NCBI RefSeq assembly: GCF_027912455.1
Contig: NZ_CP115446.1
Span: 2,627,501-2,691,500, forward strand
Direction of reading: 5' to 3'
Origin: Aurantiacibacter sp. MUD61
GTDB lineage: Bacteria > Pseudomonadota > Alphaproteobacteria > Sphingomonadales > Sphingomonadaceae
Length of the DNA stretch: 64,000 nucleotides
The stretch's first letter is position 1. Every line of letters begins with the position of its first letter. A program made the position numbers and the translations under genes. The notes under the pieces were generated by a model. The model made no database searches. It saw only the letters and a list, made by a program, of their open reading frames with translations, and was not told where the DNA came from. This document shows positions 1 to 64,000 of this stretch, in pieces.

Positions 1-47
1 TGAGGTGAACCCATGTGAACATGGCAACAACACCAAGGATACCAATC

Positions 48-695
48 ATGCGTAAATCCCTGCTCGCCCTCACCGCCGCCGGTACGGTCGCCGCCTTTTC
101 GGCGACTGCCGCGCTGGCCGATGCCCATAACCACCAAGAAGAAGCGATGGACACCAGTGCCATCACTTCGGGAAGCTATTCCACCGATCCGGCGCATACG
201 CTGGTTGAATGGCGCGTCAGCCATTTCGGCTTCAACGATTATTTCGGCCTTTTCGGCGATGCCGAAGGCACGCTTGAGCTGGACACGGAGAACCTCGCAA
301 ATTCATCCGTAGATGTGCGCATTCCGATCAACTCGCTCGCTGTGGTGAGCGAAGGCCTGCGCGATCACATGCTGCGCCCTGGTGAAGATGGCGCGGAGCC
401 GGATTTCTTCGGCCCCGATGCCGATGACGCGCGCTTCGTATCCACTGCCGTGCACCAGACCGGCGCCACCACCGCGCATATCGTCGGCAATCTGACGCTG
501 AACGGCCAGACCAACCAGGTCATGATCAATGCCGAGCTTTCCGGCATGGGATCGAACCCGATGAGCGGAGCGGAAACCGTCGGCTTTCACGGCACGACCA
601 CCATCAATCGCTCCGACTTCGGCATCGACTATGCGCTGCCCGCCGTGGGCGATGAAGTCGAACTCGATATCACAGTCGCTTTCGAGAAGGACTGA
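48..695 (+). CDS. YceI-family periplasmic protein
   Basis: Predicted 215-residue secreted protein of the YceI family, small beta-barrel (lipocalin-like) proteins that bind long isoprenoid-type lipids in the periplasm. The N-terminus is a clear signal peptide (MRKSLLALTAAG, hydrophobic core, Ala-x-Ala cleavage near ALADA), followed by the family's opening 'DPAHTLVEWRVSHFGF' and the closing 'GFHGTTTINRSDFGI' block. I chose ATG 48 because AAGGA lies about 7 bases upstream and the signal peptide begins there; an in-frame GTG at 15 would add 11 unlikely residues. It ends in a strong terminator, so it is transcribed separately from leuA. Family assignment is firm; ligand and physiological role are unknown. 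Confidence 0.9.
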   Translation: MRKSLLALTAAGTVAAFSATAALADAHNHQEEAMDTSAITSGSYSTDPAHTLVEWRVSHFGFNDYFGLFGDAEGTLELDTENLANSSVDVRIPINSLAVVSEGLRDHMLRPGEDGAEPDFFGPDADDARFVSTAVHQTGATTAHIVGNLTLNGQTNQVMINAELSGMGSNPMSGAETVGFHGTTTINRSDFGIDYALPAVGDEVELDITVAFEKD

Positions 696-703
696 CCGCT
701 TTC

Positions 704-741
704 TGATCGGGGCTGCCGCCATCAGGTTGCAGCCCCGATCA
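704..741 (+). terminator. Rho-independent-type terminator after the YceI gene
   Basis: A 12-bp perfect inverted repeat (TGATCGGGGCTG / CAGCCCCGATCA) lies 9 bases after the yceI stop. The T tract after it is weak, but the stem is long and GC-rich. Confidence 0.75.
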
Positions 742-804
742 TCGTTCCAAATGCAACTACATTCGTGGTTTACGGACCCCGCGATTGGCGATAGCAATGC
801 GCCC

Positions 805-852
805 ATGCGGAAGAACCTGCTTCTATCCCTGCTTCGACTTACACGCCCTTAG
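805..852 (+). CDS. leuL: Leucine-rich leader peptide of leuA
   Basis: A 15-codon reading frame (MRKNLLLSLLRLTRP, TAG stop) 84 bases before leuA. Six of its 15 residues are leucine, five of them in one run of eight residues, which is the hallmark of amino-acid attenuation leader peptides. Its stop codon sits inside a hairpin (841-858), and the arm 845-855 can pair instead with 889-899. This matches control of leuA by ribosome stalling when leucyl-tRNA is scarce. The peptide itself is expected to have no function beyond being translated. It is too short for most annotation pipelines. Confidence 0.82.
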   Translation: MRKNLLLSLLRLTRP

Positions 853-899
853 GCGTGTCCCCTGCCCCGCGCGCTGCCGCCGGGCCCTCGCCTAAGGGC
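841..899 (+). promoter_or_regulatory. Candidate attenuator, alternative hairpins before leuA
   Basis: Mutually exclusive pairings are visible. Hairpin A is ACACGCC-CTTA-GGCGTGT (841-858). An 11-bp perfect long-range pair joins GCCCTTAGGCG (845-855) to CGCCTAAGGGC (889-899). Hairpin C is GCCCT-CGCCTA-AGGGC (884-899). A ribosome on the leuL stop would block 845-855 and allow hairpin C; a ribosome stalled on the leucine codons would leave 845-855 free to pair with 889-899 and abolish C. Hairpin C is followed by only two T residues, so the termination step may be weak or need Rho. Confidence 0.7.
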
Positions 900-936
900 T
901 TCCACACCCCTCCCCAAGTCGAAGAAAGCCAGTTCC

Positions 937-2634
937 ATGTCCATGCTGCGTGATCCCAGCACGAAATACCGCCCTTTCCCGCAGGTCGAATTGCCCGACC
1001 GGCAATGGCCAAGCCGCACCATCACTGCACCGCCGCGCTGGCTGAGCACCGATCTGCGCGATGGCAACCAGTCGATCATCGATCCGATGGACCGGGCGAA
1101 GAAGACCCGTTTCTTCGACCTGCTGGTGGAAGTGGGCGTGAAGGAAATCGAAGTCGGCTTTCCCGCTGCCGGGCAGACCGAATTCGACTTCATCAGCTGG
1201 CTCGTCCAGTCGGGCAAGGTGCCGGACGATGTCGTGGTGCAGGTCCTCACCCAGTCGCGCGAGGACCTGATAAAGCGCAGCTTTGAAAGCCTCGAAGGCG
1301 CGCATTCGGCCATCGTCCATCTCTACAATGCCGTCAGCCCTGCGTGGCGCGATATCGTGTTCAGGATGAGCAAGGACGAGGTGAAAGCCATCGCCGTCAA
1401 AGGCGCGCAATTGCTGGTGGAGGAAGCCGCCAAGCGCCCCGGCACCAAATGGCAATTCGAATATTCGCCGGAAACCTTCTCCACTGCCGAATTGGATTTC
1501 AGCCTCGAGGTTTGCGAGGCGGTGATGGATGTCGTCGGGCCAAGCAAGGACTGGCCGATCATCCTCAACTTGCCAGCTACCGTCGAGGCGGCCACCCCCA
1601 ATATCTACGCCGACCAGATCGAATATTTCTGCCGCAATTTGCCAAATCGAGACGCTGCGGTGATCAGCCTGCACACCCACAACGATCGGGGGACCGGCGT
1701 TGCCGCGGCAGAACTGGGCATGATGGCGGGCGCGGACCGCGTGGAAGGCTGCCTGTTCGGTAATGGAGAGCGGACGGGCAATTGCTGCCTCGTTACCGTG
1801 GCACTCAATATGTACACGCAAGGGATCGATCCCGGCCTCGATTTTTCCGATATCGACACGGTCATCGAGACGGTTGAGTATTGCAACGAGCTGCCAGTGC
1901 ATCAGCGCCATCCCTATGGCGGAGACCTGGTTTTCACGGCATTCTCCGGCAGCCATCAGGATGCGATCAAGAAAGGCTTCGAAGCCCACGAAACGCAAAA
2001 CGACACGCAATGGCGCGTTCCCTATCTGCCGATCGATCCTGCCGATCTCGGCCGTAATTACGAAGCAGTGATCCGCGTCAATTCGCAAAGTGGCAAAGGT
2101 GGCTTCGCATGGGTGCTGCAACAGGATCAGGGCCTAAAACTGCCCAAACGCTTGCAGGCCGATTTCAGCCGCCATGTGCAATTCATGGCCGATGATCAGG
2201 GGCGCGAGCTGAATGCCTCGGACATCTGGGAATGCTTCCGCCAGACCTATTACCTGCAAGTCGACAAGCGCCGCTTCGCCCTTGTCGATTATGAGGAAAG
2301 CCGCGCCAGCGATGGCACGCGCATCTTTACCGGTACGGTGGAGGTGGATGGTGTCGCCGAACGGGTATCAGGCCGGGGCAAGGGCCTGATCTCGTCCGTC
2401 CTCGCCACATTACGCGACGGGTTCGGAATCGACATTGAGGTCACCGATTATTCCGAGCACGCGCTTGGATCGGGCGTCGATGCGAACGCGGCTGCCTATA
2501 TCGAGTGGGCAGCGCCCGATGGTCGGAGCGGCTGGGGCGTCGGCGTGGATGAGGATGTCGCCACCGCCAGCGTGCGAGCGCTTCTCAGCGCAGCCAATGC
2601 CGCATCGCATGGACCCGGAACGCAGCGTCTTTAA
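937..2634 (+). CDS. leuA: 2-isopropylmalate synthase
   Basis: Catalyses acetyl-CoA + 3-methyl-2-oxobutanoate to 2-isopropylmalate, the first committed step of leucine synthesis in the cytoplasm. The 565-residue protein has the length and layout of the longer (type 2) LeuA class. A DRE-TIM barrel covers about residues 30-310, with the catalytic 'DLRDGNQS' at 39-46 and the metal-binding '[11 protein letters not shown]' near 245. A C-terminal regulatory/dimer domain (about 430-560) normally gives leucine feedback inhibition. The gene stands alone, without leuBCD. It follows a leucine-rich leader peptide and an attenuator-like fold, so it is probably controlled by leucyl-tRNA supply as well as by feedback. 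Confidence 0.96.
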
Positions 2635-2715
2635 CGCGCGTCACCCTGCGACTACGCAATTTATCCCGGTATGAGGCTTCGGGCAATTTAGGCGTTCGGC
2701 GTTAGCGATGCTGCC

Positions 2716-4740
2716 ATGTTGGAAGACATGGACGGTATTATGTCGCAAATCGCTATTCCACTTGCACTTGGGCTAATCGCGCTGGTCTTCGCAGGCCTTT
2801 ATGTCCGCTTGCGCCTCCGTCTCACTGGGCGAGCGATCGAGGGCGCCGACAGCGATTTCGCCGGCCTGATTGAAAACGCGCCCGCCGGTATCTGGCGCGC
2901 CAACGCGACCGGCGAATGCGTTTATGTAAACGACGCCTGGAAACGCATGGCCGGAGTGGAAAACGATTCCTGGAAAGGCCACGGTTGGGGCGATTTCATC
3001 CATCCCGACGACCGCGATCGCATTCTCTCGATCTGGATCACAGCCGTCGCCAATCACGAGGAAGTACGTGAGGAACTGCGCTGGCAGCGCGACGATGGCT
3101 CCGACGCCTGGACGCTCTGCCACGGTTCGCCGGAATTCGGCGCGGATGGCGAATTGATCGGCTATACCGGGATCAATTTCGACATTCAGCGCTCGAAGGA
3201 CCTTGAGCAGGACCTTCAGGCCGCACGCCGCCGCGCCGAAAACGAGGCGCGATCGAAATCGACTTTCCTCGCAAATATGAGCCATGAAATCCGCACGCCG
3301 ATGAATGGCGTGATCGGCTTCACCGAGCTGCTTCTCGATAGCGAGCTCACCGAAAGCCAGTTCACACAGGTCAATATGATTGCCGAATCCGGCCATGCGA
3401 TGATGCAATTGCTCAATGACATCCTCGATCATTCGCGCATCGAGGCGGGCCAGTTGGAGATCTCGACCGAACCCGTCGATCTGCGCCACAAATTGCAGCA
3501 TTGCGCCAAGCTGATCGAGCCGATGGCCCGCGCGAAAGGCCTTTCGGTCGGCATCTGGATTGATGATGCAGTGCCCCAGCTGCTCGAGCTTGATCCGCTC
3601 CGCGTGCGCCAGGTGGTGCTGAATCTCGTCGGCAATGCGGTCAAATTCACCCATACCGGCGGCATTGACATCGAAGCGCGAGTGGAAAATTCCAGCGAAG
3701 GACAGTCGCTCCTGATTGCAGTGATCGATACGGGGATAGGGATCGAGGACGACCGGCTGGAGGACATCTTCACGCCTTTCACACAGGAAGATGGTTCTGT
3801 TGCGCGTCGGTATGGAGGAACGGGCCTTGGCCTTGCGATCTGCAGCCAGCTCGTCGAAATGATGGGCGGTCACATCACCGTGCATTCCAAGCGCAATGTC
3901 GGCACCCAGTTCACCGTTCGCCTGCCGATGAAGGCGGCGGCTGAGCGACGCGCGCGGACCCGCAGTGAAAGCGATGAATTGCCAGACGGCAGCTCGCGCC
4001 TCGCCGGAACGCGGATCCTCATTGCCGAGGATCATGCGATCAACCAGCAATTGGTCATAGCCATGGCCAATTCGCTCGAACTGGATGTGCAATTGGTCGA
4101 AAATGGCGAGGAAGCCATCGATGCCGTGATTGCGGCGGATGAAAAGGGTCGCCCCTTCGCTGCTATCCTGATGGACATGCAAATGCCCGATGTGGATGGG
4201 CTGGAAGCGACACGTCGCCTGCGCGCTTTGGGCTTCAACGCGGAGAAGCTGCCGATCATTGCGCTCACCGCCAACTGCTACCCCGATGATGTCGCCGCGT
4301 GCCAGAAGGCAGGTATGCAGTCCCATCTGGGCAAGCCGGTCACGACCGTTGCCCTCGCGCGCGAATTGTCGCGCTGGCTTGCTCCCAATGGAGGGATCGC
4401 GGATCGCAATGCGCCGCCGGCCATGCTGGAACGCAACTCCGCCACTCTGGTATCGTCGCCTCCGCCCAGTCTTGCCGGGCTGGAAGACCGCTATCGCGAC
4501 AGGCGCGACACGATCCTCCATAAATTGCGCGAGTCCATGGCGCAGGCGCCCAGCGACACCGATTGGAAGCGGCTCGCCGATGAGCTCCACAAACTTGCTG
4601 GCGTCGCTGCCAATTTCGGTGAGCCGGAGCTTGGTGAAGCATCGCGTAGGCTGGAGCGCTGGCTCAAAACGTCAGACCAGCCAGACCAGATGATCGAAGC
4701 TTTGAAACGCGAATGGCCCAATTTCGAGAAAGCGGCCTAG
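2716..4740 (+). CDS. PAS-hybrid sensor histidine kinase with receiver and HPt
   Basis: Hybrid two-component sensor of 674 residues. Order of parts: one N-terminal membrane segment (about 10-30, 'IAIPLALGLIALVFAGLYV'), a PAS domain with PAC-like end (about 50-160), HisKA with the phospho-accepting His in 'SHEIRTPMNG' (about 190), HATPase (N box 'NLVGNAVKF' near 305, 'DTGIGIED', 'GGTGLGLAI'), a receiver domain with acceptor Asp in 'ILMDMQMPD' (about 485), and a C-terminal HPt-like helix bundle with 'ELHKLAGVAANFG' (about 625). All phosphorelay residues appear intact. No output regulator is adjacent, so the target is unknown. The start is uncertain: in-frame ATGs at 2716, 2728 and 2740; GGAAG just before 2728 may favour that one. 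Confidence 0.9.
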   Translation: MLEDMDGIMSQIAIPLALGLIALVFAGLYVRLRLRLTGRAIEGADSDFAGLIENAPAGIWRANATGECVYVNDAWKRMAGVENDSWKGHGWGDFIHPDDRDRILSIWITAVANHEEVREELRWQRDDGSDAWTLCHGSPEFGADGELIGYTGINFDIQRSKDLEQDLQAARRRAENEARSKSTFLANMSHEIRTPMNGVIGFTELLLDSELTESQFTQVNMIAESGHAMMQLLNDILDHSRIEAGQLEISTEPVDLRHKLQHCAKLIEPMARAKGLSVGIWIDDAVPQLLELDPLRVRQVVLNLVGNAVKFTHTGGIDIEARVENSSEGQSLLIAVIDTGIGIEDDRLEDIFTPFTQEDGSVARRYGGTGLGLAICSQLVEMMGGHITVHSKRNVGTQFTVRLPMKAAAERRARTRSESDELPDGSSRLAGTRILIAEDHAINQQLVIAMANSLELDVQLVENGEEAIDAVIAADEKGRPFAAILMDMQMPDVDGLEATRRLRALGFNAEKLPIIALTANCYPDDVAACQKAGMQSHLGKPVTTVALARELSRWLAPNGGIADRNAPPAMLERNSATLVSSPPPSLAGLEDRYRDRRDTILHKLRESMAQAPSDTDWKRLADELHKLAGVAANFGEPELGEASRRLERWLKTSDQPDQMIEALKREWPNFEKAA

Positions 4741-4743
4741 AGG

Positions 4744-5319
4744 TCATTTTTGAGCTTTGGGCGCGCTCGCAGACCATAATTGCTCAACCATCGCATCCAG
4801 CTCGCCAAAATCGACGCCGGCGCGGAATGGATCTTTGCGGTTGAGCCGCATCGCCGGGTGCTCGCGCTGCATCAGTCCGCGCCGCAGCGCGCGTTGCAGC
4901 AAGCGCAGCCGCATCAGGGCTTCGCTGTGTGCCCTCGCTTCGCATTGCTTGGCAAAGCGCGACCAACCAGCTTCTATCTGCCCGACCCGGGTCGCGACCA
5001 TTTCATTATACCGCCGGTGCGGCCCGCGATGCAGCGGCAGGCCAGTGCGCAAAGCGACGCCTGCAGTGGATGGCAGGAGCAATCCGTTGATGCGGAAATC
5101 GCCATAACCCACTTCAGCGCGGCCAAGCGTATCGAGCATTCTGTCGAAACTTCGCGCCGTGATCACCTGGCGCGGCAGCAAATGATGACGCTGCATATCC
5201 GGCTGGTAGCCGGGAGTGCCCGGGCTATTCACCTTGCGGAAGGATAGAGCTCCTCGATCCGGATGGTCGAGGCGCGCACTTATGCGTACTGCCTTCGCAT
5301 TTACCGAGTTCCCCGCCAC
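4744..5319 (-). CDS. AHH-domain nuclease-like protein
   Basis: A 191-residue protein with the features of the AHH family of the HNH/endonuclease VII superfamily: 'MQRHHLLPRQVI' (paired histidines, about residue 42), then 'INGLLLP', then 'LHRGPHRRYNEMV'. AHH domains are best known as toxin tips of polymorphic toxins, but stand-alone copies occur. There is no signal peptide and no long delivery domain. The C-terminal half is Arg-rich and helical. The start is GTG at 5319, overlapping by 19 bases the end of the upstream gene, so the two are probably translated from one message. It converges tightly on the hybrid kinase. Family call is good; substrate and role are unknown. Confidence 0.75.
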   Translation of the reverse strand: MAGNSVNAKAVRISARLDHPDRGALSFRKVNSPGTPGYQPDMQRHHLLPRQVITARSFDRMLDTLGRAEVGYGDFRINGLLLPSTAGVALRTGLPLHRGPHRRYNEMVATRVGQIEAGWSRFAKQCEARAHSEALMRLRLLQRALRRGLMQREHPAMRLNRKDPFRAGVDFGELDAMVEQLWSASAPKAQK

Positions 5320-6074
5320 ACCCGCAACATGCCGGAGTTTTCCACAGGTTCAACCCCCATCGGCTCCCCTGAGGGGCCGGTAAAGGTCACATTCTGTTCG
5401 ATTTTCCCATGCTCGACGAGCCAATTGAGGATTCGCAGCGCAAGCTTGGCGCCTTCGGCACCGTCACCTGTAACATCAGCCGGAAGATGCAATTCCTGCC
5501 CGGTGAAAAGCGCAAGGCCGTCGCTCTGCATGCTGCCATCGGAATTGGTAATCAGCGCGGTCAAGCCAAGTCCCGGGAACGGCCCGCCTTCGATCCAACT
5601 TGTTACGCCCCTCTGGAAATAGGCGGGCTCGCTCACGGCGTGGGCGGGATGCCATACGACGCCCTGCACCCTTGGCAAATCGGTGAGGTCGGCAGCCAGG
5701 GCCGCAAGCCCGCGCACGACGGGGAACATGATGCCTCCGGCCGTCAGATGCGGCCCCGGAACAAGGGTTATCGCCTCAAGGGAAAGCTGGGGGAAACCCT
5801 CCGACAGGCCATAATAATGATTGGCGCACGGCATTTCTGCCGCCGGAAATGGTGCGAGGCCTGTCAGGTCGAACGTCAGCCCGTTGACGAGCAGTTCCAC
5901 CCATCCCTCATCGGCTGTGCCATCCACCGATGGATCGATGCTTATGGAGAAAGGGACATCGCCTTTCGCCAGCGCCCGGATATCGGCCGCGCACGGGCGA
6001 GCGCCCGCCTCAAACAGGAGAGACACTGTTGCAACGAACCTGTTGGTATCAAGGCGTTGCGCGCTCGCGATCAA
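5301..6074 (-). CDS. Conserved hypothetical protein paired with the AHH nuclease
   Basis: A 257-residue soluble protein without signal peptide or membrane segment. I do not recognise it with confidence. Its layout ('GVVWHPAHAVSEPAYF', then 'DGLALFTGQELHL', then 'LALRILNWLVEHGKI') recalls DUF4261-type proteins, but that is only a resemblance. It overlaps the AHH nuclease gene by 19 bases and precedes it, so the two are probably co-expressed. The annotated start is TTG; a GTG at about 6027 (SLLFEAGARP...) would give a shorter protein that begins at the first conserved-looking strand. It is divergent from recJ across about 180 bases. Confidence 0.6.
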   Translation of the reverse strand: MIASAQRLDTNRFVATVSLLFEAGARPCAADIRALAKGDVPFSISIDPSVDGTADEGWVELLVNGLTFDLTGLAPFPAAEMPCANHYYGLSEGFPQLSLEAITLVPGPHLTAGGIMFPVVRGLAALAADLTDLPRVQGVVWHPAHAVSEPAYFQRGVTSWIEGGPFPGLGLTALITNSDGSMQSDGLALFTGQELHLPADVTGDGAEGAKLALRILNWLVEHGKIEQNVTFTGPSGEPMGVEPVENSGMLRVWRGTR

Positions 6075-6252
6075 TCTACCCTTTCTTCACAACGCCACGA
6101 ATACTGTCGGCAATAGAGTTCCACGTCGAGTCCTTGCCGCGCCCATATCGCAGAAACTTTACCAAAATGGACCCAATTCTGGGGCAAACCGAACTGGTGA
6201 CGGAAGTAAAACGCAACTTTCTTCGCCCGCCGCTCGGCGGTATGGTTTCGCC

Positions 6253-8034
6253 ATGGATACAAGAGCTTTCGTATTGGGGGTCGAGCAATCGCTGTCGGGC
6301 AAAGCCTGGCGCTGGCGTGGCGGCAATATGGAATTGGCCTCCGGCATCCATGGGCTGGAGCAGGATATCGCCACCCAGCTTCTGCTGTCTCGCGGAGTGG
6401 AGCGAGAGGAGCTGGAGAAGCATCGCCAGCCCAATTTGCGCTCCTTCCTGCCGGACCCTTCCATCTTTGCCGATATGGATCGCGCCGCAGAACGCATCGC
6501 CGAAGCGGTGATTGCGCGCGAAAGCGTGACCGTTTACGGCGATTACGACGTGGATGGAGCGACCAGCTCCGCCCTACTTATTCGCCTCATCCGCATGCTG
6601 GGCCACGATGCGCAGCATTATATCCCCGATCGCCTGCTTGAAGGCTACGGACCAAGCGGCGAGGCGCTGCTCAAAATCGGTGAAGACGGCTCCAGCCTTA
6701 TCGTTACCGTCGATTGCGGAGCCATGGCGCATGAGGCGCTGGGCATGGCGCATGACGCCGGTATCGATGTCATCGTGGTCGATCACCATAAGTGCTCGGC
6801 GGAGCTTCCGCGCACCTATGCGCTGGTCAACCCGAACCGGCTCGATGAAAAGGACGATGCAGCCCAGCACGGCCATCTCGCCGCAGTTGGCGTTGCCTTT
6901 CTATTGGCGGTGGCAGTGGTGCGCACCTTGCGCGAGCGGAACTATTTCAAGAACCGTACAGAACCCAATCTGATGTCGCTGCTCGATCTGGTGGCGCTCG
7001 GTACAGTGGCCGATGTCGCGGCGATCAGGGGCCTCAACCGGGCGTTTGTCGCACAGGGCCTCAAAGTCATGGCACGGCGAGAGAACACCGGCATGGCGGC
7101 GCTCATCGATGCCAGCCGGTTGAAAGCCGCGCCTGCCGCGAGCGATTGCGGTTTCGCGCTCGGGCCGCGCATCAACGCCGGTGGACGTGTGGGTGAAGCG
7201 ACACTGGGCGTGAGGCTCCTCACCACACCCGATCCGGACGAAGCGCGCGCAATCGCCGAACAGCTTTCGCGCCTGAATGAAGAGCGCCGCGCGATCGAGG
7301 CGGCGGTGCAGGAAGCCGCTGAAGAACAGCTCGCCGCGCAGCACAATCGCGCGGTCGTTATCTGTGCGGGCAAAGGCTGGCATCCCGGCGTGATCGGCAT
7401 CGTCGCCGGACGCATCAAGGAAAAGGCCGGTCGCCCCGCCATCGTCATCGCGCTGGATGACGAGGCGGGCGAAGGCAAAGGTTCGGGCCGCTCGATCCCC
7501 GGCGTTGATCTGGGCGCTGCCATCATCGGTGCGACCGATTCGGGCTTGCTGATAAAAGGCGGCGGCCACGCCATGGCAGCGGGCCTCACTATCGCGTCAG
7601 ACAGGCTGGATGCTTTCATCGAATGGATGGACGATCGCCTTGCTGCCCCGGTCGCAGCAGCTTCGGCAGAGCAGCACATCACGCTCGATCTCGCTCTCGC
7701 ACCGCGCGGCCTGACGCCCGAACTGGTCGAAACGCTCGATAGCGCGGGACCTTACGGCGTGGGTTGGCCCGGTCCGCGTGTCGCTGTGGGGCCGGTGCAA
7801 TTGGTGAAAGCCGATATCGTCGGCACAGACCATTTGCGCGTCATCGCGGCAGGTCAGGATGGCGGTCGGTTCAAGGCGATCGCTTTCCGCGCCGCCGAAA
7901 CCGACATGGGTCAGGCGATTCTCAGCGGTGCCCGCGGTCGCCGTCTGTGGCTCGCGGGTCGGGTAAAGATCGATGATTGGGGCAGCAAACCGGCCGCGGA
8001 ATTGCATCTGGAAGACGCTGCCTGGGCCGATTAG
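6253..8034 (+). CDS. recJ: Single-stranded-DNA-specific exonuclease RecJ
   Basis: 5'-3' single-strand exonuclease that acts in RecFOR recombination, mismatch repair and base-excision repair. The 593-residue protein shows the DHH phosphoesterase signatures: 'VYGDYDVDGATSS' (about 96), 'VTVDCGA', and the name-giving 'VVDHHKCS' (about 176). The DHHA1 nucleic-acid-binding domain follows, with 'IKGGGHAMAAGL' near 436. The open frame continues far upstream, but residues before MDTRAFVLG lie antisense to the neighbouring gene and do not resemble RecJ, so ATG 6253 is the start. The gene ends about 80 bases before tRNA-Glu. Confidence 0.95.
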   Translation: MDTRAFVLGVEQSLSGKAWRWRGGNMELASGIHGLEQDIATQLLLSRGVEREELEKHRQPNLRSFLPDPSIFADMDRAAERIAEAVIARESVTVYGDYDVDGATSSALLIRLIRMLGHDAQHYIPDRLLEGYGPSGEALLKIGEDGSSLIVTVDCGAMAHEALGMAHDAGIDVIVVDHHKCSAELPRTYALVNPNRLDEKDDAAQHGHLAAVGVAFLLAVAVVRTLRERNYFKNRTEPNLMSLLDLVALGTVADVAAIRGLNRAFVAQGLKVMARRENTGMAALIDASRLKAAPAASDCGFALGPRINAGGRVGEATLGVRLLTTPDPDEARAIAEQLSRLNEERRAIEAAVQEAAEEQLAAQHNRAVVICAGKGWHPGVIGIVAGRIKEKAGRPAIVIALDDEAGEGKGSGRSIPGVDLGAAIIGATDSGLLIKGGGHAMAAGLTIASDRLDAFIEWMDDRLAAPVAAASAEQHITLDLALAPRGLTPELVETLDSAGPYGVGWPGPRVAVGPVQLVKADIVGTDHLRVIAAGQDGGRFKAIAFRAAETDMGQAILSGARGRRLWLAGRVKIDDWGSKPAAELHLEDAAWAD

Positions 8035-8067
8035 GCACTTTCTTTTGAACTTGGTGCAGAACAAGGC

Positions 8068-8096
8068 TTGACGCGCGCGGCGGACCCACCTAATTG
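8068..8096 (+). promoter_or_regulatory. Promoter of tRNA-Glu
   Basis: TTGACG (8068-8073), a 17-base spacer and TAATTG (8091-8096) match a sigma-70-type promoter. The start point would fall about 10 bases before the mature tRNA. Confidence 0.65.
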
Positions 8097-8114
8097 CGCC
8101 GCTCCATCGCACGT

Positions 8115-8189
8115 GGCCCCTTCGTCTAGCGGTTAGGACGCGGCCCTTTCACGGCTGAAACACGGGTTCGATTCCCGTAGGGGTCACCA
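8115..8189 (+). tRNA. tRNA-Glu (anticodon TTC), CCA encoded
   Basis: Full cloverleaf: acceptor GGCCCCT/AGGGGTC, D arm GTCTAGCGGTTAGGAC, anticodon loop CTTTCAC with TTC, T arm CGGGTTCGATTCCCG, discriminator A and encoded CCA (8187-8189). Confidence 0.97.
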
Positions 8190-8310
8190 GCGATGGCGCG
8201 GTTTTCTACCGCTTCTCCCTACATTACAATGTATAACGGCAGCGCGCCCGCCCCGGCGCCCTGGGCGCTTACGCATAGGCAGGGAAAAATCTCTGCGCCC
8301 GTGCTGGAAA

Positions 8311-8328
8311 ATGTCACAAATCTGTGTC
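8311..8328 (+). promoter_or_regulatory. Pho-box-like site before phoR
   Basis: ATGTCAC-AAAT-CTGTGTC has two 7-base half-sites 11 bases apart, as in the PhoB consensus CTGTCAT-n4-CTGTCAT. It ends 14 bases before the proposed phoR start, so phoR is probably autoregulated by PhoB. Confidence 0.65.
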
Positions 8329-8342
8329 TATGCCGTGCCGCA

Positions 8343-9527
8343 ATGGATGTGCAGTACACCCCCGTGGCAGGTATCGTTCTTGCAGCGATATGCGGACTGG
8401 TCCTGCTGGTGGCGGGCGTCGATCTGCTGCTGGTGGCAGGCACAATGGTCGTCTGGGTCGCATCCTTCTGGATTGCCGCCCCGCCCCCGCCCTCTGTGCG
8501 CCCGCCAGAAACAGACGGTCTAACCATTTCCCAATCCGGCATGCGTGAGCTGATCGAGAATTCGGGCCTGCCCATGCTGCTGCTCGATTCCAACCGCATC
8601 ATCGTTGCCAATGCGCAGGCGCGCGAGGAAATCGGCGCGCACGTTCTTGGACAGGACGCCCGCATCGCTCTGCGCCATCCTGCCGCAATCGACTTGCTCG
8701 CGCGCGAGGAAGGCGGCAGCGCCACGGTGCAGGGCCTTACCGGACCGCGCAGCAATTGGCAGCTGACGCTCCAGCGCATCGATTCGCGCTATAGCCTGGT
8801 CGAGCTCATCAACCGGACGGCAGAGGCGGATGTCAGCCGCGCGCATACCGATTTTGTCGCCAATGCCAGTCACGAATTGCGCACGCCGCTATCTTCGATC
8901 ATCGGCTATATGGAGACCCTCCAGGACGCAGGTGACGATCTGCCACCCGAGAAAGCGGACAAGTTCCGCGGCACCGTCCTGCGCGAAGCCCGTCGCCTAC
9001 AGGATCTCATCAACGATCTGATGAGCCTCAGCCGGGTCGAGGCGGAAAAGCACGATCAGCCGCGCGAGAGCGTCGATTTCGGACTGCTCGTCCGTCAAGC
9101 GGCGCGCGATGGTGCCGGCACCGATCGTATCGATCGTGTGTCGATCAAGGTGCCAGACGAAAAGCTGCAGGTTCGCGGCGACCCCAAGCAGCTTGAGCAG
9201 CTGGTGCGCAATTTGGTCGACAATGCGCTGAAGTACGGCGCCGAAGACAAGCCGGTGAAGGTCAAGCTTGCGACGGGCCAATATGACATGTGCGTGCTGA
9301 CGATTGCCGATAAGGGCGAAGGCATCGCTTCTGAGCACCTACCTTACCTCACCCGCCGCTTTTATCGCACCGACCCCGGTCGCAGCCGCGCCGCTGGTGG
9401 CACTGGCCTGGGCCTCGCCATCGTCAAGCACATCGTAGAGCGCCATCGCGGCCGCCTCGATATCAAGAGCAAGCTTGGCGAAGGGACGACAGTGACTGTG
9501 CGGCTTCCTTATGTCTCACAACGTTGA
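8343..9527 (+). CDS. phoR: Phosphate-regulon sensor histidine kinase PhoR
   Basis: Membrane sensor kinase that phosphorylates PhoB when phosphate is scarce and is inhibited through PhoU and the Pst transporter. The 394-residue protein starts with a membrane hairpin of two segments (about residues 7-45) with no sizeable periplasmic domain, as is typical of PhoR. A PAS-like domain (about 60-150), HisKA with 'NASHELRTPLSS' (His about 176) and HATPase ('NLVDNALKYGA' near 290, 'GGTGLGLAIVKHI') follow. An upstream extension is open, but MDVQYTPVAG at 8343 follows a Pho-box-like site and makes the standard N-terminus. It is the first gene of the Pho locus, while phoB is the last. Confidence 0.93.
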   Translation: MDVQYTPVAGIVLAAICGLVLLVAGVDLLLVAGTMVVWVASFWIAAPPPPSVRPPETDGLTISQSGMRELIENSGLPMLLLDSNRIIVANAQAREEIGAHVLGQDARIALRHPAAIDLLAREEGGSATVQGLTGPRSNWQLTLQRIDSRYSLVELINRTAEADVSRAHTDFVANASHELRTPLSSIIGYMETLQDAGDDLPPEKADKFRGTVLREARRLQDLINDLMSLSRVEAEKHDQPRESVDFGLLVRQAARDGAGTDRIDRVSIKVPDEKLQVRGDPKQLEQLVRNLVDNALKYGAEDKPVKVKLATGQYDMCVLTIADKGEGIASEHLPYLTRRFYRTDPGRSRAAGGTGLGLAIVKHIVERHRGRLDIKSKLGEGTTVTVRLPYVSQR

Positions 9528-9577
9528 GGGCAAAACACGCGGGCCTCTCAGCTCAGCTATCCACAGCTGAAATGAAA

Positions 9578-9595
9578 CTGTCACATAACTGTCAT
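9578..9595 (+). promoter_or_regulatory. Pho box before the phosphate porin
   Basis: CTGTCAC-ATAA-CTGTCAT is an almost perfect PhoB box with direct half-sites 11 bases apart, 61 bases before the favoured porin start (46 before the alternative ATG at 9641). CCTAGG at about 9604 could be the -10. Confidence 0.85.
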
Positions 9596-9655
9596 CTGCC
9601 ACGCCTAGGGGCGCGGTCACATTTTGGACATGTGACAGGAATGAGACAAACAGCC

Positions 9656-11059
9656 ATGCGCATCTTCCCGACTCTCCCGCTGCTGGCGATCGCCATGGTG
9701 GCAACGCCCGCATATGCGCAGGATGCGCATGCCAATCATGAAGAGCACCAGGCCGAAGTCGAACAGCTTCGCGCCCAGGTTGCCGCTCTTACTGCGCAGC
9801 TTGTGGCTGTGACTGAGCGCCTCGACGAGATCGAAAGCGAGCAGGCGGAAACTGCCGTGGAGATTGCTGGTCTCGAGACCGAAACGGCAGCCCTCGCCGA
9901 ATCGACCGCACCTGTCGTTACCGCCAGCACCGGCACGGAAATCAGCATGGGCGCGGCCCCCGAAGTGGAGAGCGACGACGGCTTTTCCTTCAAGCCATTC
10001 GGCCGCCTGATGCTGGATGCCGGTTTCACCGCTATTCCCGATGGTCTCGGCCTTGAAGACGGGTTTGATGTCCGCGCCCGTCGCGTGCGCCTTGGCGTGC
10101 AGGGCGATATCCCCGGCGGCTTTGGCTACAAAATGGAATTCGAGTTTGGCGGAAATGATCTCGAGATCACAGATGCGCTGCTCGAATACGAAACCGGCGA
10201 CGTCACTCTGACCGTCGGCCAGTTCAACAATTTCCAATCGATGGAAGAGCTGACCAGCAGCCGCTTCACGTCCTTCATCGAACGTGCCGCGTTCACCGAT
10301 GCCTTCGGTTTCAGTCGCCGCACCGGCATTTCCGTCGAATATGGCGCGGGCAATGTCCTCCTGCAGGGCGGCCTGTTCTCTGACAATATCGATGATCTGC
10401 CGGGCAGCGACCGGATGAGCGTCGATGCGCGCGCCGCATTCTTCCCCGAGATTGGCGATACCCAGCTGCACTTCGGCGGTTCGGTTCACTATGCCGACCT
10501 CGGTGATGACGGCGAGGTGCGTTATCGCCAGCGGCCGCTTGTCTCCTTCACGTCGGAACGGCTGATCAACACCGATCGCTTCGCTGCCGGAAGCGAATTT
10601 GACATCGGAGCGGAATTCGCCGCCGTTCACGGCCCGCTGCATTTCCACGCCGAAGCCTACCGCCGCGAAGTTGGCGGCCTGGTGAGCATGGACAACGCTG
10701 TTTTCCATGGTGCGTTTGCAGAGGCTGGCCTGTTCCTGACACAGGGTGACAGCCGCACCTATCGCGGTGGCCGTTTCAACCGCACTCGTCCTGCCCGCAC
10801 TATCGATGAAGGTGGTATCGGCGCGATCCAGCTCAATCTGCGTTACGATTTCCTCGAATTGAATGATCGCGACGCGGGTATCATCGGCGGCACCCAGAAC
10901 GGTATTTACAGTTCGCTGATCTGGACGATGACCGACTACACCCGCCTGCAGGTCAATTACGGCCGCCTCGAATATGACGATGCTCCCAATGCGCTGCCCT
11001 CTGGCGAGCAGGACTACAGCGTCGATGTCGTCGGCGTGCGTGCGGAATTCGATTTTTAA
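9656..11059 (+). CDS. Phosphate-selective porin O/P family protein
   Basis: Outer-membrane porin of the OprO/OprP family, which lets phosphate or polyphosphate enter the periplasm. Layout of the 467 residues: signal peptide ending at PAYAQ, a heptad-rich coiled coil (about 25-85, 'VEQLRAQVAALTAQL'), an Ala/Thr/Glu linker, then an aromatic-ended beta-strand barrel from 'FSFKPFGRLMLDAGF' to the terminal 'VRAEFDF', which ends in the Phe that outer-membrane assembly recognises. An alternative ATG at 9641 has AGGA directly against it. A near-perfect Pho box upstream and pstS downstream support a role in phosphate uptake. The N-terminal coiled coil probably forms the trimer stalk. Confidence 0.88.
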   Translation: MRIFPTLPLLAIAMVATPAYAQDAHANHEEHQAEVEQLRAQVAALTAQLVAVTERLDEIESEQAETAVEIAGLETETAALAESTAPVVTASTGTEISMGAAPEVESDDGFSFKPFGRLMLDAGFTAIPDGLGLEDGFDVRARRVRLGVQGDIPGGFGYKMEFEFGGNDLEITDALLEYETGDVTLTVGQFNNFQSMEELTSSRFTSFIERAAFTDAFGFSRRTGISVEYGAGNVLLQGGLFSDNIDDLPGSDRMSVDARAAFFPEIGDTQLHFGGSVHYADLGDDGEVRYRQRPLVSFTSERLINTDRFAAGSEFDIGAEFAAVHGPLHFHAEAYRREVGGLVSMDNAVFHGAFAEAGLFLTQGDSRTYRGGRFNRTRPARTIDEGGIGAIQLNLRYDFLELNDRDAGIIGGTQNGIYSSLIWTMTDYTRLQVNYGRLEYDDAPNALPSGEQDYSVDVVGVRAEFDF

Positions 11060-11103
11060 GCAAGCGAAACCATCCCGCCTCCGATTGCGAATAAGTCCGC
11101 AAT

Positions 11104-11121
11104 GCGACACAAATCTGTCGC
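11104..11121 (+). promoter_or_regulatory. Pho-box-like palindromic site before pstS
   Basis: GCGACAC-AAAT-CTGTCGC keeps the 11-base half-site phasing of a Pho box but also forms a perfect palindrome (TGCGACA-n6-TGTCGCA, 11103-11122). It lies 53 bases before pstS. Confidence 0.6.
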
Positions 11122-11174
11122 ATGACCGCAATAAGGGGCCTCTAGATCAACACCAGAAGATGAGGTCACAGACC

Positions 11175-12212
11175 ATGAAAAAGCTTTCCATTGCCATCGC
11201 AGCGCTCGCTGCAACCGGCCTTACAGCCTGCGGTTCGCAGGATGGCGCCAGCGGTGACAGCCGCAACGCAATCCACGCTGTCGGCTCTTCCACCGTATAT
11301 CCGTTCGCCACGCGCATCTCGGAAATTTTCAGCCGTGAGCACCCCGATTTCCCTGCCGCGAACATCGAATCGATCGGCACCGGTGGCGGCATGGCTGCAT
11401 TCTGCTCGGGCGTCGGTTACGACACGCCCGATTTCGCGCAGGCGTCGCGTCGCATGAAGCTGAGCGAGTTTGAAACCTGCCAGGAAAATGGCGTGACCGA
11501 GATCGTCGAAATCCAGGTCGGCATGGACGGTATCGCTTTTGCCTCGGCCCAGGGCGGCATCACCATGAACCTGACGCCAGAAATCGTGTACCGCGCGATC
11601 GCTGCAAACCCCTATGGCGAAGAGCAGACCAATGAGACCTGGTCGGATGTCGATCCCTCGCTGCCCGATCTGCCGATCCTCGTCTACGGCCCGCCGAGCA
11701 CCTCCGGCACGCGCGATGCGCTGGCTGAGCTGATCCTTGAAGTTGGCTGCGAAGACGGCCCGCTTCCCGAAGGTCTGGAAGAAGAAGAGCAGGATCGCAT
11801 CTGCACTGAAGTGCGTTCGGACGGCAAATATGTCGATCAGGGCGAGCAGGACAATCTGATCGTCTCCAAAATCGAGACCAACCCGAATGCCGTTGGCGTT
11901 TTCGGCTATTCCTACCTTGAAGCAAACTCCGATCGTGTGCAGGGCCTGCCCATGAATGGTGTCGATCCGACCTATGACAATATCTCCAGCTTCGCCTACC
12001 CCGGCGCACGCCCGCTGTTCATCTACCTGAAGAAAGAACACGTCGGAGTGATCCCCGGTATTGAGGAATTCCTCGCAACCTGGGTTGCAAACTGGGGTGA
12101 AGACGGTCCACTGGCAGAAATCGGCCTGGTCACGAATCGTGGAGAAGTCCGCGACGCCATGACCGCTGCGACGACCGAATTCCCGGTCCTGACCGCAGAA
12201 GACCTTCAGTAA
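11175..12212 (+). CDS. pstS: Phosphate ABC transporter substrate-binding protein PstS
   Basis: Periplasmic high-affinity phosphate-binding protein that feeds the PstCAB permease. The 345-residue precursor has a signal peptide ending in a lipobox-like 'LTAC' (Cys about 17), so it may be a lipoprotein. Typical phosphate-binding blocks follow: 'HAVGSSTVYPFATRI', 'IESIGTGGGMAAFCSG' and 'YGPPSTSGTRDALAE'. An acidic insert ('EGLEEEEQDR') precedes 'QGEQDNLIVSKI'. GAGG lies about 9 bases before the ATG. It is the first gene of pstSCAB-phoU behind a Pho-box-like palindrome. Confidence 0.95.
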   Translation: MKKLSIAIAALAATGLTACGSQDGASGDSRNAIHAVGSSTVYPFATRISEIFSREHPDFPAANIESIGTGGGMAAFCSGVGYDTPDFAQASRRMKLSEFETCQENGVTEIVEIQVGMDGIAFASAQGGITMNLTPEIVYRAIAANPYGEEQTNETWSDVDPSLPDLPILVYGPPSTSGTRDALAELILEVGCEDGPLPEGLEEEEQDRICTEVRSDGKYVDQGEQDNLIVSKIETNPNAVGVFGYSYLEANSDRVQGLPMNGVDPTYDNISSFAYPGARPLFIYLKKEHVGVIPGIEEFLATWVANWGEDGPLAEIGLVTNRGEVRDAMTAATTEFPVLTAEDLQ

Positions 12213-12229
12213 GGGTATAATCGCACACT

Positions 12230-13612
12230 ATGTCACCAGCCATACCGCTTCTCCTCGCCATCGGGCTTGGGCTTGCCGGATGGCTGGTGGCCCGTGCCCG
12301 CGCGTGGACGTTCAAACGCAGCGCGCCTGAGGGGCGGATCGCCGCCCTACCCAGCTATCACGCGTGGTACGCCGCGCTGTGGATCGTTGTTCCGCTGATC
12401 CTGTGGTTCCTGATCTGGAACGGGATTTCGGGCCAACTTGTCCTAAGTTCCGTCCTCGCCAGCCCGGAAGCGCAATCGCTGCCGGAGTTTGGCCTGCGCC
12501 GCGATTCCATCCTGATCGAAGCCCGCAACATTGCCGAGGGCAATGCCGGGCTCAGCATGAATGACGAAGCTGTCGCGCTTGCCGAACCATTCCGGCAGGC
12601 GATGCAGCGTTACGATCTCATCGGCCTCATAGTCGGCCTGCTGATCGGCGGTGCTGGAGCCGCATGGGCTTTCCTCCGGCTGAAGCCCGATTTCGCTGCG
12701 CGCACGAAGGTGGAACGCCTAGTTCTCGCTGCGCTGCTCATCGCCTCACTCGTCGCCATCCTGACGACTTTCGGCATTCTGGTGACGCTGGTTTACGAGA
12801 CCATTTTGTTCTTCGGCAAAGTCTCACCGATAGATTTCCTGTTCGGCACCCAATGGAACCCCGATCCGATGAGCACCGGGTCGGTCGATGGTGATCGTTA
12901 TGGTGCCATTCCGCTGTTCTGGGGAACGCTCTTCATCGGTGCGATTATCGCCATGATCGTCGCCATTCCGCTGGGTATGATGAGCGCGATTTACCTCACC
13001 CAATATGCGCCTGCAAAGATGCGTGCCTGGGTGAAACCCGCGCTCGAAATTCTCGCCGGTGTGCCGACAGTGGTTTACGGCTATTTCGCCGCGCTCACGA
13101 TTGCTCCCGCCATCCGCGATATCGCCGTCACTCTTGGCGCGTCCAATCCCTCCAGCGAAAGCGCGCTGGCTGCTGGCCTGGTGATGGGCGTGATGATCAT
13201 CCCGTTCGTCTCCTCCATGGCTGACGATTCCATTGCTGCCGTGCCGCAGGCCATGCGCGACGGCTCGCTCGCCATGGGCGCAACGACCAATGAAACCATT
13301 CGCCGCGTGCTCGTGCCAGCCGCGCTGCCCGGTATTGTCGGCGGGGTGATGCTCGCCATCAGCCGCGCCATCGGTGAAACCATGATCGTGGTGATGGCCG
13401 CCTCTACTGCGGCCAATCTCTCCGCCAACCCGCTCGAATCCATGACGACCGTAACGGTGCAGATCGTCGCGCTGCTGACGGGTGAAGGCAGTTTCGACCA
13501 TCCAGCAACCCTCGCCGCGTTCGCGCTGGGCTTTGTGCTGTTCATGGTCACGCTGGCGCTCAACTTTATCGCCCTGCGCGTCGTGAAGAGGTTCCGTGAA
13601 GCCTATGAGTAA
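12230..13612 (+). CDS. pstC: Phosphate ABC transporter permease PstC
   Basis: Inner-membrane permease of the PstSCAB phosphate importer. The 460-residue protein has a long N-terminal extension with two or three extra hydrophobic segments (about 1-190), common in alphaproteobacterial PstC. The BPD_transp_1 permease core follows (about 220-450), with the coupling loop 'AMRDGSLAMGATTNETIRRV' that docks on PstB. It starts 17 bases after pstS and its last 8 bases overlap pstA, so translation is coupled. Confidence 0.94.
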   Translation: MSPAIPLLLAIGLGLAGWLVARARAWTFKRSAPEGRIAALPSYHAWYAALWIVVPLILWFLIWNGISGQLVLSSVLASPEAQSLPEFGLRRDSILIEARNIAEGNAGLSMNDEAVALAEPFRQAMQRYDLIGLIVGLLIGGAGAAWAFLRLKPDFAARTKVERLVLAALLIASLVAILTTFGILVTLVYETILFFGKVSPIDFLFGTQWNPDPMSTGSVDGDRYGAIPLFWGTLFIGAIIAMIVAIPLGMMSAIYLTQYAPAKMRAWVKPALEILAGVPTVVYGYFAALTIAPAIRDIAVTLGASNPSSESALAAGLVMGVMIIPFVSSMADDSIAAVPQAMRDGSLAMGATTNETIRRVLVPAALPGIVGGVMLAISRAIGETMIVVMAASTAANLSANPLESMTTVTVQIVALLTGEGSFDHPATLAAFALGFVLFMVTLALNFIALRVVKRFREAYE

Positions 13613-14855
13613 CGCACAAGCCCCCACGCGCACGGCCGCTTTCGAAGCCCGGCTGAAGAAGCGCTATGCAGCAGAACGCCGATTCAAGGCGATCGGCCTG
13701 TCGGCCATCATCTTTTCCATGATCGTGCTGCTCTTCCTGCTCGCCACCATGACGATCAACGGCATCGGCGGCTTCCAGCGGGCAGAACTGCGCGTGGACA
13801 TTGATTTCCCCGACATGGGCCTCTCGCTCCCGCCGGGTGAATTGGATCATAATGATGCGATCCAGCGGCTCGGCAATCAGGGCCTGCGCGATGTCGTGCA
13901 ATTCAGCGCCGAACAGACGCTGGGTGCCGAGGGCGCAGAGCATGTGAATGGTGAGGCCTGGCGCCTCGTCGCCGAAGAAATCTACGCCGATCCCCGCATC
14001 CTGCAGAGCGAAGCAAGCTTCTGGCTGCCCACCAGCGAGGATCTCGCGAGCGCCTACGCCGGGGACGGACAGTTGCCGCTGCAGCCACTTGCAGAGGATC
14101 TGGCTGAGCGCGATCTGCTGGCAGACAATTTCGACGTCGGCTTCCTCGCCCGCGCCGATGCCACCGATCCGCAGCTGGTCGGCATCTGGGGCGCGCTGAA
14201 GGGCTCGATCCTGACGATGATCGTTACCTTGCTGCTCGCCTTCCCGGTGGGCGTGCTGGCCGCTCTCTACCTTGAAGAATATGCGCCGAAGAACCGCTGG
14301 ACGGACATTATCGAGGTCTCGATCAACAACCTTGCCGCCGTGCCTTCCATCATTTTTGGCCTGCTTGGCATGGCCGTATTCCTAGCGATCTTCCCCAGCA
14401 TGCGCTCGGCTCCGCTGATCGGCGGTATGACGCTGGCGCTGATGACGATGCCCGTCATCGTGATTTCGGGACGCAACGCGATCAAGGCGGTTCCGCCGTC
14501 GATCCGCGATGGTGCGCTGGCCGTGGGCGCGAGCCCTGTGCAGGTGGTGTTCCACCATGTCCTGCCGCTCGCCCTGCCCGGTATCCTTACCGGCACCATT
14601 ATCGGCATGGCTCGTGCGCTGGGAGAGACCGCGCCGCTGCTGCTGATCGGCATGCGCGCTTTCGTCGCCACGCCGCCTTCGGGCTTTACCGATAATGCCA
14701 CCGTGCTGCCTATGCAGATCTTCCTGTGGTCCGATGAAATCGACCGCGGTTTCGTCGAACGCACCAGCGCGGCGATTATTGTGCTATTGATATTCCTCCT
14801 GCTGATGAATGGCCTCGCCATCTATCTGCGCAACCGCTTCGAGAAGAAATGGTGA
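13605..14855 (+). CDS. pstA: Phosphate ABC transporter permease PstA
   Basis: Second permease subunit of the Pst importer, 416 residues. An N-terminal segment with one membrane helix and a roughly 130-residue soluble portion (about 60-190) precedes the permease core (about 200-410), whose coupling loop is '[20 protein letters not shown]'. ATG 13605 overlaps the pstC stop within ATGAGTAA; a GTG at 13596 would add three residues. The gene overlaps pstB by a few bases at its end. Confidence 0.94.
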
Positions 14856-15685
14856 TGCAAGACACAGCCGATTCCCCGATTGCCGAAATGGCGCAGTCCA
14901 ACGCCGCCGCGGAGGCCGTTGAGCCGACCGAGGTGAAGATGAGCGCGCGCGGCGTCTCCGTCTATTACGGTGACAAGCAGGCGATCAACGAAGTAGATAT
15001 CGATGTTTACCAGGAATTCGTGACCGCCTTCATCGGCCCGTCGGGCTGCGGCAAATCGACTTTCCTGCGCGCACTCAACCGCATGAATGACACCATCCCG
15101 TCTGCCCGTGTCACCGGCACGATCGAACTGGATGGCGAGGATATCTACGCCAGCGGCATGGATGTCGTGCAGCTGCGCGCCCGCGTGGGCATGGTGTTCC
15201 AGAAGCCCAATCCCTTCCCCAAGTCGATCTATGACAACATCGCCTATGGCCCGAAGATCCACGGTCTGGCCGAAGGCAAGGCAGAGCTCGACGCGATTGT
15301 CGAGAAGAGCCTTCGCCGCGCCGGCCTGTGGGAAGAAGTGAAAGATCGCCTGCAAGATTCGGGCACCGCGCTTTCGGGCGGCCAGCAGCAGCGCCTGTGC
15401 ATCGCGCGCGCCATCGCTGTCGACCCCGAAGTCATCCTAATGGACGAGCCGTGTTCGGCGCTCGATCCCATCGCGACCGCCAAAATCGAGGAACTGATCG
15501 ACGATTTGCGCGGTAATTATGCGATAGTGATCGTTACTCACTCCATGCAGCAGGCCGCCCGCGTTTCGCAACGAACGGCCTTTTTCCATCTGGGCAATCT
15601 GGTAGAATACGGTCACACATCGGACATATTCACCAATCCGACGCAGCAGCGCACCCAGGATTACATCACCGGTAGGTACGGCTAA
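14849..15685 (+). CDS. pstB: Phosphate ABC transporter ATP-binding protein PstB
   Basis: ATPase that powers phosphate import and takes part in signalling to PhoR through PhoU. The 278-residue protein has Walker A 'GPSGCGKST' (about 62-70), Q loop '[15 protein letters not shown]', ABC signature 'LSGGQQQR' (about 175), Walker B '[13 protein letters not shown]' and the switch His in 'VIVTHSMQQ'. The first 30 residues are an Ala/Glu-rich extension before the usual start near '[12 protein letters not shown]'. Starts at ATG 14849 or ATG 14855 are both possible, each overlapping the pstA stop. Confidence 0.96.
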
Positions 15686-15688
15686 CTT

Positions 15689-16354
15689 ATGGACCATACA
15701 GTCAAAGCCTTTGACGAAGACATCACCCATATCCGCGGATTGATCGCGGAAATGGGCGGGCTTGCCGAACTCGCCATCAGCGAGGCGCTGAGCGCGCTTG
15801 TGTCCGGGGACGAAGAGCTCGCCAAACAGGTGATCGAACGCGATGAGAAGCTCGACGCGCTTGAAGCAGAGGTCGATGCCATGGCCGTGCGCGTGCTCGC
15901 TTTGCGTGCGCCGATGGCCGATGACCTTCGCGAAATCGTCGCCGCGCTGAAAATCAGCGGCGTTGTCGAACGCATCGGTGATTACGCCAAGAACATTGCC
16001 AAGCGGATCGGCCGGATCGAGGGTCGCGCGACGTTTGAACCGCTCACCCTGCTGCCCGCCATGGGCGAGCTCGCCGCCGAAATGGTGCATGACGTGCTGA
16101 CGGCTTTTGCCGCGCGTGACCCGATCCTGGCCCGCGAAGTGATCGAGCGCGATGACAAGGTCGATGCGTTTTACGACAGCATTTTCCGCAATGTTGTCAG
16201 CCACATGGTAGAAAATCCGAAAACCATCAGCAGCGCAGCGCAGCTGCTGTTCGTCGCCCGCAATATTGAGCGGATCGGTGACCACGCGACCAATGTGGCC
16301 GAAATGGTCCACTATTCCGCCACCGGTAGCTATCCTGACGATATCGAGCGCTGA
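15689..16354 (+). CDS. phoU: Phosphate signalling complex protein PhoU
   Basis: Cytoplasmic negative regulator that links the Pst transporter to PhoR and represses the Pho regulon when phosphate is ample. The 221-residue protein is the usual tandem of two three-helix PhoU domains. The metal-binding type motif appears in both halves ('VERIGDYAKNIAKR' and 'IERIGDHATNVAEM'). It starts 3 bases after pstB and so belongs to the same operon. About 110 bases with their own Pho box separate it from phoB. Confidence 0.95.
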   Translation: MDHTVKAFDEDITHIRGLIAEMGGLAELAISEALSALVSGDEELAKQVIERDEKLDALEAEVDAMAVRVLALRAPMADDLREIVAALKISGVVERIGDYAKNIAKRIGRIEGRATFEPLTLLPAMGELAAEMVHDVLTAFAARDPILAREVIERDDKVDAFYDSIFRNVVSHMVENPKTISSAAQLLFVARNIERIGDHATNVAEMVHYSATGSYPDDIER

Positions 16355-16394
16355 TCGGTTATCCGGCGATATGGCGGGCCCGGTTGCAACAAAA

Positions 16395-16412
16395 CTGCCA
16401 TGAAAGTGTCAT
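16395..16412 (+). promoter_or_regulatory. Pho box before phoB
   Basis: CTGCCAT-GAAA-GTGTCAT matches the PhoB consensus in both half-sites with correct 11-base phasing, 50 bases before the phoB start. It indicates positive autoregulation from a promoter separate from pst-phoU. Confidence 0.8.
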
Positions 16413-16462
16413 ATGCCCTCACCGAAGGCGCCCGGATGGCGGGCGGCTGAACGGAGACAAGC

Positions 16463-17152
16463 ATGTCCAGTCCCAAGCTTCTGCTGGTGGAAGACGATAG
16501 CGCGCTGTCCGAATTGCTCGAATATCGGTTCGAGAATGAAGGCTACAGCGTGCGCGCTACGCCGGATGGCGATGAGGCGCTCGTTCTTGCCTCGGAAGAT
16601 CCGCCCGATCTGGTCATCCTCGACTGGATGATCGAAGGGGTCAGCGGCATCGAAGTCTGCCGCCGCCTGCGCCGCGAGAAAGCCACTGCGCATGTCCCTA
16701 TCATCATGCTGACCGCGCGCGAGGCGGAAGACGACCGGGTGCGCGGCCTTGAAACCGGTGCCGATGATTATCTCACCAAGCCCTTCAGTCCGCGCGAGTT
16801 GTTGGCGCGAGTCGCGGCCGTCCTGCGCCGCGTGCGTCCTGCTCTGGCAGGCGAAACGATCGAAGTTGGGGACCTGCGGCTCGATCCGGTGGCGCATCGG
16901 CTTGAACGGCGCGGCAAGGAATTGCAGCTTGGCCCTACCGAGTATCGCTTGATCAAATTCTTCATGGAGCACCCGCGCCGGGTCTTTTCGCGCGGGCAAT
17001 TGCTCGACGCTGTCTGGGGCACCGGCAGCGAGATCGAAGAACGTACAGTCGACGTACATATTCGCCGCCTAAGGAAGGCGATCTCGCACGAAAAAGCGCC
17101 TGATCCCATCCGTACGGTGCGATCTGCCGGATACGCGCTGGAACCAGTTTAG
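16463..17152 (+). CDS. phoB: Phosphate-regulon response regulator PhoB
   Basis: OmpR/PhoB-family transcription factor that activates phosphate-starvation genes by binding Pho boxes. The 229-residue protein has a receiver domain with acidic pocket 'VEDDS' (10-14) and acceptor Asp in 'LVILDWM' (about 53), switch Thr in 'IIMLTAREAE' and Lys in 'LTKPFSPREL'. A winged-helix domain (about 130-229) carries 'TVDVHIRRLRKAI' as its recognition helix. An ATG-adjacent GGAGA supports the start. Its position at the end of phoR-porin-pstSCAB-phoU, with its own Pho box, makes the assignment firm. Confidence 0.95.
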   Translation: MSSPKLLLVEDDSALSELLEYRFENEGYSVRATPDGDEALVLASEDPPDLVILDWMIEGVSGIEVCRRLRREKATAHVPIIMLTAREAEDDRVRGLETGADDYLTKPFSPRELLARVAAVLRRVRPALAGETIEVGDLRLDPVAHRLERRGKELQLGPTEYRLIKFFMEHPRRVFSRGQLLDAVWGTGSEIEERTVDVHIRRLRKAISHEKAPDPIRTVRSAGYALEPV

Positions 17153-17363
17153 CAGTTGAGCATTTGATAACGCAGGTGCAGCATAAACCGAGTGAGGAAT
17201 TTTTTACCCGTTTTTCAAAGTCATTGTTGTTGTAGGAATGTCACTTCAACGCACATATGGCTCGCTTCGAGACAAAATTTGCCGCTGCGGGTTCACATCA
17301 TACCGCAATTGCGATATACGACCGTCAACTATAGAGAAACCTCCCCAGAAACGAGGACACGTA

Positions 17364-17591
17364 ATGAAGAAGATTATTTCCAGTGCAGTCGCCGCCGGGC
17401 TTATGCTCGGCTCCACCGCCGCCGTTGCGGCGCCAGCTATTGACCGTGAAGGTGCTCCGGTACTGAACGCTGAAGAAGCTGGCATGGATGCTGGCGTCAT
17501 TGCCGCTATCCTCGCAGCTCTGGCTGCTATCGGTCTCGTCATTCTTCTTGAAGACAATGAAGACGACGATCCGTTGCCGATGAGCCCGTAG
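17364..17591 (+). CDS. Small secreted or membrane protein with acidic tail
   Basis: A 75-residue protein that I do not recognise as a named family. It has a signal peptide (MKKIISSAVAAGLMLGSTAAVAA, cleavage after AVAA), a short polar stretch, a hydrophobic helix 'VIAAILAALAAIGLVILL' and an acidic end 'EDNEDDDPLPMSP'. This fits a small exported protein held in the membrane by one helix. GAGGA lies about 8 bases upstream, and a textbook terminator follows the stop, so it is a monocistronic gene. Function unknown. Confidence 0.7.
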   Translation: MKKIISSAVAAGLMLGSTAAVAAPAIDREGAPVLNAEEAGMDAGVIAAILAALAAIGLVILLEDNEDDDPLPMSP

Positions 17592-17615
17592 TCCACGGCG
17601 CTAAATCGAATTTTG

Positions 17616-17647
17616 AAAACCCCCGCTTCGGCGGGGGTTTTTGTTTG
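17616..17647. terminator. Bidirectional Rho-independent terminator
   Basis: An AAAACCCCCGC-TTCG-GCGGGGGTTTT stem with T tract serves the small secreted gene and, by symmetry, the leftward extensin-like gene. Confidence 0.92.
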
Positions 17648-17682
17648 TCTGGTATCATTTTGCTGCCTTCTGACGCACCCGA

Positions 17683-18411
17683 CTAACGACACAGGCCAGC
17701 AGGTGGGCCACGGCTCTGGTCGAGGTGGAAATGGTCCGCGTGGGCGGCATTGTATTCGGGCGAGAGGACAATCCCGAAATTGAGACAAGCGCTGTCACGC
17801 ACCGCGCGCAGAAAGCGGCCACGATCCTCGCCATCGCCCCAATCATTCAGCACCGAAACGCGCGTTCCATCCCCGAGCACAAAGGCAGAAATGTCGATCG
17901 CATTGCTCGTCGCATGCTGGCTCCAGCGGCCGTCATCGCCTCCGCCAACGCGCCGACAATTATACGTCCCGAGCTGCTCGACGCGTGACACAGCCGATCC
18001 AAGCATTTCTTCTGCAAGCGGTCCGACATCCTTCGCCAGCCATTGGCTAAGGCTGACCGCAACTGTGCAGGTCATCTCTGGATTGGCCGGCGTGAGCGGC
18101 GATTCAGGCAGCACCAGCCTGTTTTCCCGGCGACACGCGCCATCTCCTGCAGGTTCCAGCATCGTATAAGTGATATCGCTGCGCTCGAGCACTGCATTAC
18201 AGGCGGCAGGATCCGAACGCAGGGCGCCAATTTTCATAGCTGTCGCCCATCCGCGCGGATTGTCGAGATCGAGCGGTGCCCATGGATTGTGCTGCGGATG
18301 GTCTTCCAGCCAGGCGCGTCCGTAGACGAATGCTGCAGCGCCCGCGGCCAGCAGGACAAGCAATTTCACGATTCGCCGCATCCCGCTCGGTTTTGCTTTG
18401 CCCCCGGCCAT
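17683..18411 (-). CDS. Extensin-family (Extensin_C, M15-like) protein
   Basis: A 242-residue membrane-anchored or secreted protein with one N-terminal hydrophobic segment (about 12-30, 'IVKLLVLLAAGAAAFVYG') and an Extensin_C domain. The fold is related to M15 D,D-carboxypeptidases, with likely metal-ligand regions 'SQHATSNAIDISAF' and 'HADHFHLD'. Paired cysteines ('AACNAV', 'GACRREN', 'MTCTV', 'YNCRRV', 'SACLNF') suggest periplasmic disulfides. A role in peptidoglycan trimming is inferred, not shown. Its ATG shares a base with the dnaE2 stop (TGATG), so it is translationally coupled as the last gene of the LexA-boxed operon. Confidence 0.85.
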   Translation of the reverse strand: MAGGKAKPSGMRRIVKLLVLLAAGAAAFVYGRAWLEDHPQHNPWAPLDLDNPRGWATAMKIGALRSDPAACNAVLERSDITYTMLEPAGDGACRRENRLVLPESPLTPANPEMTCTVAVSLSQWLAKDVGPLAEEMLGSAVSRVEQLGTYNCRRVGGGDDGRWSQHATSNAIDISAFVLGDGTRVSVLNDWGDGEDRGRFLRAVRDSACLNFGIVLSPEYNAAHADHFHLDQSRGPPAGLCR

Positions 18412-21400
18412 CAGTGAAAGTCCCGCGATTTGGGAATGATCCGCACGTTGCGCGGATGTCCGCCCTTGCTGCCGCTCAGCTGGTCAATCAGGTCGCGCGG
18501 TTTGATTGCGCCCTCGGCTGCTTCCACCGCCCTGCCCTTACCCGGAGGCAGCGGGCTGGTGACATGATCTGCCCGCGCGAGCGGCGCGTTGAGCATGTCA
18601 TCGGAAAGGCGGTGAAGTTCGGGTGTCGCGTCGGTCATATGCTGGGCGATGACATGGATCACTTCGTCATCATATTCCACCCGTCCGCGCACTTCCATCA
18701 ATCGCGACCCCATAACGACGCGGCGCTGCTTCTCCTTGAGATCGGGCCACACGACGAGGTTGATGACGCCCGTTTCATCCTCCAGCGTGATGAAGCACAC
18801 ACCCTTCGCGCTGCCCGGCCGCTGGCGAATCAGCACCACGCCCGCGACATGCACCATGCTGCGGAACTTGCGGTCCCTCAGGTCGCAGGCGCGCACGAAG
18901 CCACGCTGGGCAAGGCTGGCACGCAGGAAGGCCATCGGATGCGCCTTCAGGCTGAGCCGCGTGGTCTGGTAATCGGCCACGACTTCCTCCGACAAGGGCA
19001 TTTTCGGCAGGATCGCGCGGCCCCGCTCCGCGCCCTCATCCCGCTCGTCTGCATGCAGGAAGAGCGGCAGATCCTCCCCGCCAACCAGGCTGCGCGCATC
19101 CCACAGGGCCTGACGCCGCGACAAATCCATCGAAGTGAAGCAATCCGCACTCGCAAGGCGCTCGATATGCGCAGGGGAAAGCCGCGCCCGGTCGCGCAGT
19201 TCCGCCACATCGGCAAAGGCCCCTTCCTGCGCCCGCGCCGCCAGCAGGTTTGCCGCGACATGTTCGGGCAAACCATCCACCTGCCGCAGGCCGAGGCGCA
19301 GGGCGATGTGTTTGTCGGCACGGCCTTGCACTTCGCCATCACCCTCTGAGGCCCACCCCGCTTCGCTAAGGCTCACCTGCGGTTCGCCAAGCTCCACTGC
19401 CCCTCCCGCATGCGGGAGGGGATTACGAGACTTGGCAGCTTGCTGCCTAGTCGCAGTGGGGTGGGCATCCGCCAGCCGCAATTCCTCCAAAGTACAATCC
19501 CACTCGCTGTGGTTCACATCCGCCGGCAGCACCGTCACTCCATGCTCGCGCGCATCGCGCACGATCTGCGCCGGGGCATAAAATCCCATCGGCTGCGAAT
19601 TGAGCAACCCGCAGGCAAACGCAGCCGGGAAATGGCATTTGAGCCAGCTCGACACATAGACCAGATGCGCGAAGCTGGCGGCGTGGCTTTCGGGAAAGCC
19701 GTATTCGCCAAAGCCGCGGATCTGGTTGAAGCAGCGCTCGGCAAATTCGCGGTCGTAGCCGCGCGTCACCATCCGCTCGACCATCATGTCCTGCAATTCG
19801 TCTACCATGCCGCGGCTGCGGAACGTCGCCATCGCCTTGCGCAGGCGGTTCGCCTCCTTGGACGAGAATTTCGCCGCATCGAGCGCGATTTTCATCGCCT
19901 GTTCCTGGAAAATCGGTACCCCCAGCGTCCGTTCGAGGATGCTGGACAACTCGTCTGGCGGGCCGTGCTGCGGACTGGGCGCAGGGATCACCACTTTCTC
20001 CGCGCCGCGCCGTCGCTTGAGGTAGGGATGCACCATATCGCCCTGGATCGGACCGGGGCGCACGATGGCGACTTGGATCACCAGATCGTAGAATTCGCGC
20101 GGGCGCAGGCGCGGCAGCATGTTCATCTGCGCGCGGCTTTCCACCTGGAACACGCCCAGCGAATCGCCCTTGCGCAGCATGGCATAGGTTTCAGGGTCCT
20201 CACGCGGCACGCTGGCGAGCGTCAGCGGGCGATCATGGTGATCTTCCAGCAGGTCGAGGCATTTCTTGATGCAGGTGAGCATGCCCAGCGCCAGCACATC
20301 GACTTTCAGGATGCCGAGCGCCTCGATATCGTCCTTGTCCCACTCGATGAAGCTGCGATTAGGCATGGCGCCATTGCCGATGGGCACGGTCTCCGTCAGC
20401 GCGCCTTCGGTGAGGATAAAGCCGCCGACATGCTGCGAGAGATGTCGCGGCATTCCAACCATTTGCTTCGTCAAAGTGAGAACGCGCCTGAGGTGCGGAT
20501 CGCTCAAATCCATGCCCGTTTCAGCGGCGTGATCCTCACCGATTTCCTTACCCCATCCGCCCCATACGGTGCGCGCGAGAGCGCTGGTGACATCTTCCGA
20601 CAATCCCATCGCCTTGCCGACTTCGCGGATGGCCATGCGCGGGCGGTAATGGATCACCGTCGCAGTCAGCCCGGCACGGTGGCGGCCATATTTGCGATAA
20701 AGATACTGGATCACCTCCTCGCGCCGCTCATGCTCGAAATCGACATCGATATCGGGCGGCTCCTTGCGGTCTTCCGAGATAAATCGATCGAACAAAAGCT
20801 GGTGATGCGCCGGATCAACATTGGTAATGCCGAGGCAGAAACACACTGCCGAATTGGCCGCGCTTCCCCGCCCCTGGCAAAGGATCGGCGGATCGACCTG
20901 CGTGCGGGCGAAATCGACGATATCCTGAATAGTGAGGAAATATCGCGCGAGATCCATCTTCGCGATCAGCGCCAGTTCTTTCTCCAGCGTGGCGAAGACG
21001 CTGTCCGGGATACCGTGCGGATAGCGCTCCTGCGCGCCCCAGAAGGTGGAGCATTCGAGATATTCCTGCGGTCCCATGTCGCCCGGATATATCTCGTCCG
21101 GATATTCGTAGCGCAGCTCATCCAGGCTGAAATTGCAGGCATCGGCCACATCCCGCGTCGCCTGGATCGCCTGCGGCCACGCGGCGAACAGGCTCAGCAT
21201 TTCCTCGGGGCTTTTCAGGTGCCGTTCGGCATTGGCATGGAGAAGGTGCCCGGCGGCAGCCACAGTGGTCTTGTGCCGGATCGCCGTCATCACGTCCTGC
21301 AACGGGCGCCGTTCGGCAGCGTGATAATGCACATCATTGGTCGCCAGCAGCCGCAATCCGTTGGCGCGCGCGAGCATGTCGAGCCTGTCGAGCCGGGCGA

Positions 21401-22127
21401 TGTCATTGCCGCGATAGAGGAAGCTCGCCGCGATATGGCGCATGGTGGGGAGCGTGCGCACAAGGTGGGGGAGAATGTCGGGGAATGGGGCTGTTATGTT
21501 CTGCGGTGCGAATAGACGGCCATCATTACTCCCCTCCCGTTCGGGGACAGCCTCTTTCTCACGCTCACTTCGTTCGCGCCCACCCCTAACCCCTCCCGCA
21601 AGCGGGAGGGGGATGACGTTGCTCTTCACTTCTATTGTAAACTCCGCACCCAAATCATCGGGCGGGATAAGGATCAGCTGCACATCCTCGCTATGCTCGG
21701 CCAGCATCATGAGGCTGATTTCGCACGCGCCTTTCTCCTGCCACTCGCCATCCAGCGTGGACATCCGCCCTGCACTGATCAGGCGGCAAAGGCGGCCATA
21801 GGCGGTGCGGTCTTTGGGATAGGCGAGGAACGCTAGGCCCTCTGTCGTTTCGATCCGCGTGCCGATCACCGGGCGCAGTTTGAGCGTTTTCGCTTCCGTA
21901 TGCACGCGCACCACGCCGGCCATGCTGTTGGCATCGGCAATCCCGATGGCGTCATAGCCAAGCTGCCGCGCGGCCAGTACGAGGTCCACCGCATCGGAGG
22001 CTCCGCGCAGGAAGCTGAAGCAGGACACGATCCCCAGCTCGACGAAAGGCGCGCGCGGCGGTGCGTCGATCGTGTCGGGATCGAGATCGATTGTGCGCTT
22101 GGGCTGGACGAGGTCGTTTTCAGGCAT
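18411..22127 (-). CDS. dnaE2: Error-prone DNA polymerase DnaE2 (ImuC) with in-frame repeat inserts
   Basis: Catalytic subunit of the SOS mutasome; with ImuA and ImuB it copies past DNA lesions. The 1238-residue protein has the PHP domain ('SCFSFLRGASDAVDLVLAA' near 36), polymerase palm blocks ('CQGRGSAANSAVCF', 'PPDIDVDFEHERREEVIQ'), the helix-hairpin-helix region and the C-terminal OB domain ('FITLEDETGVINLVVWP'). It is longer than the usual 1050-1100 residues because of two repeat-derived inserts, 'NVIPLPLAGGVRGGRERSE' and the segment around 'SRNPLPHAGGAVELGE'. The start is taken as the ATG of MPENDLVQ; the open frame upstream reads through a palindromic repeat. It is third in an operon after udgX. 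Confidence 0.93.
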   Translation of the reverse strand: MPENDLVQPKRTIDLDPDTIDAPPRAPFVELGIVSCFSFLRGASDAVDLVLAARQLGYDAIGIADANSMAGVVRVHTEAKTLKLRPVIGTRIETTEGLAFLAYPKDRTAYGRLCRLISAGRMSTLDGEWQEKGACEISLMMLAEHSEDVQLILIPPDDLGAEFTIEVKSNVIPLPLAGGVRGGRERSEREKEAVPEREGSNDGRLFAPQNITAPFPDILPHLVRTLPTMRHIAASFLYRGNDIARLDRLDMLARANGLRLLATNDVHYHAAERRPLQDVMTAIRHKTTVAAAGHLLHANAERHLKSPEEMLSLFAAWPQAIQATRDVADACNFSLDELRYEYPDEIYPGDMGPQEYLECSTFWGAQERYPHGIPDSVFATLEKELALIAKMDLARYFLTIQDIVDFARTQVDPPILCQGRGSAANSAVCFCLGITNVDPAHHQLLFDRFISEDRKEPPDIDVDFEHERREEVIQYLYRKYGRHRAGLTATVIHYRPRMAIREVGKAMGLSEDVTSALARTVWGGWGKEIGEDHAAETGMDLSDPHLRRVLTLTKQMVGMPRHLSQHVGGFILTEGALTETVPIGNGAMPNRSFIEWDKDDIEALGILKVDVLALGMLTCIKKCLDLLEDHHDRPLTLASVPREDPETYAMLRKGDSLGVFQVESRAQMNMLPRLRPREFYDLVIQVAIVRPGPIQGDMVHPYLKRRRGAEKVVIPAPSPQHGPPDELSSILERTLGVPIFQEQAMKIALDAAKFSSKEANRLRKAMATFRSRGMVDELQDMMVERMVTRGYDREFAERCFNQIRGFGEYGFPESHAASFAHLVYVSSWLKCHFPAAFACGLLNSQPMGFYAPAQIVRDAREHGVTVLPADVNHSEWDCTLEELRLADAHPTATRQQAAKSRNPLPHAGGAVELGEPQVSLSEAGWASEGDGEVQGRADKHIALRLGLRQVDGLPEHVAANLLAARAQEGAFADVAELRDRARLSPAHIERLASADCFTSMDLSRRQALWDARSLVGGEDLPLFLHADERDEGAERGRAILPKMPLSEEVVADYQTTRLSLKAHPMAFLRASLAQRGFVRACDLRDRKFRSMVHVAGVVLIRQRPGSAKGVCFITLEDETGVINLVVWPDLKEKQRRVVMGSRLMEVRGRVEYDDEVIHVIAQHMTDATPELHRLSDDMLNAPLARADHVTSPLPPGKGRAVEAAEGAIKPRDLIDQLSGSKGGHPRNVRIIPKSRDFH
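19351..19466. repeat. Palindromic repeat inside dnaE2 (copy 1)
   Basis: An inverted-repeat element of about 116 bases: outer arms GCCCACCCCGC / GCAGTGGGGTGGGC, inner hairpins CCCTCCCGCA-TGCGGGAGGG (19401-19420) and GACTTGGCAG..CTGCCTAGTC. It is related to the gap-pgk intergenic copy at 52161. It is translated in frame within dnaE2. Confidence 0.85.
21529..21613. repeat. Palindromic repeat inside dnaE2 (copy 2)
   Basis: Contains CCCCTCCCGC-AAGCGGGAGGGG (21590-21612), CACCCCTAACCCC and a second short hairpin TCCCC..GGGGA (21530-21547). It is read in frame as 'LPLAGGVRGGRERSE' and following residues in the segment before 'AASFLYRGND' of the PHP domain. Confidence 0.8.
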
Positions 22128-22140
22128 GTGAAACACCTCG

Positions 22141-22228
22141 CTCGTCCTGAGCCTGTCGAAGGACCGCTTTTCTTCAGGCGTCACGCGAGAAGTGAAGAAC
22201 GCCCCTTCGACAGGCTCAGGGTGAGCGG
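22141..22228. repeat. Inverted pair of GAGCCTGTCGAAGG repeats between udgX and dnaE2
   Basis: CTCGTCCTGAGCCTGTCGAAGG (22141-22162) and CCCTTCGACAGGCTCAGGGTGAGC (about 22204-22227) face each other over about 40 bases. The pair fills the 103-base udgX-dnaE2 gap and could fold as a long hairpin in the message. Confidence 0.85.
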
Positions 22229-22229
22229 A

Positions 22230-23678
22230 TCAGGGGGCCTCCGCCATCTGGTCCAGCCGTTCCCGCACCGCCGTAAGGTCTGCCGCAAACAGGCGTTCCT
22301 GTTCGTCCGCCGCATCGCCATCGAGGCGCAGGAGGTAAGAGGGATGCACCGTCACCCACAGCTCGCTGCCATCCTCAAGAGCGATCGGCGTGCCGCGCAC
22401 CTTGTTCACACTCACCGTCTTGCCGAGCAGGCTGCGCGCGGCAGAGGCACCCAGCGCCAGCACCAGTTTAGGCTTCACGATGGCGCGCTCGGCCTCCTGC
22501 CACCAGCGGCAGGTGTCGATTTCCTTCGCGGCGGGGGACTGGTGGATGCGGCGTTTGCCGCGCTGGACGAATTTGAAATGCTTCACCGCATTGGTGAGAT
22601 AGGCTTTCTCGCGCACAATCCCGGCGGCGGAGAGATGCTCGCTCAGCACCTGCCCTGCAGGGCCGACGAAGGGACGCCCGGCCATATCCTCCTTGTCGCC
22701 CGGCTGCTCGCCAACGATCATCAGAGGCGCATCGCGTGGCCCCTCGCCCATAACCGCATGGTTTTCGAGACTGCCGATGGGGCAATTGCGGCATCCGGCA
22801 ATCGCTTTGCCAATCGCCTCCAGCGTATCGGGCCGCGCGGCAAATTCCGATTTGCCTTCCGCCACCATGGATCCCTCGCGCCCCTGCGCCCCGGCAATCA
22901 GCTCAGGGATGAGCTCCGCCTCGGGCATGTTCTTCCAATATTTCTTCGGCATTTCTTTCAGCATCGCGCCGATCTTGAGCCGCGCGGGGTTGAAGATGGA
23001 AGCATAATATTTGCGCCAGAGATCCTCCGCCGGATCGCCGCTGGGCGCGTCCGATTTCTGCGCTGGAGGGCCTTCGCACAAAGTCTCCGTGTCCCAGTAC
23101 AGGCTGCCGCGCGGGGTGAGGATCGACCAGCGCATATTGGCGAAGCGGCGCACGAAAAAGCCCGCCTCGCGCCGCAATATGTGGTGCTCGGGCTCGAACC
23201 AGGCGACGTAATGCTCGCCCGCCTCAGGCTCATCGCCCTCCTCCACCAGCCTGAAGCGGACGAAAGCGTGCATCTTGTGCGCATCGCGCCGCACTGCCTT
23301 ATCGAGTTCCTCCACCCGGCGGATATCGGGATCGGCCTTGTCCTCCATCATCCGCGGGTTGGACTGGAGCCGCCACAGCAGGCGATAGAGCAGCGCGAAA
23401 CGCTCCGGGTCCGAGTGGTGGATCGCGGTTTTGGCGAGGCTCACGAAGCGCTTGCTCGCGCGCACCATGCGGTTCGGGTCTTCGGGCACAGGCATCCGCC
23501 GGTCACCGTGAGAAAACAACGATCCGGTACCGCCCGGCTCCACCCATGCCACCCGGTCGGGCGGCACATCGCACTGGACAAGCGACCGCGCCCGCTCCCG
23601 CCAGAAAGCAAAATCGTCATGGCTTGGCATGTTGACCACGTAATAGGTGCCGAGTTTCACGTGCTGGAGCGCGGTCAT
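22230..23678 (-). CDS. udgX: DUF4130 fused to UdgX-type uracil-DNA binding protein
   Basis: The 482-residue protein combines two modules. Residues 1 to about 250 resemble the DUF4130 family of DNA-metabolism proteins ('ERFALLYRLLWRLQSNPRMM', 'HKMHAFVRFR', 'WSILTPRGSLYWD'). Residues about 280-482 are a family-4-like uracil-DNA glycosylase with cysteines for an Fe-S cluster ('GCRNCPIG'), 'VGEQPGDKED' and the UdgX-specific 'KRRIHQ' loop (near 373). In UdgX the loop His forms a covalent bond to the uracil site, a suicide repair reaction. It overlaps the radical SAM gene by ATGA and precedes dnaE2, so it is SOS-linked. Fe-S binding and chemistry are inferred from family knowledge. Confidence 0.92.
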   Translation of the reverse strand: MTALQHVKLGTYYVVNMPSHDDFAFWRERARSLVQCDVPPDRVAWVEPGGTGSLFSHGDRRMPVPEDPNRMVRASKRFVSLAKTAIHHSDPERFALLYRLLWRLQSNPRMMEDKADPDIRRVEELDKAVRRDAHKMHAFVRFRLVEEGDEPEAGEHYVAWFEPEHHILRREAGFFVRRFANMRWSILTPRGSLYWDTETLCEGPPAQKSDAPSGDPAEDLWRKYYASIFNPARLKIGAMLKEMPKKYWKNMPEAELIPELIAGAQGREGSMVAEGKSEFAARPDTLEAIGKAIAGCRNCPIGSLENHAVMGEGPRDAPLMIVGEQPGDKEDMAGRPFVGPAGQVLSEHLSAAGIVREKAYLTNAVKHFKFVQRGKRRIHQSPAAKEIDTCRWWQEAERAIVKPKLVLALGASAARSLLGKTVSVNKVRGTPIALEDGSELWVTVHPSYLLRLDGDAADEQERLFAADLTAVRERLDQMAEAP

Positions 23679-24916
23679 CCGAACAGCTCCAGCTGCTCCT
23701 GCTTCGGAGCCAGCAGCGCGCGCAAATCGGCGCGGTCGGTCAGGGTGAGCGGCCGCCAGTCCACCGTGCAGATGAAGGGCCGTACCTTGGTGATCGAGAC
23801 GGTGAGCTTCGCCACATCGTCCAGCCGCAGCGTGCGGTGACGTCGTGACGCCAGAATTTGCCCGACGGCGCGTGTTCCCAGGCCCGGCACGCGCAGCAGC
23901 TGCTCTTTCGAGGCGCGGTTGACGTCGACCGGGAAGCTGTCGCGGAATTTGAGCGCCCAGGCGAGTTTCGGATCGATATCGAGCGGCAAATTCCCATCCG
24001 CCTCGGTCGCCTGCATCACTTCCTTGGGCGCGAAACCGTAGAATCGCATCAGCCAGTCCGACTGGTACAGCCGGTGCTCGCGCATCAGCGGCGGGCGCTT
24101 CAGCGGCAGCACGGCGCTGGCATCGGGAATGGGCGAGAAGGCACTGTAATAGACGCGTCGCAGCTTGAAACTGTCATACAGGCGGCTCGCCTTGCCCACG
24201 ATATCGCTGTCGGTCGCGGCATCGGCACCGACGATCATCTGCGTCGACTGGCCACCCGGCGCAAAGCGCGGTGCGTGTTTGAAGCGCTTTTTCTCATCCT
24301 TCGCCTGCCGAATCGCCATCTTGACCCCGCCCATCGCGCCTTCGATCTGGCGGCTGTCCTTGTCGGGCGCGAGGCGAGTGAGCCCGGCATCGGTCGGCAG
24401 CTCGACATTGATCGAGACGCGGTCGGCATAGAGCCCCGCCTGATGCACCAGCTGCGGATCGGCCTCTGGAATCGTCTTCAAATGGATATAGCCGCGAAAG
24501 TCGTATTCATCGCGCAGGATACGCGCGCATTCGACCATCTCCTCCATCGTGTGGTTGGAGCTCTTGATGATGCCGGAGGAGAGAAACAGCCCCTCGATAT
24601 AATTGCGGCGGTAGAAAGTGATCGTCAGGTCCGCGACCTCACGCGGGGTGAAGCGCGCGCGGCGCACGTTCGAGCTCTTGCGGTTCACGCAGTAGTGGCA
24701 ATCGAAAATGCAGTGATTGGTCAGCAGGATCTTCAAAAGCGAGATACAACGGCCATCGGGCGCATAGGCGTGGCAGATGCCCATCCCCTCGGTCGATCCG
24801 ATCCCCTTGCCATTCTTGCTGTTGCGCTCCGCCGTTCCCGAAGACGCGCAGGAAGCATCATACTTCGCCGCATCGGCGAGGATTTCGAGCTTCTGAATAG
24901 TGTCGAGTGCGGGCAT
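23675..24916 (-). CDS. Putative DNA modification/repair radical SAM protein
   Basis: A 413-residue radical SAM enzyme of the family annotated as putative DNA modification/repair protein, usually found beside DUF4130/UdgX. The cluster motif 'CIFDCHYC' (CxxxCxxC, about 68-75) binds the 4Fe-4S cluster that cleaves S-adenosylmethionine. 'GLFLSSGIIKSSNHTMEEM' and 'SINVELPTDAGLTRLAPDK' follow. The C-terminus holds a helix-hairpin-helix ('LLRVPGLGTRAVGQIL', about 345-360), which suggests DNA binding. Reaction and substrate are unknown. The ATG lies 7 bases after a -10 that sits inside a LexA box, so the message may have no 5' leader. It is the first gene of the operon. Confidence 0.92.
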   Translation of the reverse strand: MPALDTIQKLEILADAAKYDASCASSGTAERNSKNGKGIGSTEGMGICHAYAPDGRCISLLKILLTNHCIFDCHYCVNRKSSNVRRARFTPREVADLTITFYRRNYIEGLFLSSGIIKSSNHTMEEMVECARILRDEYDFRGYIHLKTIPEADPQLVHQAGLYADRVSINVELPTDAGLTRLAPDKDSRQIEGAMGGVKMAIRQAKDEKKRFKHAPRFAPGGQSTQMIVGADAATDSDIVGKASRLYDSFKLRRVYYSAFSPIPDASAVLPLKRPPLMREHRLYQSDWLMRFYGFAPKEVMQATEADGNLPLDIDPKLAWALKFRDSFPVDVNRASKEQLLRVPGLGTRAVGQILASRRHRTLRLDDVAKLTVSITKVRPFICTVDWRPLTLTDRADLRALLAPKQEQLELFG

Positions 24917-24918
24917 TT

Positions 24919-24951
24919 GTTCCTTATATGTTCTTACGCCGGATTCGCCAA
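24919..24951 (-). promoter_or_regulatory. LexA box overlapping promoter of the radical SAM-udgX-dnaE2 operon
   Basis: GTTC-CTTATAT-GTTC (24919-24933), the alphaproteobacterial LexA site GTTC-N7-GTTC. On the minus strand a promoter TTGGCG-N17-TATAAG has its -10 (24928-24923) inside the box. The start point is predicted at or next to the A of the ATG. Confidence 0.88.
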
Positions 24952-25150
24952 GACCTTTCCCGCATCCCCAGCGTCGGAACCATTGCCCGCCGTCCGAATT
25001 GTATGGGCAAGCGTGTCGCCCAAGCGATGCGCGCGTACCGGGCCCCTCTGGCGAGCCATGCTCGTGATGTCGGACGCAGCTGAACGGGGCACCGCCCCCA
25101 GTGAGAGGGGCAGAGAAAAAATTCCTCCCCTCGCAACAGAGTTGGAGAGA

Positions 25151-25888
25151 ATGATGAAACTTCTTGCTTACACCGCCGTAGCCGCACTGATGGCTATCCC
25201 TGCAATGGCGCAGGAGAAGGACTGGAATTTCGGCGATGGTGTCGATGACGAACGCTGGTCGCTGATCAATAGCGATTACGGCATGTGCGATGCCGGCCTC
25301 AACCAGTCGCCGATCGATCTTGGCGCTCCCAATGCGCGCGGCGATATCGCATTGACGACCAATTTCGGCAGCACCACTGGCACAATGGCTCTGGGCGAAG
25401 AGAAGGTGCAGGTAAATTTCCCCGAAGGCATGGGCATGACTTCGGGCGGCATCGAGTTCAACCTGATCCAGGTCCACTTTCACACCCCGGCCGAGCACTC
25501 CATCGATGGTGAGCGTCAGCCGCTGGTTGCACACTTCGTACACGCCACTGACGATGGTCGCCTCGGCGTTCTGGGCGTGATGTTCGAAGAAGGCGAAGCC
25601 AACCCCGCACTCGCCGCCATCATGCCGCATCTGGGCGACAACGATGTGCACAATGGCATGGATGTCAGTTTCGATGTGAATGACATGGTGCCCGATGATC
25701 TGAACGTGTTCCGCTACATGGGCTCACTCACCACCCCGCCGTGCAGCGAGGGTGTGAACTGGCACGTGGCCGATGAAACCATGACCGCCAGCGTCGAGCA
25801 AATCCGCGCTATGTATGCCTCGCTCGGCCCGACCGCACGTTCGCTGCAACCGCAGGGCAATCGACTGGTCATTGCGCCGGAAGACTAA
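25151..25888 (+). CDS. Periplasmic alpha-type carbonic anhydrase
   Basis: Zinc enzyme that interconverts CO2 and bicarbonate in the periplasm. The 245-residue precursor has a signal peptide (MMKLLAYTAVAALMAIPAMAQ) followed by the alpha-class pattern: 'NQSPIDL', zinc-ligand segments 'QVHFHTPAEHSIDG' and 'VAHFVHA', and 'SLTTPPCSEGVNWHV' with the substrate-pocket Thr and the second half of a disulfide (first Cys in 'YGMCDAGLNQSPI'). Spacing and length match bacterial alpha-CAs. GGAGAG precedes ATG 25151; ATG 25154 is equally possible. It is divergent from the SOS operon and ends in its own terminator, so it is probably monocistronic. Confidence 0.93.
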   Translation: MMKLLAYTAVAALMAIPAMAQEKDWNFGDGVDDERWSLINSDYGMCDAGLNQSPIDLGAPNARGDIALTTNFGSTTGTMALGEEKVQVNFPEGMGMTSGGIEFNLIQVHFHTPAEHSIDGERQPLVAHFVHATDDGRLGVLGVMFEEGEANPALAAIMPHLGDNDVHNGMDVSFDVNDMVPDDLNVFRYMGSLTTPPCSEGVNWHVADETMTASVEQIRAMYASLGPTARSLQPQGNRLVIAPED

Positions 25889-25909
25889 ATTTTAGAGTGA
25901 TCTAACGAA

Positions 25910-25945
25910 ACGGGCGCGTCTCTGCGGAGGCGTGCCCTTTTTGTT
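25910..25945 (+). terminator. Terminator after carbonic anhydrase
   Basis: GGGCGCGTCT-CTGCGG-AGGCGTGCCC stem (two G-U pairs) followed by TTTTTGTTTTT. Confidence 0.85.
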
Positions 25946-26063
25946 TTTGCTCACGATTCTGCGGCCACGCATTCGTGCTTAACTTCATCCTAACCCTGTT
26001 TCTTAGGTCCGGTTTAACCAGCGCAGAGCATCGCATGATGCAACCACGAGAACGGGGCATGCC

Positions 26064-26477
26064 ATGAAGCTGTTTGCGCGCGAGACACAAAAGCCAGTTA
26101 CAGAACGCCGCGCCAGCCCCCGAACCCGTGTCGATTGCATGGTCCTTATCCTCAACCCCAGCGGCAATGTGCCCGGGCGCCTGTTCGATATCTCGGAGCA
26201 CGGCGCGCGGATCACGGCGGAGAAACCTCCGGGAAAGGGCTGCGCGGTGATCCTCGACTGGCCCTATGGCGAGGCATACGGGTTCATCACCTGGTCGAAG
26301 CCCGGCATGTGCGGCGTGCAGTTCGAAGCGCCCATCCCTCTCAAAATGCTCGAAAAGACTATCGAGGAGGCGCCCTCCGGCCCCAGGCTGGTGCATAACG
26401 CTGACAGCGGCGCTGGTCCCTCCGTGCCTGACGGCTCCAAGCCGAATAACGGCGGAAAACCCATGCTATTTTGTTGA
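26064..26477 (+). CDS. PilZ-domain protein
   Basis: A 137-residue cytoplasmic protein with a single PilZ domain. The cyclic-di-GMP contact motifs are visible: 'ERRASPRTRVD' near residue 14 (RxxxR type) and 'DISEHGARI' near 45 (D/NxSxxG type). Both are intact, so it probably binds cyclic-di-GMP. The last 30 residues (after 'EEAPSGPRLVHN') are low-complexity and probably disordered. No cognate enzyme or motor gene is adjacent. The start follows ACGGGGC; the fold begins shortly after, so the start is reasonable. Its output is unknown. Confidence 0.85.
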   Translation: MKLFARETQKPVTERRASPRTRVDCMVLILNPSGNVPGRLFDISEHGARITAEKPPGKGCAVILDWPYGEAYGFITWSKPGMCGVQFEAPIPLKMLEKTIEEAPSGPRLVHNADSGAGPSVPDGSKPNNGGKPMLFC

Positions 26478-26529
26478 TCGCGAGTCGGTGAAGCTGGAAC
26501 CAAGCTTCGCCCTGTGACATTGCGGTGGC

Positions 26530-27330
26530 ATGGATATCATGGCGCTGCTTTCCGATCCCGCCGCATGGCTGGCATTGCTCACCCTGATCGCGCTGGAGGT
26601 CATCCTCGGCGTCGACAACCTCATCTTCATCGCCATCCTGTCCAACAAGCTGCCCGAGCACCAGCAAAGCAAGGCGCGGCGCATCGGCCTGGCGCTGGCT
26701 CTGATCATGCGCATCGGGCTGCTGATGCTGATCGGCTGGATCGTGACATTGCAGGAGCCCTTGTTCGACCTTGGCATTACAGGCGCGCCGAATGACTATG
26801 GCGAACCGAGTTTCGAAACCGCATTCAGCGGGCGCGACCTGATCCTGCTGGCGGGTGGCCTGTTCCTGCTGTGGAAGGCGACCAAGGAAATCCACCACTC
26901 GATGGAGCCGGAGGACAATTCGGGCGACATTCTCGACAAGACGCCGGACATGGCCAAGGCCGCGACTGCCACTTTCGGAGCGGTCATCGCGCAGATCGTG
27001 GCGATCGACCTTGTGTTCTCGGTCGATTCGATCCTCACCGCGGTGGGCATGACGGACGAAATCCCCATCATGGTCGCTGCCGTGGTTTTCACCGTTGGTG
27101 TGATGATGGTCGCCGCCGATCCCCTCGCCCGTTTTATCGAAAAAAACCCGACGCTGGTGATGCTCGCCCTCGCCTTCCTCGTGATGATCGGCGTCGTCCT
27201 GATCGCCGACGGTTTCGGCTTCCACGTCCCCAAGGGCTACATCTACGTCGCGATGGGCTTTTCCGTCGGAGTGGAAATTCTCAACATGGTTCAGCGGAAC
27301 AAGCGTGAGAAGCTGGCGGCGGAGACTTGA
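26530..27330 (+). CDS. TerC-family integral membrane protein
   Basis: A 266-residue membrane protein of the TerC family with about seven transmembrane helices. The hallmark acidic helices are present: '[16 protein letters not shown]' (about 20-35) and '[20 protein letters not shown]' (about 155-175). Their Asp/Asn residues are thought to bind metal. Characterised relatives (Alx, YkoY/MeeF) export manganese, so a role in metal export is likely but not shown. No Mn-sensing riboswitch is visible in the short leader. Its stop overlaps the TTG start of the next gene. Confidence 0.88.
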
Positions 27331-28577
27331 AACGCAAGCTGGCCCGTTCGATAGCCCTTTTGGCTTTCGCGCCACTTGTGTTGGCGCAAGCAACGCCGCC
27401 GCCGACTTTGAATGATGTCCTTCGATTAACGCTTCAAGACGACCTTATGCCTGCCTTGGTATTGCTTGAAGAAGTGATGGAGGCTGACCCGCAAGCGAGC
27501 CGTACGGGGGCGCAGTACTGGTCGTTTAGCGGTGATCTGGCGACAGCAAATGAACTTTGGGTGCGAGGAGTGGACCCACCAAGCGGATCGTTACCTGACC
27601 TCTCGGGCCTGCAAGCATTGCCAGCCATAGAGGAAATCGTTCGTAGTGCTGAGAGTGCACGCGTGGTGATCATCAACGAGGCACATCATTCGCCTCGCCA
27701 GCGGGCGTTTACTCACGATTTGATGCTCGCGCTGCGTGATGTGGGTTTCACGCATTTTGCGGCGGAGACGTTTTGCTCAGGATTACATTGTGGGCCGCTG
27801 CTCGTCGACGGTGCCCCGGTCGGAAATGCGGTCACTGGATTCTACACAATGGAACCGGTTTTCGGCGATCTCGCGCGACAAGCCGAAGTGGCTGGCTACA
27901 CCTTGATCGGCTACGAGATTACTCCGGAACAGCGCGCAGCCTTTGGTGCAGATCCGAACATCGATATCCGCAACTACCGCGAGCTTTCGCAAGCAGAGAA
28001 TATCAAGGCAGTGCTCGACTCCGATCCGGAGCTTCGCATCCTGATCCATGTCGGCTTTGGCCATGTTGCGGAAAGTCTGCCGGATGCACCATTGCACGTT
28101 TTCGCAGGTCGGCTCAAAGAGCTGACGGGTGAAGATCCGCTGACGATCGATCAAACCCAAGGCACTGAGCAGCATGGTGATCATAACTCGTTGCTTTACA
28201 GGGCCTATGTCTCGCACTTCGGCGCACCCGCTATTCCCGTTGCCATTCCATACGGATCAGAGCGACCGTCTGGTACTTACCGGGTCGATTACGGCGTGAT
28301 CCATCCCGAACAACAGCTAATCAATGGCCGACCCGACTGGCTCGGCATGGGCGGGTACCGCAAACCCCGGGTGGTTCCCTTGCAAGCCTTGGGTGTACGA
28401 AGTCTGGTGCGCGCGTTTGTTGTAGGTGAGCCGGAAGGCGCGATTGCAATGGACCAGATGTTGGTTGGACCTGACGCCGAGGCGGTGACGCTTATGTTGC
28501 CTTCGGGCGAGTATCGGTTGGTTCGGCAGACTGTGATGGGTGAGAACTTGCCTCTGGGAGTGATCGAAATCGAATAG
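27327..28577 (+). CDS. Secreted protein, TraB/ChaN-like, function unknown
   Basis: A 416-residue protein with a signal peptide ([21 protein letters not shown]), so probably periplasmic. The middle carries '[16 protein letters not shown]' (about 112) and 'FTHFAAETF', then '[14 protein letters not shown]' and '[13 protein letters not shown]'. This Glu-His-rich pattern resembles the ChaN/EreA/Tiki/TraB-like superfamily of metal- or haem-associated hydrolases. I cannot assign a reaction. The start is a TTG overlapping the terC stop (TTGA), so it is translated after terC. Codon choice is noticeably less GC-ending than in its neighbours (TTG, GCT, GAT, CGA are frequent), which may mark later acquisition. 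Confidence 0.6.
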
Positions 28578-28753
28578 TCCCTGCAATGGGCTTTCCTACA
28601 TCGGCGGATCTGTGCTGGTCATTTTGAATGACGACAATTGCCCGCGCCCCTGACACTTTTGATCGGTATTTCCGCAATTTGCGCCACGCTGTTTGCAGGC
28701 ATTCTTTTCTTCGCCTGGACACTGTCACACCTGTCACACCCCTTTCAACTAAC

Positions 28754-30379
28754 TCACGCAAACAGGCCCTGCACGAACCATTCGGGCGCGCCGCCTCGCC
28801 CGTCTCCGATCAGGCCGAGGCGGTAGAGCCAGTAGCGGCGGCCCTTCGCATCTTCGATCCGGTAGTAGTCGCGCAGGCGGGCTGTGCCTTTCTCGCGCCA
28901 CCATTCGGGCGCGATGCGTTCCGGCCCTTCCACCCGCGCCACTTCGAAGACCTCGCCGCGCCAGCGAAAGCGCTGGGGATAACCATCGGGGCTGGCATAG
29001 AGCACGGCGATCCCCTCTGCCGGTTCGAGCAGCTTGATGGGGCGGGTGTGGAAAGCGAGCTGGCCCTGCGTGGCGGGCTCTGCCTCAAGCGGCGGCTGCC
29101 AGCCCTGCGCGCGTTCGGGAACATGGCTCGCCTTCAGCACCGGGCGCTGCACCGCGCCTTTGCCAAGCCGCACGGTCAGCCGGTCCATGCAGGCGGCAAG
29201 CGAAGTGCCATGCGCCTCTGCCGCAGCTTCCAGATCGGTCTGGTCGAGGCCCAGCGGCTCTGCCCAGCTGGCGCGCAGGCGCACCATCTCGATCCCGAAG
29301 CCCGCATCCACATCGTCAAGGCGCGCGGTGAACAGCCGCAGGATATGCGCCGGATCGCGGGTGGCCGCCGCCATCTCCAGTTCGCGCACCACCACTTCGC
29401 CATCGACGCGCCACATGCCCAGTTGCAGCCGGCGTGCACCCTCGCCTCTCCCTTCCAGTTCGCGCGCCATGTCTTCGGCAAGGTCGCGCACCACCGTATC
29501 GAGCAGGTCGCGGTGACGGATCGGTTCGAGCAGGCGGCGCTGCACCAGCGCGGCGGTGAGCGGGACGACGGGCAGCAATGGTTCGGGCACGCGGCCGGCC
29601 AGCTGGTCCATGCGGATAAGCGGGTTGGCGGCAGGCGACTTGCGATTGCGGAAGCGGCGGTGGAGCGCATCGCGCCCGCGCTGCTCGTCCCCCCGGCCCT
29701 CGCCCACGCTGGTAAGGTCGCCAAGCCGCTTCAGCCCCAACCGCCGCAGCACCAGCAGCACGTCATTGTCGAGGCGGAGCGCGGCCACCGGCAGGTCCGC
29801 AAGGCGCGCGGCGATGTCTTCATCCGGTCCAAGGATCGCTCCCGATGCGGCGAAATGCGCCAGCGCCCAGGCCGCGCCTGCCGTGGGCGCGATGGCCGCG
29901 CTGACCGAGAGGCCGCGCGCGGTGCAACGCGCCTCCACATCGGCGAGCAGGCGGCGCTCTCCGCCGAACAGGTGCGCCACCGCGCTCACATCCACCAGCA
30001 GGCCATCGGGCGCGTCCATCGCGCTCCACGGGCCCCAGCGCTGCGCCCAGATGGCGAGCCGTTCAAGGAAAGCGAGATCGCCCGCCGGATCGCTCGGCCG
30101 CACGGCGATGGCGGGGCACAGCGTGCGCGCGTCGGCCAGCATCATGCCTTTTGCAGCGCCAGCAGCAAGGCCAGCGGCATTGGCCGCATCGATGCGCGGG
30201 CCATGCGCGGTCTCGGTGATCAGCGCGAGCGGCTCGCTATCGGCGCCTTCGCCCGCCTTGCAGTTCTCAGAGTGCCGCCAGCGATCGAGTGCCAGCTCGC
30301 TCGCCCAGATCGCCATGATCCGGCGCGGCGGGGCTGCTGGCAGGTTCGATACGCTCTGCGGCGAGGAAGCTGTGTTCAT
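28754..30379 (-). CDS. imuB: Mutasome Y-family polymerase-like protein ImuB
   Basis: Catalytically inactive Y-family polymerase relative that tethers ImuA and DnaE2 to the beta clamp during SOS mutagenesis. The 541-residue protein shows the Y-family start ('MAIWASELALDRW'), 'DAPDGLLVDVSAVAHLFGG' where active polymerases carry catalytic acids, and a DNA-binding helix-hairpin-helix ('LRRLGLKRLGDLTS'). The C-terminus with 'YRIEDAKGRRYWLYRLGLIG' is typical of ImuB. ATG 30379 overlaps imuA by 113 bases; ATG 30316 (MAIWASELA) is the start most relatives would suggest. Its polymerase partner dnaE2 lies 7 kb away in the second LexA-boxed operon. Confidence 0.92.
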   Translation of the reverse strand: MNTASSPQSVSNLPAAPPRRIMAIWASELALDRWRHSENCKAGEGADSEPLALITETAHGPRIDAANAAGLAAGAAKGMMLADARTLCPAIAVRPSDPAGDLAFLERLAIWAQRWGPWSAMDAPDGLLVDVSAVAHLFGGERRLLADVEARCTARGLSVSAAIAPTAGAAWALAHFAASGAILGPDEDIAARLADLPVAALRLDNDVLLVLRRLGLKRLGDLTSVGEGRGDEQRGRDALHRRFRNRKSPAANPLIRMDQLAGRVPEPLLPVVPLTAALVQRRLLEPIRHRDLLDTVVRDLAEDMARELEGRGEGARRLQLGMWRVDGEVVVRELEMAAATRDPAHILRLFTARLDDVDAGFGIEMVRLRASWAEPLGLDQTDLEAAAEAHGTSLAACMDRLTVRLGKGAVQRPVLKASHVPERAQGWQPPLEAEPATQGQLAFHTRPIKLLEPAEGIAVLYASPDGYPQRFRWRGEVFEVARVEGPERIAPEWWREKGTARLRDYYRIEDAKGRRYWLYRLGLIGDGRGGAPEWFVQGLFA

Positions 30380-31028
30380 CGCGCAGGATCCACTCTCCGG
30401 GAATGTGGGTACGGCTGCGGAACAGCTCTGCCTGCCAGGCCGGGCGGCCGGGGGCCTGAGGGTTCCACAGCGGCGGGGCGGATTGGGCCGAGCCGATACG
30501 CCAGCGCATGCGCGCAGAGCTCAAATCCGCTTTGGCGTCGAGCCGGATGAGCAGCAGCGGCACGCCATGCTTCTCCGTCGCCAGGGTGAGGCGGCGCGAG
30601 GCGGTGAAGTCCATCGCCCGCGGATTGCCGGCCACTTCGCCGATCACGCAAGCCAGGTCACGGCAGCGCATCCCCTCCTCCATGGCGAAAAGCGCATCCT
30701 CCGGCGTCCTGGCGGCGACATGGATCAGGCGGTGGCGCAGGGCTTCGGGAAGGCCCGGGCGATACGGCCTGCCGCCTGCGCGCATTGCCGCATGGTCCTG
30801 CACCCACAGCACCGCGCGCTCCTCCGCTGCAGGAAGGCTGTCGTCCTGCCGTGCGGCGCTGCGCCAGCCATCCATCGCCAGGGCAAAGGCCGCCCCTGCC
30901 CCGCTCGCCTCATTGGCGGGGGCAAAGATCTCGCTATGCAGGGCTGGCGCGCTGCCGGGATGCCAACGCGGATTGCGGGCACCGGCACGAGACATCTCCG
31001 CTGCGCGTGGCAGGGTAGCCATGTCCAT
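30267..31028 (-). CDS. imuA: SOS mutasome protein ImuA
   Basis: A 253-residue RecA/SulA-like protein that partners ImuB and DnaE2 in translesion synthesis. Recognisable segments: 'ALHSEIFAPANEASGAGAAFALAM' near residue 29, 'VLWVQDHAAMRAGGRPYRPGL', and 'RLIHVAARTPEDALFAMEEGMRC'. No complete Walker A motif is visible, as expected for this family. AAGGAG lies about 11 bases before ATG 31028. A LexA box starts 18 bases upstream, overlapping the -10. It is the first gene of imuA-imuB and is divergent from the PPOX-family gene. Confidence 0.9.
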   Translation of the reverse strand: MDMATLPRAAEMSRAGARNPRWHPGSAPALHSEIFAPANEASGAGAAFALAMDGWRSAARQDDSLPAAEERAVLWVQDHAAMRAGGRPYRPGLPEALRHRLIHVAARTPEDALFAMEEGMRCRDLACVIGEVAGNPRAMDFTASRRLTLATEKHGVPLLLIRLDAKADLSSARMRWRIGSAQSAPPLWNPQAPGRPAWQAELFRSRTHIPGEWILRDEHSFLAAERIEPASSPAAPDHGDLGERAGTRSLAAL

Positions 31029-31045
31029 TCCGAATCGACTCCTTT

Positions 31046-31080
31046 GTTCCTCTTATGTTCCCATTCACGCAGCCATGCAA
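31046..31080 (-). promoter_or_regulatory. LexA box overlapping the imuAB promoter
   Basis: GTTC-CTCTTAT-GTTC (31046-31060). On the minus strand TTGCAT (31080-31075), a 17-base spacer and CATAAG place the -10 inside the box, in the same layout as the dnaE2 operon promoter. Confidence 0.88.
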
Positions 31081-31167
31081 CTGCTTGGCCCACCAATCGT
31101 GTTGATGAGCCAAGAGAAGTGGAACCGCGGGCGGGGGCAAGCCGTTGGAACAGCAAAGGAGATTGAA

Positions 31168-31638
31168 ATGACCGATACCAAGGAACTGAAGCACGACTTC
31201 TGGAAATCGCTGGACAGCAGCCCGTTCGTCTTCCTGCAGCTCGACGCAGCGCCGGAAACCGCCGTGCCGATGACCGCGCAGCTCGACAAGGATGCAAACA
31301 GCGCGATCTGGTTCTTCACCACCAAGGATCACGTGCTCGCCAATGGCGGCCCCGCCACCGCGACTTTCGCAGGCAAGGGGCACGAGATGTTCGCGCGCTT
31401 CTCAGGTGTGCTGACAGAGGAAACCAGCAAGGAACGCCTCGACAAGCAGTGGAGTACCATTGTCGAAGCATGGTTCCCCGGCGGCAAGGACGATCCGAAC
31501 CTGCTGATGCTGCGCATGGACCTTGGTCAGGCCGAGATCTGGAACAGCGATCTGGGCTTTGTCGACAATGCCAAGATGCTCTTCGGATTTGACGTGCGCG
31601 AAGACGCCAAGGAAGAGCATACCGAAACGACGCTCTAA
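31168..31638 (+). CDS. Pyridoxamine 5'-phosphate oxidase-family flavin protein
   Basis: A 156-residue protein of the split-barrel PPOX class, closest in look to the 'general stress protein 26' group, which bind FMN, F420 or haem. Features: 'FWKSLDSSPFVFLQLD', 'MTAQLDKDANSAIWFFTTKD' and 'EAWFPGGKDDPNLLMLRMDL', with the Trp-rich C-terminus. AAGGAG sits about 9 bases before ATG 31168. It faces the imuA LexA box across 108 bases, but no second LexA-overlapped promoter is evident on this strand. It ends at a strong terminator. Cofactor and substrate are unknown. Confidence 0.85.
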   Translation: MTDTKELKHDFWKSLDSSPFVFLQLDAAPETAVPMTAQLDKDANSAIWFFTTKDHVLANGGPATATFAGKGHEMFARFSGVLTEETSKERLDKQWSTIVEAWFPGGKDDPNLLMLRMDLGQAEIWNSDLGFVDNAKMLFGFDVREDAKEEHTETTL

Positions 31639-31661
31639 GCTACACAGAGCACCGCAAAGAG

Positions 31662-31699
31662 AAAGGGCCGCCGCTCCAATCCGGAGCGGCGGCCCTTTT
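31662..31699. terminator. Strong bidirectional terminator between PPOX and NSS genes
   Basis: AAAGGGCCGCCGCTCC-AATC-GGAGCGGCGGCCCTTT stem of 16 bp with A and T tracts on its two sides, between convergent genes. Confidence 0.95.
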
Positions 31700-31727
31700 C
31701 GCTTTCCTACACGCTAGGCGCTGTGCC

Positions 31728-33179
31728 TTAGCCCGCCGCTGCCGGAGTGATCAGGCCCGGGAACAAGCCGAACAGCAGGACGAGGCCAACCGCGATGGGG
31801 CAGACAAACGCGACGAGGAAACGCCACAGCATGAACATGCCGCCAGAAAGACCGGTCTGCTGCTGCACAAGGCGACGATCCGCAAACCAGCCGACGAAGA
31901 TCGATACGAGGAACGCGCCAAGGGGCAGCATGATCTTGCCGGTAAAGCCGTCAAGCGCATCGAGGATGTCGTTCTCTGCGAAGATGTCCCAGAACCACAG
32001 CGGCCGGACTTCAGACCACACATTGTAGCCGAGCGCGCACACTACGCCGATCAGGAAGGCAACACCGCCCACCAGGATCGCCGCCACAGGGCGACGGAAA
32101 CGGAAGCGGTCGATCACCCAGGCCGTCGGGCCTTCGAGCAGCGAGATCGAACTCGTCAACGCCGCAAAGAAGATCAGCGTAAAGAACACGAACCCGACCA
32201 GCGAACCTGCCGGCATCTGGTTGAAAGCGATCGGCAGCGACTGGAAGATCAGCGCCGGGCCAGCAGCCGGATCGAGACCGACCGAGAAGACGATCGGGAA
32301 GATCATCAGGCCGGCGAGGATCGCAACCGCCGTATCGGCAAAAGCGATCATGGTTGCCGTGGGAGCGAGGTTCACATCGCGCGACACATAGGCACCGTAG
32401 GTCAGCAAGCCACCCGCTGCGAGGCTGAGCGAGAACAGGGCCTGCCCCAATGCCTCGTTCAATGCGGTCGGGTTCAGCTTCTCGAAGTCCGGTGTGAACA
32501 TGAAGGCAACCGCATCGCCAAACTCATCGGTCACGATCGCGCCGTACAGCGTCACAACGACAAGCAAGACGAAGAACGCCGGCATCAGCCACTTCGCGGC
32601 CTTCTCGATCCCGTCGCCAACACCGCTCGCCACGATCCATACCGTTGCCGCCATGAAGGCAGCATGCAAACCGATCAACAGGCCCGGGCTCGCAAAGAGA
32701 TCTCCCATGCGGCCCGTGATCTCGTCCTGGCTCTCGCCAGCAAACGCCCCGGCAAACGGCTCGCCGCTAAACAGTGCGCCGAAGAAGTCCCCTCCCGACG
32801 CGAAAACGTAATTGATGACCCAGCCAGCCACCACGGAGTAGAAGGAGAGGATCAGAAAACCCGCCGTAATCTGCAGCGCGCCGATGCCTTTCCAGTTCTT
32901 GGATCGCTTCGAATGCTCCGCCACATTGCGGACGGAGCCAATTGCATCCTCTCCGCCAGCGCGGCCGAGCAGGATCTCGGAAAGGACCAGCGGCAGGCCC
33001 AGAAGGATCACGAAACCGATGTAGACAAGAATGAAAGCACCGCCCCCGTTCTCACCCGCAAGCGTCGGAAAACGCCAGATATTGCCAAGGCCAACGGCTG
33101 CGCCAACGGCAGCCAGAATGAATGCTGTACGTGAAGACCAACCGTCCCCCGAAGTGGTCCCCGACTGGGTAAGTGCCAT
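31728..33179 (-). CDS. Sodium-dependent transporter, NSS/SNF family
   Basis: A 483-residue membrane symporter of the neurotransmitter:sodium symporter family (LeuT-like). The N-terminal signature 'SRTAFILAAVGAAVGLGNIWRFP' (about 15-37) carries the unwound helix 1 that binds sodium and substrate; 'NGGGAFILVYIGF' follows. About 11-12 helices can be counted. Substrate is probably an amino acid or amine; the sequence alone does not say which. The start is ATG 33179 (MALTQSG), since the upstream extension is unlike the family. It is divergent from panB over 89 bases. Confidence 0.9.
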   Translation of the reverse strand: MALTQSGTTSGDGWSSRTAFILAAVGAAVGLGNIWRFPTLAGENGGGAFILVYIGFVILLGLPLVLSEILLGRAGGEDAIGSVRNVAEHSKRSKNWKGIGALQITAGFLILSFYSVVAGWVINYVFASGGDFFGALFSGEPFAGAFAGESQDEITGRMGDLFASPGLLIGLHAAFMAATVWIVASGVGDGIEKAAKWLMPAFFVLLVVVTLYGAIVTDEFGDAVAFMFTPDFEKLNPTALNEALGQALFSLSLAAGGLLTYGAYVSRDVNLAPTATMIAFADTAVAILAGLMIFPIVFSVGLDPAAGPALIFQSLPIAFNQMPAGSLVGFVFFTLIFFAALTSSISLLEGPTAWVIDRFRFRRPVAAILVGGVAFLIGVVCALGYNVWSEVRPLWFWDIFAENDILDALDGFTGKIMLPLGAFLVSIFVGWFADRRLVQQQTGLSGGMFMLWRFLVAFVCPIAVGLVLLFGLFPGLITPAAAG

Positions 33180-33268
33180 AGTAAAGATTATCCTCTCGCC
33201 CGAAGGTTTGCGCCCTTTTGCATACAAACAAGTCTCGCGTCGAGAGGGCAGTCTGTTAAAGAGGTCGT

Positions 33269-34141
33269 ATGTCCACGACCTACACACTCGATACATCGAC
33301 CAGCCGCGCCAATCCCACTCCTGCGCCGATGAAGCGGCTCACCGTGCCGAAGATTCGCGCGCGGAAGGTAGACGGCACAACGGAAGAACCGATTGTGATG
33401 CTGACGGCGTACACCGCGCGGCAGGCGCAACTGCTCGATCCGCATTGCGACCTGCTGCTGGTGGGAGATTCGCTTGGTCAGGTGATCTATGGCCTGCCCT
33501 CCACGATCCCTGTCACCATGGAAATGATGGCGAACCATGCCGCTGCTGTGGTGCGGGGTAGTTACCATTCGGTAGTGGTCGTCGACATGCCGTTCGGCTC
33601 TTACGAGGCCTCACCGCAAGACGCTTTCGATGCGGCCGCTCGGCTGCTGAAAGAAAGCGGCGCTGCGGCAGTGAAGCTGGAAGGCGGCGAAGCGATGGCG
33701 GAAACCGTGGCTTTCCTTAGCCAGCGCGGCATTCCGGTGATGGGCCATGTCGGCCTGACCCCGCAGGCCGTCAATGTGCTCGGCGGCTATATGGCCCGCG
33801 GCCGCAGCGATGCAGAAGCCGAAAAGATTGTCAGCGATGCCAAGGCCTTGGACGAGGCCGGAGCATTCGCCATCGTCGTTGAAGGCGTGGTCGAGCCTAT
33901 TGCTATCGCGGTGACCGAAGCAGTGTCCTGCCCCACCATCGGCATTGGCGCCTCGGCCAAATGCGATGGGCAGGTGCTGGTGACAGACGACATGCTCGGC
34001 ATGTTCGAACGCGTCCCGCGCTTCGTGAAGAAGTATAACGACATTGCAACGACCATTGGCGACACGGCTGCGCAATATGCCGACGAGGTTCGCAATCGTA
34101 GCTTCCCCGGGCCGGAACAGCTTTACCAACCCAAGAGCTGA
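33269..34141 (+). CDS. panB: 3-methyl-2-oxobutanoate hydroxymethyltransferase
   Basis: First enzyme of pantothenate synthesis: transfers a hydroxymethyl group from 5,10-methylene-THF to 3-methyl-2-oxobutanoate to give ketopantoate. The 290-residue protein has the PanB barrel motifs '[13 protein letters not shown]' , '[13 protein letters not shown]' (metal-binding Asp), '[13 protein letters not shown]', 'VKLEGGEAM' (catalytic Glu), '[10 protein letters not shown]' and '[15 protein letters not shown]'. AGAGG lies about 4 bases before ATG 33269. panC is not in the window. It draws on the same 2-oxoacid as leuA and the BKD complex. Confidence 0.95.
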
Positions 34142-34186
34142 CGGCGCAAAGCCACCCTAATTCTCCGTTTCATCAGGATTGACCGC

Positions 34187-35254
34187 ATGGCGACCTTGCT
34201 GCGCTATTACACATTCTCGCTGTTCTTCACCGCAGGCTGCCTGGGGCTTGGCCTGTGGTATGCGATTGCCAGCACCGACACTCTCGGCGCGGTGCTGCAG
34301 ATCATGTGGATCATCACGATCCTTTCCATCCTCGAAGTCTCATTGAGCTTCGACAATGCGGTGGTGAATGCGACTGTCCTGCGGGAGATGGATCCTGTCT
34401 GGCAGCAGCGCTTTCTGGTCTGGGGTATTGCGATTGCGGTGTTCGGGACGCGTATTGTTTTTCCGCTCGCAATTGTCGCGATTGCGGCGAATATCGGGCC
34501 TATCGAGGCGGTGAACCTATCGCTGAACGATCCCGAGCAATATGAGCAGATCGTGTCAGGCGCGCACATCGGCATTGCCGGTTTCGGCGGCGCGTTCCTT
34601 GCAATGGTGGGCCTCAAATTCTTCTTTGACGCGGACAAGGACGTGCACTGGATCGGCGTGCTGGAAAGGCAGCTCACAAAAGTGGCTGCCCTGCCCGCAA
34701 TTGAAATTGCGCTGCTGCTGGTCGTGATCTGGGTAATCTCGATGCAGCTTTCCGATGCGGATGCGCTGACTTTCATCACCGCAGGCGTGCTCGGCCTGGT
34801 GACATACATCGCCGTCGATGCGCTCGGCGAATATCTGAACATGCGCGAGGAAGCGAAAAAGGCCAGTGGCGCCGTCGTGCGATCCGGCCTTGGCGGTTTC
34901 CTTTACCTCGAAGTCCTCGATGCGAGCTTCAGCTTCGACGGGGTGATCGGCGCCTTTGCACTGTCGAACAATATGATCGTTATCGCGCTGGGTCTCTCCA
35001 TCGGGGCAATGTTCGTGCGCTCCATGACGATCCACCTCGTACGCAAGGGAACGCTGGCGGAATATCGCTACCTCGAGCACGGCGCGTTCTGGGCAATCAT
35101 CGTGCTCGGCGCGATCATGCTGACATCGGCCATCGTGCATGTGCCCGAAGCGATTACCGGTCTTATTGGCGTGGTATTGATCGGGCTGAGTTTCTGGTGG
35201 TCGGTGCGACACAACCGCGCGGAAAAAGCAGCCGGGGCTAGCCCTGCCGAGTAA
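34187..35254 (+). CDS. DUF475 / TerC-like integral membrane protein
   Basis: A 355-residue multi-helix membrane protein of the DUF475 group, distant relatives of TerC. It has two acidic helix motifs like TerC: 'LEVSLSFDNAVVNATVL' (about 48-65) and 'LEVLDASFSFDGVIGAFAL' (about 240-260). A conserved soluble loop 'FFFDADKDVHWIGVLE' lies between. Metal transport is a reasonable guess from the acidic intramembrane residues but is not established. It follows panB by 45 bases and may share its transcript. It is the second TerC-type gene in 8 kb, not a recent duplicate of 26530-27330. Confidence 0.82.
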   Translation: MATLLRYYTFSLFFTAGCLGLGLWYAIASTDTLGAVLQIMWIITILSILEVSLSFDNAVVNATVLREMDPVWQQRFLVWGIAIAVFGTRIVFPLAIVAIAANIGPIEAVNLSLNDPEQYEQIVSGAHIGIAGFGGAFLAMVGLKFFFDADKDVHWIGVLERQLTKVAALPAIEIALLLVVIWVISMQLSDADALTFITAGVLGLVTYIAVDALGEYLNMREEAKKASGAVVRSGLGGFLYLEVLDASFSFDGVIGAFALSNNMIVIALGLSIGAMFVRSMTIHLVRKGTLAEYRYLEHGAFWAIIVLGAIMLTSAIVHVPEAITGLIGVVLIGLSFWWSVRHNRAEKAAGASPAE

Positions 35255-36200
35255 ACCTGCTCGCCAGCGGTGCTGAGATAATCAACTGCACCAGATGGTA
35301 AATCAGCACGGGCAGCAGGATCAGCCCTGCGACTTCTGGCGCGAACAGCACGGCGGCGAGCGGCGCGCCCATGGCGATGCTCTTTTGCGCTCCTGCGAAA
35401 AGGAAGGAAATCCGGTCGGCGCGCAAAAGCCCGAGCGCGCCGCCTAGTGCCCATGCGCCGATGAAGCCCACGGCCAGCATCAACCCGACAAGGCCCAGCA
35501 GAACCAACCACTCGCCCAGCGAAATGAACGTCCATAATCCCTGCACCACCGCACCCGAGAAGGCGACATAGACCGCAATCGCAATCGCGAACCGGTCCAT
35601 TAGGCTGAAAAGTCGCTTGCGATCCGCCACCAGCGGGCCAAGCCAGCCCTGCAACATTTGCCCCAGCAGGAAAGGCAGCAGCAGGATCATGCCGATCCGC
35701 TCCAGGGTGCCGAGGTCAAGCCCAGCCACACCGCCGCTCACAACCAAAGCGATGATCGGCGCGCTGATGAAGACGCCAAGGATGTTAAGCACCGCCGCGG
35801 CGACGACCGAATTGGCGACATTACCCCCTGCCAGTGACGTGTAGGCCGTCGCCGATTGCACCGTCGATGGTAGCACCCCGAGGAACAGGAAGCCGAGCGC
35901 GACGCTCGCTGGCAACAGGCCGTCCGCGCGCGCAGAGACAAACCATCCGACCAGACCCATCACGCCGAACACGAATACGATCAGCGGCAGGAGGAAGCGC
36001 AAATGCCTCAGCCCCGTAAACACCTTGCTGCGCGGCAGGCGCAGGCCGTTAAGCAGGAACAGCAGGAAGATCGCGACGTCAGATACGATGCGTGCGATGA
36101 CCGCGCCCTGCCCGCTCACCGGCAGCAAGCTCGCGGCCACAATCGCAACCAGTAACAACCGCACCAGCGGATCGAAGAATGTCAGCACGCGCCCCATCAT
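35238..36200 (-). CDS. Bile acid:sodium symporter (BASS) family transporter
   Basis: A 320-residue inner-membrane protein with about ten helices. It belongs to the BASS-like SBF group (YfeH type): 'FLLFLLNGLRLP', 'LGVLPSTVQSATAYTSLAGGNVANSVVAAAVLN' type crossover helices with the polar sodium-site residues, and 'FLFAGAQKSIAMGAPLAAVLF'. The substrate is unknown; relatives move organic acids or sulfonated compounds. Its C-terminal end overlaps the convergent DUF475 gene by 17 bases. It starts 25 bases after prsR and could be read through from that operon. Confidence 0.87.
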   Translation of the reverse strand: MMGRVLTFFDPLVRLLLVAIVAASLLPVSGQGAVIARIVSDVAIFLLFLLNGLRLPRSKVFTGLRHLRFLLPLIVFVFGVMGLVGWFVSARADGLLPASVALGFLFLGVLPSTVQSATAYTSLAGGNVANSVVAAAVLNILGVFISAPIIALVVSGGVAGLDLGTLERIGMILLLPFLLGQMLQGWLGPLVADRKRLFSLMDRFAIAIAVYVAFSGAVVQGLWTFISLGEWLVLLGLVGLMLAVGFIGAWALGGALGLLRADRISFLFAGAQKSIAMGAPLAAVLFAPEVAGLILLPVLIYHLVQLIISAPLASRFTRQG

Positions 36201-36225
36201 CGGCGCGCGGTGTGCCGCGTGCGCG

Positions 36226-37590
36226 CTAGTGCTGCAAGTCGTATTGCTTCAGCAGGTCATAAAGCGTCGGACGGCTGATCCCCAGAATCTTGGCAGTGTT
36301 GGAGATGTTCCCTTCGCTCCGCGCCAAGGCGTGACGGATAACTGTCCGGTCCGATTTCTCGCGCGCGCTCTTCAGATTGAGCACATTTGCCGCTTCCTCA
36401 TCCTCTTCCGTGAGATCGAGATCTTCGGCAGCGACGAGCTTGCCCTCGGCCATGATCACAGCGCGCTTCACGCGGTTTTCCAGCTCGCGCACATTGCCCG
36501 GCCAGTTCCAGCCATCGATGGCGGCTAGCGCGTCGGGCGCGAAGCCTGTCACCGCCGGGTTCATTTCATTGGCAAACCGCTTGAGGAAAGCCTTGGCGAG
36601 CAGCGTCGCATCACCGGGCCGCTCTGCGAGTGCGGGGATTTTCACGACGATTTCTGCAAGGCGATAGAACAGGTCTTCGCGGAAGCGACCGTCGCCCACC
36701 ATCGCCTCGAGGTCCTGATGCGTGGCGCAGACGATGCGCGTATCGACGGCGATGGAACTGCGGCCACCAATCCGCTCAATAGTGCGTTCCTGCAGGAAGC
36801 GCAGCAGTTTGACCTGCAGCGGGAGCGGAATATCGCCCACTTCATCGAGGAACAGCGTGCCGCCGTTTGCCATTTCGATCTTGCCTTCGGTCGTCTTCAC
36901 AGCGCCGGTGAACGCGCCCTTCTCGTGACCGAACAGCTCACTTTCGAGCAGGTTTTCAGGGATCGCCGCGCAATTGATGGCAACGAAATTGCCGCTCTTG
37001 CGATCGCTCGCATCATGCAGGCCGCGCGCCAGCAGTTCCTTGCCGGTCCCGCTTGCGCCCAGCAGCATGACAGAGACATTGGTATTCGCCACACGCTCGA
37101 TCGTGCGCGCGACTTTGACCATTTCCGGGGCGGAGGTGATCATGCCGCCCAGCACCGTGTTACCCTCGCCCGCCTTGGCGGCGAGCGCACGGTTTTCCTG
37201 CTCGATCGTATGCAGATTGAGCGCGCGGCGCACGATCAGCCCCAGCTGTTCGATATCGACAGGCTTCTGGTAGAAATCATAGGCGCCATGCTCGATTGCC
37301 TGCAGCGCACTTTCCCGCGCGCCATGGCCAGAGGCGACAATGACCTTCGTATCAGGCTTCAGCGCCATGATCTCGTCGAGCACTTTGAACCCCTCGGTTG
37401 TGCCATCGGGGTCAGGCGGGAGGCCAAGGTCGAGCGTCACGACAGGCGGCTCCTCCGCTCGCAGCGCGGCAATCGCATCCTCCCGATTGCCGACGATCGT
37501 TACGTCGAAATCCTCATAGGCCCATTTGAGCTGCGCCTGCAGGCCCTCGTCATCTTCAACGATCAGCAGTTTGGGTTTGTGCTCGGCCAT
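36226..37590 (-). CDS. prsR: PEP-CTERM/EPS-type sigma-54 response regulator PrsR
   Basis: NtrC-like regulator of 454 residues that activates sigma-54 promoters, typically of exopolysaccharide and exosortase (PEP-CTERM) genes. The receiver domain has 'VEDDEG' (11-16) and acceptor Asp in 'VTLDLGLPPDPDG' (Asp 54). The AAA+ domain has Walker A 'GASGTGKELLA' (about 178), the sigma-54 contact 'EKGAFTGA' and Walker B 'GGTLFLDEVGD'. A Fis-type helix-turn-helix ends the protein ('ISNTAKILGISRPTLYDLL'). It abuts the prsK stop by one base, so kinase and regulator are co-translated. Confidence 0.93.
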   Translation of the reverse strand: MAEHKPKLLIVEDDEGLQAQLKWAYEDFDVTIVGNREDAIAALRAEEPPVVTLDLGLPPDPDGTTEGFKVLDEIMALKPDTKVIVASGHGARESALQAIEHGAYDFYQKPVDIEQLGLIVRRALNLHTIEQENRALAAKAGEGNTVLGGMITSAPEMVKVARTIERVANTNVSVMLLGASGTGKELLARGLHDASDRKSGNFVAINCAAIPENLLESELFGHEKGAFTGAVKTTEGKIEMANGGTLFLDEVGDIPLPLQVKLLRFLQERTIERIGGRSSIAVDTRIVCATHQDLEAMVGDGRFREDLFYRLAEIVVKIPALAERPGDATLLAKAFLKRFANEMNPAVTGFAPDALAAIDGWNWPGNVRELENRVKRAVIMAEGKLVAAEDLDLTEEDEEAANVLNLKSAREKSDRTVIRHALARSEGNISNTAKILGISRPTLYDLLKQYDLQH

Positions 37591-39698
37591 TACGCGACCT
37601 CTTTCTTGTGTGATTGCATTGCCTGGATGATGTCAGCCGTACCGCTCAGCGGCAGACGGATGACGAAGCGGGTGCCGAGCCCTTCGCGCGATTCGACGTC
37701 GAGACGACCGCCCATCGCGCGGATCAGCTCGCGCGCTTCGAAAGCGCCGATACCAAAGCCGCCGGGCTTGGAGGAGTGGAACGGCTTGAACAGCCGCGTA
37801 CGGATGAATTCGGGCGACATGCCGCTGCCGGAATCGATGATTTCAAGCTGCGCATTGCCCGCTTCGGCGCGCAGATCGAGGATGACGGGTGCGCCGTTCT
37901 CGCTCGCCTCGACAGCGTTCTGCACCAGATGGACCAGCGCCTGTTCCAGCGCTTCCCGATCGCCTTTTACCGTGCATTTGTCATGCAGCAGCAGCGACAC
38001 GTCATATTGACCGCGATATTGCTGCGATATCCGCTCCAGCACATGTTCCAGTGCGAATTCGTCATGCTCCTTACCGCCGAGACTGCCGTATCGGCCAAGG
38101 CGCGCGAGCAGCGCTTGCAGCTTGTCGGTCGAATTGCGCAGCGTCAGGATCATGTCGGCGCGAAATTCTGGCTTCTCCGCGTGCTTTTCGGCATTGCGTG
38201 CGAGCAGCGAAAGCTGGCTCGCCAAATTCTTGATGTCATGCATCACAAAGGCAATCCGACGGTTGAATTCGTCGAACCGCTGCGCTTCGCCAAGCGCATC
38301 CTGACTGCCCTGCTCTGCCAGATAGCTCGCAAGCTGGCGGCCCACCACGCGCAGGAGGTCAAAATCCTCCCAGTCAAGGCGGCGCGTGTGCGGCGGCCGT
38401 GCGAGCACGACGATCCCCACGAGGCGCTCGTAATGCAGCAGCGGGACCATCGCCCAGCTATTGGGATCGGCAAGCAACCACGGCGGACAAGCGGCGGAGG
38501 GAATGTTATCCTGCTGTCCGCGGCGCAAATCGTCGAGGTCGAGGATGAACTGGCTTTCCTCGAAAAAGCGCGCCCCCGCCTGGCTCAGCGCATCGCCCGG
38601 CACTTCCATCTGAGGCCATTGCCAGCGTGCGGCGAGAGCGAGGCCGCCCTCCTCTCTCGGCGTCAGCAGCAGGCCCGATGGGCTATCGGTAATATCGGCA
38701 ACGGCCTGCACCGCGCGTTCCGGCAGAGGCGGAGCCTGCGGTCCGGCGCGGCCAATCGTATTGGTAAAGCGCAGCCATTCGGAACGGTAATCGTAGCGAT
38801 GCTGGAACAGGTTCTTTGACAGCGTGACGCGCAGCCAGGAGCGCAGCCGCTTCGACGACATGACCGTCAGCGCAATGGCGCATGCGAGCAGTACGAAGCC
38901 TGTTTGCAGCAGTCGCCCGTAATCGCTGCCGACGTAGGAGAGCCCCTGCGCCACCACGATCATCGCGACCAGATAGGCGCCGATCAGAAGTAGCGAGAAT
39001 GACTGGAAGGCAAAGCTACGCGAGGGGCGGAAGCGCAATTCTTCCTTGTTCCGAAATAGCCCGAAAGCGAGCAGCAATACGGCAAGAAAAAACGCCACGG
39101 ACCTGAGGCTCTGCAACAGCTCAGGAGTGCCTCCCCCAAGATAGGCGATGGCATACAAGTTGAGGTCGAAGAGAAACAGGCCGCCCAGCGCCGCTGCCGG
39201 CCAGCGCAGCGCAAGCCGCGCCTGCTGCGATGCGCCAGCATAGAGATTGTGCAGCAGCACCAGTGTTCCGATGCAGAGCAGTAGTCGGAAAGTGAAAGAG
39301 AACTGGCTGATCAGCGATTGTGCGGCGGGCTGATCGGGATATTGCAGTGCAGCCGGAATGAGCGCGAATTGCATCAATTCGACAAAGGCGAGCGCAGCCA
39401 CAACCGGGCGAATGGGGCCGAGGCTTTTGTCCCGGTCGTCATGGCTGAAGAGGCGATAGAGCATCCAGAGCCATGCGAGATAGCTCATCGCCATCGTCAC
39501 CTGCGTGATGACGGCGCCCACGCCAAACCCTGCCACGCAAAATGCCCACGCAGCATTCACCCCCAGGGCAGCAGACGTCGCTGCGACCGCCGGGCCCTGC
39601 GCACGGCTATTGGTCGCCAGCCACAGGCTGAGTGCGACGGCCGCAATCGCTGCCGCCAGATAGGCCATGTAGACCACCAGATCCCACGCAACGCCCAT
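37590..39698 (-). CDS. prsK: PEP-CTERM/EPS-type membrane sensor histidine kinase PrsK
   Basis: A 702-residue kinase paired with PrsR. The N-terminus has about eight hydrophobic helices (1-290), then a GAF-like sensor region (about 310-460), then HisKA with 'IAFVMHDIKNLASQL' (His about 486, the 'HDIKN' variant typical of this family) and HATPase ('VHLVQNAVEAS', 'DSGSGMSPEF', 'GGFGIGAFEAREL'). The signal is unknown. It overlaps the upstream glycosyltransferase gene by one base at 39698 and prsR at 37590, giving a tight three-gene operon. No exosortase or PEP-CTERM substrate is in the window. Confidence 0.93.
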   Translation of the reverse strand: MGVAWDLVVYMAYLAAAIAAVALSLWLATNSRAQGPAVAATSAALGVNAAWAFCVAGFGVGAVITQVTMAMSYLAWLWMLYRLFSHDDRDKSLGPIRPVVAALAFVELMQFALIPAALQYPDQPAAQSLISQFSFTFRLLLCIGTLVLLHNLYAGASQQARLALRWPAAALGGLFLFDLNLYAIAYLGGGTPELLQSLRSVAFFLAVLLLAFGLFRNKEELRFRPSRSFAFQSFSLLLIGAYLVAMIVVAQGLSYVGSDYGRLLQTGFVLLACAIALTVMSSKRLRSWLRVTLSKNLFQHRYDYRSEWLRFTNTIGRAGPQAPPLPERAVQAVADITDSPSGLLLTPREEGGLALAARWQWPQMEVPGDALSQAGARFFEESQFILDLDDLRRGQQDNIPSAACPPWLLADPNSWAMVPLLHYERLVGIVVLARPPHTRRLDWEDFDLLRVVGRQLASYLAEQGSQDALGEAQRFDEFNRRIAFVMHDIKNLASQLSLLARNAEKHAEKPEFRADMILTLRNSTDKLQALLARLGRYGSLGGKEHDEFALEHVLERISQQYRGQYDVSLLLHDKCTVKGDREALEQALVHLVQNAVEASENGAPVILDLRAEAGNAQLEIIDSGSGMSPEFIRTRLFKPFHSSKPGGFGIGAFEARELIRAMGGRLDVESREGLGTRFVIRLPLSGTADIIQAMQSHKKEVA

Positions 39699-41083
39699 TA
39701 GCGCGCACCCTCCGGCCAGAGGATGACCCGCAGCGTTTGCAGCATGATCAGCAGATCGAGGAAGGGGGTGTAGTTCTTGGCGTAGTAGAGATCATATTCC
39801 AGCTTGTGCCGGGCATCCTCTATGCTCGCGCCATAGGGATAGTTGATCTGCGCCCATCCCGTGATGCCGGGTTTTACCACATGACGTTCGGCGTAATAGG
39901 GCAGCTTGTCGTCCAGATCCTCCACAAAAGTCGGCACTTCGGGCCGCGGACCGACGAAGCTCATATGGCCGCACAGGACCGTCCAGACCTGCGGCAGTTC
40001 GTCAATCCGCACCTTGCGGATGAAGGAGCCAACACGCGTCACGCGCGGATCGTTTTTCTCCGCCCATTTGGAGCCGTCCTTTTCAGCATCGGTGCGCATA
40101 CTGCGCAGTTTGACCAGCTCGAAGGTCTGGCCATAGCGACCCACGCGCTTCTGCCGGAAAAAAGCCGGCCCCTTGCTGTCGATTTTCACGATGGCTGCGA
40201 AGAGCAGGATGATGGGGAATGTCAGCAGCAACAGAATACCGCTGGCCAGAATGTCGAACACACGCTTGGCAGCGCTGGAAAAGGCCCTGCCTGAAGAAAA
40301 TCCGTCCGAGAATATGAGCCAGCTGGGGTTGAGCGTGTCGAGATCGACCCGGCCCGTTTCCCTTTCGAGAAAGCTGGAAAATTCGTTGACGTGCACGCCG
40401 GCCGTTTTCACTCGCACGAGGTCTTTGAGCGGAAGCGAATTGCGACGTTCTTCGAGCGCAAGGACGACTTCGGTCGCACCGAGTTTGGCGACATGTTCGG
40501 AGAGATCGCTGATCGCGGGTCTGTCTATGGCTTCGGCCACTGCGGTCGCCCCGCTACCCATGTTGATATAGCCGACGATGGTAAAGCCGCTGTCGGGTTT
40601 TTGGCTTAGCTTGCGTAGACGGTCTGCCCGCAGGCCAGCGCCTAGGACGAGCACGCGGCGGCGGAAGGCGGAGGTTCCCAGAATGCCGCCGACAATCAGT
40701 CGATTAATCATCAGCATCGCAACCGCCAGCGCCATCGCGAACAGCAATATGCTGCGCCAATAGGTTTGACCGGGCAGGAGGAAATCGATCACCGCCAGCG
40801 CAAGAATGGCGAGGCTCACCGCGACCAGCAGTCGCGCAGCAGCAAACCGCATCGAACGCAGCGCCTCCGGACCGTAGACGCCGACGGCGATCATCGCGGT
40901 CAAAGTCGTAATGGCAAAGCCCAGCAGTGGCAGGATGCGCGATACGAGCTCGCCCGCATCCATCCCGATCTGCGAGGCGCGCAGCTTCCATGCCAGATCG
41001 CCCGCTACAAGCAACAGGATGAAATCCAGCAATCCCAGCAGGATAACCGCATGAGGGATATAGTGTTTGAAGAGACGAACCAT
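39698..41083 (-). CDS. Exopolysaccharide sugar transferase (EpsB/XrtA-type)
   Basis: A 461-residue polyisoprenyl-phosphate hexose-1-phosphate transferase, which starts exopolysaccharide repeat units by moving a sugar phosphate onto undecaprenyl phosphate. Four N-terminal membrane helices (about 10-125), a Rossmann-like CoA-binding fold ('[18 protein letters not shown]'), one more helix ('[18 protein letters not shown]'), and a C-terminal transferase domain with '[15 protein letters not shown]', '[14 protein letters not shown]', '[12 protein letters not shown]' and '[14 protein letters not shown]'. It matches the family linked to PEP-CTERM/EPS systems. The start is ATG 41083; residues upstream are not family-like. 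Operon: this gene, prsK, prsR. Confidence 0.92.
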
Positions 41084-41309
41084 CGCTTCTGCCGTTTCGG
41101 GTCGCGGAGGGATTTCCGGACCTTGGACGGCGTTAACTGCAACAGATGAAATGTCGGTAAATTTTACACAGCCTTGCCAAAACATAGGAGAACTGCGGCT
41201 TTGCGTCTTGAGATGGAATGGCGACAGTTTCGCATTTTGCCGCTTTGAAAGGCGATATTAACCCTGCCGCCGCGTCATTGGTTAACGGGTGATCGCGTAT
41301 AGAGAGCAT

Positions 41310-41807
41310 ATGGCGAAGCTCACCAAGCCTCCTATTCCGCTGAAGATGTACAAGCATTTCGCGGTCGTCACGCTGTCGATGACGGCGGCGATTGCCATGT
41401 TTGCGGATAGCGATCAGCGCGAAGCGATAGAGGCAGAGACGGCAATTACCTATGTCGAACAGACCGAAGTCGCTCCCAGCGACAGGCGAGTGGGCGGCAT
41501 GGTGGATGCGCGGCAGGAGCGCACGCAAGGCAGCTTCGGCAGCGAGAACGGTGGCTTCGGCGGGGGAAGCTCGTCACCGGGCGGTGGCGGCAGTTGGAGC
41601 GTCGCCGATAGCCGCTCTCAGGGCCGCATATCGGTGCCAGGCTATACGCGCGGGTGGATCGACAGCCTGACCGATGAGCAATATGAGAGCTTCCTCGCCT
41701 CCCTGCCCCCCGAACTGCGCGATCCCGAAGCCGCGCGCGAGCAGGCCATTCGCGCATCCGCTCGCCGCAGCGGTCGGCGCGGTTCCAGCGCGGATGCGCC
41801 GACCTGA
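41310..41807 (+). CDS. Hypothetical exported or anchored protein, Gly/Ser-rich linker
   Basis: A 165-residue protein I do not recognise. It has one hydrophobic helix near the N-terminus ('FAVVTLSMTAAIAMFA', about 15-30) with basic residues before it, so it is either anchored or secreted. A glycine/serine-rich linker ('GGFGGGSSSPGGGGS', about 83-97) and a helical C-terminal part follow ('WIDSLTDEQYESFLASLPPEL'), ending in a basic tail. It lies divergent from the exopolysaccharide operon and converges on the SLC13 gene 3 bases away. AGAGAG precedes the ATG. No function can be assigned. Confidence 0.6.
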   Translation: MAKLTKPPIPLKMYKHFAVVTLSMTAAIAMFADSDQREAIEAETAITYVEQTEVAPSDRRVGGMVDARQERTQGSFGSENGGFGGGSSSPGGGGSWSVADSRSQGRISVPGYTRGWIDSLTDEQYESFLASLPPELRDPEAAREQAIRASARRSGRRGSSADAPT

Positions 41808-41810
41808 TCG

Positions 41811-43631
41811 CTACATGTTGTAGGTGGTCACCAGCAGGAAGCTGAGCGTCACCACCATGATCAGCACTAGCGGCACACCCGTCTTCACATAGTCGCCGAA
41901 CTGGTAATTGCCCTCCGCCATGATCAGCATGTTGGTCTGGTAGGCGATAGGCGTTGCGTAGCAGAGGTTGCAGCCGAACAGCACGGCTAGGATCAGCGGT
42001 TCCTGCGGCAATCCAAGCTCGGTCGCGATGGCAAAGGCAATCGGCGTCCCCACCGTCGCCGCCGTGGCGTTGGAGGCGAAGTTGGTGAGCACGGTCACGA
42101 AGATCATGATCGCCGCCAGCACACCCGCGGGTGGCAGATACTGGAGGCCCAGCGCCAAAGACTCGCCCAGCCAGCCCGCCGCCCCGCTATCGAGCACGAA
42201 GCGACCGATTGCGATACTCGCGGCCACCAGCACGATGACCTGCGCCGAGAGCGCCCTCCCCACACGGTCGAACTTCACGCAGCCGGTCAGGAACATGATG
42301 ATCGCGCCGCCGAGCGAGGCGATGGCGATGGGAAGGATGCCGATCGAGGCAAGGCCGACCGATACGCCCATGATCGTGGCAGCGAGCCAGGCCTTCGAAC
42401 GGCGCGGCACTTCGCGCGCGCCTTCGAGCTGCAGGACGCTGTCGGCTTCGGCAAACTCGTTGATCGCGTGCGTGAGGCCCATCACCAGCAGCACATCGCC
42501 TTCGCCGAGGCGCGATTCCCCGCCGACCTGCTTCGCTTCATCGAACCTCAGCGGACGATCGGGCTTATGCGTACCGAGCACTGCCACGCCGTAGCGGTCC
42601 GCAATGCCCGAAGTGGCCAATGTCCGGCCGATCAGGCGCGAATCGGCGGTGACCACCATCTCGACGACTTTGATGTCCTCGCGGTTCTCCTGCGCTTCGC
42701 GTTGGACATTGTCGACCACCCAGCCCGGAGCGATCTGGCCCTGCAGCACACGGATGGCATCTTCCAGCGCATCATGCGTTCCGCTGACTTTCAGCTTCTG
42801 CCCAGCCGCAAAAGCACCGCCGGGGCGCTCTTCAAAACGGAAGTCGTCAGGCAGCATGCCCACGACTTCATCGAAATGCTTGCCGATCAGATTGCTGCCC
42901 GGTGGAACACGCAGGCGCGTGGTGAACCAGCGTTGCCCCTCGTCCTTCTCCGGACTGTTGTCGCGCATCATGCGCGGCATGATCAGCCAGATGTATGGCA
43001 GCGCCACGAGGGAAGCGAGTAGCACGATCGGGGTGAAGTGGAACACGCCCATCGGCTCCATGCCCAGATCGATCGCGATCGCGACGACAAGGATGTTGGT
43101 CGAGGTGCCGATCGTGGTCGCCAAGCCCCCGAGCAGCGAAGAGGCGTTGAGCGGCATCAGGGTCTTCGATGCTGGCATGGCGCCTTTGGCCGCCAGCGTC
43201 ACGAAGATGGGGATCAGCAGCACCAGCACTGGCGTGTTGTTCACGCCCATCGATAGCGCAAAGGCGATCAGCAGCGAGAACAGCAAGCCCAATTGCAGGT
43301 TGATCTTGAAAATCCGCCCGAGGAAACGCGCCGCCGGTTCCAGCGCGCCGGTGACCACCAGCCCCCTGCCCATCACCATCAGCGCGCAGATGGTGATCAG
43401 CGCGTAATGGCCAAAGCCGGAGAAAGCGAGCGAGAGCCCGTCCGTCGGCTGCGTATGCGGCATGGGGTAGAAGTAGAGCCCCACCGCGATGATCGCGATG
43501 GCGAGCAGCGACACGATCTCGATCGAGATGCGGTTGCGCACGAACAGGTAGAAGACGATGACGGTAAGCGCCATCGCTGCAAATGCGTGTGGTGATGGAG
43601 CCTCGAGCATGTCTGTCAGCACGATTCCCAA
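41811..43631 (-). CDS. SLC13-family permease with two TrkA_C domains
   Basis: A 606-residue membrane transporter of the divalent-anion:sodium symporter (DASS/SLC13) superfamily. Transport domains lie at about 20-220 and 410-606 ('ALSMGVNNTPVLVLLIPIF', 'GTSTNILVVAIAIDLGMEPMG', 'NFASNATAATVGTPIAFAIA'). Two TrkA_C-type soluble domains sit between (about 240-390), as in sulfate or dicarboxylate transporters such as SAC1-like proteins. Substrate undefined. TTG 43631 is the widest start; GTG 43622 (GGGA 4 bases before) or ATG 43610 are plausible. The downstream end is 3 bases from the convergent hypothetical gene. Confidence 0.88.
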   Translation of the reverse strand: MGIVLTDMLEAPSPHAFAAMALTVIVFYLFVRNRISIEIVSLLAIAIIAVGLYFYPMPHTQPTDGLSLAFSGFGHYALITICALMVMGRGLVVTGALEPAARFLGRIFKINLQLGLLFSLLIAFALSMGVNNTPVLVLLIPIFVTLAAKGAMPASKTLMPLNASSLLGGLATTIGTSTNILVVAIAIDLGMEPMGVFHFTPIVLLASLVALPYIWLIMPRMMRDNSPEKDEGQRWFTTRLRVPPGSNLIGKHFDEVVGMLPDDFRFEERPGGAFAAGQKLKVSGTHDALEDAIRVLQGQIAPGWVVDNVQREAQENREDIKVVEMVVTADSRLIGRTLATSGIADRYGVAVLGTHKPDRPLRFDEAKQVGGESRLGEGDVLLVMGLTHAINEFAEADSVLQLEGAREVPRRSKAWLAATIMGVSVGLASIGILPIAIASLGGAIIMFLTGCVKFDRVGRALSAQVIVLVAASIAIGRFVLDSGAAGWLGESLALGLQYLPPAGVLAAIMIFVTVLTNFASNATAATVGTPIAFAIATELGLPQEPLILAVLFGCNLCYATPIAYQTNMLIMAEGNYQFGDYVKTGVPLVLIMVVTLSFLLVTTYNM

Positions 43632-43842
43632 AGCTTGGCCGCTTTTGCAAGCATCTTTCTCAGCGGAGTATCGAGGTGTGACACAAAACGCATTTGTAAC
43701 ACGGCCTCAAACAGGCTCATGGCAGGCGTAAATCTGCGAAGCATCGGCGCCAGGGCCATGGACTTTGGCAGATCGGGCAGGCGGTGGGCGGATAGCGTCA
43801 TGCCATCCGCAGAGCACATCGGCGATCATGTAGGAAAGTGGC

Positions 43843-43927
43843 TGGTACCCCAGGCCGGACTCGAACCGGCACTTCGTTAGAAACTCGATTTTGAGTCGAG
43901 CGCGTCTACCAATTCCGCCACTGGGGC
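43843..43927 (-). tRNA. tRNA-Leu (anticodon CAA), CCA encoded
   Basis: On the minus strand: acceptor GCCCCAG, D arm with GTGGCGGAATTGGTAGACGC, anticodon loop CTCAAAA with CAA, a long variable arm (TTTCTAACGAAGT, class II tRNA), T arm CCGGTTCGAGTCCGG and encoded CCA. Confidence 0.96.
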
Positions 43928-43953
43928 CCCGGAATGCGGGCTGCCTCTACTCT

Positions 43954-44772
43954 CTATTTCAGGGAGTTGGCAACCAGCTTGTGCAAACGGGAATGCAAAG
44001 GATCGTTGCCTGCGATGACCTGTTCGTCGCAGATCGGCTGCGAACGGCCACGGTAATCGGTCACAAAGCCGCCCGCTTCACGCACCAGCAGGCAGCCGGC
44101 GGCGGTATCCCACGGGCTGAGGCCGCTTTCCCAGAAACCGTCATACCGGCCAGCAGCCAGCCATGCGAGATCGAGCGAAGCGGCGCCAAAGCGGCGGATT
44201 CCGGCAACTTCTGGACCGATGGCACCGAAAATGCGGCTCCATTCGGCAAAGTCGCCATGGCCCTGATAGGGCGTCCCGGTGGCAATCAGCGCTTCGTGCA
44301 ACTGGCGGCGGCCCGAGACACGCAGGCGGCCATCATGCAGCCACGCACCGCGCGTTTTCTCCGCCCAGAATGTCTCATCGGTGATCGGCTGGTAGACGAC
44401 AGCGGCGGTCACATCGCCCCAGTCATCGCTGCCCAGCTTGCGTTCCTGGACAGCGATCGAAATCGCGAAATGCGGGATGCCATGGAGGAAATTGCTGGTG
44501 CCATCGAGCGGATCGATGATGAAACGCGGCTTGTCGTCATCGCCTTCGAGCTCGCCGGCTTCCTCCATCAGGAAGCCCCAGCCCGGACGTGCGACTTTCA
44601 GCTCATCCCACAGGATGCGTTCTGCTGCGCGGTCTGCCTTGGAAACGAAATCGGCAGGGCCCTTGCGGCTGACCTGAAGATGTTCGACTTCACCGAAATC
44701 ACGACGCAAACGGCCACCCGCCTTGCGGGCAGCCTTTTCCATCACGCGGACAATTGCTGGAACTGCGGCCAT
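43954..44772 (-). CDS. Inositol monophosphatase family protein (SuhB-like)
   Basis: A 272-residue Mg-dependent phosphatase of the inositol monophosphatase family. Metal-binding motifs: 'FLMEEAGE' (first acidic site), 'IDPLDGTSNFLHGIPHF' (about 98-114) and 'SPWDTAAGCLLVREAGG' (third Asp). The first motif reads MEEAGE where IMPase has EExxG. Substrates in bacteria include inositol-1-phosphate and related sugar phosphates; some SuhB proteins also bind RNA polymerase. It starts 6 bases after efp, so the two form an operon, an arrangement common in alphaproteobacteria. Confidence 0.92.
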   Translation of the reverse strand: MAAVPAIVRVMEKAARKAGGRLRRDFGEVEHLQVSRKGPADFVSKADRAAERILWDELKVARPGWGFLMEEAGELEGDDDKPRFIIDPLDGTSNFLHGIPHFAISIAVQERKLGSDDWGDVTAAVVYQPITDETFWAEKTRGAWLHDGRLRVSGRRQLHEALIATGTPYQGHGDFAEWSRIFGAIGPEVAGIRRFGAASLDLAWLAAGRYDGFWESGLSPWDTAAGCLLVREAGGFVTDYRGRSQPICDEQVIAGNDPLHSRLHKLVANSLK

Positions 44773-44778
44773 GGTGAA

Positions 44779-45342
44779 TTAGCCAGCCTTCCCGACGTAG
44801 GACTGCTCGTACACATCCACCACAATGCGCGTTCCGCTTTCGATATGCGGCGGCACCATGATGCGCACGCCATTGTCGAGCACGGCGGGCTTGTAGCTGG
44901 ACGAAGCGGTCTGGCCTTTCACCACGGCATCGGCCTCGACGATTTCGGCCTCGATCTGTGCGGGCAGCTGCACGCTGATGGGCTTTTCTTCCCACAGTTC
45001 CAGCTGCACGGACATGCCATCCTGCAGGAACGGGCGGGCATCCCCCAGCAGGTCGCTCGGCAGGTTGATCTGCTCGTAGGTGTTGGTGTCCATGAACACG
45101 AGCATGTCACCGTCTTCATACAGGAACTGGTATTCCTGCGTGTCGAGGCGGACCTTCTCCACCGTATCGGCGCTGCGGAAGCGGACGTTCGTCTTGCGGC
45201 CATCCTGCAGGTTCTTCATTTCGACCTGCATATACGCCCCGCCCTTGCCGGGCTGGGTGTGCTGGATCTTGGCGACTTTCCAGATGCCGCCTTCATATTC
45301 GATGATGTTGCCGGGACGGATGTCCACACCGCTGATTTTCAT
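44779..45342 (-). CDS. efp: Translation elongation factor P
   Basis: Promotes peptide-bond formation at polyproline stretches on the ribosome. The 187-residue protein has the three beta-barrel domains: KOW-like N-terminal ('[18 protein letters not shown]'), the tip loop '[11 protein letters not shown]' whose Lys (about 33) is the site for beta-lysylation in the lysine-type EF-P, a middle OB domain, and a C-terminal OB domain ending in '[15 protein letters not shown]'. Length and loop are standard. Whether the modification enzymes EpmA/B exist cannot be seen here. Confidence 0.96.
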
Positions 45343-45458
45343 GGGAGTGCTCGTTCGTTCAGATTGTCAAAGATTGCCGCGCGCCCTAGCCGCTGTGGCG
45401 CGCCGCGGCAAGCATATGGTTCATGACGCGCTCAGCATCTGCTGCTAAAGGCGCGGGC

Positions 45459-45812
45459 ATGAAACACTTCGCCACTCCATTTTTCCTGCTTTGCGCTGCT
45501 TCGCTCGCCGCGCCTGCGATCGCCCAGGGCCAGATCGGCACGGTGGAGCGCGGCCTATATGCTTGCGAATTGCCTGGCACCGCTGCGGGCGCGGTGGGTA
45601 TCGCGCAGCCGGATGAGAATTTCACGATCCTCAGCGCGTCGCGCTATTCCTCGCCGCAGGGTGAAGGCACCTATCTGCGTCGCGGCAACCGGCTGACGAT
45701 GACGAGCGGACCGCGCAATGGCAATTCCTATGCGATCCAGTCCAATGGATTCCTGCGCAAGATCGAAAATGGCGAGCCCGGTCGCCTTCGCTGCATTCGT
45801 CAAACGGGCTGA
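45459..45812 (+). CDS. Small secreted protein, function unknown
   Basis: A 117-residue protein with a signal peptide (MKHFATPFFLLCAASLAAPAIAQ). The mature part is a short beta-rich domain with two cysteines ('LYACELPG' and 'RLRCIRQ') that may form one disulfide. Motifs such as 'FTILSASRYSSPQGEGTYL' and 'GNRLTMTSGPRNGNSY' are not known to me. An open frame extends 12 codons upstream to 45423, but the signal peptide argues for ATG 45459. It is divergent from efp and converges on the M23 peptidase gene 12 bases away. No function assigned. Confidence 0.65.
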   Translation: MKHFATPFFLLCAASLAAPAIAQGQIGTVERGLYACELPGTAAGAVGIAQPDENFTILSASRYSSPQGEGTYLRRGNRLTMTSGPRNGNSYAIQSNGFLRKIENGEPGRLRCIRQTG

Positions 45813-45824
45813 CGCTGATCGCGC

Positions 45825-46502
45825 CTACCGCTGACGCGTGAGCAGCGGAAACGGATTGACCGAGGTGGTCGGCTCATACCACTCGGCTTGCGGGTTGGTG
45901 CGCATGATCTCGAAATGGAGATGCGGCGCCGATGGGTCGGCATTGCCGCTCGACCCGACAGTGCCGAGCCTCTGCCCGCGCCGCACCTGCATGCCTTCGC
46001 TCAAACGCTCGTCATATTCGGCAAGATGCGCATAATAATGGATCGTGCGCCGGTCGATAGAGCGCACATAGACCGTGTTGCCGCCAGCGTCCGACTGAAA
46101 AATCCGCTCGACCGTGCCCGGTGCTGCAGCGATGACGGCAGTGCCTTCCTCGGCCATGATGTCGATGCCTTCATGCAGGCGCGTGCCGCCGCCGCGTTCG
46201 TCCGAGAAACTGTCCGTCAGCTCGTCCGCGCTCACCCCGCGCACGGGAATGATGAGATTTGTGACATCCTGCTCGGGCGGGACCTCGACCGCCGTATCGG
46301 CCCTGTCGAAGAAAGGCGGGTCGCTGCTTTGCACTTCTTCAGGCGGCAGGGGATCGGCCTCGGGCTGTGCGGCGATCTGGGCCTGCGCTTCGGCTTCTTC
46401 CTCGCGGTCGAGCAGGACGGCGCCCGCCATGATCCAGCCGGCCGAAACGACCGTGGCTGTGACGAGCGCCACCTGCACCTTTTCCAGGAAGACCGAAGCC
46501 AT
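45825..46502 (-). CDS. Membrane-anchored M23 peptidase (LytM-type)
   Basis: A 225-residue protein with one N-terminal membrane helix (about 10-30), an acidic Pro/Glu-rich linker (about 33-75) and a LytM/M23 domain. The zinc-ligand regions are intact: 'RLHEGIDIMAEEGT' (H and D) and 'SAPHLHFEIMRT' (HxH); the core 'YAHLAEYDERL' is also present. Such enzymes cleave peptidoglycan cross-bridges or act as cofactors of amidases. It starts 2 bases after the L,D-transpeptidase gene, so the pair is co-transcribed and probably acts together on the wall. Confidence 0.9.
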   Translation of the reverse strand: MASVFLEKVQVALVTATVVSAGWIMAGAVLLDREEEAEAQAQIAAQPEADPLPPEEVQSSDPPFFDRADTAVEVPPEQDVTNLIIPVRGVSADELTDSFSDERGGGTRLHEGIDIMAEEGTAVIAAAPGTVERIFQSDAGGNTVYVRSIDRRTIHYYAHLAEYDERLSEGMQVRRGQRLGTVGSSGNADPSAPHLHFEIMRTNPQAEWYEPTTSVNPFPLLTRQR

Positions 46503-46504
46503 GC

Positions 46505-47785
46505 TTATTCCTCGAAAATCACCTGCGTATTCTGGTCGACCATCCCAGCAAGACGAGCCGCATCCCAATTGGTGAGGCGGACACAGCCGCTCGATTGCGC
46601 GCGGCCGATGGTTTCGGGATCAGGGGTGCCGTGGATGCCGTAATGCTCCTTGCTGAGGTCGATCCAGATCACGCCTACCGGTCCGTTCGGGCCCGGCGGG
46701 AGAGTGTAGGTTTCGCCTTCACCCTCACCAAGCACTTCGGGGTCGTAGGAATAGGGCGGGTTGTATGCTTCACCCACAATGTCCCATTCGCCTATCGGAA
46801 GCGGGAACTGGCTGGAGCCGGAGCTGACCGTGAACATCGCGACGAGCGTATCGCCCTGGTAGGCCTTCAGCGTGTCGTCTGACTTGCTTACCACAATCCG
46901 GTCGACCTGCGGCTGCTCGGAGCCCACGCCAAGGGCCGCCAGCGTCTGCTGCCAGCCACGATCGGTGATGGAGCCGGGCGCGATCCGGTCTGCGCCAATA
47001 TTTGGCACGCGGATTTGCTGGCCGGCGCGGAAATAGCTGTCGCTCTCCTCCGCATCGCCGCTCGCGGTGGGAGTGGGTGATGGATTCCCGGAGCTATTGG
47101 AAGCACTTGCGCCCGCCGGGCGGCCATTGGGATTGAGCTCGCGCAACACCTCGACAGTCGTATGGAAACGCTCGGCCAGCTTTTCGTCGAGTGATTTGTA
47201 CCCGAGACGCTCCATTTCGGCCTTGGCGGCGGTGTCTTCCGGGATGTCGGTGAATTCGATGTCGCCCCAGCCAGCCGGGATCGTCACAACGCGGGTGGCC
47301 GGAATGCGGCTCCACTCCGAAAGCGCCTCTTCGGTCGCATTATCGAGTTGGCCGGTGATTTCGAGGTCATTCGCCTCCTGGAAGCCGCGCAGCGCGTTCT
47401 CTGTCGACATGCCCATGCGCCCGTCGATCACGCCGGGGCCAAAGCCGCGGCGGTCGAGCACGACCTGCGCCTGCATGATCGGGCGCTCTTCGCTATCGGG
47501 CATATCGGAGGTGTTGTTGGTATCCTGAGAACTTGAGCCGCTCAGTTGCTCGCTGCCGTCCTCATCAGTGGGCGCGCTGTTGCGCTGGATCGAGGTGTAG
47601 GCCGCGTCGTTCGAGGCCATGGTGTCGGCGTAATTGTCATCGCCATAGGTTTCGTAGCCGAAATCCTCGGCAGGCTCGGCCTGCGCCGTTTCGCTCTCGG
47701 CGTCGCTATCGGCACTCTCGGTGCCATTGAGGCCGCAAGCCGCGAGCGGGAGTGCGAGAATGAGGGAGAAGTAGGAGCGTTTCAT
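46505..47785 (-). CDS. L,D-transpeptidase lipoprotein with peptidoglycan-binding domain
   Basis: A 426-residue secreted protein. The signal peptide ends in a lipobox ('LPLAACG'), so it is a probable lipoprotein. A long acidic, Ser/Asp/Thr-rich low-complexity region follows (about 20-100), then a peptidoglycan-binding domain 1 ('AQVVLDRRGFGPGVIDG'), a LysM-like part ('VEVLRELNPNGRP'), and the YkuD catalytic domain with 'HYGIHGTPDPETIG' and the nucleophile in 'SSGCVRLTNWDA'. It forms L,D cross-links in peptidoglycan or attaches proteins to it. The start is ATG 47785, which opens the lipoprotein signal peptide; upstream codons are not signal-like. Confidence 0.92.
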   Translation of the reverse strand: MKRSYFSLILALPLAACGLNGTESADSDAESETAQAEPAEDFGYETYGDDNYADTMASNDAAYTSIQRNSAPTDEDGSEQLSGSSSQDTNNTSDMPDSEERPIMQAQVVLDRRGFGPGVIDGRMGMSTENALRGFQEANDLEITGQLDNATEEALSEWSRIPATRVVTIPAGWGDIEFTDIPEDTAAKAEMERLGYKSLDEKLAERFHTTVEVLRELNPNGRPAGASASNSSGNPSPTPTASGDAEESDSYFRAGQQIRVPNIGADRIAPGSITDRGWQQTLAALGVGSEQPQVDRIVVSKSDDTLKAYQGDTLVAMFTVSSGSSQFPLPIGEWDIVGEAYNPPYSYDPEVLGEGEGETYTLPPGPNGPVGVIWIDLSKEHYGIHGTPDPETIGRAQSSGCVRLTNWDAARLAGMVDQNTQVIFEE

Positions 47786-47882
47786 GTCGGTTGGCCTTGT
47801 GCAGCGCAGGGCAAAGCGCCCTCTGCACAACCAACTCACATATCAATGATTTGCTCCTGCCCGATGTGAGCTTTAGCCGGGA

Positions 47883-48503
47883 TCAGCCAGAAATGGCCTT
47901 GCGGAAAGCTTCGATCGCGGCGACTTCATCACCGCCCCACACAGCGTTGGAAACAGCGAGAAAGTCGGCGCCAGCCTCCACCAGCGGCTTGCAGTTTTCG
48001 GGCGTGATTCCGCCGATGGCCACGCAGGGTATCTCGAACAGGCCAGACCACCATTCGATGATCTCCGGCTCCGACCGGTGCTCGCTCGCTTTTGTCTCGC
48101 TGGGGTAGAAGGCACCGAAGGCGACATAATCCGCCCCAGCCTCGCCCGCTTCCATCGCCAGATGACGGCTCGCATGGCACGTCACCCCGATCTGCATCTC
48201 GCGGCCCAGTTCTTCGCGCGCTCCCCTGGGATCGCCATCGCCCTGCCCCAGATGCACGCCATCGGCTTTCAACCGGCGAGCGAGCGCTACATCATCGTTG
48301 ACGATGAAGCCCACGTCATGCGCAGCGCAAATCTCCTGCAAGGGCGCGGCGAGCCTTGCCGCCTCATGCTGATCGACGCCTTTGACGCGGAATTGGAAGG
48401 CGGTTGCCAAACCTTTTCCAGCGGCCAGCGCACGATCGAGCCGGTCAGGGAAATCCCCGCCCACATCGAGCGGGGAAATGAGATAGAGCTGGCAATCGGA
48501 CAT
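47883..48503 (-). CDS. thiE: Thiamine phosphate synthase
   Basis: Joins hydroxymethylpyrimidine pyrophosphate and the thiazole phosphate into thiamine monophosphate. The 206-residue TIM barrel shows 'YLISPLDVGG', 'FQFRVKGVDQHEAARLA', 'FIVNDDVALARRLKADGVHLGQGD' (Mg and pyrophosphate site), 'GVTCHASRH', 'DYVAFGAFYPSETK' and 'VAIGGITPEN'. The phosphate-binding and Asp residues are present, though the usual 'QLR.K' start is modified. It follows class I aldolase by 17 bases, so the two are co-transcribed. No TPP riboswitch is visible before it. Confidence 0.9.
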   Translation of the reverse strand: MSDCQLYLISPLDVGGDFPDRLDRALAAGKGLATAFQFRVKGVDQHEAARLAAPLQEICAAHDVGFIVNDDVALARRLKADGVHLGQGDGDPRGAREELGREMQIGVTCHASRHLAMEAGEAGADYVAFGAFYPSETKASEHRSEPEIIEWWSGLFEIPCVAIGGITPENCKPLVEAGADFLAVSNAVWGGDEVAAIEAFRKAISG

Positions 48504-48520
48504 GGTGTTTCGGCGACCGA

Positions 48521-49414
48521 TTATTCGCCCACGCTGGCGCAGGCGATCTCGTCGATCGCATTGCCCAGCGCTTGGTCGAACTGTTGGTCATCCATCTTGG
48601 CGTTCAGCACTTCGAGCAGAGCGCGGCTGAAACTGGCGATCATTCCATCGTTCTTGGCGAGCTCGCTACATGCCTCGTCACGGCTGTAACCGCCCGATAG
48701 CGCCACCACGCGCAGGACTTGCGGGTGATCGATTAGCGGCTTGTAGAGATTGGGCTCGCTGGGGATGGTGAGCTTCCACATCACCTGCTTGCCCTCTGGC
48801 ACGCGCTCCATCTGGTCGAGTGCATTGGACAGAAGCAGCGCTTCTGCCTGCGCGCGGCTTTCGCTCTGCAGGCTGACTTCGGGCTCAAGGATCGGGACCA
48901 GCCCATTGTCGAGGATCTGCAGGCCGAAATCCATCTGCTGGTGCACGTTGGCGGCGATACCTTCCTGGTTCGCTTCATGAATGACGGAGCGCATCTTGGT
49001 GCCGAACACGCCCAGTTCCTTCGCCCGCGCGCACATATCGTTGAGCGTCGGAATTTCCTTCATCAGCTGCACGCCGTTTTCGGTGTCGTGCATGCCCTTG
49101 TCGACTTTCAGGAACGGCACGACGCCGCGGCGCGCGAGCAATTCCGGAATGGGCGAGCCTTCCGAATTGCAGCCTTCCATGGTCTTTTCGAACAGGATCG
49201 CGCCGATCACCTTGCCATTGGAGAAGCTGGGCGAGTCGACAATGCGGCAGCGCATTTCGTGGATCTTGCCGAACATTTCCTCATCGCCCGACCACTCGCT
49301 GTCTTCCACGCCATAGCCTTGCAGCGCCTTGGGGGTGGAGCCTCCCGACTGGTCCAGGGCGGCGATAAAGCCTTTCCCATTGGCAATACGGTCGGTCATT
49401 TCGGCAGTGTTCAT
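48521..49414 (-). CDS. Class I fructose-bisphosphate aldolase
   Basis: Schiff-base (metal-independent) aldolase of 297 residues that cleaves or forms fructose-1,6-bisphosphate. Signatures: 'ALDQSGGSTPKALQGYG' at the start, 'FEKTMEGCNSEG', 'FLKVDKGMHD', 'VPILEPEVSLQS' and 'VMWKLTIPSEPN' with the Lys that forms the Schiff base, then 'VVALSGGYSRDEA'. It is the bacterial class I type also found in photosynthetic and marine alphaproteobacteria. AGGAAAG lies about 7 bases before ATG 49414 (MNTAEMTD), favouring it over the ATG at 49435. It heads an aldolase-thiE unit. Confidence 0.92.
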   Translation of the reverse strand: MNTAEMTDRIANGKGFIAALDQSGGSTPKALQGYGVEDSEWSGDEEMFGKIHEMRCRIVDSPSFSNGKVIGAILFEKTMEGCNSEGSPIPELLARRGVVPFLKVDKGMHDTENGVQLMKEIPTLNDMCARAKELGVFGTKMRSVIHEANQEGIAANVHQQMDFGLQILDNGLVPILEPEVSLQSESRAQAEALLLSNALDQMERVPEGKQVMWKLTIPSEPNLYKPLIDHPQVLRVVALSGGYSRDEACSELAKNDGMIASFSRALLEVLNAKMDDQQFDQALGNAIDEIACASVGE

Positions 49415-49542
49415 CGGGCTTTCCTCCACGTGCATAGGTATTCGGCAAGGCTCCTATTGCGAGGGCGGGATGAGCGCAAGGCATGTCTGGGGGGAACTCA
49501 CCGCTTGGCCGCTCGCTGTGCAAAAGGATGAAGGAGAACGGC

Positions 49543-50301
49543 ATGGCACTCAGCAAGAAGCAGAGCGAAATAAGCGAAGGTTGCGCGATCGATTTTTCCG
49601 ACCTGAAGGCGGTGATATTCAACGCCACGCTGAAAGCACCGGGCGAAGAATCGCACACCGACACTCTCCTCGATGTCGTGGAAGAGATCTTCGCGATGCA
49701 GGATGTCTCCGTGAAGCGGCATCGATTGACGGATTATCGGCTCGCCCCCGGCGTCTACCCCGACATGACCGAACACGGCTGGGACCACGACGATTGGCCG
49801 AAGCTGAGCCCCGATGTTTTCGAAGCTGACATTGTCATTCTCGGCACGCCGATCTGGCTCGGCGAGAAAAGCTCCATCGCGCAGAGCTTTATCGAGAAGC
49901 TTTATGCGCATTCAGGCGAGACGAACGACGAGGGCCAATACGCTTTTTACGGCAAGGTCGGCGGATGCGTGGTCACCGGCAATGAGGACGGCATCAAACA
50001 CGTCGGCATGGGCGTGCTTTATTCCATGCAGCATGTCGGCTTCACCATTCCGCCACAGGCCGATTGCGGCTGGATCGGTCCGGCCGGCCCCGGCCCGTCT
50101 TATGGCGATGAACAGGACGATGGCAGCCGCGCAGGATTCGACAACGAATTCACCCAGCGAAACACCACTTTCATGGCTTTCAACCTGCTTCACGCAGCGC
50201 GCATTCTGAAAGATGCAGGCGGCTATCCTGCTGTAGGAAATGTTCGCACAGAGTGGGACCGCGGCGTCAAACCCGGCTGGCCCAATCCCGAACACCGCTG
50301 A
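49543..50301 (+). CDS. NAD(P)H-dependent FMN reductase / flavodoxin-like protein
   Basis: A 252-residue cytoplasmic flavoprotein of the NADPH-dependent FMN reductase group. The flavodoxin-like fold shows 'LKAVIFNATLKAPGEESHTD' (phosphate loop), 'ADIVILGTPIWLGEKSSIAQSF' (isoalloxazine contact) and 'GGCVVTGNEDGIKHVG'. The end ('WIGPAGPGPSYGDEQDDGS') has a glycine-rich loop. AAGGAG precedes ATG 49543 by 9 bases. It stands alone on the + strand between the leftward glycolytic genes. Substrate (quinone, nitro compound or free flavin) cannot be told. Confidence 0.85.
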   Translation: MALSKKQSEISEGCAIDFSDLKAVIFNATLKAPGEESHTDTLLDVVEEIFAMQDVSVKRHRLTDYRLAPGVYPDMTEHGWDHDDWPKLSPDVFEADIVILGTPIWLGEKSSIAQSFIEKLYAHSGETNDEGQYAFYGKVGGCVVTGNEDGIKHVGMGVLYSMQHVGFTIPPQADCGWIGPAGPGPSYGDEQDDGSRAGFDNEFTQRNTTFMAFNLLHAARILKDAGGYPAVGNVRTEWDRGVKPGWPNPEHR

Positions 50302-50305
50302 AGGC

Positions 50306-50947
50306 TTAATGCGGCTTCTTAAGACCCGCTGACAAATTGATCGCGATCGAGATACGCGTGCCCTGCCCTTTGAAAGGGCGCACGGCGTGTTGCAGCCAGC
50401 TGGGGAACATCACGATCATGCCGGTTTGCGGGCGGATCGAGATTTCGTGGCTTTGCGGCCCGCCATCGGCGCCTTTCATCCGCAGGTCGGGTGCGGCCAT
50501 CTGGACCATCGGGCTGCGCGGATCGAGCAATTGCAATTCGCCGCCCAGCTGCGGGTCTTCCTCGCCTTCATAACCATCGTCGATATAGGCAACGGCCGAC
50601 CAATAGCTGCCCGGATGGGTGTGATACTGGTTGGCGTCACCTTTGTGGCTGACATTGGCCCACAGCTCCGGATGCCAGCCAAACCGGCTTGCATCGGGGC
50701 TTTTGATGTCGACGCTCGCCTCGTCCGCCATGGTCATTGCCTTGAAGACCAGCGCTTTCGCTGCTTCACCGCCCCAATCGAGCATATTGGTGTTGGAATG
50801 CCAGCCGCCGATATTGCTGATCGAGACACCCTGCCGGTCGCGCATCATCTCCGCATCCACTGCGTCGCGCAGCATGGCAATTCCCGCCTCGCTCTGCAGG
50901 CGATCGATGATGAAAGGAGTCGCGAAGAGCTGCCTGGTGTCGGTCAT
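50306..50947 (-). CDS. Putative 2-oxoglutarate-Fe(II) oxygenase
   Basis: A 213-residue protein of the putative 2OG-Fe(II) oxygenase family defined by TIGR02466-type models. Likely iron ligands are the His in 'QYHTHPGSYWSAVAYI' (about 117) and the late His in 'FPSWLQHAVRPFKGQGTRI', with the Arg of 'GTRISIAINLS' for 2-oxoglutarate. The acidic ligand may be the Asp in 'IDDGY' or near it. It starts 5 bases after pgk, at the end of the tkt-gap-pgk run. Substrate unknown; a link to glycolysis is only positional. Confidence 0.82.
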   Translation of the reverse strand: MTDTRQLFATPFIIDRLQSEAGIAMLRDAVDAEMMRDRQGVSISNIGGWHSNTNMLDWGGEAAKALVFKAMTMADEASVDIKSPDASRFGWHPELWANVSHKGDANQYHTHPGSYWSAVAYIDDGYEGEEDPQLGGELQLLDPRSPMVQMAAPDLRMKGADGGPQSHEISIRPQTGMIVMFPSWLQHAVRPFKGQGTRISIAINLSAGLKKPH

Positions 50948-50952
50948 GCCGA

Positions 50953-52152
50953 TCAGGCGGACAGCGCCGCGACGCCGGGAAGTTCCTTACCTTCCATCCA
51001 TTCTAGGAAAGCGCCGCCTGCGGTCGAAATATAGGTCACATCATCCGCCACACCCGCATGGGCAAGCGCGGCTACGGTGTCACCGCCACCGGCCACCGAG
51101 ACCAGCGCGCCGGCCTGGGTCAGCGCGGCAGCGGTCTTGGCGAGCGATACCGTTGCTTCATCGAATGGCGGCGTTTCGAAGGCACCCAAGGGGCCGTTCC
51201 AGACCAACGTGGCGCAGGTCTTGAGCACGTCGCCCAGCGCTTCGACCGCCTGCGGCCCGACATCGAGAATCATCTCGTCTTCGGCGACTTCGTGGACATT
51301 GCAGGTGCGCAGGCTCTGCGGATTGGCGGCAAATTCCTTGGCCACCACGACGTCATACGGCAGGTGGATCGTGCACCCCGCTTCGTCCGCAGCATCCATG
51401 ATTGTGCGCGCCGTATCGGTCAGATCGTGCTCACACAGGCTCTTGCCGACATTCACGCCGTTGGCGGCGAGGAAAGTGTTTGCCATCCCGCCGCCTATGA
51501 TCAGGTGCTGCACCTTGCGGCTGAGGTTTTCCAGCACGGCGAGCTTGGTGGAAACTTTCGCCCCGCCCACGACAGCAGCAACCGGCGGATTGGGCGTGCC
51601 GAGCGCGGCATCGAGAGCTTTCAGTTCCTTCTCCATCGCGCGGCCAGCATAGGCGGGCAGCAGCTTCGCGAGACCCTCCGTGCTCGCATGGGCGCGGTGG
51701 GCGGCGGAGAATGCGTCATTTACGTAGAAGTCGCCATTCGCAGCGATACCTTTTGCGAACTCAGCGTCATTCGCTTCCTCGCCTGGCCAGAACCGGGTGT
51801 TTTCCAGCAGGCCGATATCGCCATCGCTGAGGATGCCGACCGATTGCTCGACCACCGGTCCCATGACCTCGGGGATAAACATCACCTCGCGGTCGATCAC
51901 GCGTTCGATATCGCCCTGCACCATGGACAGGCTCATCGTCGAATGGCGTTCACCCTTGGGCCGACCGTAATGTGCGAGAAGCAACACTTTCGCCCCGCGA
52001 TCCGCGAGTTCGAGGATGGTGGGCGCGACAGCCGTGACACGGGTCAGGTCCGTCGCCCGCCCGTCTTTCATCGGCAGGTTCAGATCGACCCGCACCAGCG
52101 CGCGCTGGCCGGACAGATCCTGCGGCAGATCGTCGAGGGTTTTGAAAGTCAT
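50953..52152 (-). CDS. pgk: Phosphoglycerate kinase
   Basis: Cytoplasmic enzyme that transfers phosphate from 1,3-bisphosphoglycerate to ADP in glycolysis. The 399-residue protein has the two-lobe layout. Substrate site motifs 'ALVRVDLNLPMKDG' and 'LLLAHYGRPKG' lie in the N lobe (the usual SHLGRP reads AHYGRP), 'NDAFSAAHRAHAST' nearby, hinge 'KVSTKLAVLENL', and nucleotide site 'NGPLGAFETPPF' and 'VSVAGGGDTVAAL' in the C lobe. It is third in tkt-gap-pgk, with a 183-base gap before it that is filled by palindromic repeats. Confidence 0.95.
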   Translation of the reverse strand: MTFKTLDDLPQDLSGQRALVRVDLNLPMKDGRATDLTRVTAVAPTILELADRGAKVLLLAHYGRPKGERHSTMSLSMVQGDIERVIDREVMFIPEVMGPVVEQSVGILSDGDIGLLENTRFWPGEEANDAEFAKGIAANGDFYVNDAFSAAHRAHASTEGLAKLLPAYAGRAMEKELKALDAALGTPNPPVAAVVGGAKVSTKLAVLENLSRKVQHLIIGGGMANTFLAANGVNVGKSLCEHDLTDTARTIMDAADEAGCTIHLPYDVVVAKEFAANPQSLRTCNVHEVAEDEMILDVGPQAVEALGDVLKTCATLVWNGPLGAFETPPFDEATVSLAKTAAALTQAGALVSVAGGGDTVAALAHAGVADDVTYISTAGGAFLEWMEGKELPGVAALSA

Positions 52153-52160
52153 AAATCATC

Positions 52161-52234
52161 CCCTCCTCCCCCTTGACGGGGGAGGGATACGAAGGCTTGG
52201 CGGCTTGTCCGCCTAGCCGGAGTTGGGTGGGGGT
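52161..52234. repeat. Palindromic repeat between gap and pgk (family copy)
   Basis: Hairpin CCTCCCCCT-TGA-CGGGGGAGG (about 52165-52185), a second hairpin GGCTTGGCGG-CTTGT-CCGCCTAGCC, then GGAGTTGGGTGGGGG. It closely follows the layout of the dnaE2 copy at 19400-19466, including the shared run CTTGGCxGCTTG and GCCTAGxCGxAGT. Confidence 0.85.
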
Positions 52235-52296
52235 GAAAAGCGCTGAGCCAACACCCCCTTCCAAGGTCCGCTAGCTTCTTTCAGAAGTAAGCTTCC

Positions 52297-52325
52297 CTAT
52301 CCTTCCCCCGTCCAGGGGGAAGGCA
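52297..52325. repeat. Second short inverted repeat between gap and pgk
   Basis: CCTTCCCCCGTCCAGGGGGAAGG forms a short hairpin just after the gap stop. It may double as a terminator or processing site between gap and pgk on the minus strand. Confidence 0.6.
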
Positions 52326-52335
52326 TTCGACCATC

Positions 52336-53343
52336 TTACAAGAACTTCGCCATTGCGCCCGCAGTGTCGATCATGCGGTTGGAGAAGCCCCATTCATTGT
52401 CATACCAGCTGACCACGCGGGCAAGCTTGCCTTCGAGAACGGCCGTTTCGAGGCTGTCCACGGTGGAGCTGGCCGGGTGGTGGTTGAAGTCGCTGCTGAC
52501 GAGCGGCTTGTCGGTGTAATCGAGCACGCCCTTCATCGGGCCAGTCGCGGCTGCCATCAGCGCTTCGTTGATCGCTTCCTTCGTCACATCGCCCTTCGGC
52601 GTGAAGACGAGGTCGACCAGCGACACATTCGGCGTCGGCACGCGGACCGAAGAGCCGTCCAGCTTGCCGGCGAGTTCGGGCAGGACCAGGCCGACCGCGC
52701 GGGCAGCGCCGGTGGTGGTCGGGATCATGTTCTGCGCACCGCCGCGGGCACGGCGCATATCGCTGTGCATCTGGTCCAGCATGCGCTGGTCGTTGGTGTA
52801 GCTGTGGATCGTGGTCATGAAGCCGCGCTCGATACCGAATGCATCGTTCAGCACCTTGGCCACCGGGGCAAGGCAGTTGGTGGTGCAGCTGGCGTTTGAA
52901 ACGATCACATCGTCTGCGGTCAGGGTGTCATGGTTCACGCCGTAGACGATGGTGGCGGATACTTCCTTGGCAGGGGCGGAGATCAGGACCCGCTTGGCGC
53001 CTGCATCGAGATGCGGCTTGGCGGCATCGTGGCTCTGAAAAAAGCCGGTGCATTCGAGCACGATATCGACGCCCATGTCGCCGTGCGGCAGCTTGCCGGG
53101 CTCACGCTCGCTGGTGACGGCGATTTTTTTGCCATTGATGACGAGGTTGTCGCCGTCGACTTCCACGGTGCCGGGGAAGCGGCCATGCGTGCTGTCGAAA
53201 CCGAACAGCAGGGCATTGGCATTTGTGTCCGCCAGATCGTTGATCGCGACGAGCTCGAGATCGTGGTCGTCACGCTCCAGGATTGCGCGCGCAACAAGGC
53301 GGCCAATACGTCCGAAACCGTTGATCGAAACTTTGGTCGTCAT
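52336..53343 (-). CDS. gap: Glyceraldehyde-3-phosphate dehydrogenase
   Basis: Oxidises glyceraldehyde-3-phosphate to 1,3-bisphosphoglycerate in the cytoplasm. The 335-residue protein has the NAD fold '[17 protein letters not shown]', the active-site Cys in '[13 protein letters not shown]' (about 153), the substrate loop '[14 protein letters not shown]' and '[19 protein letters not shown]'. The usual 'W(Y)DNE' end is present ('[14 protein letters not shown]'). It starts 15 bases after tkt. An Asp-type or Asn in the nucleotide loop ('[13 protein letters not shown]') suggests NAD use, which I infer only. Confidence 0.95.
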
Positions 53344-53358
53344 GTAAAGTGCTCCTGT

Positions 53359-55353
53359 TTATCCGTTGATTTTGTTCATGATCTGCGGAACGATCGCATC
53401 TGCGGTCAGTCCGAATTTTTCGAAGAGATCGCTCGCCGGGGCGGATGCCCCGAAACGATCGATGCCGATGTTGAGGCCGTTCGCCATGGTGTAGCGTTCC
53501 CAGCCGAAAGTGGTACCCGCTTCGATGCTGACGCGCAGGATTTCATCGGGCTGCACATTGGGCAGGATGTCTTCCTTGTAGGCCGCATCCTGCTCGTCAA
53601 ACAGCTCCGTGCAGACCATGGAGACGACATCGGCGCCGACGCCCTCTTTCTCCAAGCGGTCGGCGCATTCGAGTGCCAGATGCACTTCGGAGCCGGTCGC
53701 GATGAGGATGACGCGGCGCTTGTTGCCTGCACGCTTGAGGCGATAGGCACCCTTCGAGCACTGATCGAGGTAATCGGGCGAATTGCGCACCTGCGGCAGG
53801 CCCTGACGGCTCAGCGCGAGGACGGTCGGGCGATCGGTCTGACGGAGTGCGATTTCCCAGCATTCTGCAGTCTCGACGGCGTCGGCCGGGCGCATCACGA
53901 GGATGTTGGGCATGGCGCGCAGGCTCTGCAAATGCTCGATCGGCTGGTGCGTCGGTCCGTCTTCACCAAGGCCGATGCTGTCATGCGTCATCACGTAGAC
54001 CACAGGGCACTGCTGCAGGGCCGACAGGCGGATCGCGCCGCGCGCATAGTCGGTAAATATCAGGAACGTGCCGCCATAGGCTGTCACGCCGCCATGCAGC
54101 GCCATGCCGTTCATCGCCGCCGACATGCCGAATTCGCGAATCCCGTAATAGACGTAGCGGCCGGAGTAATCCTGCGCGGTCATTGGGCCGATGCCGCCAG
54201 CCTTGGTGTTGTTCGAGCCGGTCAGATCGGCGCTGCCACCGATGGTTTCGGGCAGTTTGCCATTGATCTGGTCGAGCGCCATTTCGCTCGCCTTGCGGGT
54301 GGCGACTTTCTGCGGCTCATCGATCAGGCGCTTGGTGTAGTTTTCGAGGCTGAAGTTCTTGGGCAATTCGCCCGCCATGCGGCGTTCAAATTCTGCCTTG
54401 TGGTCGCTCGCATCGAGGCGCCCCTGCCATTCGCAATGCGCCTCTTTCGATCGCTCACCCGTGGCGCGCCAGTCTGCCAGCACATCGTCCGGAATGACGA
54501 AGGGATCGTGGTCCCAGCCGAGCACCTTGCGCGCCGCAGCGATCTCGTCTTCACCCAGCGGAGCGCCGTGAACTGCACTGGTGCCGCCCTTGTTCGGAGC
54601 GCCCTTGCCGATCACCGTGGTGCAGCGGACGAGCGAGGGCTTGCCGGTTTCCGCCACAGCTTCGTCAATCGCGCGGCGAATATCGGCAGGATCGTGGCCG
54701 TCACAGCTCGCGACATGCCAGCCGGTTGCTTCGTAGCGCGCGGGGATATCTTCGGAGGATGACAGGTCGACCTTGCCATCGATGGTGATGTTGTTGTCGT
54801 CCCACAGCACGATCAGGCGGCCGAGGCCGAGGTGGCCCGCAAGGCCGATCGCCTCATGGTTGACGCCTTCCATCAGGCAGCCGTCGCCCGCGATCACCCA
54901 GGTCTTGTGATCGACCAGATCGTCTCCGAACACGGCATTGAGATGCCGCTCCGCCATGGCCATACCGACCGACATGGCGAGGCCCTGCCCCAGCGGGCCG
55001 GTGGTGGCTTCGACACCGGGGATCAGAAAGTTTTCCGGGTGGCCGGCACACGGGCTGCCCAGCTGGCGGAAATTCTTGATGTCATCCAGCGTGGGGCTCT
55101 CATAGCCGGAAAGGTGCAGCAGCGCGTAAATCAGCATGGAGCCATGCCCGGCGCTCAGCACGAAGCGATCGCGGTCTGCCCAATCGGGCGCGGCGGGATC
55201 GAATTTCAGGTAATCGGACCAGAGAACAGTCGCGACATCGGCCATGCCCATCGGCATCCCCGGATGCCCCGAATTGGCTGCCTGCACAGCGTCCATCGAA
55301 AGGGCGCGAATGGCATTGGCCATATTGGTGAAACGGGTCTGCTCGTCGCTCAT
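53359..55353 (-). CDS. tkt: Transketolase
   Basis: Thiamine-diphosphate enzyme of the pentose phosphate (and Calvin-type) pathway that transfers two-carbon units. The 664-residue length is standard. N-terminal ThDP domain: 'SGHPGMPMGMADVATVLW', 'HGSMLIYALLHLSGY' and 'GDGCLMEGVNHEAIGLAGHL' to 'LWDDNNITIDG' (metal site). Middle Pyr domain: 'YYGIREFGMSAAMNGMALHG' with the catalytic Glu. C-terminal domain: 'TFGWERYTMANGLNIGIDRFG'. The start is ATG 55353; codons upstream are not conserved. It heads tkt-gap-pgk, divergent from the zapA group. Confidence 0.95.
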   Translation of the reverse strand: MSDEQTRFTNMANAIRALSMDAVQAANSGHPGMPMGMADVATVLWSDYLKFDPAAPDWADRDRFVLSAGHGSMLIYALLHLSGYESPTLDDIKNFRQLGSPCAGHPENFLIPGVEATTGPLGQGLAMSVGMAMAERHLNAVFGDDLVDHKTWVIAGDGCLMEGVNHEAIGLAGHLGLGRLIVLWDDNNITIDGKVDLSSSEDIPARYEATGWHVASCDGHDPADIRRAIDEAVAETGKPSLVRCTTVIGKGAPNKGGTSAVHGAPLGEDEIAAARKVLGWDHDPFVIPDDVLADWRATGERSKEAHCEWQGRLDASDHKAEFERRMAGELPKNFSLENYTKRLIDEPQKVATRKASEMALDQINGKLPETIGGSADLTGSNNTKAGGIGPMTAQDYSGRYVYYGIREFGMSAAMNGMALHGGVTAYGGTFLIFTDYARGAIRLSALQQCPVVYVMTHDSIGLGEDGPTHQPIEHLQSLRAMPNILVMRPADAVETAECWEIALRQTDRPTVLALSRQGLPQVRNSPDYLDQCSKGAYRLKRAGNKRRVILIATGSEVHLALECADRLEKEGVGADVVSMVCTELFDEQDAAYKEDILPNVQPDEILRVSIEAGTTFGWERYTMANGLNIGIDRFGASAPASDLFEKFGLTADAIVPQIMNKING

Positions 55354-55542
55354 CAAATGCTCCTGCACGCTCGCCCCATTTTGCGGAGGCGATTCGGTTA
55401 GAGGCTGTGTGGTGGGGGCCGCTCGCAAGGTCAAGCAAGAGGCCCGCCGCAGCGCCGAAACGCGCCACTTTTCCGTGAGGATTATTCACAGCTTTCCCCC
55501 CTTAAGCTTTGCCGGAGCGCGATAAAGGGCTAATCCGGTCTC

Positions 55543-55767
55543 ATGGAGGCAATTTCTCTCTCCGAGCGCGTGCGCAACGCGATGGCCCGTATCGATGCGG
55601 CTGCGCAGCGCATTGAAGCGGCGGCGAATGCGCCCCGGCCCGAATCCGGCCCCCCGTCGGGCCCCGGATCGGACCCCGAACTGGAAGCCCGCTATGCCGA
55701 GTTGCAGCGCGAAGCTGGCGAGGCCCTGCAGCAGATCGACAGGCTGATCGGGACGCTGGAACGATGA
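55543..55767 (+). CDS. Small coiled-coil protein upstream of zapA
   Basis: A 74-residue protein with helices on both sides of a Pro/Gly-rich break ('NAPRPESGPPSGPGSDPE'). The helical parts ('SERVRNAMARIDAAAQRIEA', 'YAELQREAGEALQQIDRLIG') look like a coiled coil. I do not know the family. It overlaps zapA by ATGA and so is probably translated with it, which hints at a role in cell division or ZapA regulation, but that is positional only. Confidence 0.65.
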   Translation: MEAISLSERVRNAMARIDAAAQRIEAAANAPRPESGPPSGPGSDPELEARYAELQREAGEALQQIDRLIGTLER

Positions 55768-56084
55768 GCAACGTCACTCTTGAAATTGCCGGTCGCAAAT
55801 ACACCATCGCCTGTGCCGAAGGTGAAGAGCCGCATATCGAAATGCTCGGCGCCTCGATCGATAAGAAACTGTCGGAGCTCGACAATCTGGTCGGCCAGTC
55901 GCCCGAACGGATCCTGCTTTACGCCTCGCTGCTGCTGGCGGATGAATTGCACGAGGCGAAGGCTGCAACGCCCTCCCCCGCGCCGCCTGCCGCGGATGCC
56001 GAGACCGCTGAAAAGCTCGAGGCCATGGCCGACAGGCTCGAAACAATCGCAATGCAGCTTGAGACTGGCGCGAGCGCACCCTAG
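55764..56084 (+). CDS. zapA: Cell division protein ZapA
   Basis: FtsZ-ring accessory protein that bundles FtsZ protofilaments. The 106-residue protein begins with the conserved 'VTLEIAGRKYTIACAEGEE' beta-hairpin and the first helix 'IEMLGASIDKKLSELDNLVG', then 'RILLYASLLLADELHEA'. A 25-residue Ala/Pro-rich linker and a short coiled coil ('EKLEAMADRLETIAMQLE') close the protein. It is followed by a 6S RNA gene and formyl-THF cyclo-ligase, the arrangement seen in many proteobacteria. Confidence 0.92.
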   Translation: MSNVTLEIAGRKYTIACAEGEEPHIEMLGASIDKKLSELDNLVGQSPERILLYASLLLADELHEAKAATPSPAPPAADAETAEKLEAMADRLETIAMQLETGASAP

Positions 56085-56093
56085 ATAGGGCTT

Positions 56094-56268
56094 GGCGGGA
56101 CTGCCCGGTACGATCTGGAGTGAAAATCCCTGAGGCTATAAGCAAATACAAGGGAGCTGTCCCTGCCCGGTGTACCAGTTCGGCTGTGGCATCGGTGCAT
56201 ATGGCGCCCACCTGACGTTGAGGCGTCAGAGGATTTCCAGGAAAACGGCCCATGGTGGTTCCGCCACT
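56094..56268 (+). ncRNA. ssrS: 6S RNA
   Basis: The roughly 175-base zapA-to-cyclo-ligase spacer has a closing stem (GGCGGGACTGCC at 56094 with GGTGGTTCCGCC ending at 56265), the long near-duplex expected of 6S RNA and the 5'-side block AATCCCTGAGGCTATAAGC, which matches the conserved CCCUGAG segment of proteobacterial 6S RNAs. 6S RNA binds sigma-70 RNA polymerase holoenzyme and mimics an open promoter. Ends are estimated. Confidence 0.85.
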
Positions 56269-56311
56269 TAATTATTCGCCCTACCGCTCCGCTACTTGAG
56301 GGCGGGATGAA

Positions 56312-56914
56312 TTGAGCGCCTCTGTGAACGACATCACCGCTTTCAAATCCGCACGACGCAAAGAGCTCCGCGAGGCGCGCCGCGAGCACGCAGCCGGTCT
56401 CTCGCCTGCGGTAAGCGCGCTGGTTATGCGCCGCCCGCCAGCGCCAGTGCTGGCAATGGTGCCCGAAGGCGCGAGCATCGGCCTCTATCGCGCGACTGAC
56501 GGCGAAGCACCTGCAGCAGGATACGCGCGCTTCTTCATGGAAGAAGGTCATACCATCGCCCTGCCCCGCATTACTGCGATGGACGGGCAAATGACGTTTC
56601 ACACCCACACTGATCCCTATGGCGAGAGCGATCTGGAGGAGGGCCCGGGCGGTGTGATGCAGCCAGAGGCGAGCGCGACCGAAATCACGCCTGACGTTCT
56701 GTTCGTGCCGCTGGTCGGCTTTACCGAAAGCGGTACGCGGCTCGGCATGGGCGGCGGGTTCTACGATCGCTGGCTTGCGACGCATCCTGATACGATCGCT
56801 ATCGGCCTTGCGTGGGACATCCAGAAAGTGGACAGCCTGCCGCGGGAGGCGCATGACATGCCGCTTGCTGCGATTGTCACTCCCACCCGCATTTACGGAC
56901 CTTTTGAGCGATGA
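56312..56914 (+). CDS. 5-formyltetrahydrofolate cyclo-ligase
   Basis: Converts 5-formyl-THF to 5,10-methenyl-THF with ATP. The 200-residue protein shows the family pattern: 'SARRKELREARREHAAG' near the start, 'TIALPRITAMDGQMTFH', and the ATP/phosphate motif 'GTRLGMGGGFYDRWLA' (about 148-163). A TTG at 56312 opens the frame with no clear ribosome-binding site; GTG 56324 is an alternative, so the start is uncertain. It follows the 6S RNA, which may share its transcript, and its stop overlaps the DUF2842 gene by ATGA. Confidence 0.92.
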   Translation: MSASVNDITAFKSARRKELREARREHAAGLSPAVSALVMRRPPAPVLAMVPEGASIGLYRATDGEAPAAGYARFFMEEGHTIALPRITAMDGQMTFHTHTDPYGESDLEEGPGGVMQPEASATEITPDVLFVPLVGFTESGTRLGMGGGFYDRWLATHPDTIAIGLAWDIQKVDSLPREAHDMPLAAIVTPTRIYGPFER

Positions 56915-57135
56915 GAACAGAACCCACCTGGCGCATTCCTGTCGGCATCCTCGGCCTGTTTGCAGCGCTGATGATCTACGGCATCGTCATCGCCCGCTAT
57001 GCGCCCGATATTATCGGTAGCTGGCCGGGCCTGGTGCAGGCGTTGATCTACATCATTCTGGGCCTGATCTGGCTCTTACCCCTGCGCAATTTCCTCATCT
57101 GGATGGAAACCGGCAATTGGGGCGAAAAGCGCTAG
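56911..57135 (+). CDS. DUF2842-family small membrane protein
   Basis: A 74-residue protein with two membrane helices ('[20 protein letters not shown]' and '[19 protein letters not shown]'). It has the look of the DUF2842 family of small alphaproteobacterial membrane proteins of unknown role, including the end '[13 protein letters not shown]'. It overlaps the cyclo-ligase stop by ATGA and is the last gene of the zapA-6S-ligase group. Its end overlaps the convergent thioesterase gene by 4 bases. Confidence 0.8.
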
Positions 57136-57569
57136 CTCCAGCGCTCCAGTTCGGCGCGCCAATCCTCCGGCAAAGCCACGGGCCGACGCGTCTCGCGATC
57201 GACATAAACATGGATGAAGTGCCCCTCGGCTGCCGGTTTGTCGCTGCCTTCAGCGAAAATTCCCACTTCGTACCGCACGCTGGATGACCCGAGCCGCGCG
57301 ACCCGCACACCCGCCTCGACAGTCTGCGGAAAGGCTAGCGGCGCGAAGTAGCGGCACTGCGTTTCCACCACGAGGCCGATCATGTCGGAGTTTTCGATAT
57401 CGAGCAGGCCGCGCTCCACCAGCGCCGCATTCACCGCCGTGTCGAACCACGCGTAATAGGTGACATTGTTGACGTGGCCATATACATCATTGTCCGCCCA
57501 TCGCGTGGGGATCTTGCGCCAGACGGAATAGGCATCGCGTCCGCGCGGATCGGGGCGTGTCTCGCTCAT
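57132..57569 (-). CDS. Hotdog-fold acyl-CoA thioesterase (4HBT family)
   Basis: A 145-residue hotdog-fold protein. The signature '[21 protein letters not shown]' (about 22-42) carries the Asp and His/Asn pattern of 4-hydroxybenzoyl-CoA thioesterases and YbgC. Such enzymes hydrolyse acyl-CoA thioesters; which chain is hydrolysed cannot be told. It overlaps the iron alcohol dehydrogenase gene by ATGA and follows it, so the two are co-expressed. Confidence 0.88.
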
Positions 57570-58705
57570 AGTGCAGCCTCATACATCCGCCGCGCATCAT
57601 CGCGGGTGATGTCGATCATATTGTTCTGCAGCAGGCGGGTTTGCAGCATGGCTTCATCGGCCAGCAGATCGAGATCCCCTTGGCTTATGCCAACATCGGC
57701 AAGGCGCGGCGAAAGGCCCGCCGCAATCGCCAGATCGCGCATGGCCTCCACAAAGCCCTGCGCTTTCGCCTGCGTACCGAGGCTCGCCAGTGTCGGGTCT
57801 ACCACTTCGGCCAGTTCTGCATAAAGCTCGCGCGCGGCAGGCATGGTATGGGCGAGCACCTGCGGCAGCATCAGCGCGTTGGAGAGGCCGTGTGGCACAT
57901 GGAAATGCCCGCCAAGCGGATAGGCGAGCGCATGGACGCCAGCACAGGGCGCATTGGAAAAGGCCACACCCGCCAGATAGCTACCACGGAGCATGGCGTC
58001 GCGCACTTCCAGATTATCCGGCTCCTCGCACGCGGTGATGAGACTGGCGGACAGCAGCCGCAGCGCCTCTTTCGCCAATGCATCCGAGATCGGGTTCTTG
58101 AGCCGCCTGGTCGTATAGGCCTCGATCGCATGCACCATCGCATCCACACCGGTCGCCCCTGTCACATGGCGCGGCAGGCCGGTGGTAAGGCTCGCATCGA
58201 GCACGGCATGAGTCGCATAGAGCGCATTGCTGACGATGCCCTTCTTCTGCGTCTCACCCACCGTGAGGATGGCAATATTCGTGGCTTCGGAGCCGGTGCC
58301 CGCAGTCGTCGGCACGAGCACCAGTGGAGCGCCCTGCCCCTCAGCCATTCCGACGCCGTAGATATCCGCGATGTCATCCCCGCTGCCGAGCAGATAGGCC
58401 GCCGCCTTGGCGACATCCATTGGCGAACCACCGCCAAACCCGACGACAGACTGCGTCCCCGCTTCGCGCGCCAGTTCGAGCGCACCGAGAACGCTCGCTT
58501 CATGCGGGTCCTCCTGCACGTCATCAAATATCACAACATCGCGTTCGGCCAGCCCAGCCAGAGCCGCATCCGTCAGGCCAATCGCGCGCAAATTCGCGTC
58601 GGTCACAAACAGTACCGGTCCATCGGGCAAAAGCGGTGCGAGATCGCCGCTTGCGCCGATGCCAGACGTGACCTGTGGGCCGTAGTGGAATGTGAAATCA
58701 CTCAT
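57566..58705 (-). CDS. Iron-containing (type III) alcohol dehydrogenase
   Basis: A 379-residue dehydrogenase of the iron-dependent group III family. The N domain has the nucleotide-binding '[19 protein letters not shown]' (about 85-105). Metal-site motifs lie in the C domain: '[14 protein letters not shown]' and '[21 protein letters not shown]' with the conserved histidines. It probably interconverts an alcohol or hydroxyacid with its aldehyde or ketone; substrate unknown. The start is ATG 58705 (MSDFTFHYG). It is followed by a thioesterase in the same operon. Confidence 0.9.
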
Positions 58706-58783
58706 ACGCAAAGCTGTGCGCAAAGCATCGCGCAGGCGCAAGGCCCGAGCTGAATTTCCATCGCTTTGAAGAAATGTCCCAAG

Positions 58784-58860
58784 TGGCGCGAGTGACGGGA
58801 CTCGAACCCGCGACCCTCGGCGTGACAGGCCGATACTCTAACCAACTGAGCTACACCCGC
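58784..58860 (-). tRNA. tRNA-Asp (anticodon GTC), CCA encoded
   Basis: On the minus strand: acceptor GCGGGTG, D arm GCTCAGTTGGTTAGAGT, anticodon arm CGGCCTGTCACGCCG, T arm GCGGGTTCGAGTCCCGT and encoded CCA. Confidence 0.97.
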
Positions 58861-58894
58861 GCATTTAAGCGGCTAGCGCCTCTTGGGAGACGCG

Positions 58895-58923
58895 CATCTA
58901 GTTGAGGGCCGATTGGCTGTCAA
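58895..58923 (-). promoter_or_regulatory. Promoter of tRNA-Asp
   Basis: On the minus strand TTGACA (58923-58918), a 17-base spacer and TAGATG (58900-58895), a strong sigma-70-type promoter. It ends 35 bases before the mature tRNA. Confidence 0.75.
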
Positions 58924-58965
58924 CACACCTTGCGCGCCTTTTTGAACTCTTTTTATCCGATGGCC

Positions 58966-60318
58966 TCAGCCCGCCAGAATGCGTGCCGGGGCCTCGATCA
59001 TTTTCTTCACTTCCTGCACGAATGCAGCGGCGTCATAGCCATCGACAACCCGGTGATCGCAGCTGATCGAAATGTTCATAAGCTTGCGCTTTTCCACCCG
59101 CTCGCTGCCGTCAGGCTGGGTCACGAACATCGGGCGTTCGACGATGCGATTCGGGCCGATGATAGCGACTTCCGGCCGATTGATGACCGGCGTTGTCGCA
59201 ACACCGCCCAAAGGGCCGAGCGACGTAATTGTCAGCGTCGAGCCGGAAAGCTCTTCCGACTTCGCGCTGCCATCGCGCGCGGCGTTGGCGAGGCGCTGGA
59301 TGTCATTGGCGAGCTGGTACAGGTTCTTGCCCTGCGCATCGCGAATGACAGGGACCATCAAGCCGTTATCGGTCATCGTCGCCATGCCCAGATGCACACT
59401 GCCGTGGCGCGTCACCACCTTCGCCTCGTCATCGAAGCGGGCGTTGATCATTGGGAAATCGGGCAGCACCTTGCAGATCGCGGTGATCAGCAGCGGGAGC
59501 ATGGTGAGCTTGGGCTTGTCCCCGCGATTGTCATTGAGCTGCGCGCGGGTGCGCTCCAGCTCGGTCACATCGCATTCCTCAACATAGGTGAAGTGCGGAA
59601 TGTTGCGCTTGGCTGCTGCCATGTTCTCGGCGATGCGCTTGCGCAGGCCGATGACTTTGATTTCCTCGTCCGCACGCGCCTTTCCGGCTCCGGCATAGCC
59701 GCCCGAATAGGAAATGAAGGCGTCGAGATCGGCATGGCGCACACGGCCGTCCTCAGCCGCTTTCACCTGCGCGAGATCGATACCCATGTCGCGTGCGCGC
59801 TTCCGCACGGCGGGAGTGGCGAGGACCTTGGAACTATCGCCGGAGTCCGTTCGTGCTGAGCTTGTCGAAGCGCGATATTCCGACGTTTCGTCTTTTCGCC
59901 CTTCGACAGGCTCAGGACGAGCGGGTGTGGGTTCTTCGGGAGCCGCCTTCGCCGCATCTTCTTGGTCAGACGGATCGGGATTTTCGACTTCGATGCGCTT
60001 TTCGACTTCTTCGTCCTTCGGCGCAGGCGCAGCTTCGGCAGCTTCTGCCTCTTCAGCCACATCGTCAGGCACTTCGCCTTCGACTTCGATCACGAAGATC
60101 GGGCTGCCGATGGCGACCATGTCGCCAGCTTCGCCAGCGATCTCGACGAGCTTGCCGGTCACCGGGCTTTCCAGCGGCACGGTGGCCTTGTCGGTCATCA
60201 TGTCGACGACTTCTTCGTCTTCCTCGACACGGTCGCCGACCTGCTTTTGCCAGGTGACGATTTCCGCTTCGGTGATGCCTTCACCGATGTCGGGCATGGG
60301 GTGCGAGTAACGTGCCAT
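58966..60318 (-). CDS. bkdB: Branched-chain 2-oxoacid dehydrogenase E2 (lipoamide acyltransferase), repeat in linker
   Basis: Core acyltransferase of the branched-chain alpha-keto acid dehydrogenase complex. The 450-residue protein has a lipoyl domain with the lipoylated Lys in 'MMTDKATVPLE' (Lys 44), a long linker, an E1/E3-binding domain ('LATPAVRKRARDMGIDLAQV'), and the catalytic domain ending in 'SISCDHRVVDGYDAAAF' (His and Asp of HRxxDG). The linker contains a 76-base inverted-repeat pair read in frame ('ARPEPVEGRK' and 'YRASTSSARTD'). It begins 5 bases after E1-beta. The neighbours identify it as a BKD rather than a pyruvate dehydrogenase E2. Confidence 0.92.
   Translation of the reverse strand: MARYSHPMPDIGEGITEAEIVTWQKQVGDRVEEDEEVVDMMTDKATVPLESPVTGKLVEIAGEAGDMVAIGSPIFVIEVEGEVPDDVAEEAEAAEAAPAPKDEEVEKRIEVENPDPSDQEDAAKAAPEEPTPARPEPVEGRKDETSEYRASTSSARTDSGDSSKVLATPAVRKRARDMGIDLAQVKAAEDGRVRHADLDAFISYSGGYAGAGKARADEEIKVIGLRKRIAENMAAAKRNIPHFTYVEECDVTELERTRAQLNDNRGDKPKLTMLPLLITAICKVLPDFPMINARFDDEAKVVTRHGSVHLGMATMTDNGLMVPVIRDAQGKNLYQLANDIQRLANAARDGSAKSEELSGSTLTITSLGPLGGVATTPVINRPEVAIIGPNRIVERPMFVTQPDGSERVEKRKLMNISISCDHRVVDGYDAAAFVQEVKKMIEAPARILAG
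59849..59924. repeat. Inverted repeat pair inside the E2 coding sequence
   Basis: TGCTGAGCTTGTCGAAG (about 59854-59870) and CTTCGACAGGCTCAGGA (about 59901-59917) face each other over about 30 bases. They are the same unit as the pair between udgX and dnaE2, here translated within the E2 linker. Confidence 0.88.
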
Positions 60319-60323
60319 GGTGA

Positions 60324-61406
60324 TCAGTCCTGCAAAATCTTGTCGATGGCCTCGCCAATGCGGACGGGACCGGGGAAATACGCCCATTCGAGGCTGTGCG
60401 GATAGGGTGTGTCGAAGCCGGTGACGCGTTCGACCGGAGCCTCGAGGTGGTAAAAGCAACGCTCTGTCACCAGCGCGGAAAGCTCTGCGCCGAAGCCGGA
60501 TGTGCGCGTCGCCTCATGCACGATCAGGCAGCGGCCGGTGCGTTCGATGGATGCTTCGATCGCTTCGATATCGAGCGGAACGAGAGTGCGCAGATCGAGG
60601 ATTTCAGCCTCAACGCCCTTTTCCCGGCACACGCTCTCCACCACATGCACCATCGTGCCATAGGCGAGAATGGTAAGCTGGTCGCCGTCGGTCACCTGCC
60701 GCGCCTTGCCGAGCGGGATCTTGTAATACCCCTCCGGCACCTGCGCCTCAGGATGTTCTTTCCAGCTCTTGGCGGGCTTGTCGTAATAGCCGTTGAACGG
60801 GCCGTTATAGATACGCTTCGGCTCGAAGAAGATCACCGGATCATTGTCTTCGATACAGCTGATCAGCAGGCCCTTCGCGTCGTAGGGCGTCGCGGGAATT
60901 ACTGTTTTCAGGCCGGAGACATGGGTGAAGATCGCTTCGGGACTTTGCGAGTGCGTCTGTCCGCCGAAAATACCGCCGCCAAACGGGCTGCGCACCGTCA
61001 TCGGGGCGATGAACTCACCCGCCGAGCGGTAGCGCAAGCGCGCCGCTTCGGAAATCAGCTGGTCAAGCCCGGGATAGATGTAATCGGCGAACTGGATTTC
61101 GGGCACCGGGCGCAGGCCATAGGCCCCCATTCCCACCGCGACACCGATAATGCCGCATTCGGAAATCGGCGTATCGAACACGCGGGTCTTGCCGTATTTT
61201 TCCTGCAGGCCGGCAGTGCAGCGGAACACGCCGCCGAAATAACCGATGTCCTCGCCCAGCAGGGTGACGTTGTCATCGCGGTCCAGCATGACGTCGAGCG
61301 CGGAATTGATCGCCTCGATCATGTTCATGTGTTTGGTTTCGCCGGCTTCGCTGGCTTCGGTATGCGAAGCAGCGCCGTCCTGTTCTTGGGTTATCGCGTC
61401 GCTCAT
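60324..61406 (-). CDS. bkdA2: Branched-chain 2-oxoacid dehydrogenase E1 beta
   Basis: Beta subunit of the thiamine-diphosphate E1 decarboxylase of the BKD complex. The 360-residue protein has 'LLGEDIGYFGGVFRCTAGL' near the start, 'FDTPISECGIIGVAVGMG' (catalytic Glu region), 'FADYIYPGLDQLISEAARLRY' and 'GGIFGGQTHSQSPEAIFTHV'. The C-terminal domain covers about 200-360. The first 25 residues (polar) lie before the conserved 'MNMIEAINSAL', so the start might be later. It is 5 bases from E2 and overlaps the hydrolase gene by 4 bases. Confidence 0.93.
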   Translation of the reverse strand: MSDAITQEQDGAASHTEASEAGETKHMNMIEAINSALDVMLDRDDNVTLLGEDIGYFGGVFRCTAGLQEKYGKTRVFDTPISECGIIGVAVGMGAYGLRPVPEIQFADYIYPGLDQLISEAARLRYRSAGEFIAPMTVRSPFGGGIFGGQTHSQSPEAIFTHVSGLKTVIPATPYDAKGLLISCIEDNDPVIFFEPKRIYNGPFNGYYDKPAKSWKEHPEAQVPEGYYKIPLGKARQVTDGDQLTILAYGTMVHVVESVCREKGVEAEILDLRTLVPLDIEAIEASIERTGRCLIVHEATRTSGFGAELSALVTERCFYHLEAPVERVTGFDTPYPHSLEWAYFPGPVRIGEAIDKILQD

Positions 61407-62257
61407 CGCTCCGCTCCTTCACTCAGTATCATTCGATCACCGGCAGCCAGAGAAATTCCGACCAAACCTGCGCTCGGGTCTGGCTGACCTTGCGAACCAA
61501 GGAAAGCGCTCACAACGGGCCATGCGCGCCCGAGCATTGCATCGTCTGCGGCAAAATCATGAGATGCGCCCTCGAGAACGAGGCCCCATGCCGCCGTTCC
61601 GCTTTGTTGAACAGGAACAAGGTGTTGCTCTGCGTCATCGACCAGTCCGGGTACCGTGTCCTGGGTACCAGAAATAAGGAGCATCGGCACGTCAATCCCG
61701 ACAAAGCTGCTCGCGTCAATCAGCCCCGGCACCAGCCCCGGGCTAGAAAAACCGAGCACGGCAGTGACACGCGTATCGCGCAATCGGGCGCCTCCGGCAG
61801 ATGCACCGCCAAGCAGCATCGCGTCGAGGCTTCCGAAACTATGACCTGCCGCGATAACCGGTAAGTCCGGGAATTGCGTCGCTGCAAAGGCCGAAGTGGC
61901 CGCCATGTTCTCTAGCCGCGCGCGGAAACTGTCCTGCGGAGAAATCTGGCCGGCTTGCTCCGAACGCAAGGAATCCGGATGCAAGGGTGCAAGAACGACG
62001 TAGCCCAAAGAACTCAGTCGCTGTGCAAGGGCGTCGTACGCGGTCGGCCAGCTATTATACCCATGCGAAAAGAGCGCGACACCTTGCGCAGCTTCGGGTT
62101 CCCAGATGGTAAGAGGCACCGCACGGTCATCACCGAGTGGCAGCTCGATAACCTGCGACCCTTGGCCGCCCGTGCTCGCCTCCACTGGAAGATGCAAAGC
62201 GAGGGGCGCAGCCAATGCCGCCGCCATAAACATCCGGCGCGATAGCGCGAGCCTCAT
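61403..62257 (-). CDS. Exported alpha/beta hydrolase within the BKD operon
   Basis: A 284-residue alpha/beta hydrolase. The N-terminus is a signal peptide with an Arg pair ('RLALSRRMFMAAALAAPLA'), which suggests export, perhaps by Tat. Nucleophile elbow 'IAAGHSFGSLDAM' (GxSxG), acid region 'LLISGTQDTVPG' and catalytic His in 'LEGASHDFAAD' are all present. It resembles chlorophyllase/dienelactone-hydrolase-like proteins; the substrate is unknown. It overlaps E1-alpha and E1-beta by 4 bases each, so it is translated within the BKD operon although its product should leave the cytoplasm. Confidence 0.8.
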   Translation of the reverse strand: MRLALSRRMFMAAALAAPLALHLPVEASTGGQGSQVIELPLGDDRAVPLTIWEPEAAQGVALFSHGYNSWPTAYDALAQRLSSLGYVVLAPLHPDSLRSEQAGQISPQDSFRARLENMAATSAFAATQFPDLPVIAAGHSFGSLDAMLLGGASAGGARLRDTRVTAVLGFSSPGLVPGLIDASSFVGIDVPMLLISGTQDTVPGLVDDAEQHLVPVQQSGTAAWGLVLEGASHDFAADDAMLGRAWPVVSAFLGSQGQPDPSAGLVGISLAAGDRMILSEGAER

Positions 62258-63546
62258 TCTGCCGGATCCTCCGGGAATTTGATCTGCCTCTCGCGGATCG
62301 CCTGATCGGCCTGCTCTTCCAGATGCCAGGGCAGTTCCTCGAAGACATCTTCGAACATGGTGTGGAACGGGTGGTGCAGGCCGTGGCCGAGGATACCGTT
62401 CTTTTCGGCATCCTTCTGCGCCTGCTTCACCATGTTATCGAGTTCTGCGTCCTGCTCTTCCTGCTGCTCCTCAGACCATTCGCCAAGAGCAATGAGGTGG
62501 TTCTTGAGCCGCATGACCGGGTCGCCCATCGGCCATTCGTCACGCTCTTCGGCGGAGCGATATTGGCTTGGGTCGTCCGACGTCGAATGTCCCTCGGCGC
62601 GGTAGGTAAAGTGCTCGATCAGCGTCGGCCCGCCATTGGCGCGAGCGCGGTCCGCTGCCCAGCGTTCGGCAGCATAAACGGCGAGCGGATCGTTGCCGTC
62701 CACCCGCAGGCCCGCCATGCCATAGCCGATGGCGCGCGCGGCGAACGTTGCCCGCTCGGCACCCGCAAAGCCGGAGAAGGACGAAATCGCCCACTGGTTG
62801 TTGATGACGTTGAAAATGACCGGCGCGTTGTAGACGGTCGCGAAAGTCAGCGCGGAGTGGAAGTCGCCTTCCGCCGTGCTGCCCTCACCCACCCAAGTGG
62901 CAGCGATACGCGAATCGCCCTTGCTAGCGCTCGCCATCGCAAAGCCGGTCGCCTGCGGAAGCTGGGTCGCAAGGTTGCCGCTGATCGTGAAGAAGCTGAG
63001 CCGCTTCGAGCAGTACATGATCGGCAGCTGGCGGCCCTTCAGCTTGTCGGCCTTGTTGGAATAGATCTGGTTGATCATCTCCTCAGGCTCATAACCGCGC
63101 GCGATCAGGCAGCCCTGCTGGCGGTAGCTGGGGAAAATCATGTCATCCCCGGCAAGAGCATGGGTGGCGCAGACGCTGGTCGCCTCTTCACCCGTACACT
63201 TCATGTAGAAGCTGGTTTTGCCCTGCCGCTGGGCGCGATACATGCGCGTGTCGAAAGCGCGGGTCAGCGCCATTTCGCGCAGCATGCGGCGAAGCGTATC
63301 GGCATCAAGCCGCGGATCCCAAGGCCCGTGCGCCTTGTCATCATCACCCAGAACACGGATGAGATCATCGCACAGCGGATAGGTTTCTTTCGCCTCGCAC
63401 GCCTCATCAGGACGCGGTGCCGCGCCTGCTTCCGGCACCTGGATATGGCTGAAATCGACTTTGTCGCCGGGCCGGTATTTCGGCTCCGGCACATGGAGCG
63501 CTAGCGCAGGGCGGTTGCTGCCCTCTTTGTCGCCGGCTTTGGCCAT
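62254..63546 (-). CDS. bkdA1: Branched-chain 2-oxoacid dehydrogenase E1 alpha
   Basis: Alpha subunit of the thiamine-diphosphate E1 decarboxylase that acts on the 2-oxoacids of valine, leucine and isoleucine. The 430-residue protein has the BKD-type N-terminal extension (about 1-70, 'RPALALHVPEPKYRPGDKV'). The ThDP site 'TWVGEGSTAEGDFHSALTFA' to 'FNVINNQWAIS' follows, and the phosphorylation-loop-like 'YRAEGHSTSDDPSQYRS' is BKD-like rather than pyruvate-type. It is the first gene of the operon E1-alpha, hydrolase, E1-beta, E2 under a strong promoter. An E3 gene is not in the window. Confidence 0.93.
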   Translation of the reverse strand: MAKAGDKEGSNRPALALHVPEPKYRPGDKVDFSHIQVPEAGAAPRPDEACEAKETYPLCDDLIRVLGDDDKAHGPWDPRLDADTLRRMLREMALTRAFDTRMYRAQRQGKTSFYMKCTGEEATSVCATHALAGDDMIFPSYRQQGCLIARGYEPEEMINQIYSNKADKLKGRQLPIMYCSKRLSFFTISGNLATQLPQATGFAMASASKGDSRIAATWVGEGSTAEGDFHSALTFATVYNAPVIFNVINNQWAISSFSGFAGAERATFAARAIGYGMAGLRVDGNDPLAVYAAERWAADRARANGGPTLIEHFTYRAEGHSTSDDPSQYRSAEERDEWPMGDPVMRLKNHLIALGEWSEEQQEEQDAELDNMVKQAQKDAEKNGILGHGLHHPFHTMFEDVFEELPWHLEEQADQAIRERQIKFPEDPAE

Positions 63547-63611
63547 GCTGCTCTCCCAAAAAGCACCGCGTGCCCTGAAGCCCGCGCGTTAGAATGTTTT
63601 ACTGCGGCGCA

Positions 63612-63640
63612 TTTATATTAGTTTCGCCTGAAACCGTCAA
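63612..63640 (-). promoter_or_regulatory. Promoter of the BKD operon
   Basis: On the minus strand TTGACG (63640-63635), a 17-base spacer and TATAAA (63617-63612), an excellent sigma-70-type promoter. It lies 66 bases before the E1-alpha start. Confidence 0.8.
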
Positions 63641-63655
63641 TCCGCCGCAATCACG

Positions 63656-64000
63656 TTAGACCGCCACCGGTGCGCGCAGGATGCCCTGTGGCTCGTAATC
63701 GCTCACTTCGAAGTCTTCGAAACGATAATCGAAAATCGTCGGCGGCTTCCTCAACAAAGTAAGGCGCGGCGTCCCCGCCGGTTCCCGCGTCAGCTGTTCT
63801 TCGACCAGCTCCGTATGGTTGAGATAGAGGTGGGTATCCCCTCCGCTCCACACCAGTTCGCCGGGTTGCAGGCCCGTTTGCGCCGCCATCATGCGGGTGA
63901 GCACCGCCGCGCCAACCAGGTTGAACGGCAGGCCAAGAGCGACATCGCAGCTGCGCTGGTACAGCAGGCAATTCAGCCGCGCCTGATCGCCCTCACCCGC
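63656..64000 (-). CDS. thyA: Thymidylate synthase, C-terminal part (cut by window edge)
   Basis: The last 114 codons of a ThyA-type thymidylate synthase, which methylates dUMP with methylene-THF. Seen motifs: 'LLYQRSCDVALGLPFNLVGA' (the dUMP-binding Arg, Ser and Asp; the usual QLYQRSAD reads LLYQRSCD), 'WSGGDTHLYLNH' and 'DFEVSDYEPQGILRAPVAV' at the end, which matches the family's hydrophobic C-terminus that closes over the active site. The 5' part with the catalytic Cys lies outside the window. It is transcribed toward the BKD operon, about 110 bases upstream of E1-alpha. Confidence 0.93.
   Translation of the reverse strand, partial: AGEGDQARLNCLLYQRSCDVALGLPFNLVGAAVLTRMMAAQTGLQPGELVWSGGDTHLYLNHTELVEEQLTREPAGTPRLTLLRKPPTIFDYRFEDFEVSDYEPQGILRAPVAV

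Follow-up and report, generated by a model that had tools for sequence, protein, structure and literature searches.

Palindromic repeats that become translated parts of proteins are best known from Rickettsia, in which Ogata et al. reportedly described the Rickettsia palindromic elements (RPE) in 2000 and 2002. In the excerpts of PMC10969869, RPE are repeated palindromes, about 100-150 bp long, that lie in intergenic DNA but also, in frame, inside genes whose functions are unrelated. The same excerpts describe bacterial MITEs as short, non-coding and dispersed, with a terminal inverted repeat. According to excerpts of PMC3733652, many intragenic REPs of the GTAG and CGTC superfamilies lie in DNA repair genes, including those of DnaE2 and UvrA, and tRNA synthetases are among the REP-bearing proteins of E. 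litoralis. The recB REPs of X. campestris and X. oryzae are there placed at about the same site, whereas other genes of the category differ in site.

We analysed a palindromic element carried in frame by the dnaE2 gene of Aurantiacibacter sp. MUD61, which encodes an error-prone DNA polymerase. An earlier note on this DNA had likened it to RPE, and the likeness was supported, a genomic palindrome being inserted in frame. The palindrome size is similar (116 nt for the copy called insert B, although the canonical element mostly has 82-84 nt). The genes hit in frame are likewise unrelated (dnaE2, glyS, pccA, uvrA and those of an ABC ATPase and ValS-type synthetases, with products known from sequence). 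The differences are a GC-rich host outside Rickettsia, the concentration on one gene at two fixed sites, and an intragenic share of about 9% (13/139 among the matches listed), against nearly half in R. conorii according to the excerpts of PMC10969869. On this comparison by description, the best reading is that the element works like an RPE yet does not belong to the RPE.

The element was also compared with GTAG/CGTC REPs. The gene classes hit are the same (DnaE2, UvrA and tRNA synthetases, as in the excerpts of PMC3733652). The element differs by its length (mostly 82-84 nt, range 78-95, against a stem-loop of 20-40 nt for REPs) and by its foot. GTAG or CTAC was found anywhere in 4 of 32 copies, and CGTC or GACG in 2 of 32. 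REP families lacking a resident RAYT are known. The absence of any match to the RAYT-type transposase profile (Y1_Tnp, PF01797) in the MUD61 genome is therefore a weak difference; as a control, the same profile gave matches in 5 of 14 genomes. Like MITEs, the element is short, non-coding and dispersed, with terminal inverted repeats (GCCCACCCC/GGGGTGGGC), but 31 of the 32 distinct canonical copies lack a target-site duplication of at least 2 nt. REPs in DnaE2 are already in print (PMC3733652, in excerpts), and the new part, which sets the present case apart from the REPs described there, is that unrelated families have repeatedly come to occupy the same two DnaE2 loops. In the literature searched, whose scope left out most subscription papers, we recognised no account of fixed DnaE2 sites being reused by repeats.

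The dnaE2 locus and its two inserts

The window, a stretch of 64,000 nucleotides, covers positions 2627501-2691500 of the single-contig genome (2.97 Mb). The following features were delimited in it.

18411..22184, minus strand: dnaE2 open reading frame, 1257 codons from a GTG, with Pfam matches
19351..19466, minus strand: insert B, palindromic element of 116 nt reading AHPTATRQQAAKSRNPLPHAGGAVELGEPQVSLSEAGW, in the loop that links WDCTLE to ALRLGLRQ
19351..19399, unstranded: second long arm of insert B, making the copy head-to-head; mostly absent from the closest relative, G024 (48 nt, in frame)
19400..19421, unstranded: central hairpin of insert B, CCCCTCCCGCATGCGGGAGGGG, of a type common to insert A and intergenic copies
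19422..19466, unstranded: first long arm of insert B; arm plus hairpin match three genomic copies elsewhere at 88-90% identity
21504..21611, minus strand: insert A, repeat-derived in-frame stretch reading PLPLAGGVRGGRERSEREKEAVPEREGSNDGRLFAP, 36 codons in a loop of the PHP domain
22133..22230, unstranded: inverted repeat formed by a CGTCCTGAGCCTGTCGAAGG pair, directly 5' of the likely dnaE2 ATG
52165..52231, unstranded: diverged relative of the element, lying between the PGK and GAPDH genes (gap-pgk spacer)

The dnaE2 frame matches the Pfam models PHP, DNA_pol3_alpha, finger, HHH_6 and OB. From the alignment with relatives, the likely start is the ATG at 22127, which would give 1238 residues. 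The in-frame palindromic repeat that the earlier note had placed at 19351-19466 was confirmed by its arms, its fold, the open frame and the Pfam matches. The near-palindromic arms lie at 19348-19372 and 19445-19469. RNA of the region 19345-19472 folds at -73.9 kcal/mol, versus -52.4 +/- 3.9 for 200 dinucleotide shuffles (z -5.5), and in the dnaE2 frame insert B comprises 38 complete codons and two further bases. The hairpin CCCCTCCCGCNNGCGGGAGGGG has two mismatch-free matches in the window, at 19400 and 21590, with 0.04 matches expected by chance even when three mismatches are allowed. Insert A belongs to the same repeat family as insert B, in the same DnaE2 protein, and its hairpin part (21578-21611) shows 88-100% identity to other genomic copies over full-length matches. 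Both insert segments are probably translated.

A gain of about 60 residues had been proposed. The stretch from WDCTLE to ALRLGLRQ does have 60 residues here, but 19 DnaE2 proteins of the same genus without an assigned repeat keep 4-23, and 116 nt predicts about 40; the net gain is therefore only about 40 residues. In structure models of fragments (31 sequences; pTM 0.39 for the C-terminal model), strands 162-167 and 209-214 bracket insert A, whose blocks are at pLDDT 51-71. Insert B lies between strands 38-41 and 100-103 (fragment numbering), with blocks at 37-65, and the blocks flanking both inserts are well predicted (89-97). The fragment models thus place both inserts in loops, B just ahead of the helix-hairpin-helix domain, and these loops are predicted to be mostly disordered. 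Sequence alignments with solved homologues skip both insert regions.

Other elements were noted around dnaE2. The CGTCCTGAGCCTGTCGAAGG inverted pair, perhaps a CGTC-type REP pair, lies upstream of the likely ATG and offers an alternative N-terminal reading, RSFDRLRTS; one of its arms recurs at window positions 59900-59931. The imuA-imuB pair is the expected neighbour of dnaE2. The upstream stretch 22230-25651 contains no such pair; it encodes a protein that joins DUF4130 to a uracil-DNA-glycosylase, as well as a radical SAM protein that carries an HHH motif. An Rfam scan of the window at the gathering threshold gave five matches, none at the element; they include terC RNA (25030-25081, plus strand) and 6S RNA (56095-56265, plus strand).

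Form, copies and genic share of the repeat family

Searching the MUD61 genome with the insert B element gave 38 match rows at 16 distinct places, the closest relatives being 88-90% identical over 65-66 nt. The gap-pgk copy, presented in the earlier note as the closest relative, is indeed the best within the window (the best tile outside the element starts at 52101 with a score of 35, followed by 28 at 21501), but closer copies lie elsewhere in the genome. The family occurs in at least 23 of 31 genomes of the genus. Its canonical form was drawn from 32 distinct full-length sequences and runs GCCCACCCCGCTGCGACTA, a variable stem, AAGTCTCGCT, the hairpin CCCCTCCCGCNNGCGGGAGGGG and TTGGGGGTGGGC, with the foot GCCCACCCC/GGGGGTGGGC. 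A consensus fold of 28 of these copies predicts three stems. In insert B, a second long arm in inverse orientation replaces the short 3' arm, which makes this copy the head-to-head form. Covariation was considered as a sign of a functional RNA and discarded as support, because the 28 copies are too alike (both-sided change in just 2 of 23 consensus pairs). A stop-free design of the element was also rejected: its frames are open at the level given by base composition (64% over six frames, 65% in shuffles).

To what extent these repeats lie in genes was evaluated genome by genome. Two of the 16 places in the MUD61 genome are intragenic and both fall in dnaE2, since the hairpin of insert A is also inside this gene. 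The wider survey comprised 128 loci (16 own, 112 fetched) from 21 genomes and covers the matches listed, more copies existing. Among these matches, a home-made hexamer score used in place of curated gene calls sorted 139 distinct places into 13 intragenic, 6 possibly intragenic, 1 at a contig edge and 119 outside genes. Six of the 13 intragenic copies are in dnaE2 (sites A and B in G000 and in G024, A in G015, B in G008), and they represent about four independent events, the G000 and G024 pairs being due to shared descent. The other seven are in genes for the glycyl-tRNA synthetase beta subunit (two), biotin carboxylase/PccA, an ABC ATPase, UvrA and two ValS-type synthetases; host genes were called by Pfam, which assigns the latter to class I, their type being read by eye. 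One place scored as possible and kept outside the 13 (L175) proves by Pfam to lie in a PccA gene.

Some of these hosts show repeated use of a site. The family lies at apparently the same site, judged by eye, in the glycyl-tRNA synthetase beta genes of two genomes (L151, L170), and at apparently the same site in pccA of two genomes (L168, L175). These may be further hot spots or shared old insertions. In the ValS-type synthetases (L226, L305) the family is in frame at two different places in two genomes.

A second, unrelated family, of the CGCAGAGG type, was found in 5 of 31 genomes (complete list), with 25 places in 18 stretches. Three of these places are intragenic, all in dnaE2, and two more possibly so; two fragments at site B of G020 were scored as outside genes though they lie within dnaE2. 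Both families were picked because they are present in dnaE2, which biases the dnaE2 shares. When G000 and G024 are left out, dnaE2 holds 2 of 8 intragenic copies of the first family, with a probability near 5e-5 if the target is taken as 3.7 kb out of 2.7 Mb; when G022 is left out, the share for the CGCAGAGG family is 1 of 1. A binomial estimate for 4 of 9 events in dnaE2 gives 4e-10, a value that ignores the bias of family choice and rests on a preliminary tally.

Two DnaE2 loops as recurrent insertion sites

We compared DnaE2 sequences from 80 loci and 27 sequences of the genus, four being common to both sets. Long inserts cluster at two places: site A, after SNV(I/V)P in the PHP domain, and site B, between WDxTLE and AxRLGLRQ, where the loop has 2 to 100 residues among relatives. 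The earlier note had named the same insert in distant DnaE2 proteins, without the nucleotide repeat, as contrary evidence; none was found, 15 distant sequences (L093 to L108 without L102) being short at both sites (17 residues at A; 7 at B in 14 of them and 19 in one). Relatives with long inserts mostly hold other repeats and not the insert B peptide. The insert DNA was sorted by eye into types unrelated to each other.

Present family, at site A of further DnaE2: L057, L059, L084, L089 (Novosphingobium or Sphingomonadaceae)
Palindrome of the CGCAGAGG type in DnaE2: L051, L057, L063, L065, L073, L074, G020, G022
Repeat of the GTCACCCCGG type in DnaE2: L032, L035, L048, G009
Repeat of the GTCATGCTGAAC type in DnaE2: L083
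Repeat of the CGTCCTGAGC type in DnaE2: L109

Folding stronger than in shuffles (z < -2) was found for 13 of 14 long B segments and 13 of 23 long A segments. The same threshold was passed by 4 of 110 control stretches taken from these genes and, among short segments, by 3 of 36 at A and 4 of 29 at B. A clear hairpin signal is absent from the other 10 long site-A segments. Five site-A inserts were searched against their own five genomes, and four had further copies outside dnaE2 among the matches listed; the L051 insert had none outside the two dnaE2 sites of its genome among those matches. Searched against the flanks of the DnaE2 loci, the inserts gave few matches because these flanks are short.

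Within the genus, assigned repeats occupy site A in 6 and site B in 7 of the 26 DnaE2 sequences readable per site. Fitch parsimony on a 27-leaf tree counts five changes at A and six at B, with gains and losses merged, labels assigned by eye and the incomplete sequences L121 and L276 entered as empty. Longer site-A loops of 31 and 44 residues (L120 and L118) were left unassigned, and L130, with a repeat-like HSREGGNP piece at site B, was tallied as empty. The replicative paralogue DnaE1 has hardly any such inserts: 24 of 29 genus sequences align over their whole length, their spans differing from the expected 3465 nt by at most 6, and three of the 29 have a loop of 27-28 residues after residue 305. 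An extra loop in the L266 DnaE1 looks like an alignment artefact and was rejected. The DnaE1 of G020 (L267) contains a 28-residue loop with the REP-like peptide EEQSFDKLRT, which resembles the other repeat near dnaE2.

Age, constraint and competing explanations

Both inserts are also present in G024, the closest relative found (97% protein identity), where insert B is 48 nt shorter by an in-frame difference. On the next branches of the tree, G042 (support 0.66) and G022, the present family is absent from both sites; dnaE2 of G022 holds another repeat family. Alignment thus dates insert B as present in the sister and absent from most sampled congeners. G046 (L272) shares with the window the 5' junction of site B (GAT followed by GCCCACCCC), the reading frame and a similar 3' flank, and site B of its own sister, G045, is empty. 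This common junction may mean that one point was used more than once, or it may go back to old history.

Comparing the window with G024 over the 63 insert codons gives 11.5 nonsynonymous and 3.5 synonymous differences (dN/dS 1.19, from one pair and small numbers), versus 28.3 and 219.7 in the remaining 1154 codons of dnaE2 (dN/dS 0.03). The polymerase is therefore strongly constrained and the insert peptide unconstrained. The inserts do not drift like free neutral DNA, however, since their dS is far lower than in the other dnaE2 codons (0.07 vs 0.31); their total divergence, 15 of 189 sites, is well under the synonymous rate. Eight orthologous family copies outside dnaE2 also differ at few positions (30 of 783 sites), so that the DNA of the repeat evolves slowly whatever its location. 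This hints at DNA-level constraint or homogenisation, beyond simple tolerance.

We consider it likely that REP/MITE-like palindromes, normally intergenic, are tolerated in two DnaE2 loops with the frame kept. A head-to-head copy would have entered dnaE2 in the stem lineage of the MUD61 species and its sister, at the tip of a beta-hairpin that directly precedes the helix-hairpin-helix domain, and in a phase that kept the frame open. Another copy of the family would have entered the PHP-domain loop as insert A. The insert-bearing polymerase presumably keeps its activity, as the loops would be exposed and disordered. The hot spot would then reflect the tolerance of two loops, with insertions elsewhere purged, and not a benefit.

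An unlikely alternative is that a single old insertion at site B was followed by many losses instead of repeated gains. The features shared by G046 and the window, which are distant on the tree, and the in-frame 48-nt difference of G024 speak for it. Palindromes are deletion-prone, and this would ease losses. Losses would however be needed in many intervening lineages, including the sister of G046, and neither the unrelated families at site B (G022, G020) nor the site-A cases would be explained. It is highly improbable that dnaE2 is no longer functional and for this reason accumulates insertions, as two inserts in one gene might suggest, given its complete set of domains and the constraint seen outside the inserts in comparison with the sister species. 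An ordinary conserved insertion domain of DnaE2, with an incidental DNA palindrome, is scarcely credible: an open frame and good conservation of both flanks would fit, but DNA copies lie between genes, distant DnaE2 sequences have no such stretch and the length of the site B loop varies among relatives.

Tolerance alone leaves the excess of dnaE2 over other genes unexplained. Capture in dnaE2 could instead be favoured, if longer disordered loops or an mRNA hairpin tuned the polymerase or its partners, or if insertion were drawn to the gene. The share of dnaE2 among intragenic copies (6 of 13 for one family among the matches listed, 3 of 3 for the other) and the use of two fixed sites by unrelated families would fit. 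We hold this to be quite unlikely, as inserts vary in sequence and length between lineages, dN/dS is about 1 in the one pair compared, 19 of 26 congeners have no repeat at site B and no common peptide motif was seen among the inserts. Still more of a long shot is the specific form in which selection or targeting makes dnaE2 a capture site: the two loops of this SOS mutator polymerase would be refilled again and again by whichever palindrome is active in a lineage, and mutagenesis would change through the linker or the mRNA hairpin.

The free-living Erythrobacteraceae and other Sphingomonadales offer natural replicates, with unrelated repeats in the same two loops and empty sister genes as controls. 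Whether such repeats are tolerated junk or raw material for proteins becomes testable by comparison and simple genetics. The finding is also a warning: where such proteins seem to have stretches peculiar to one species, these may be translated repeats.
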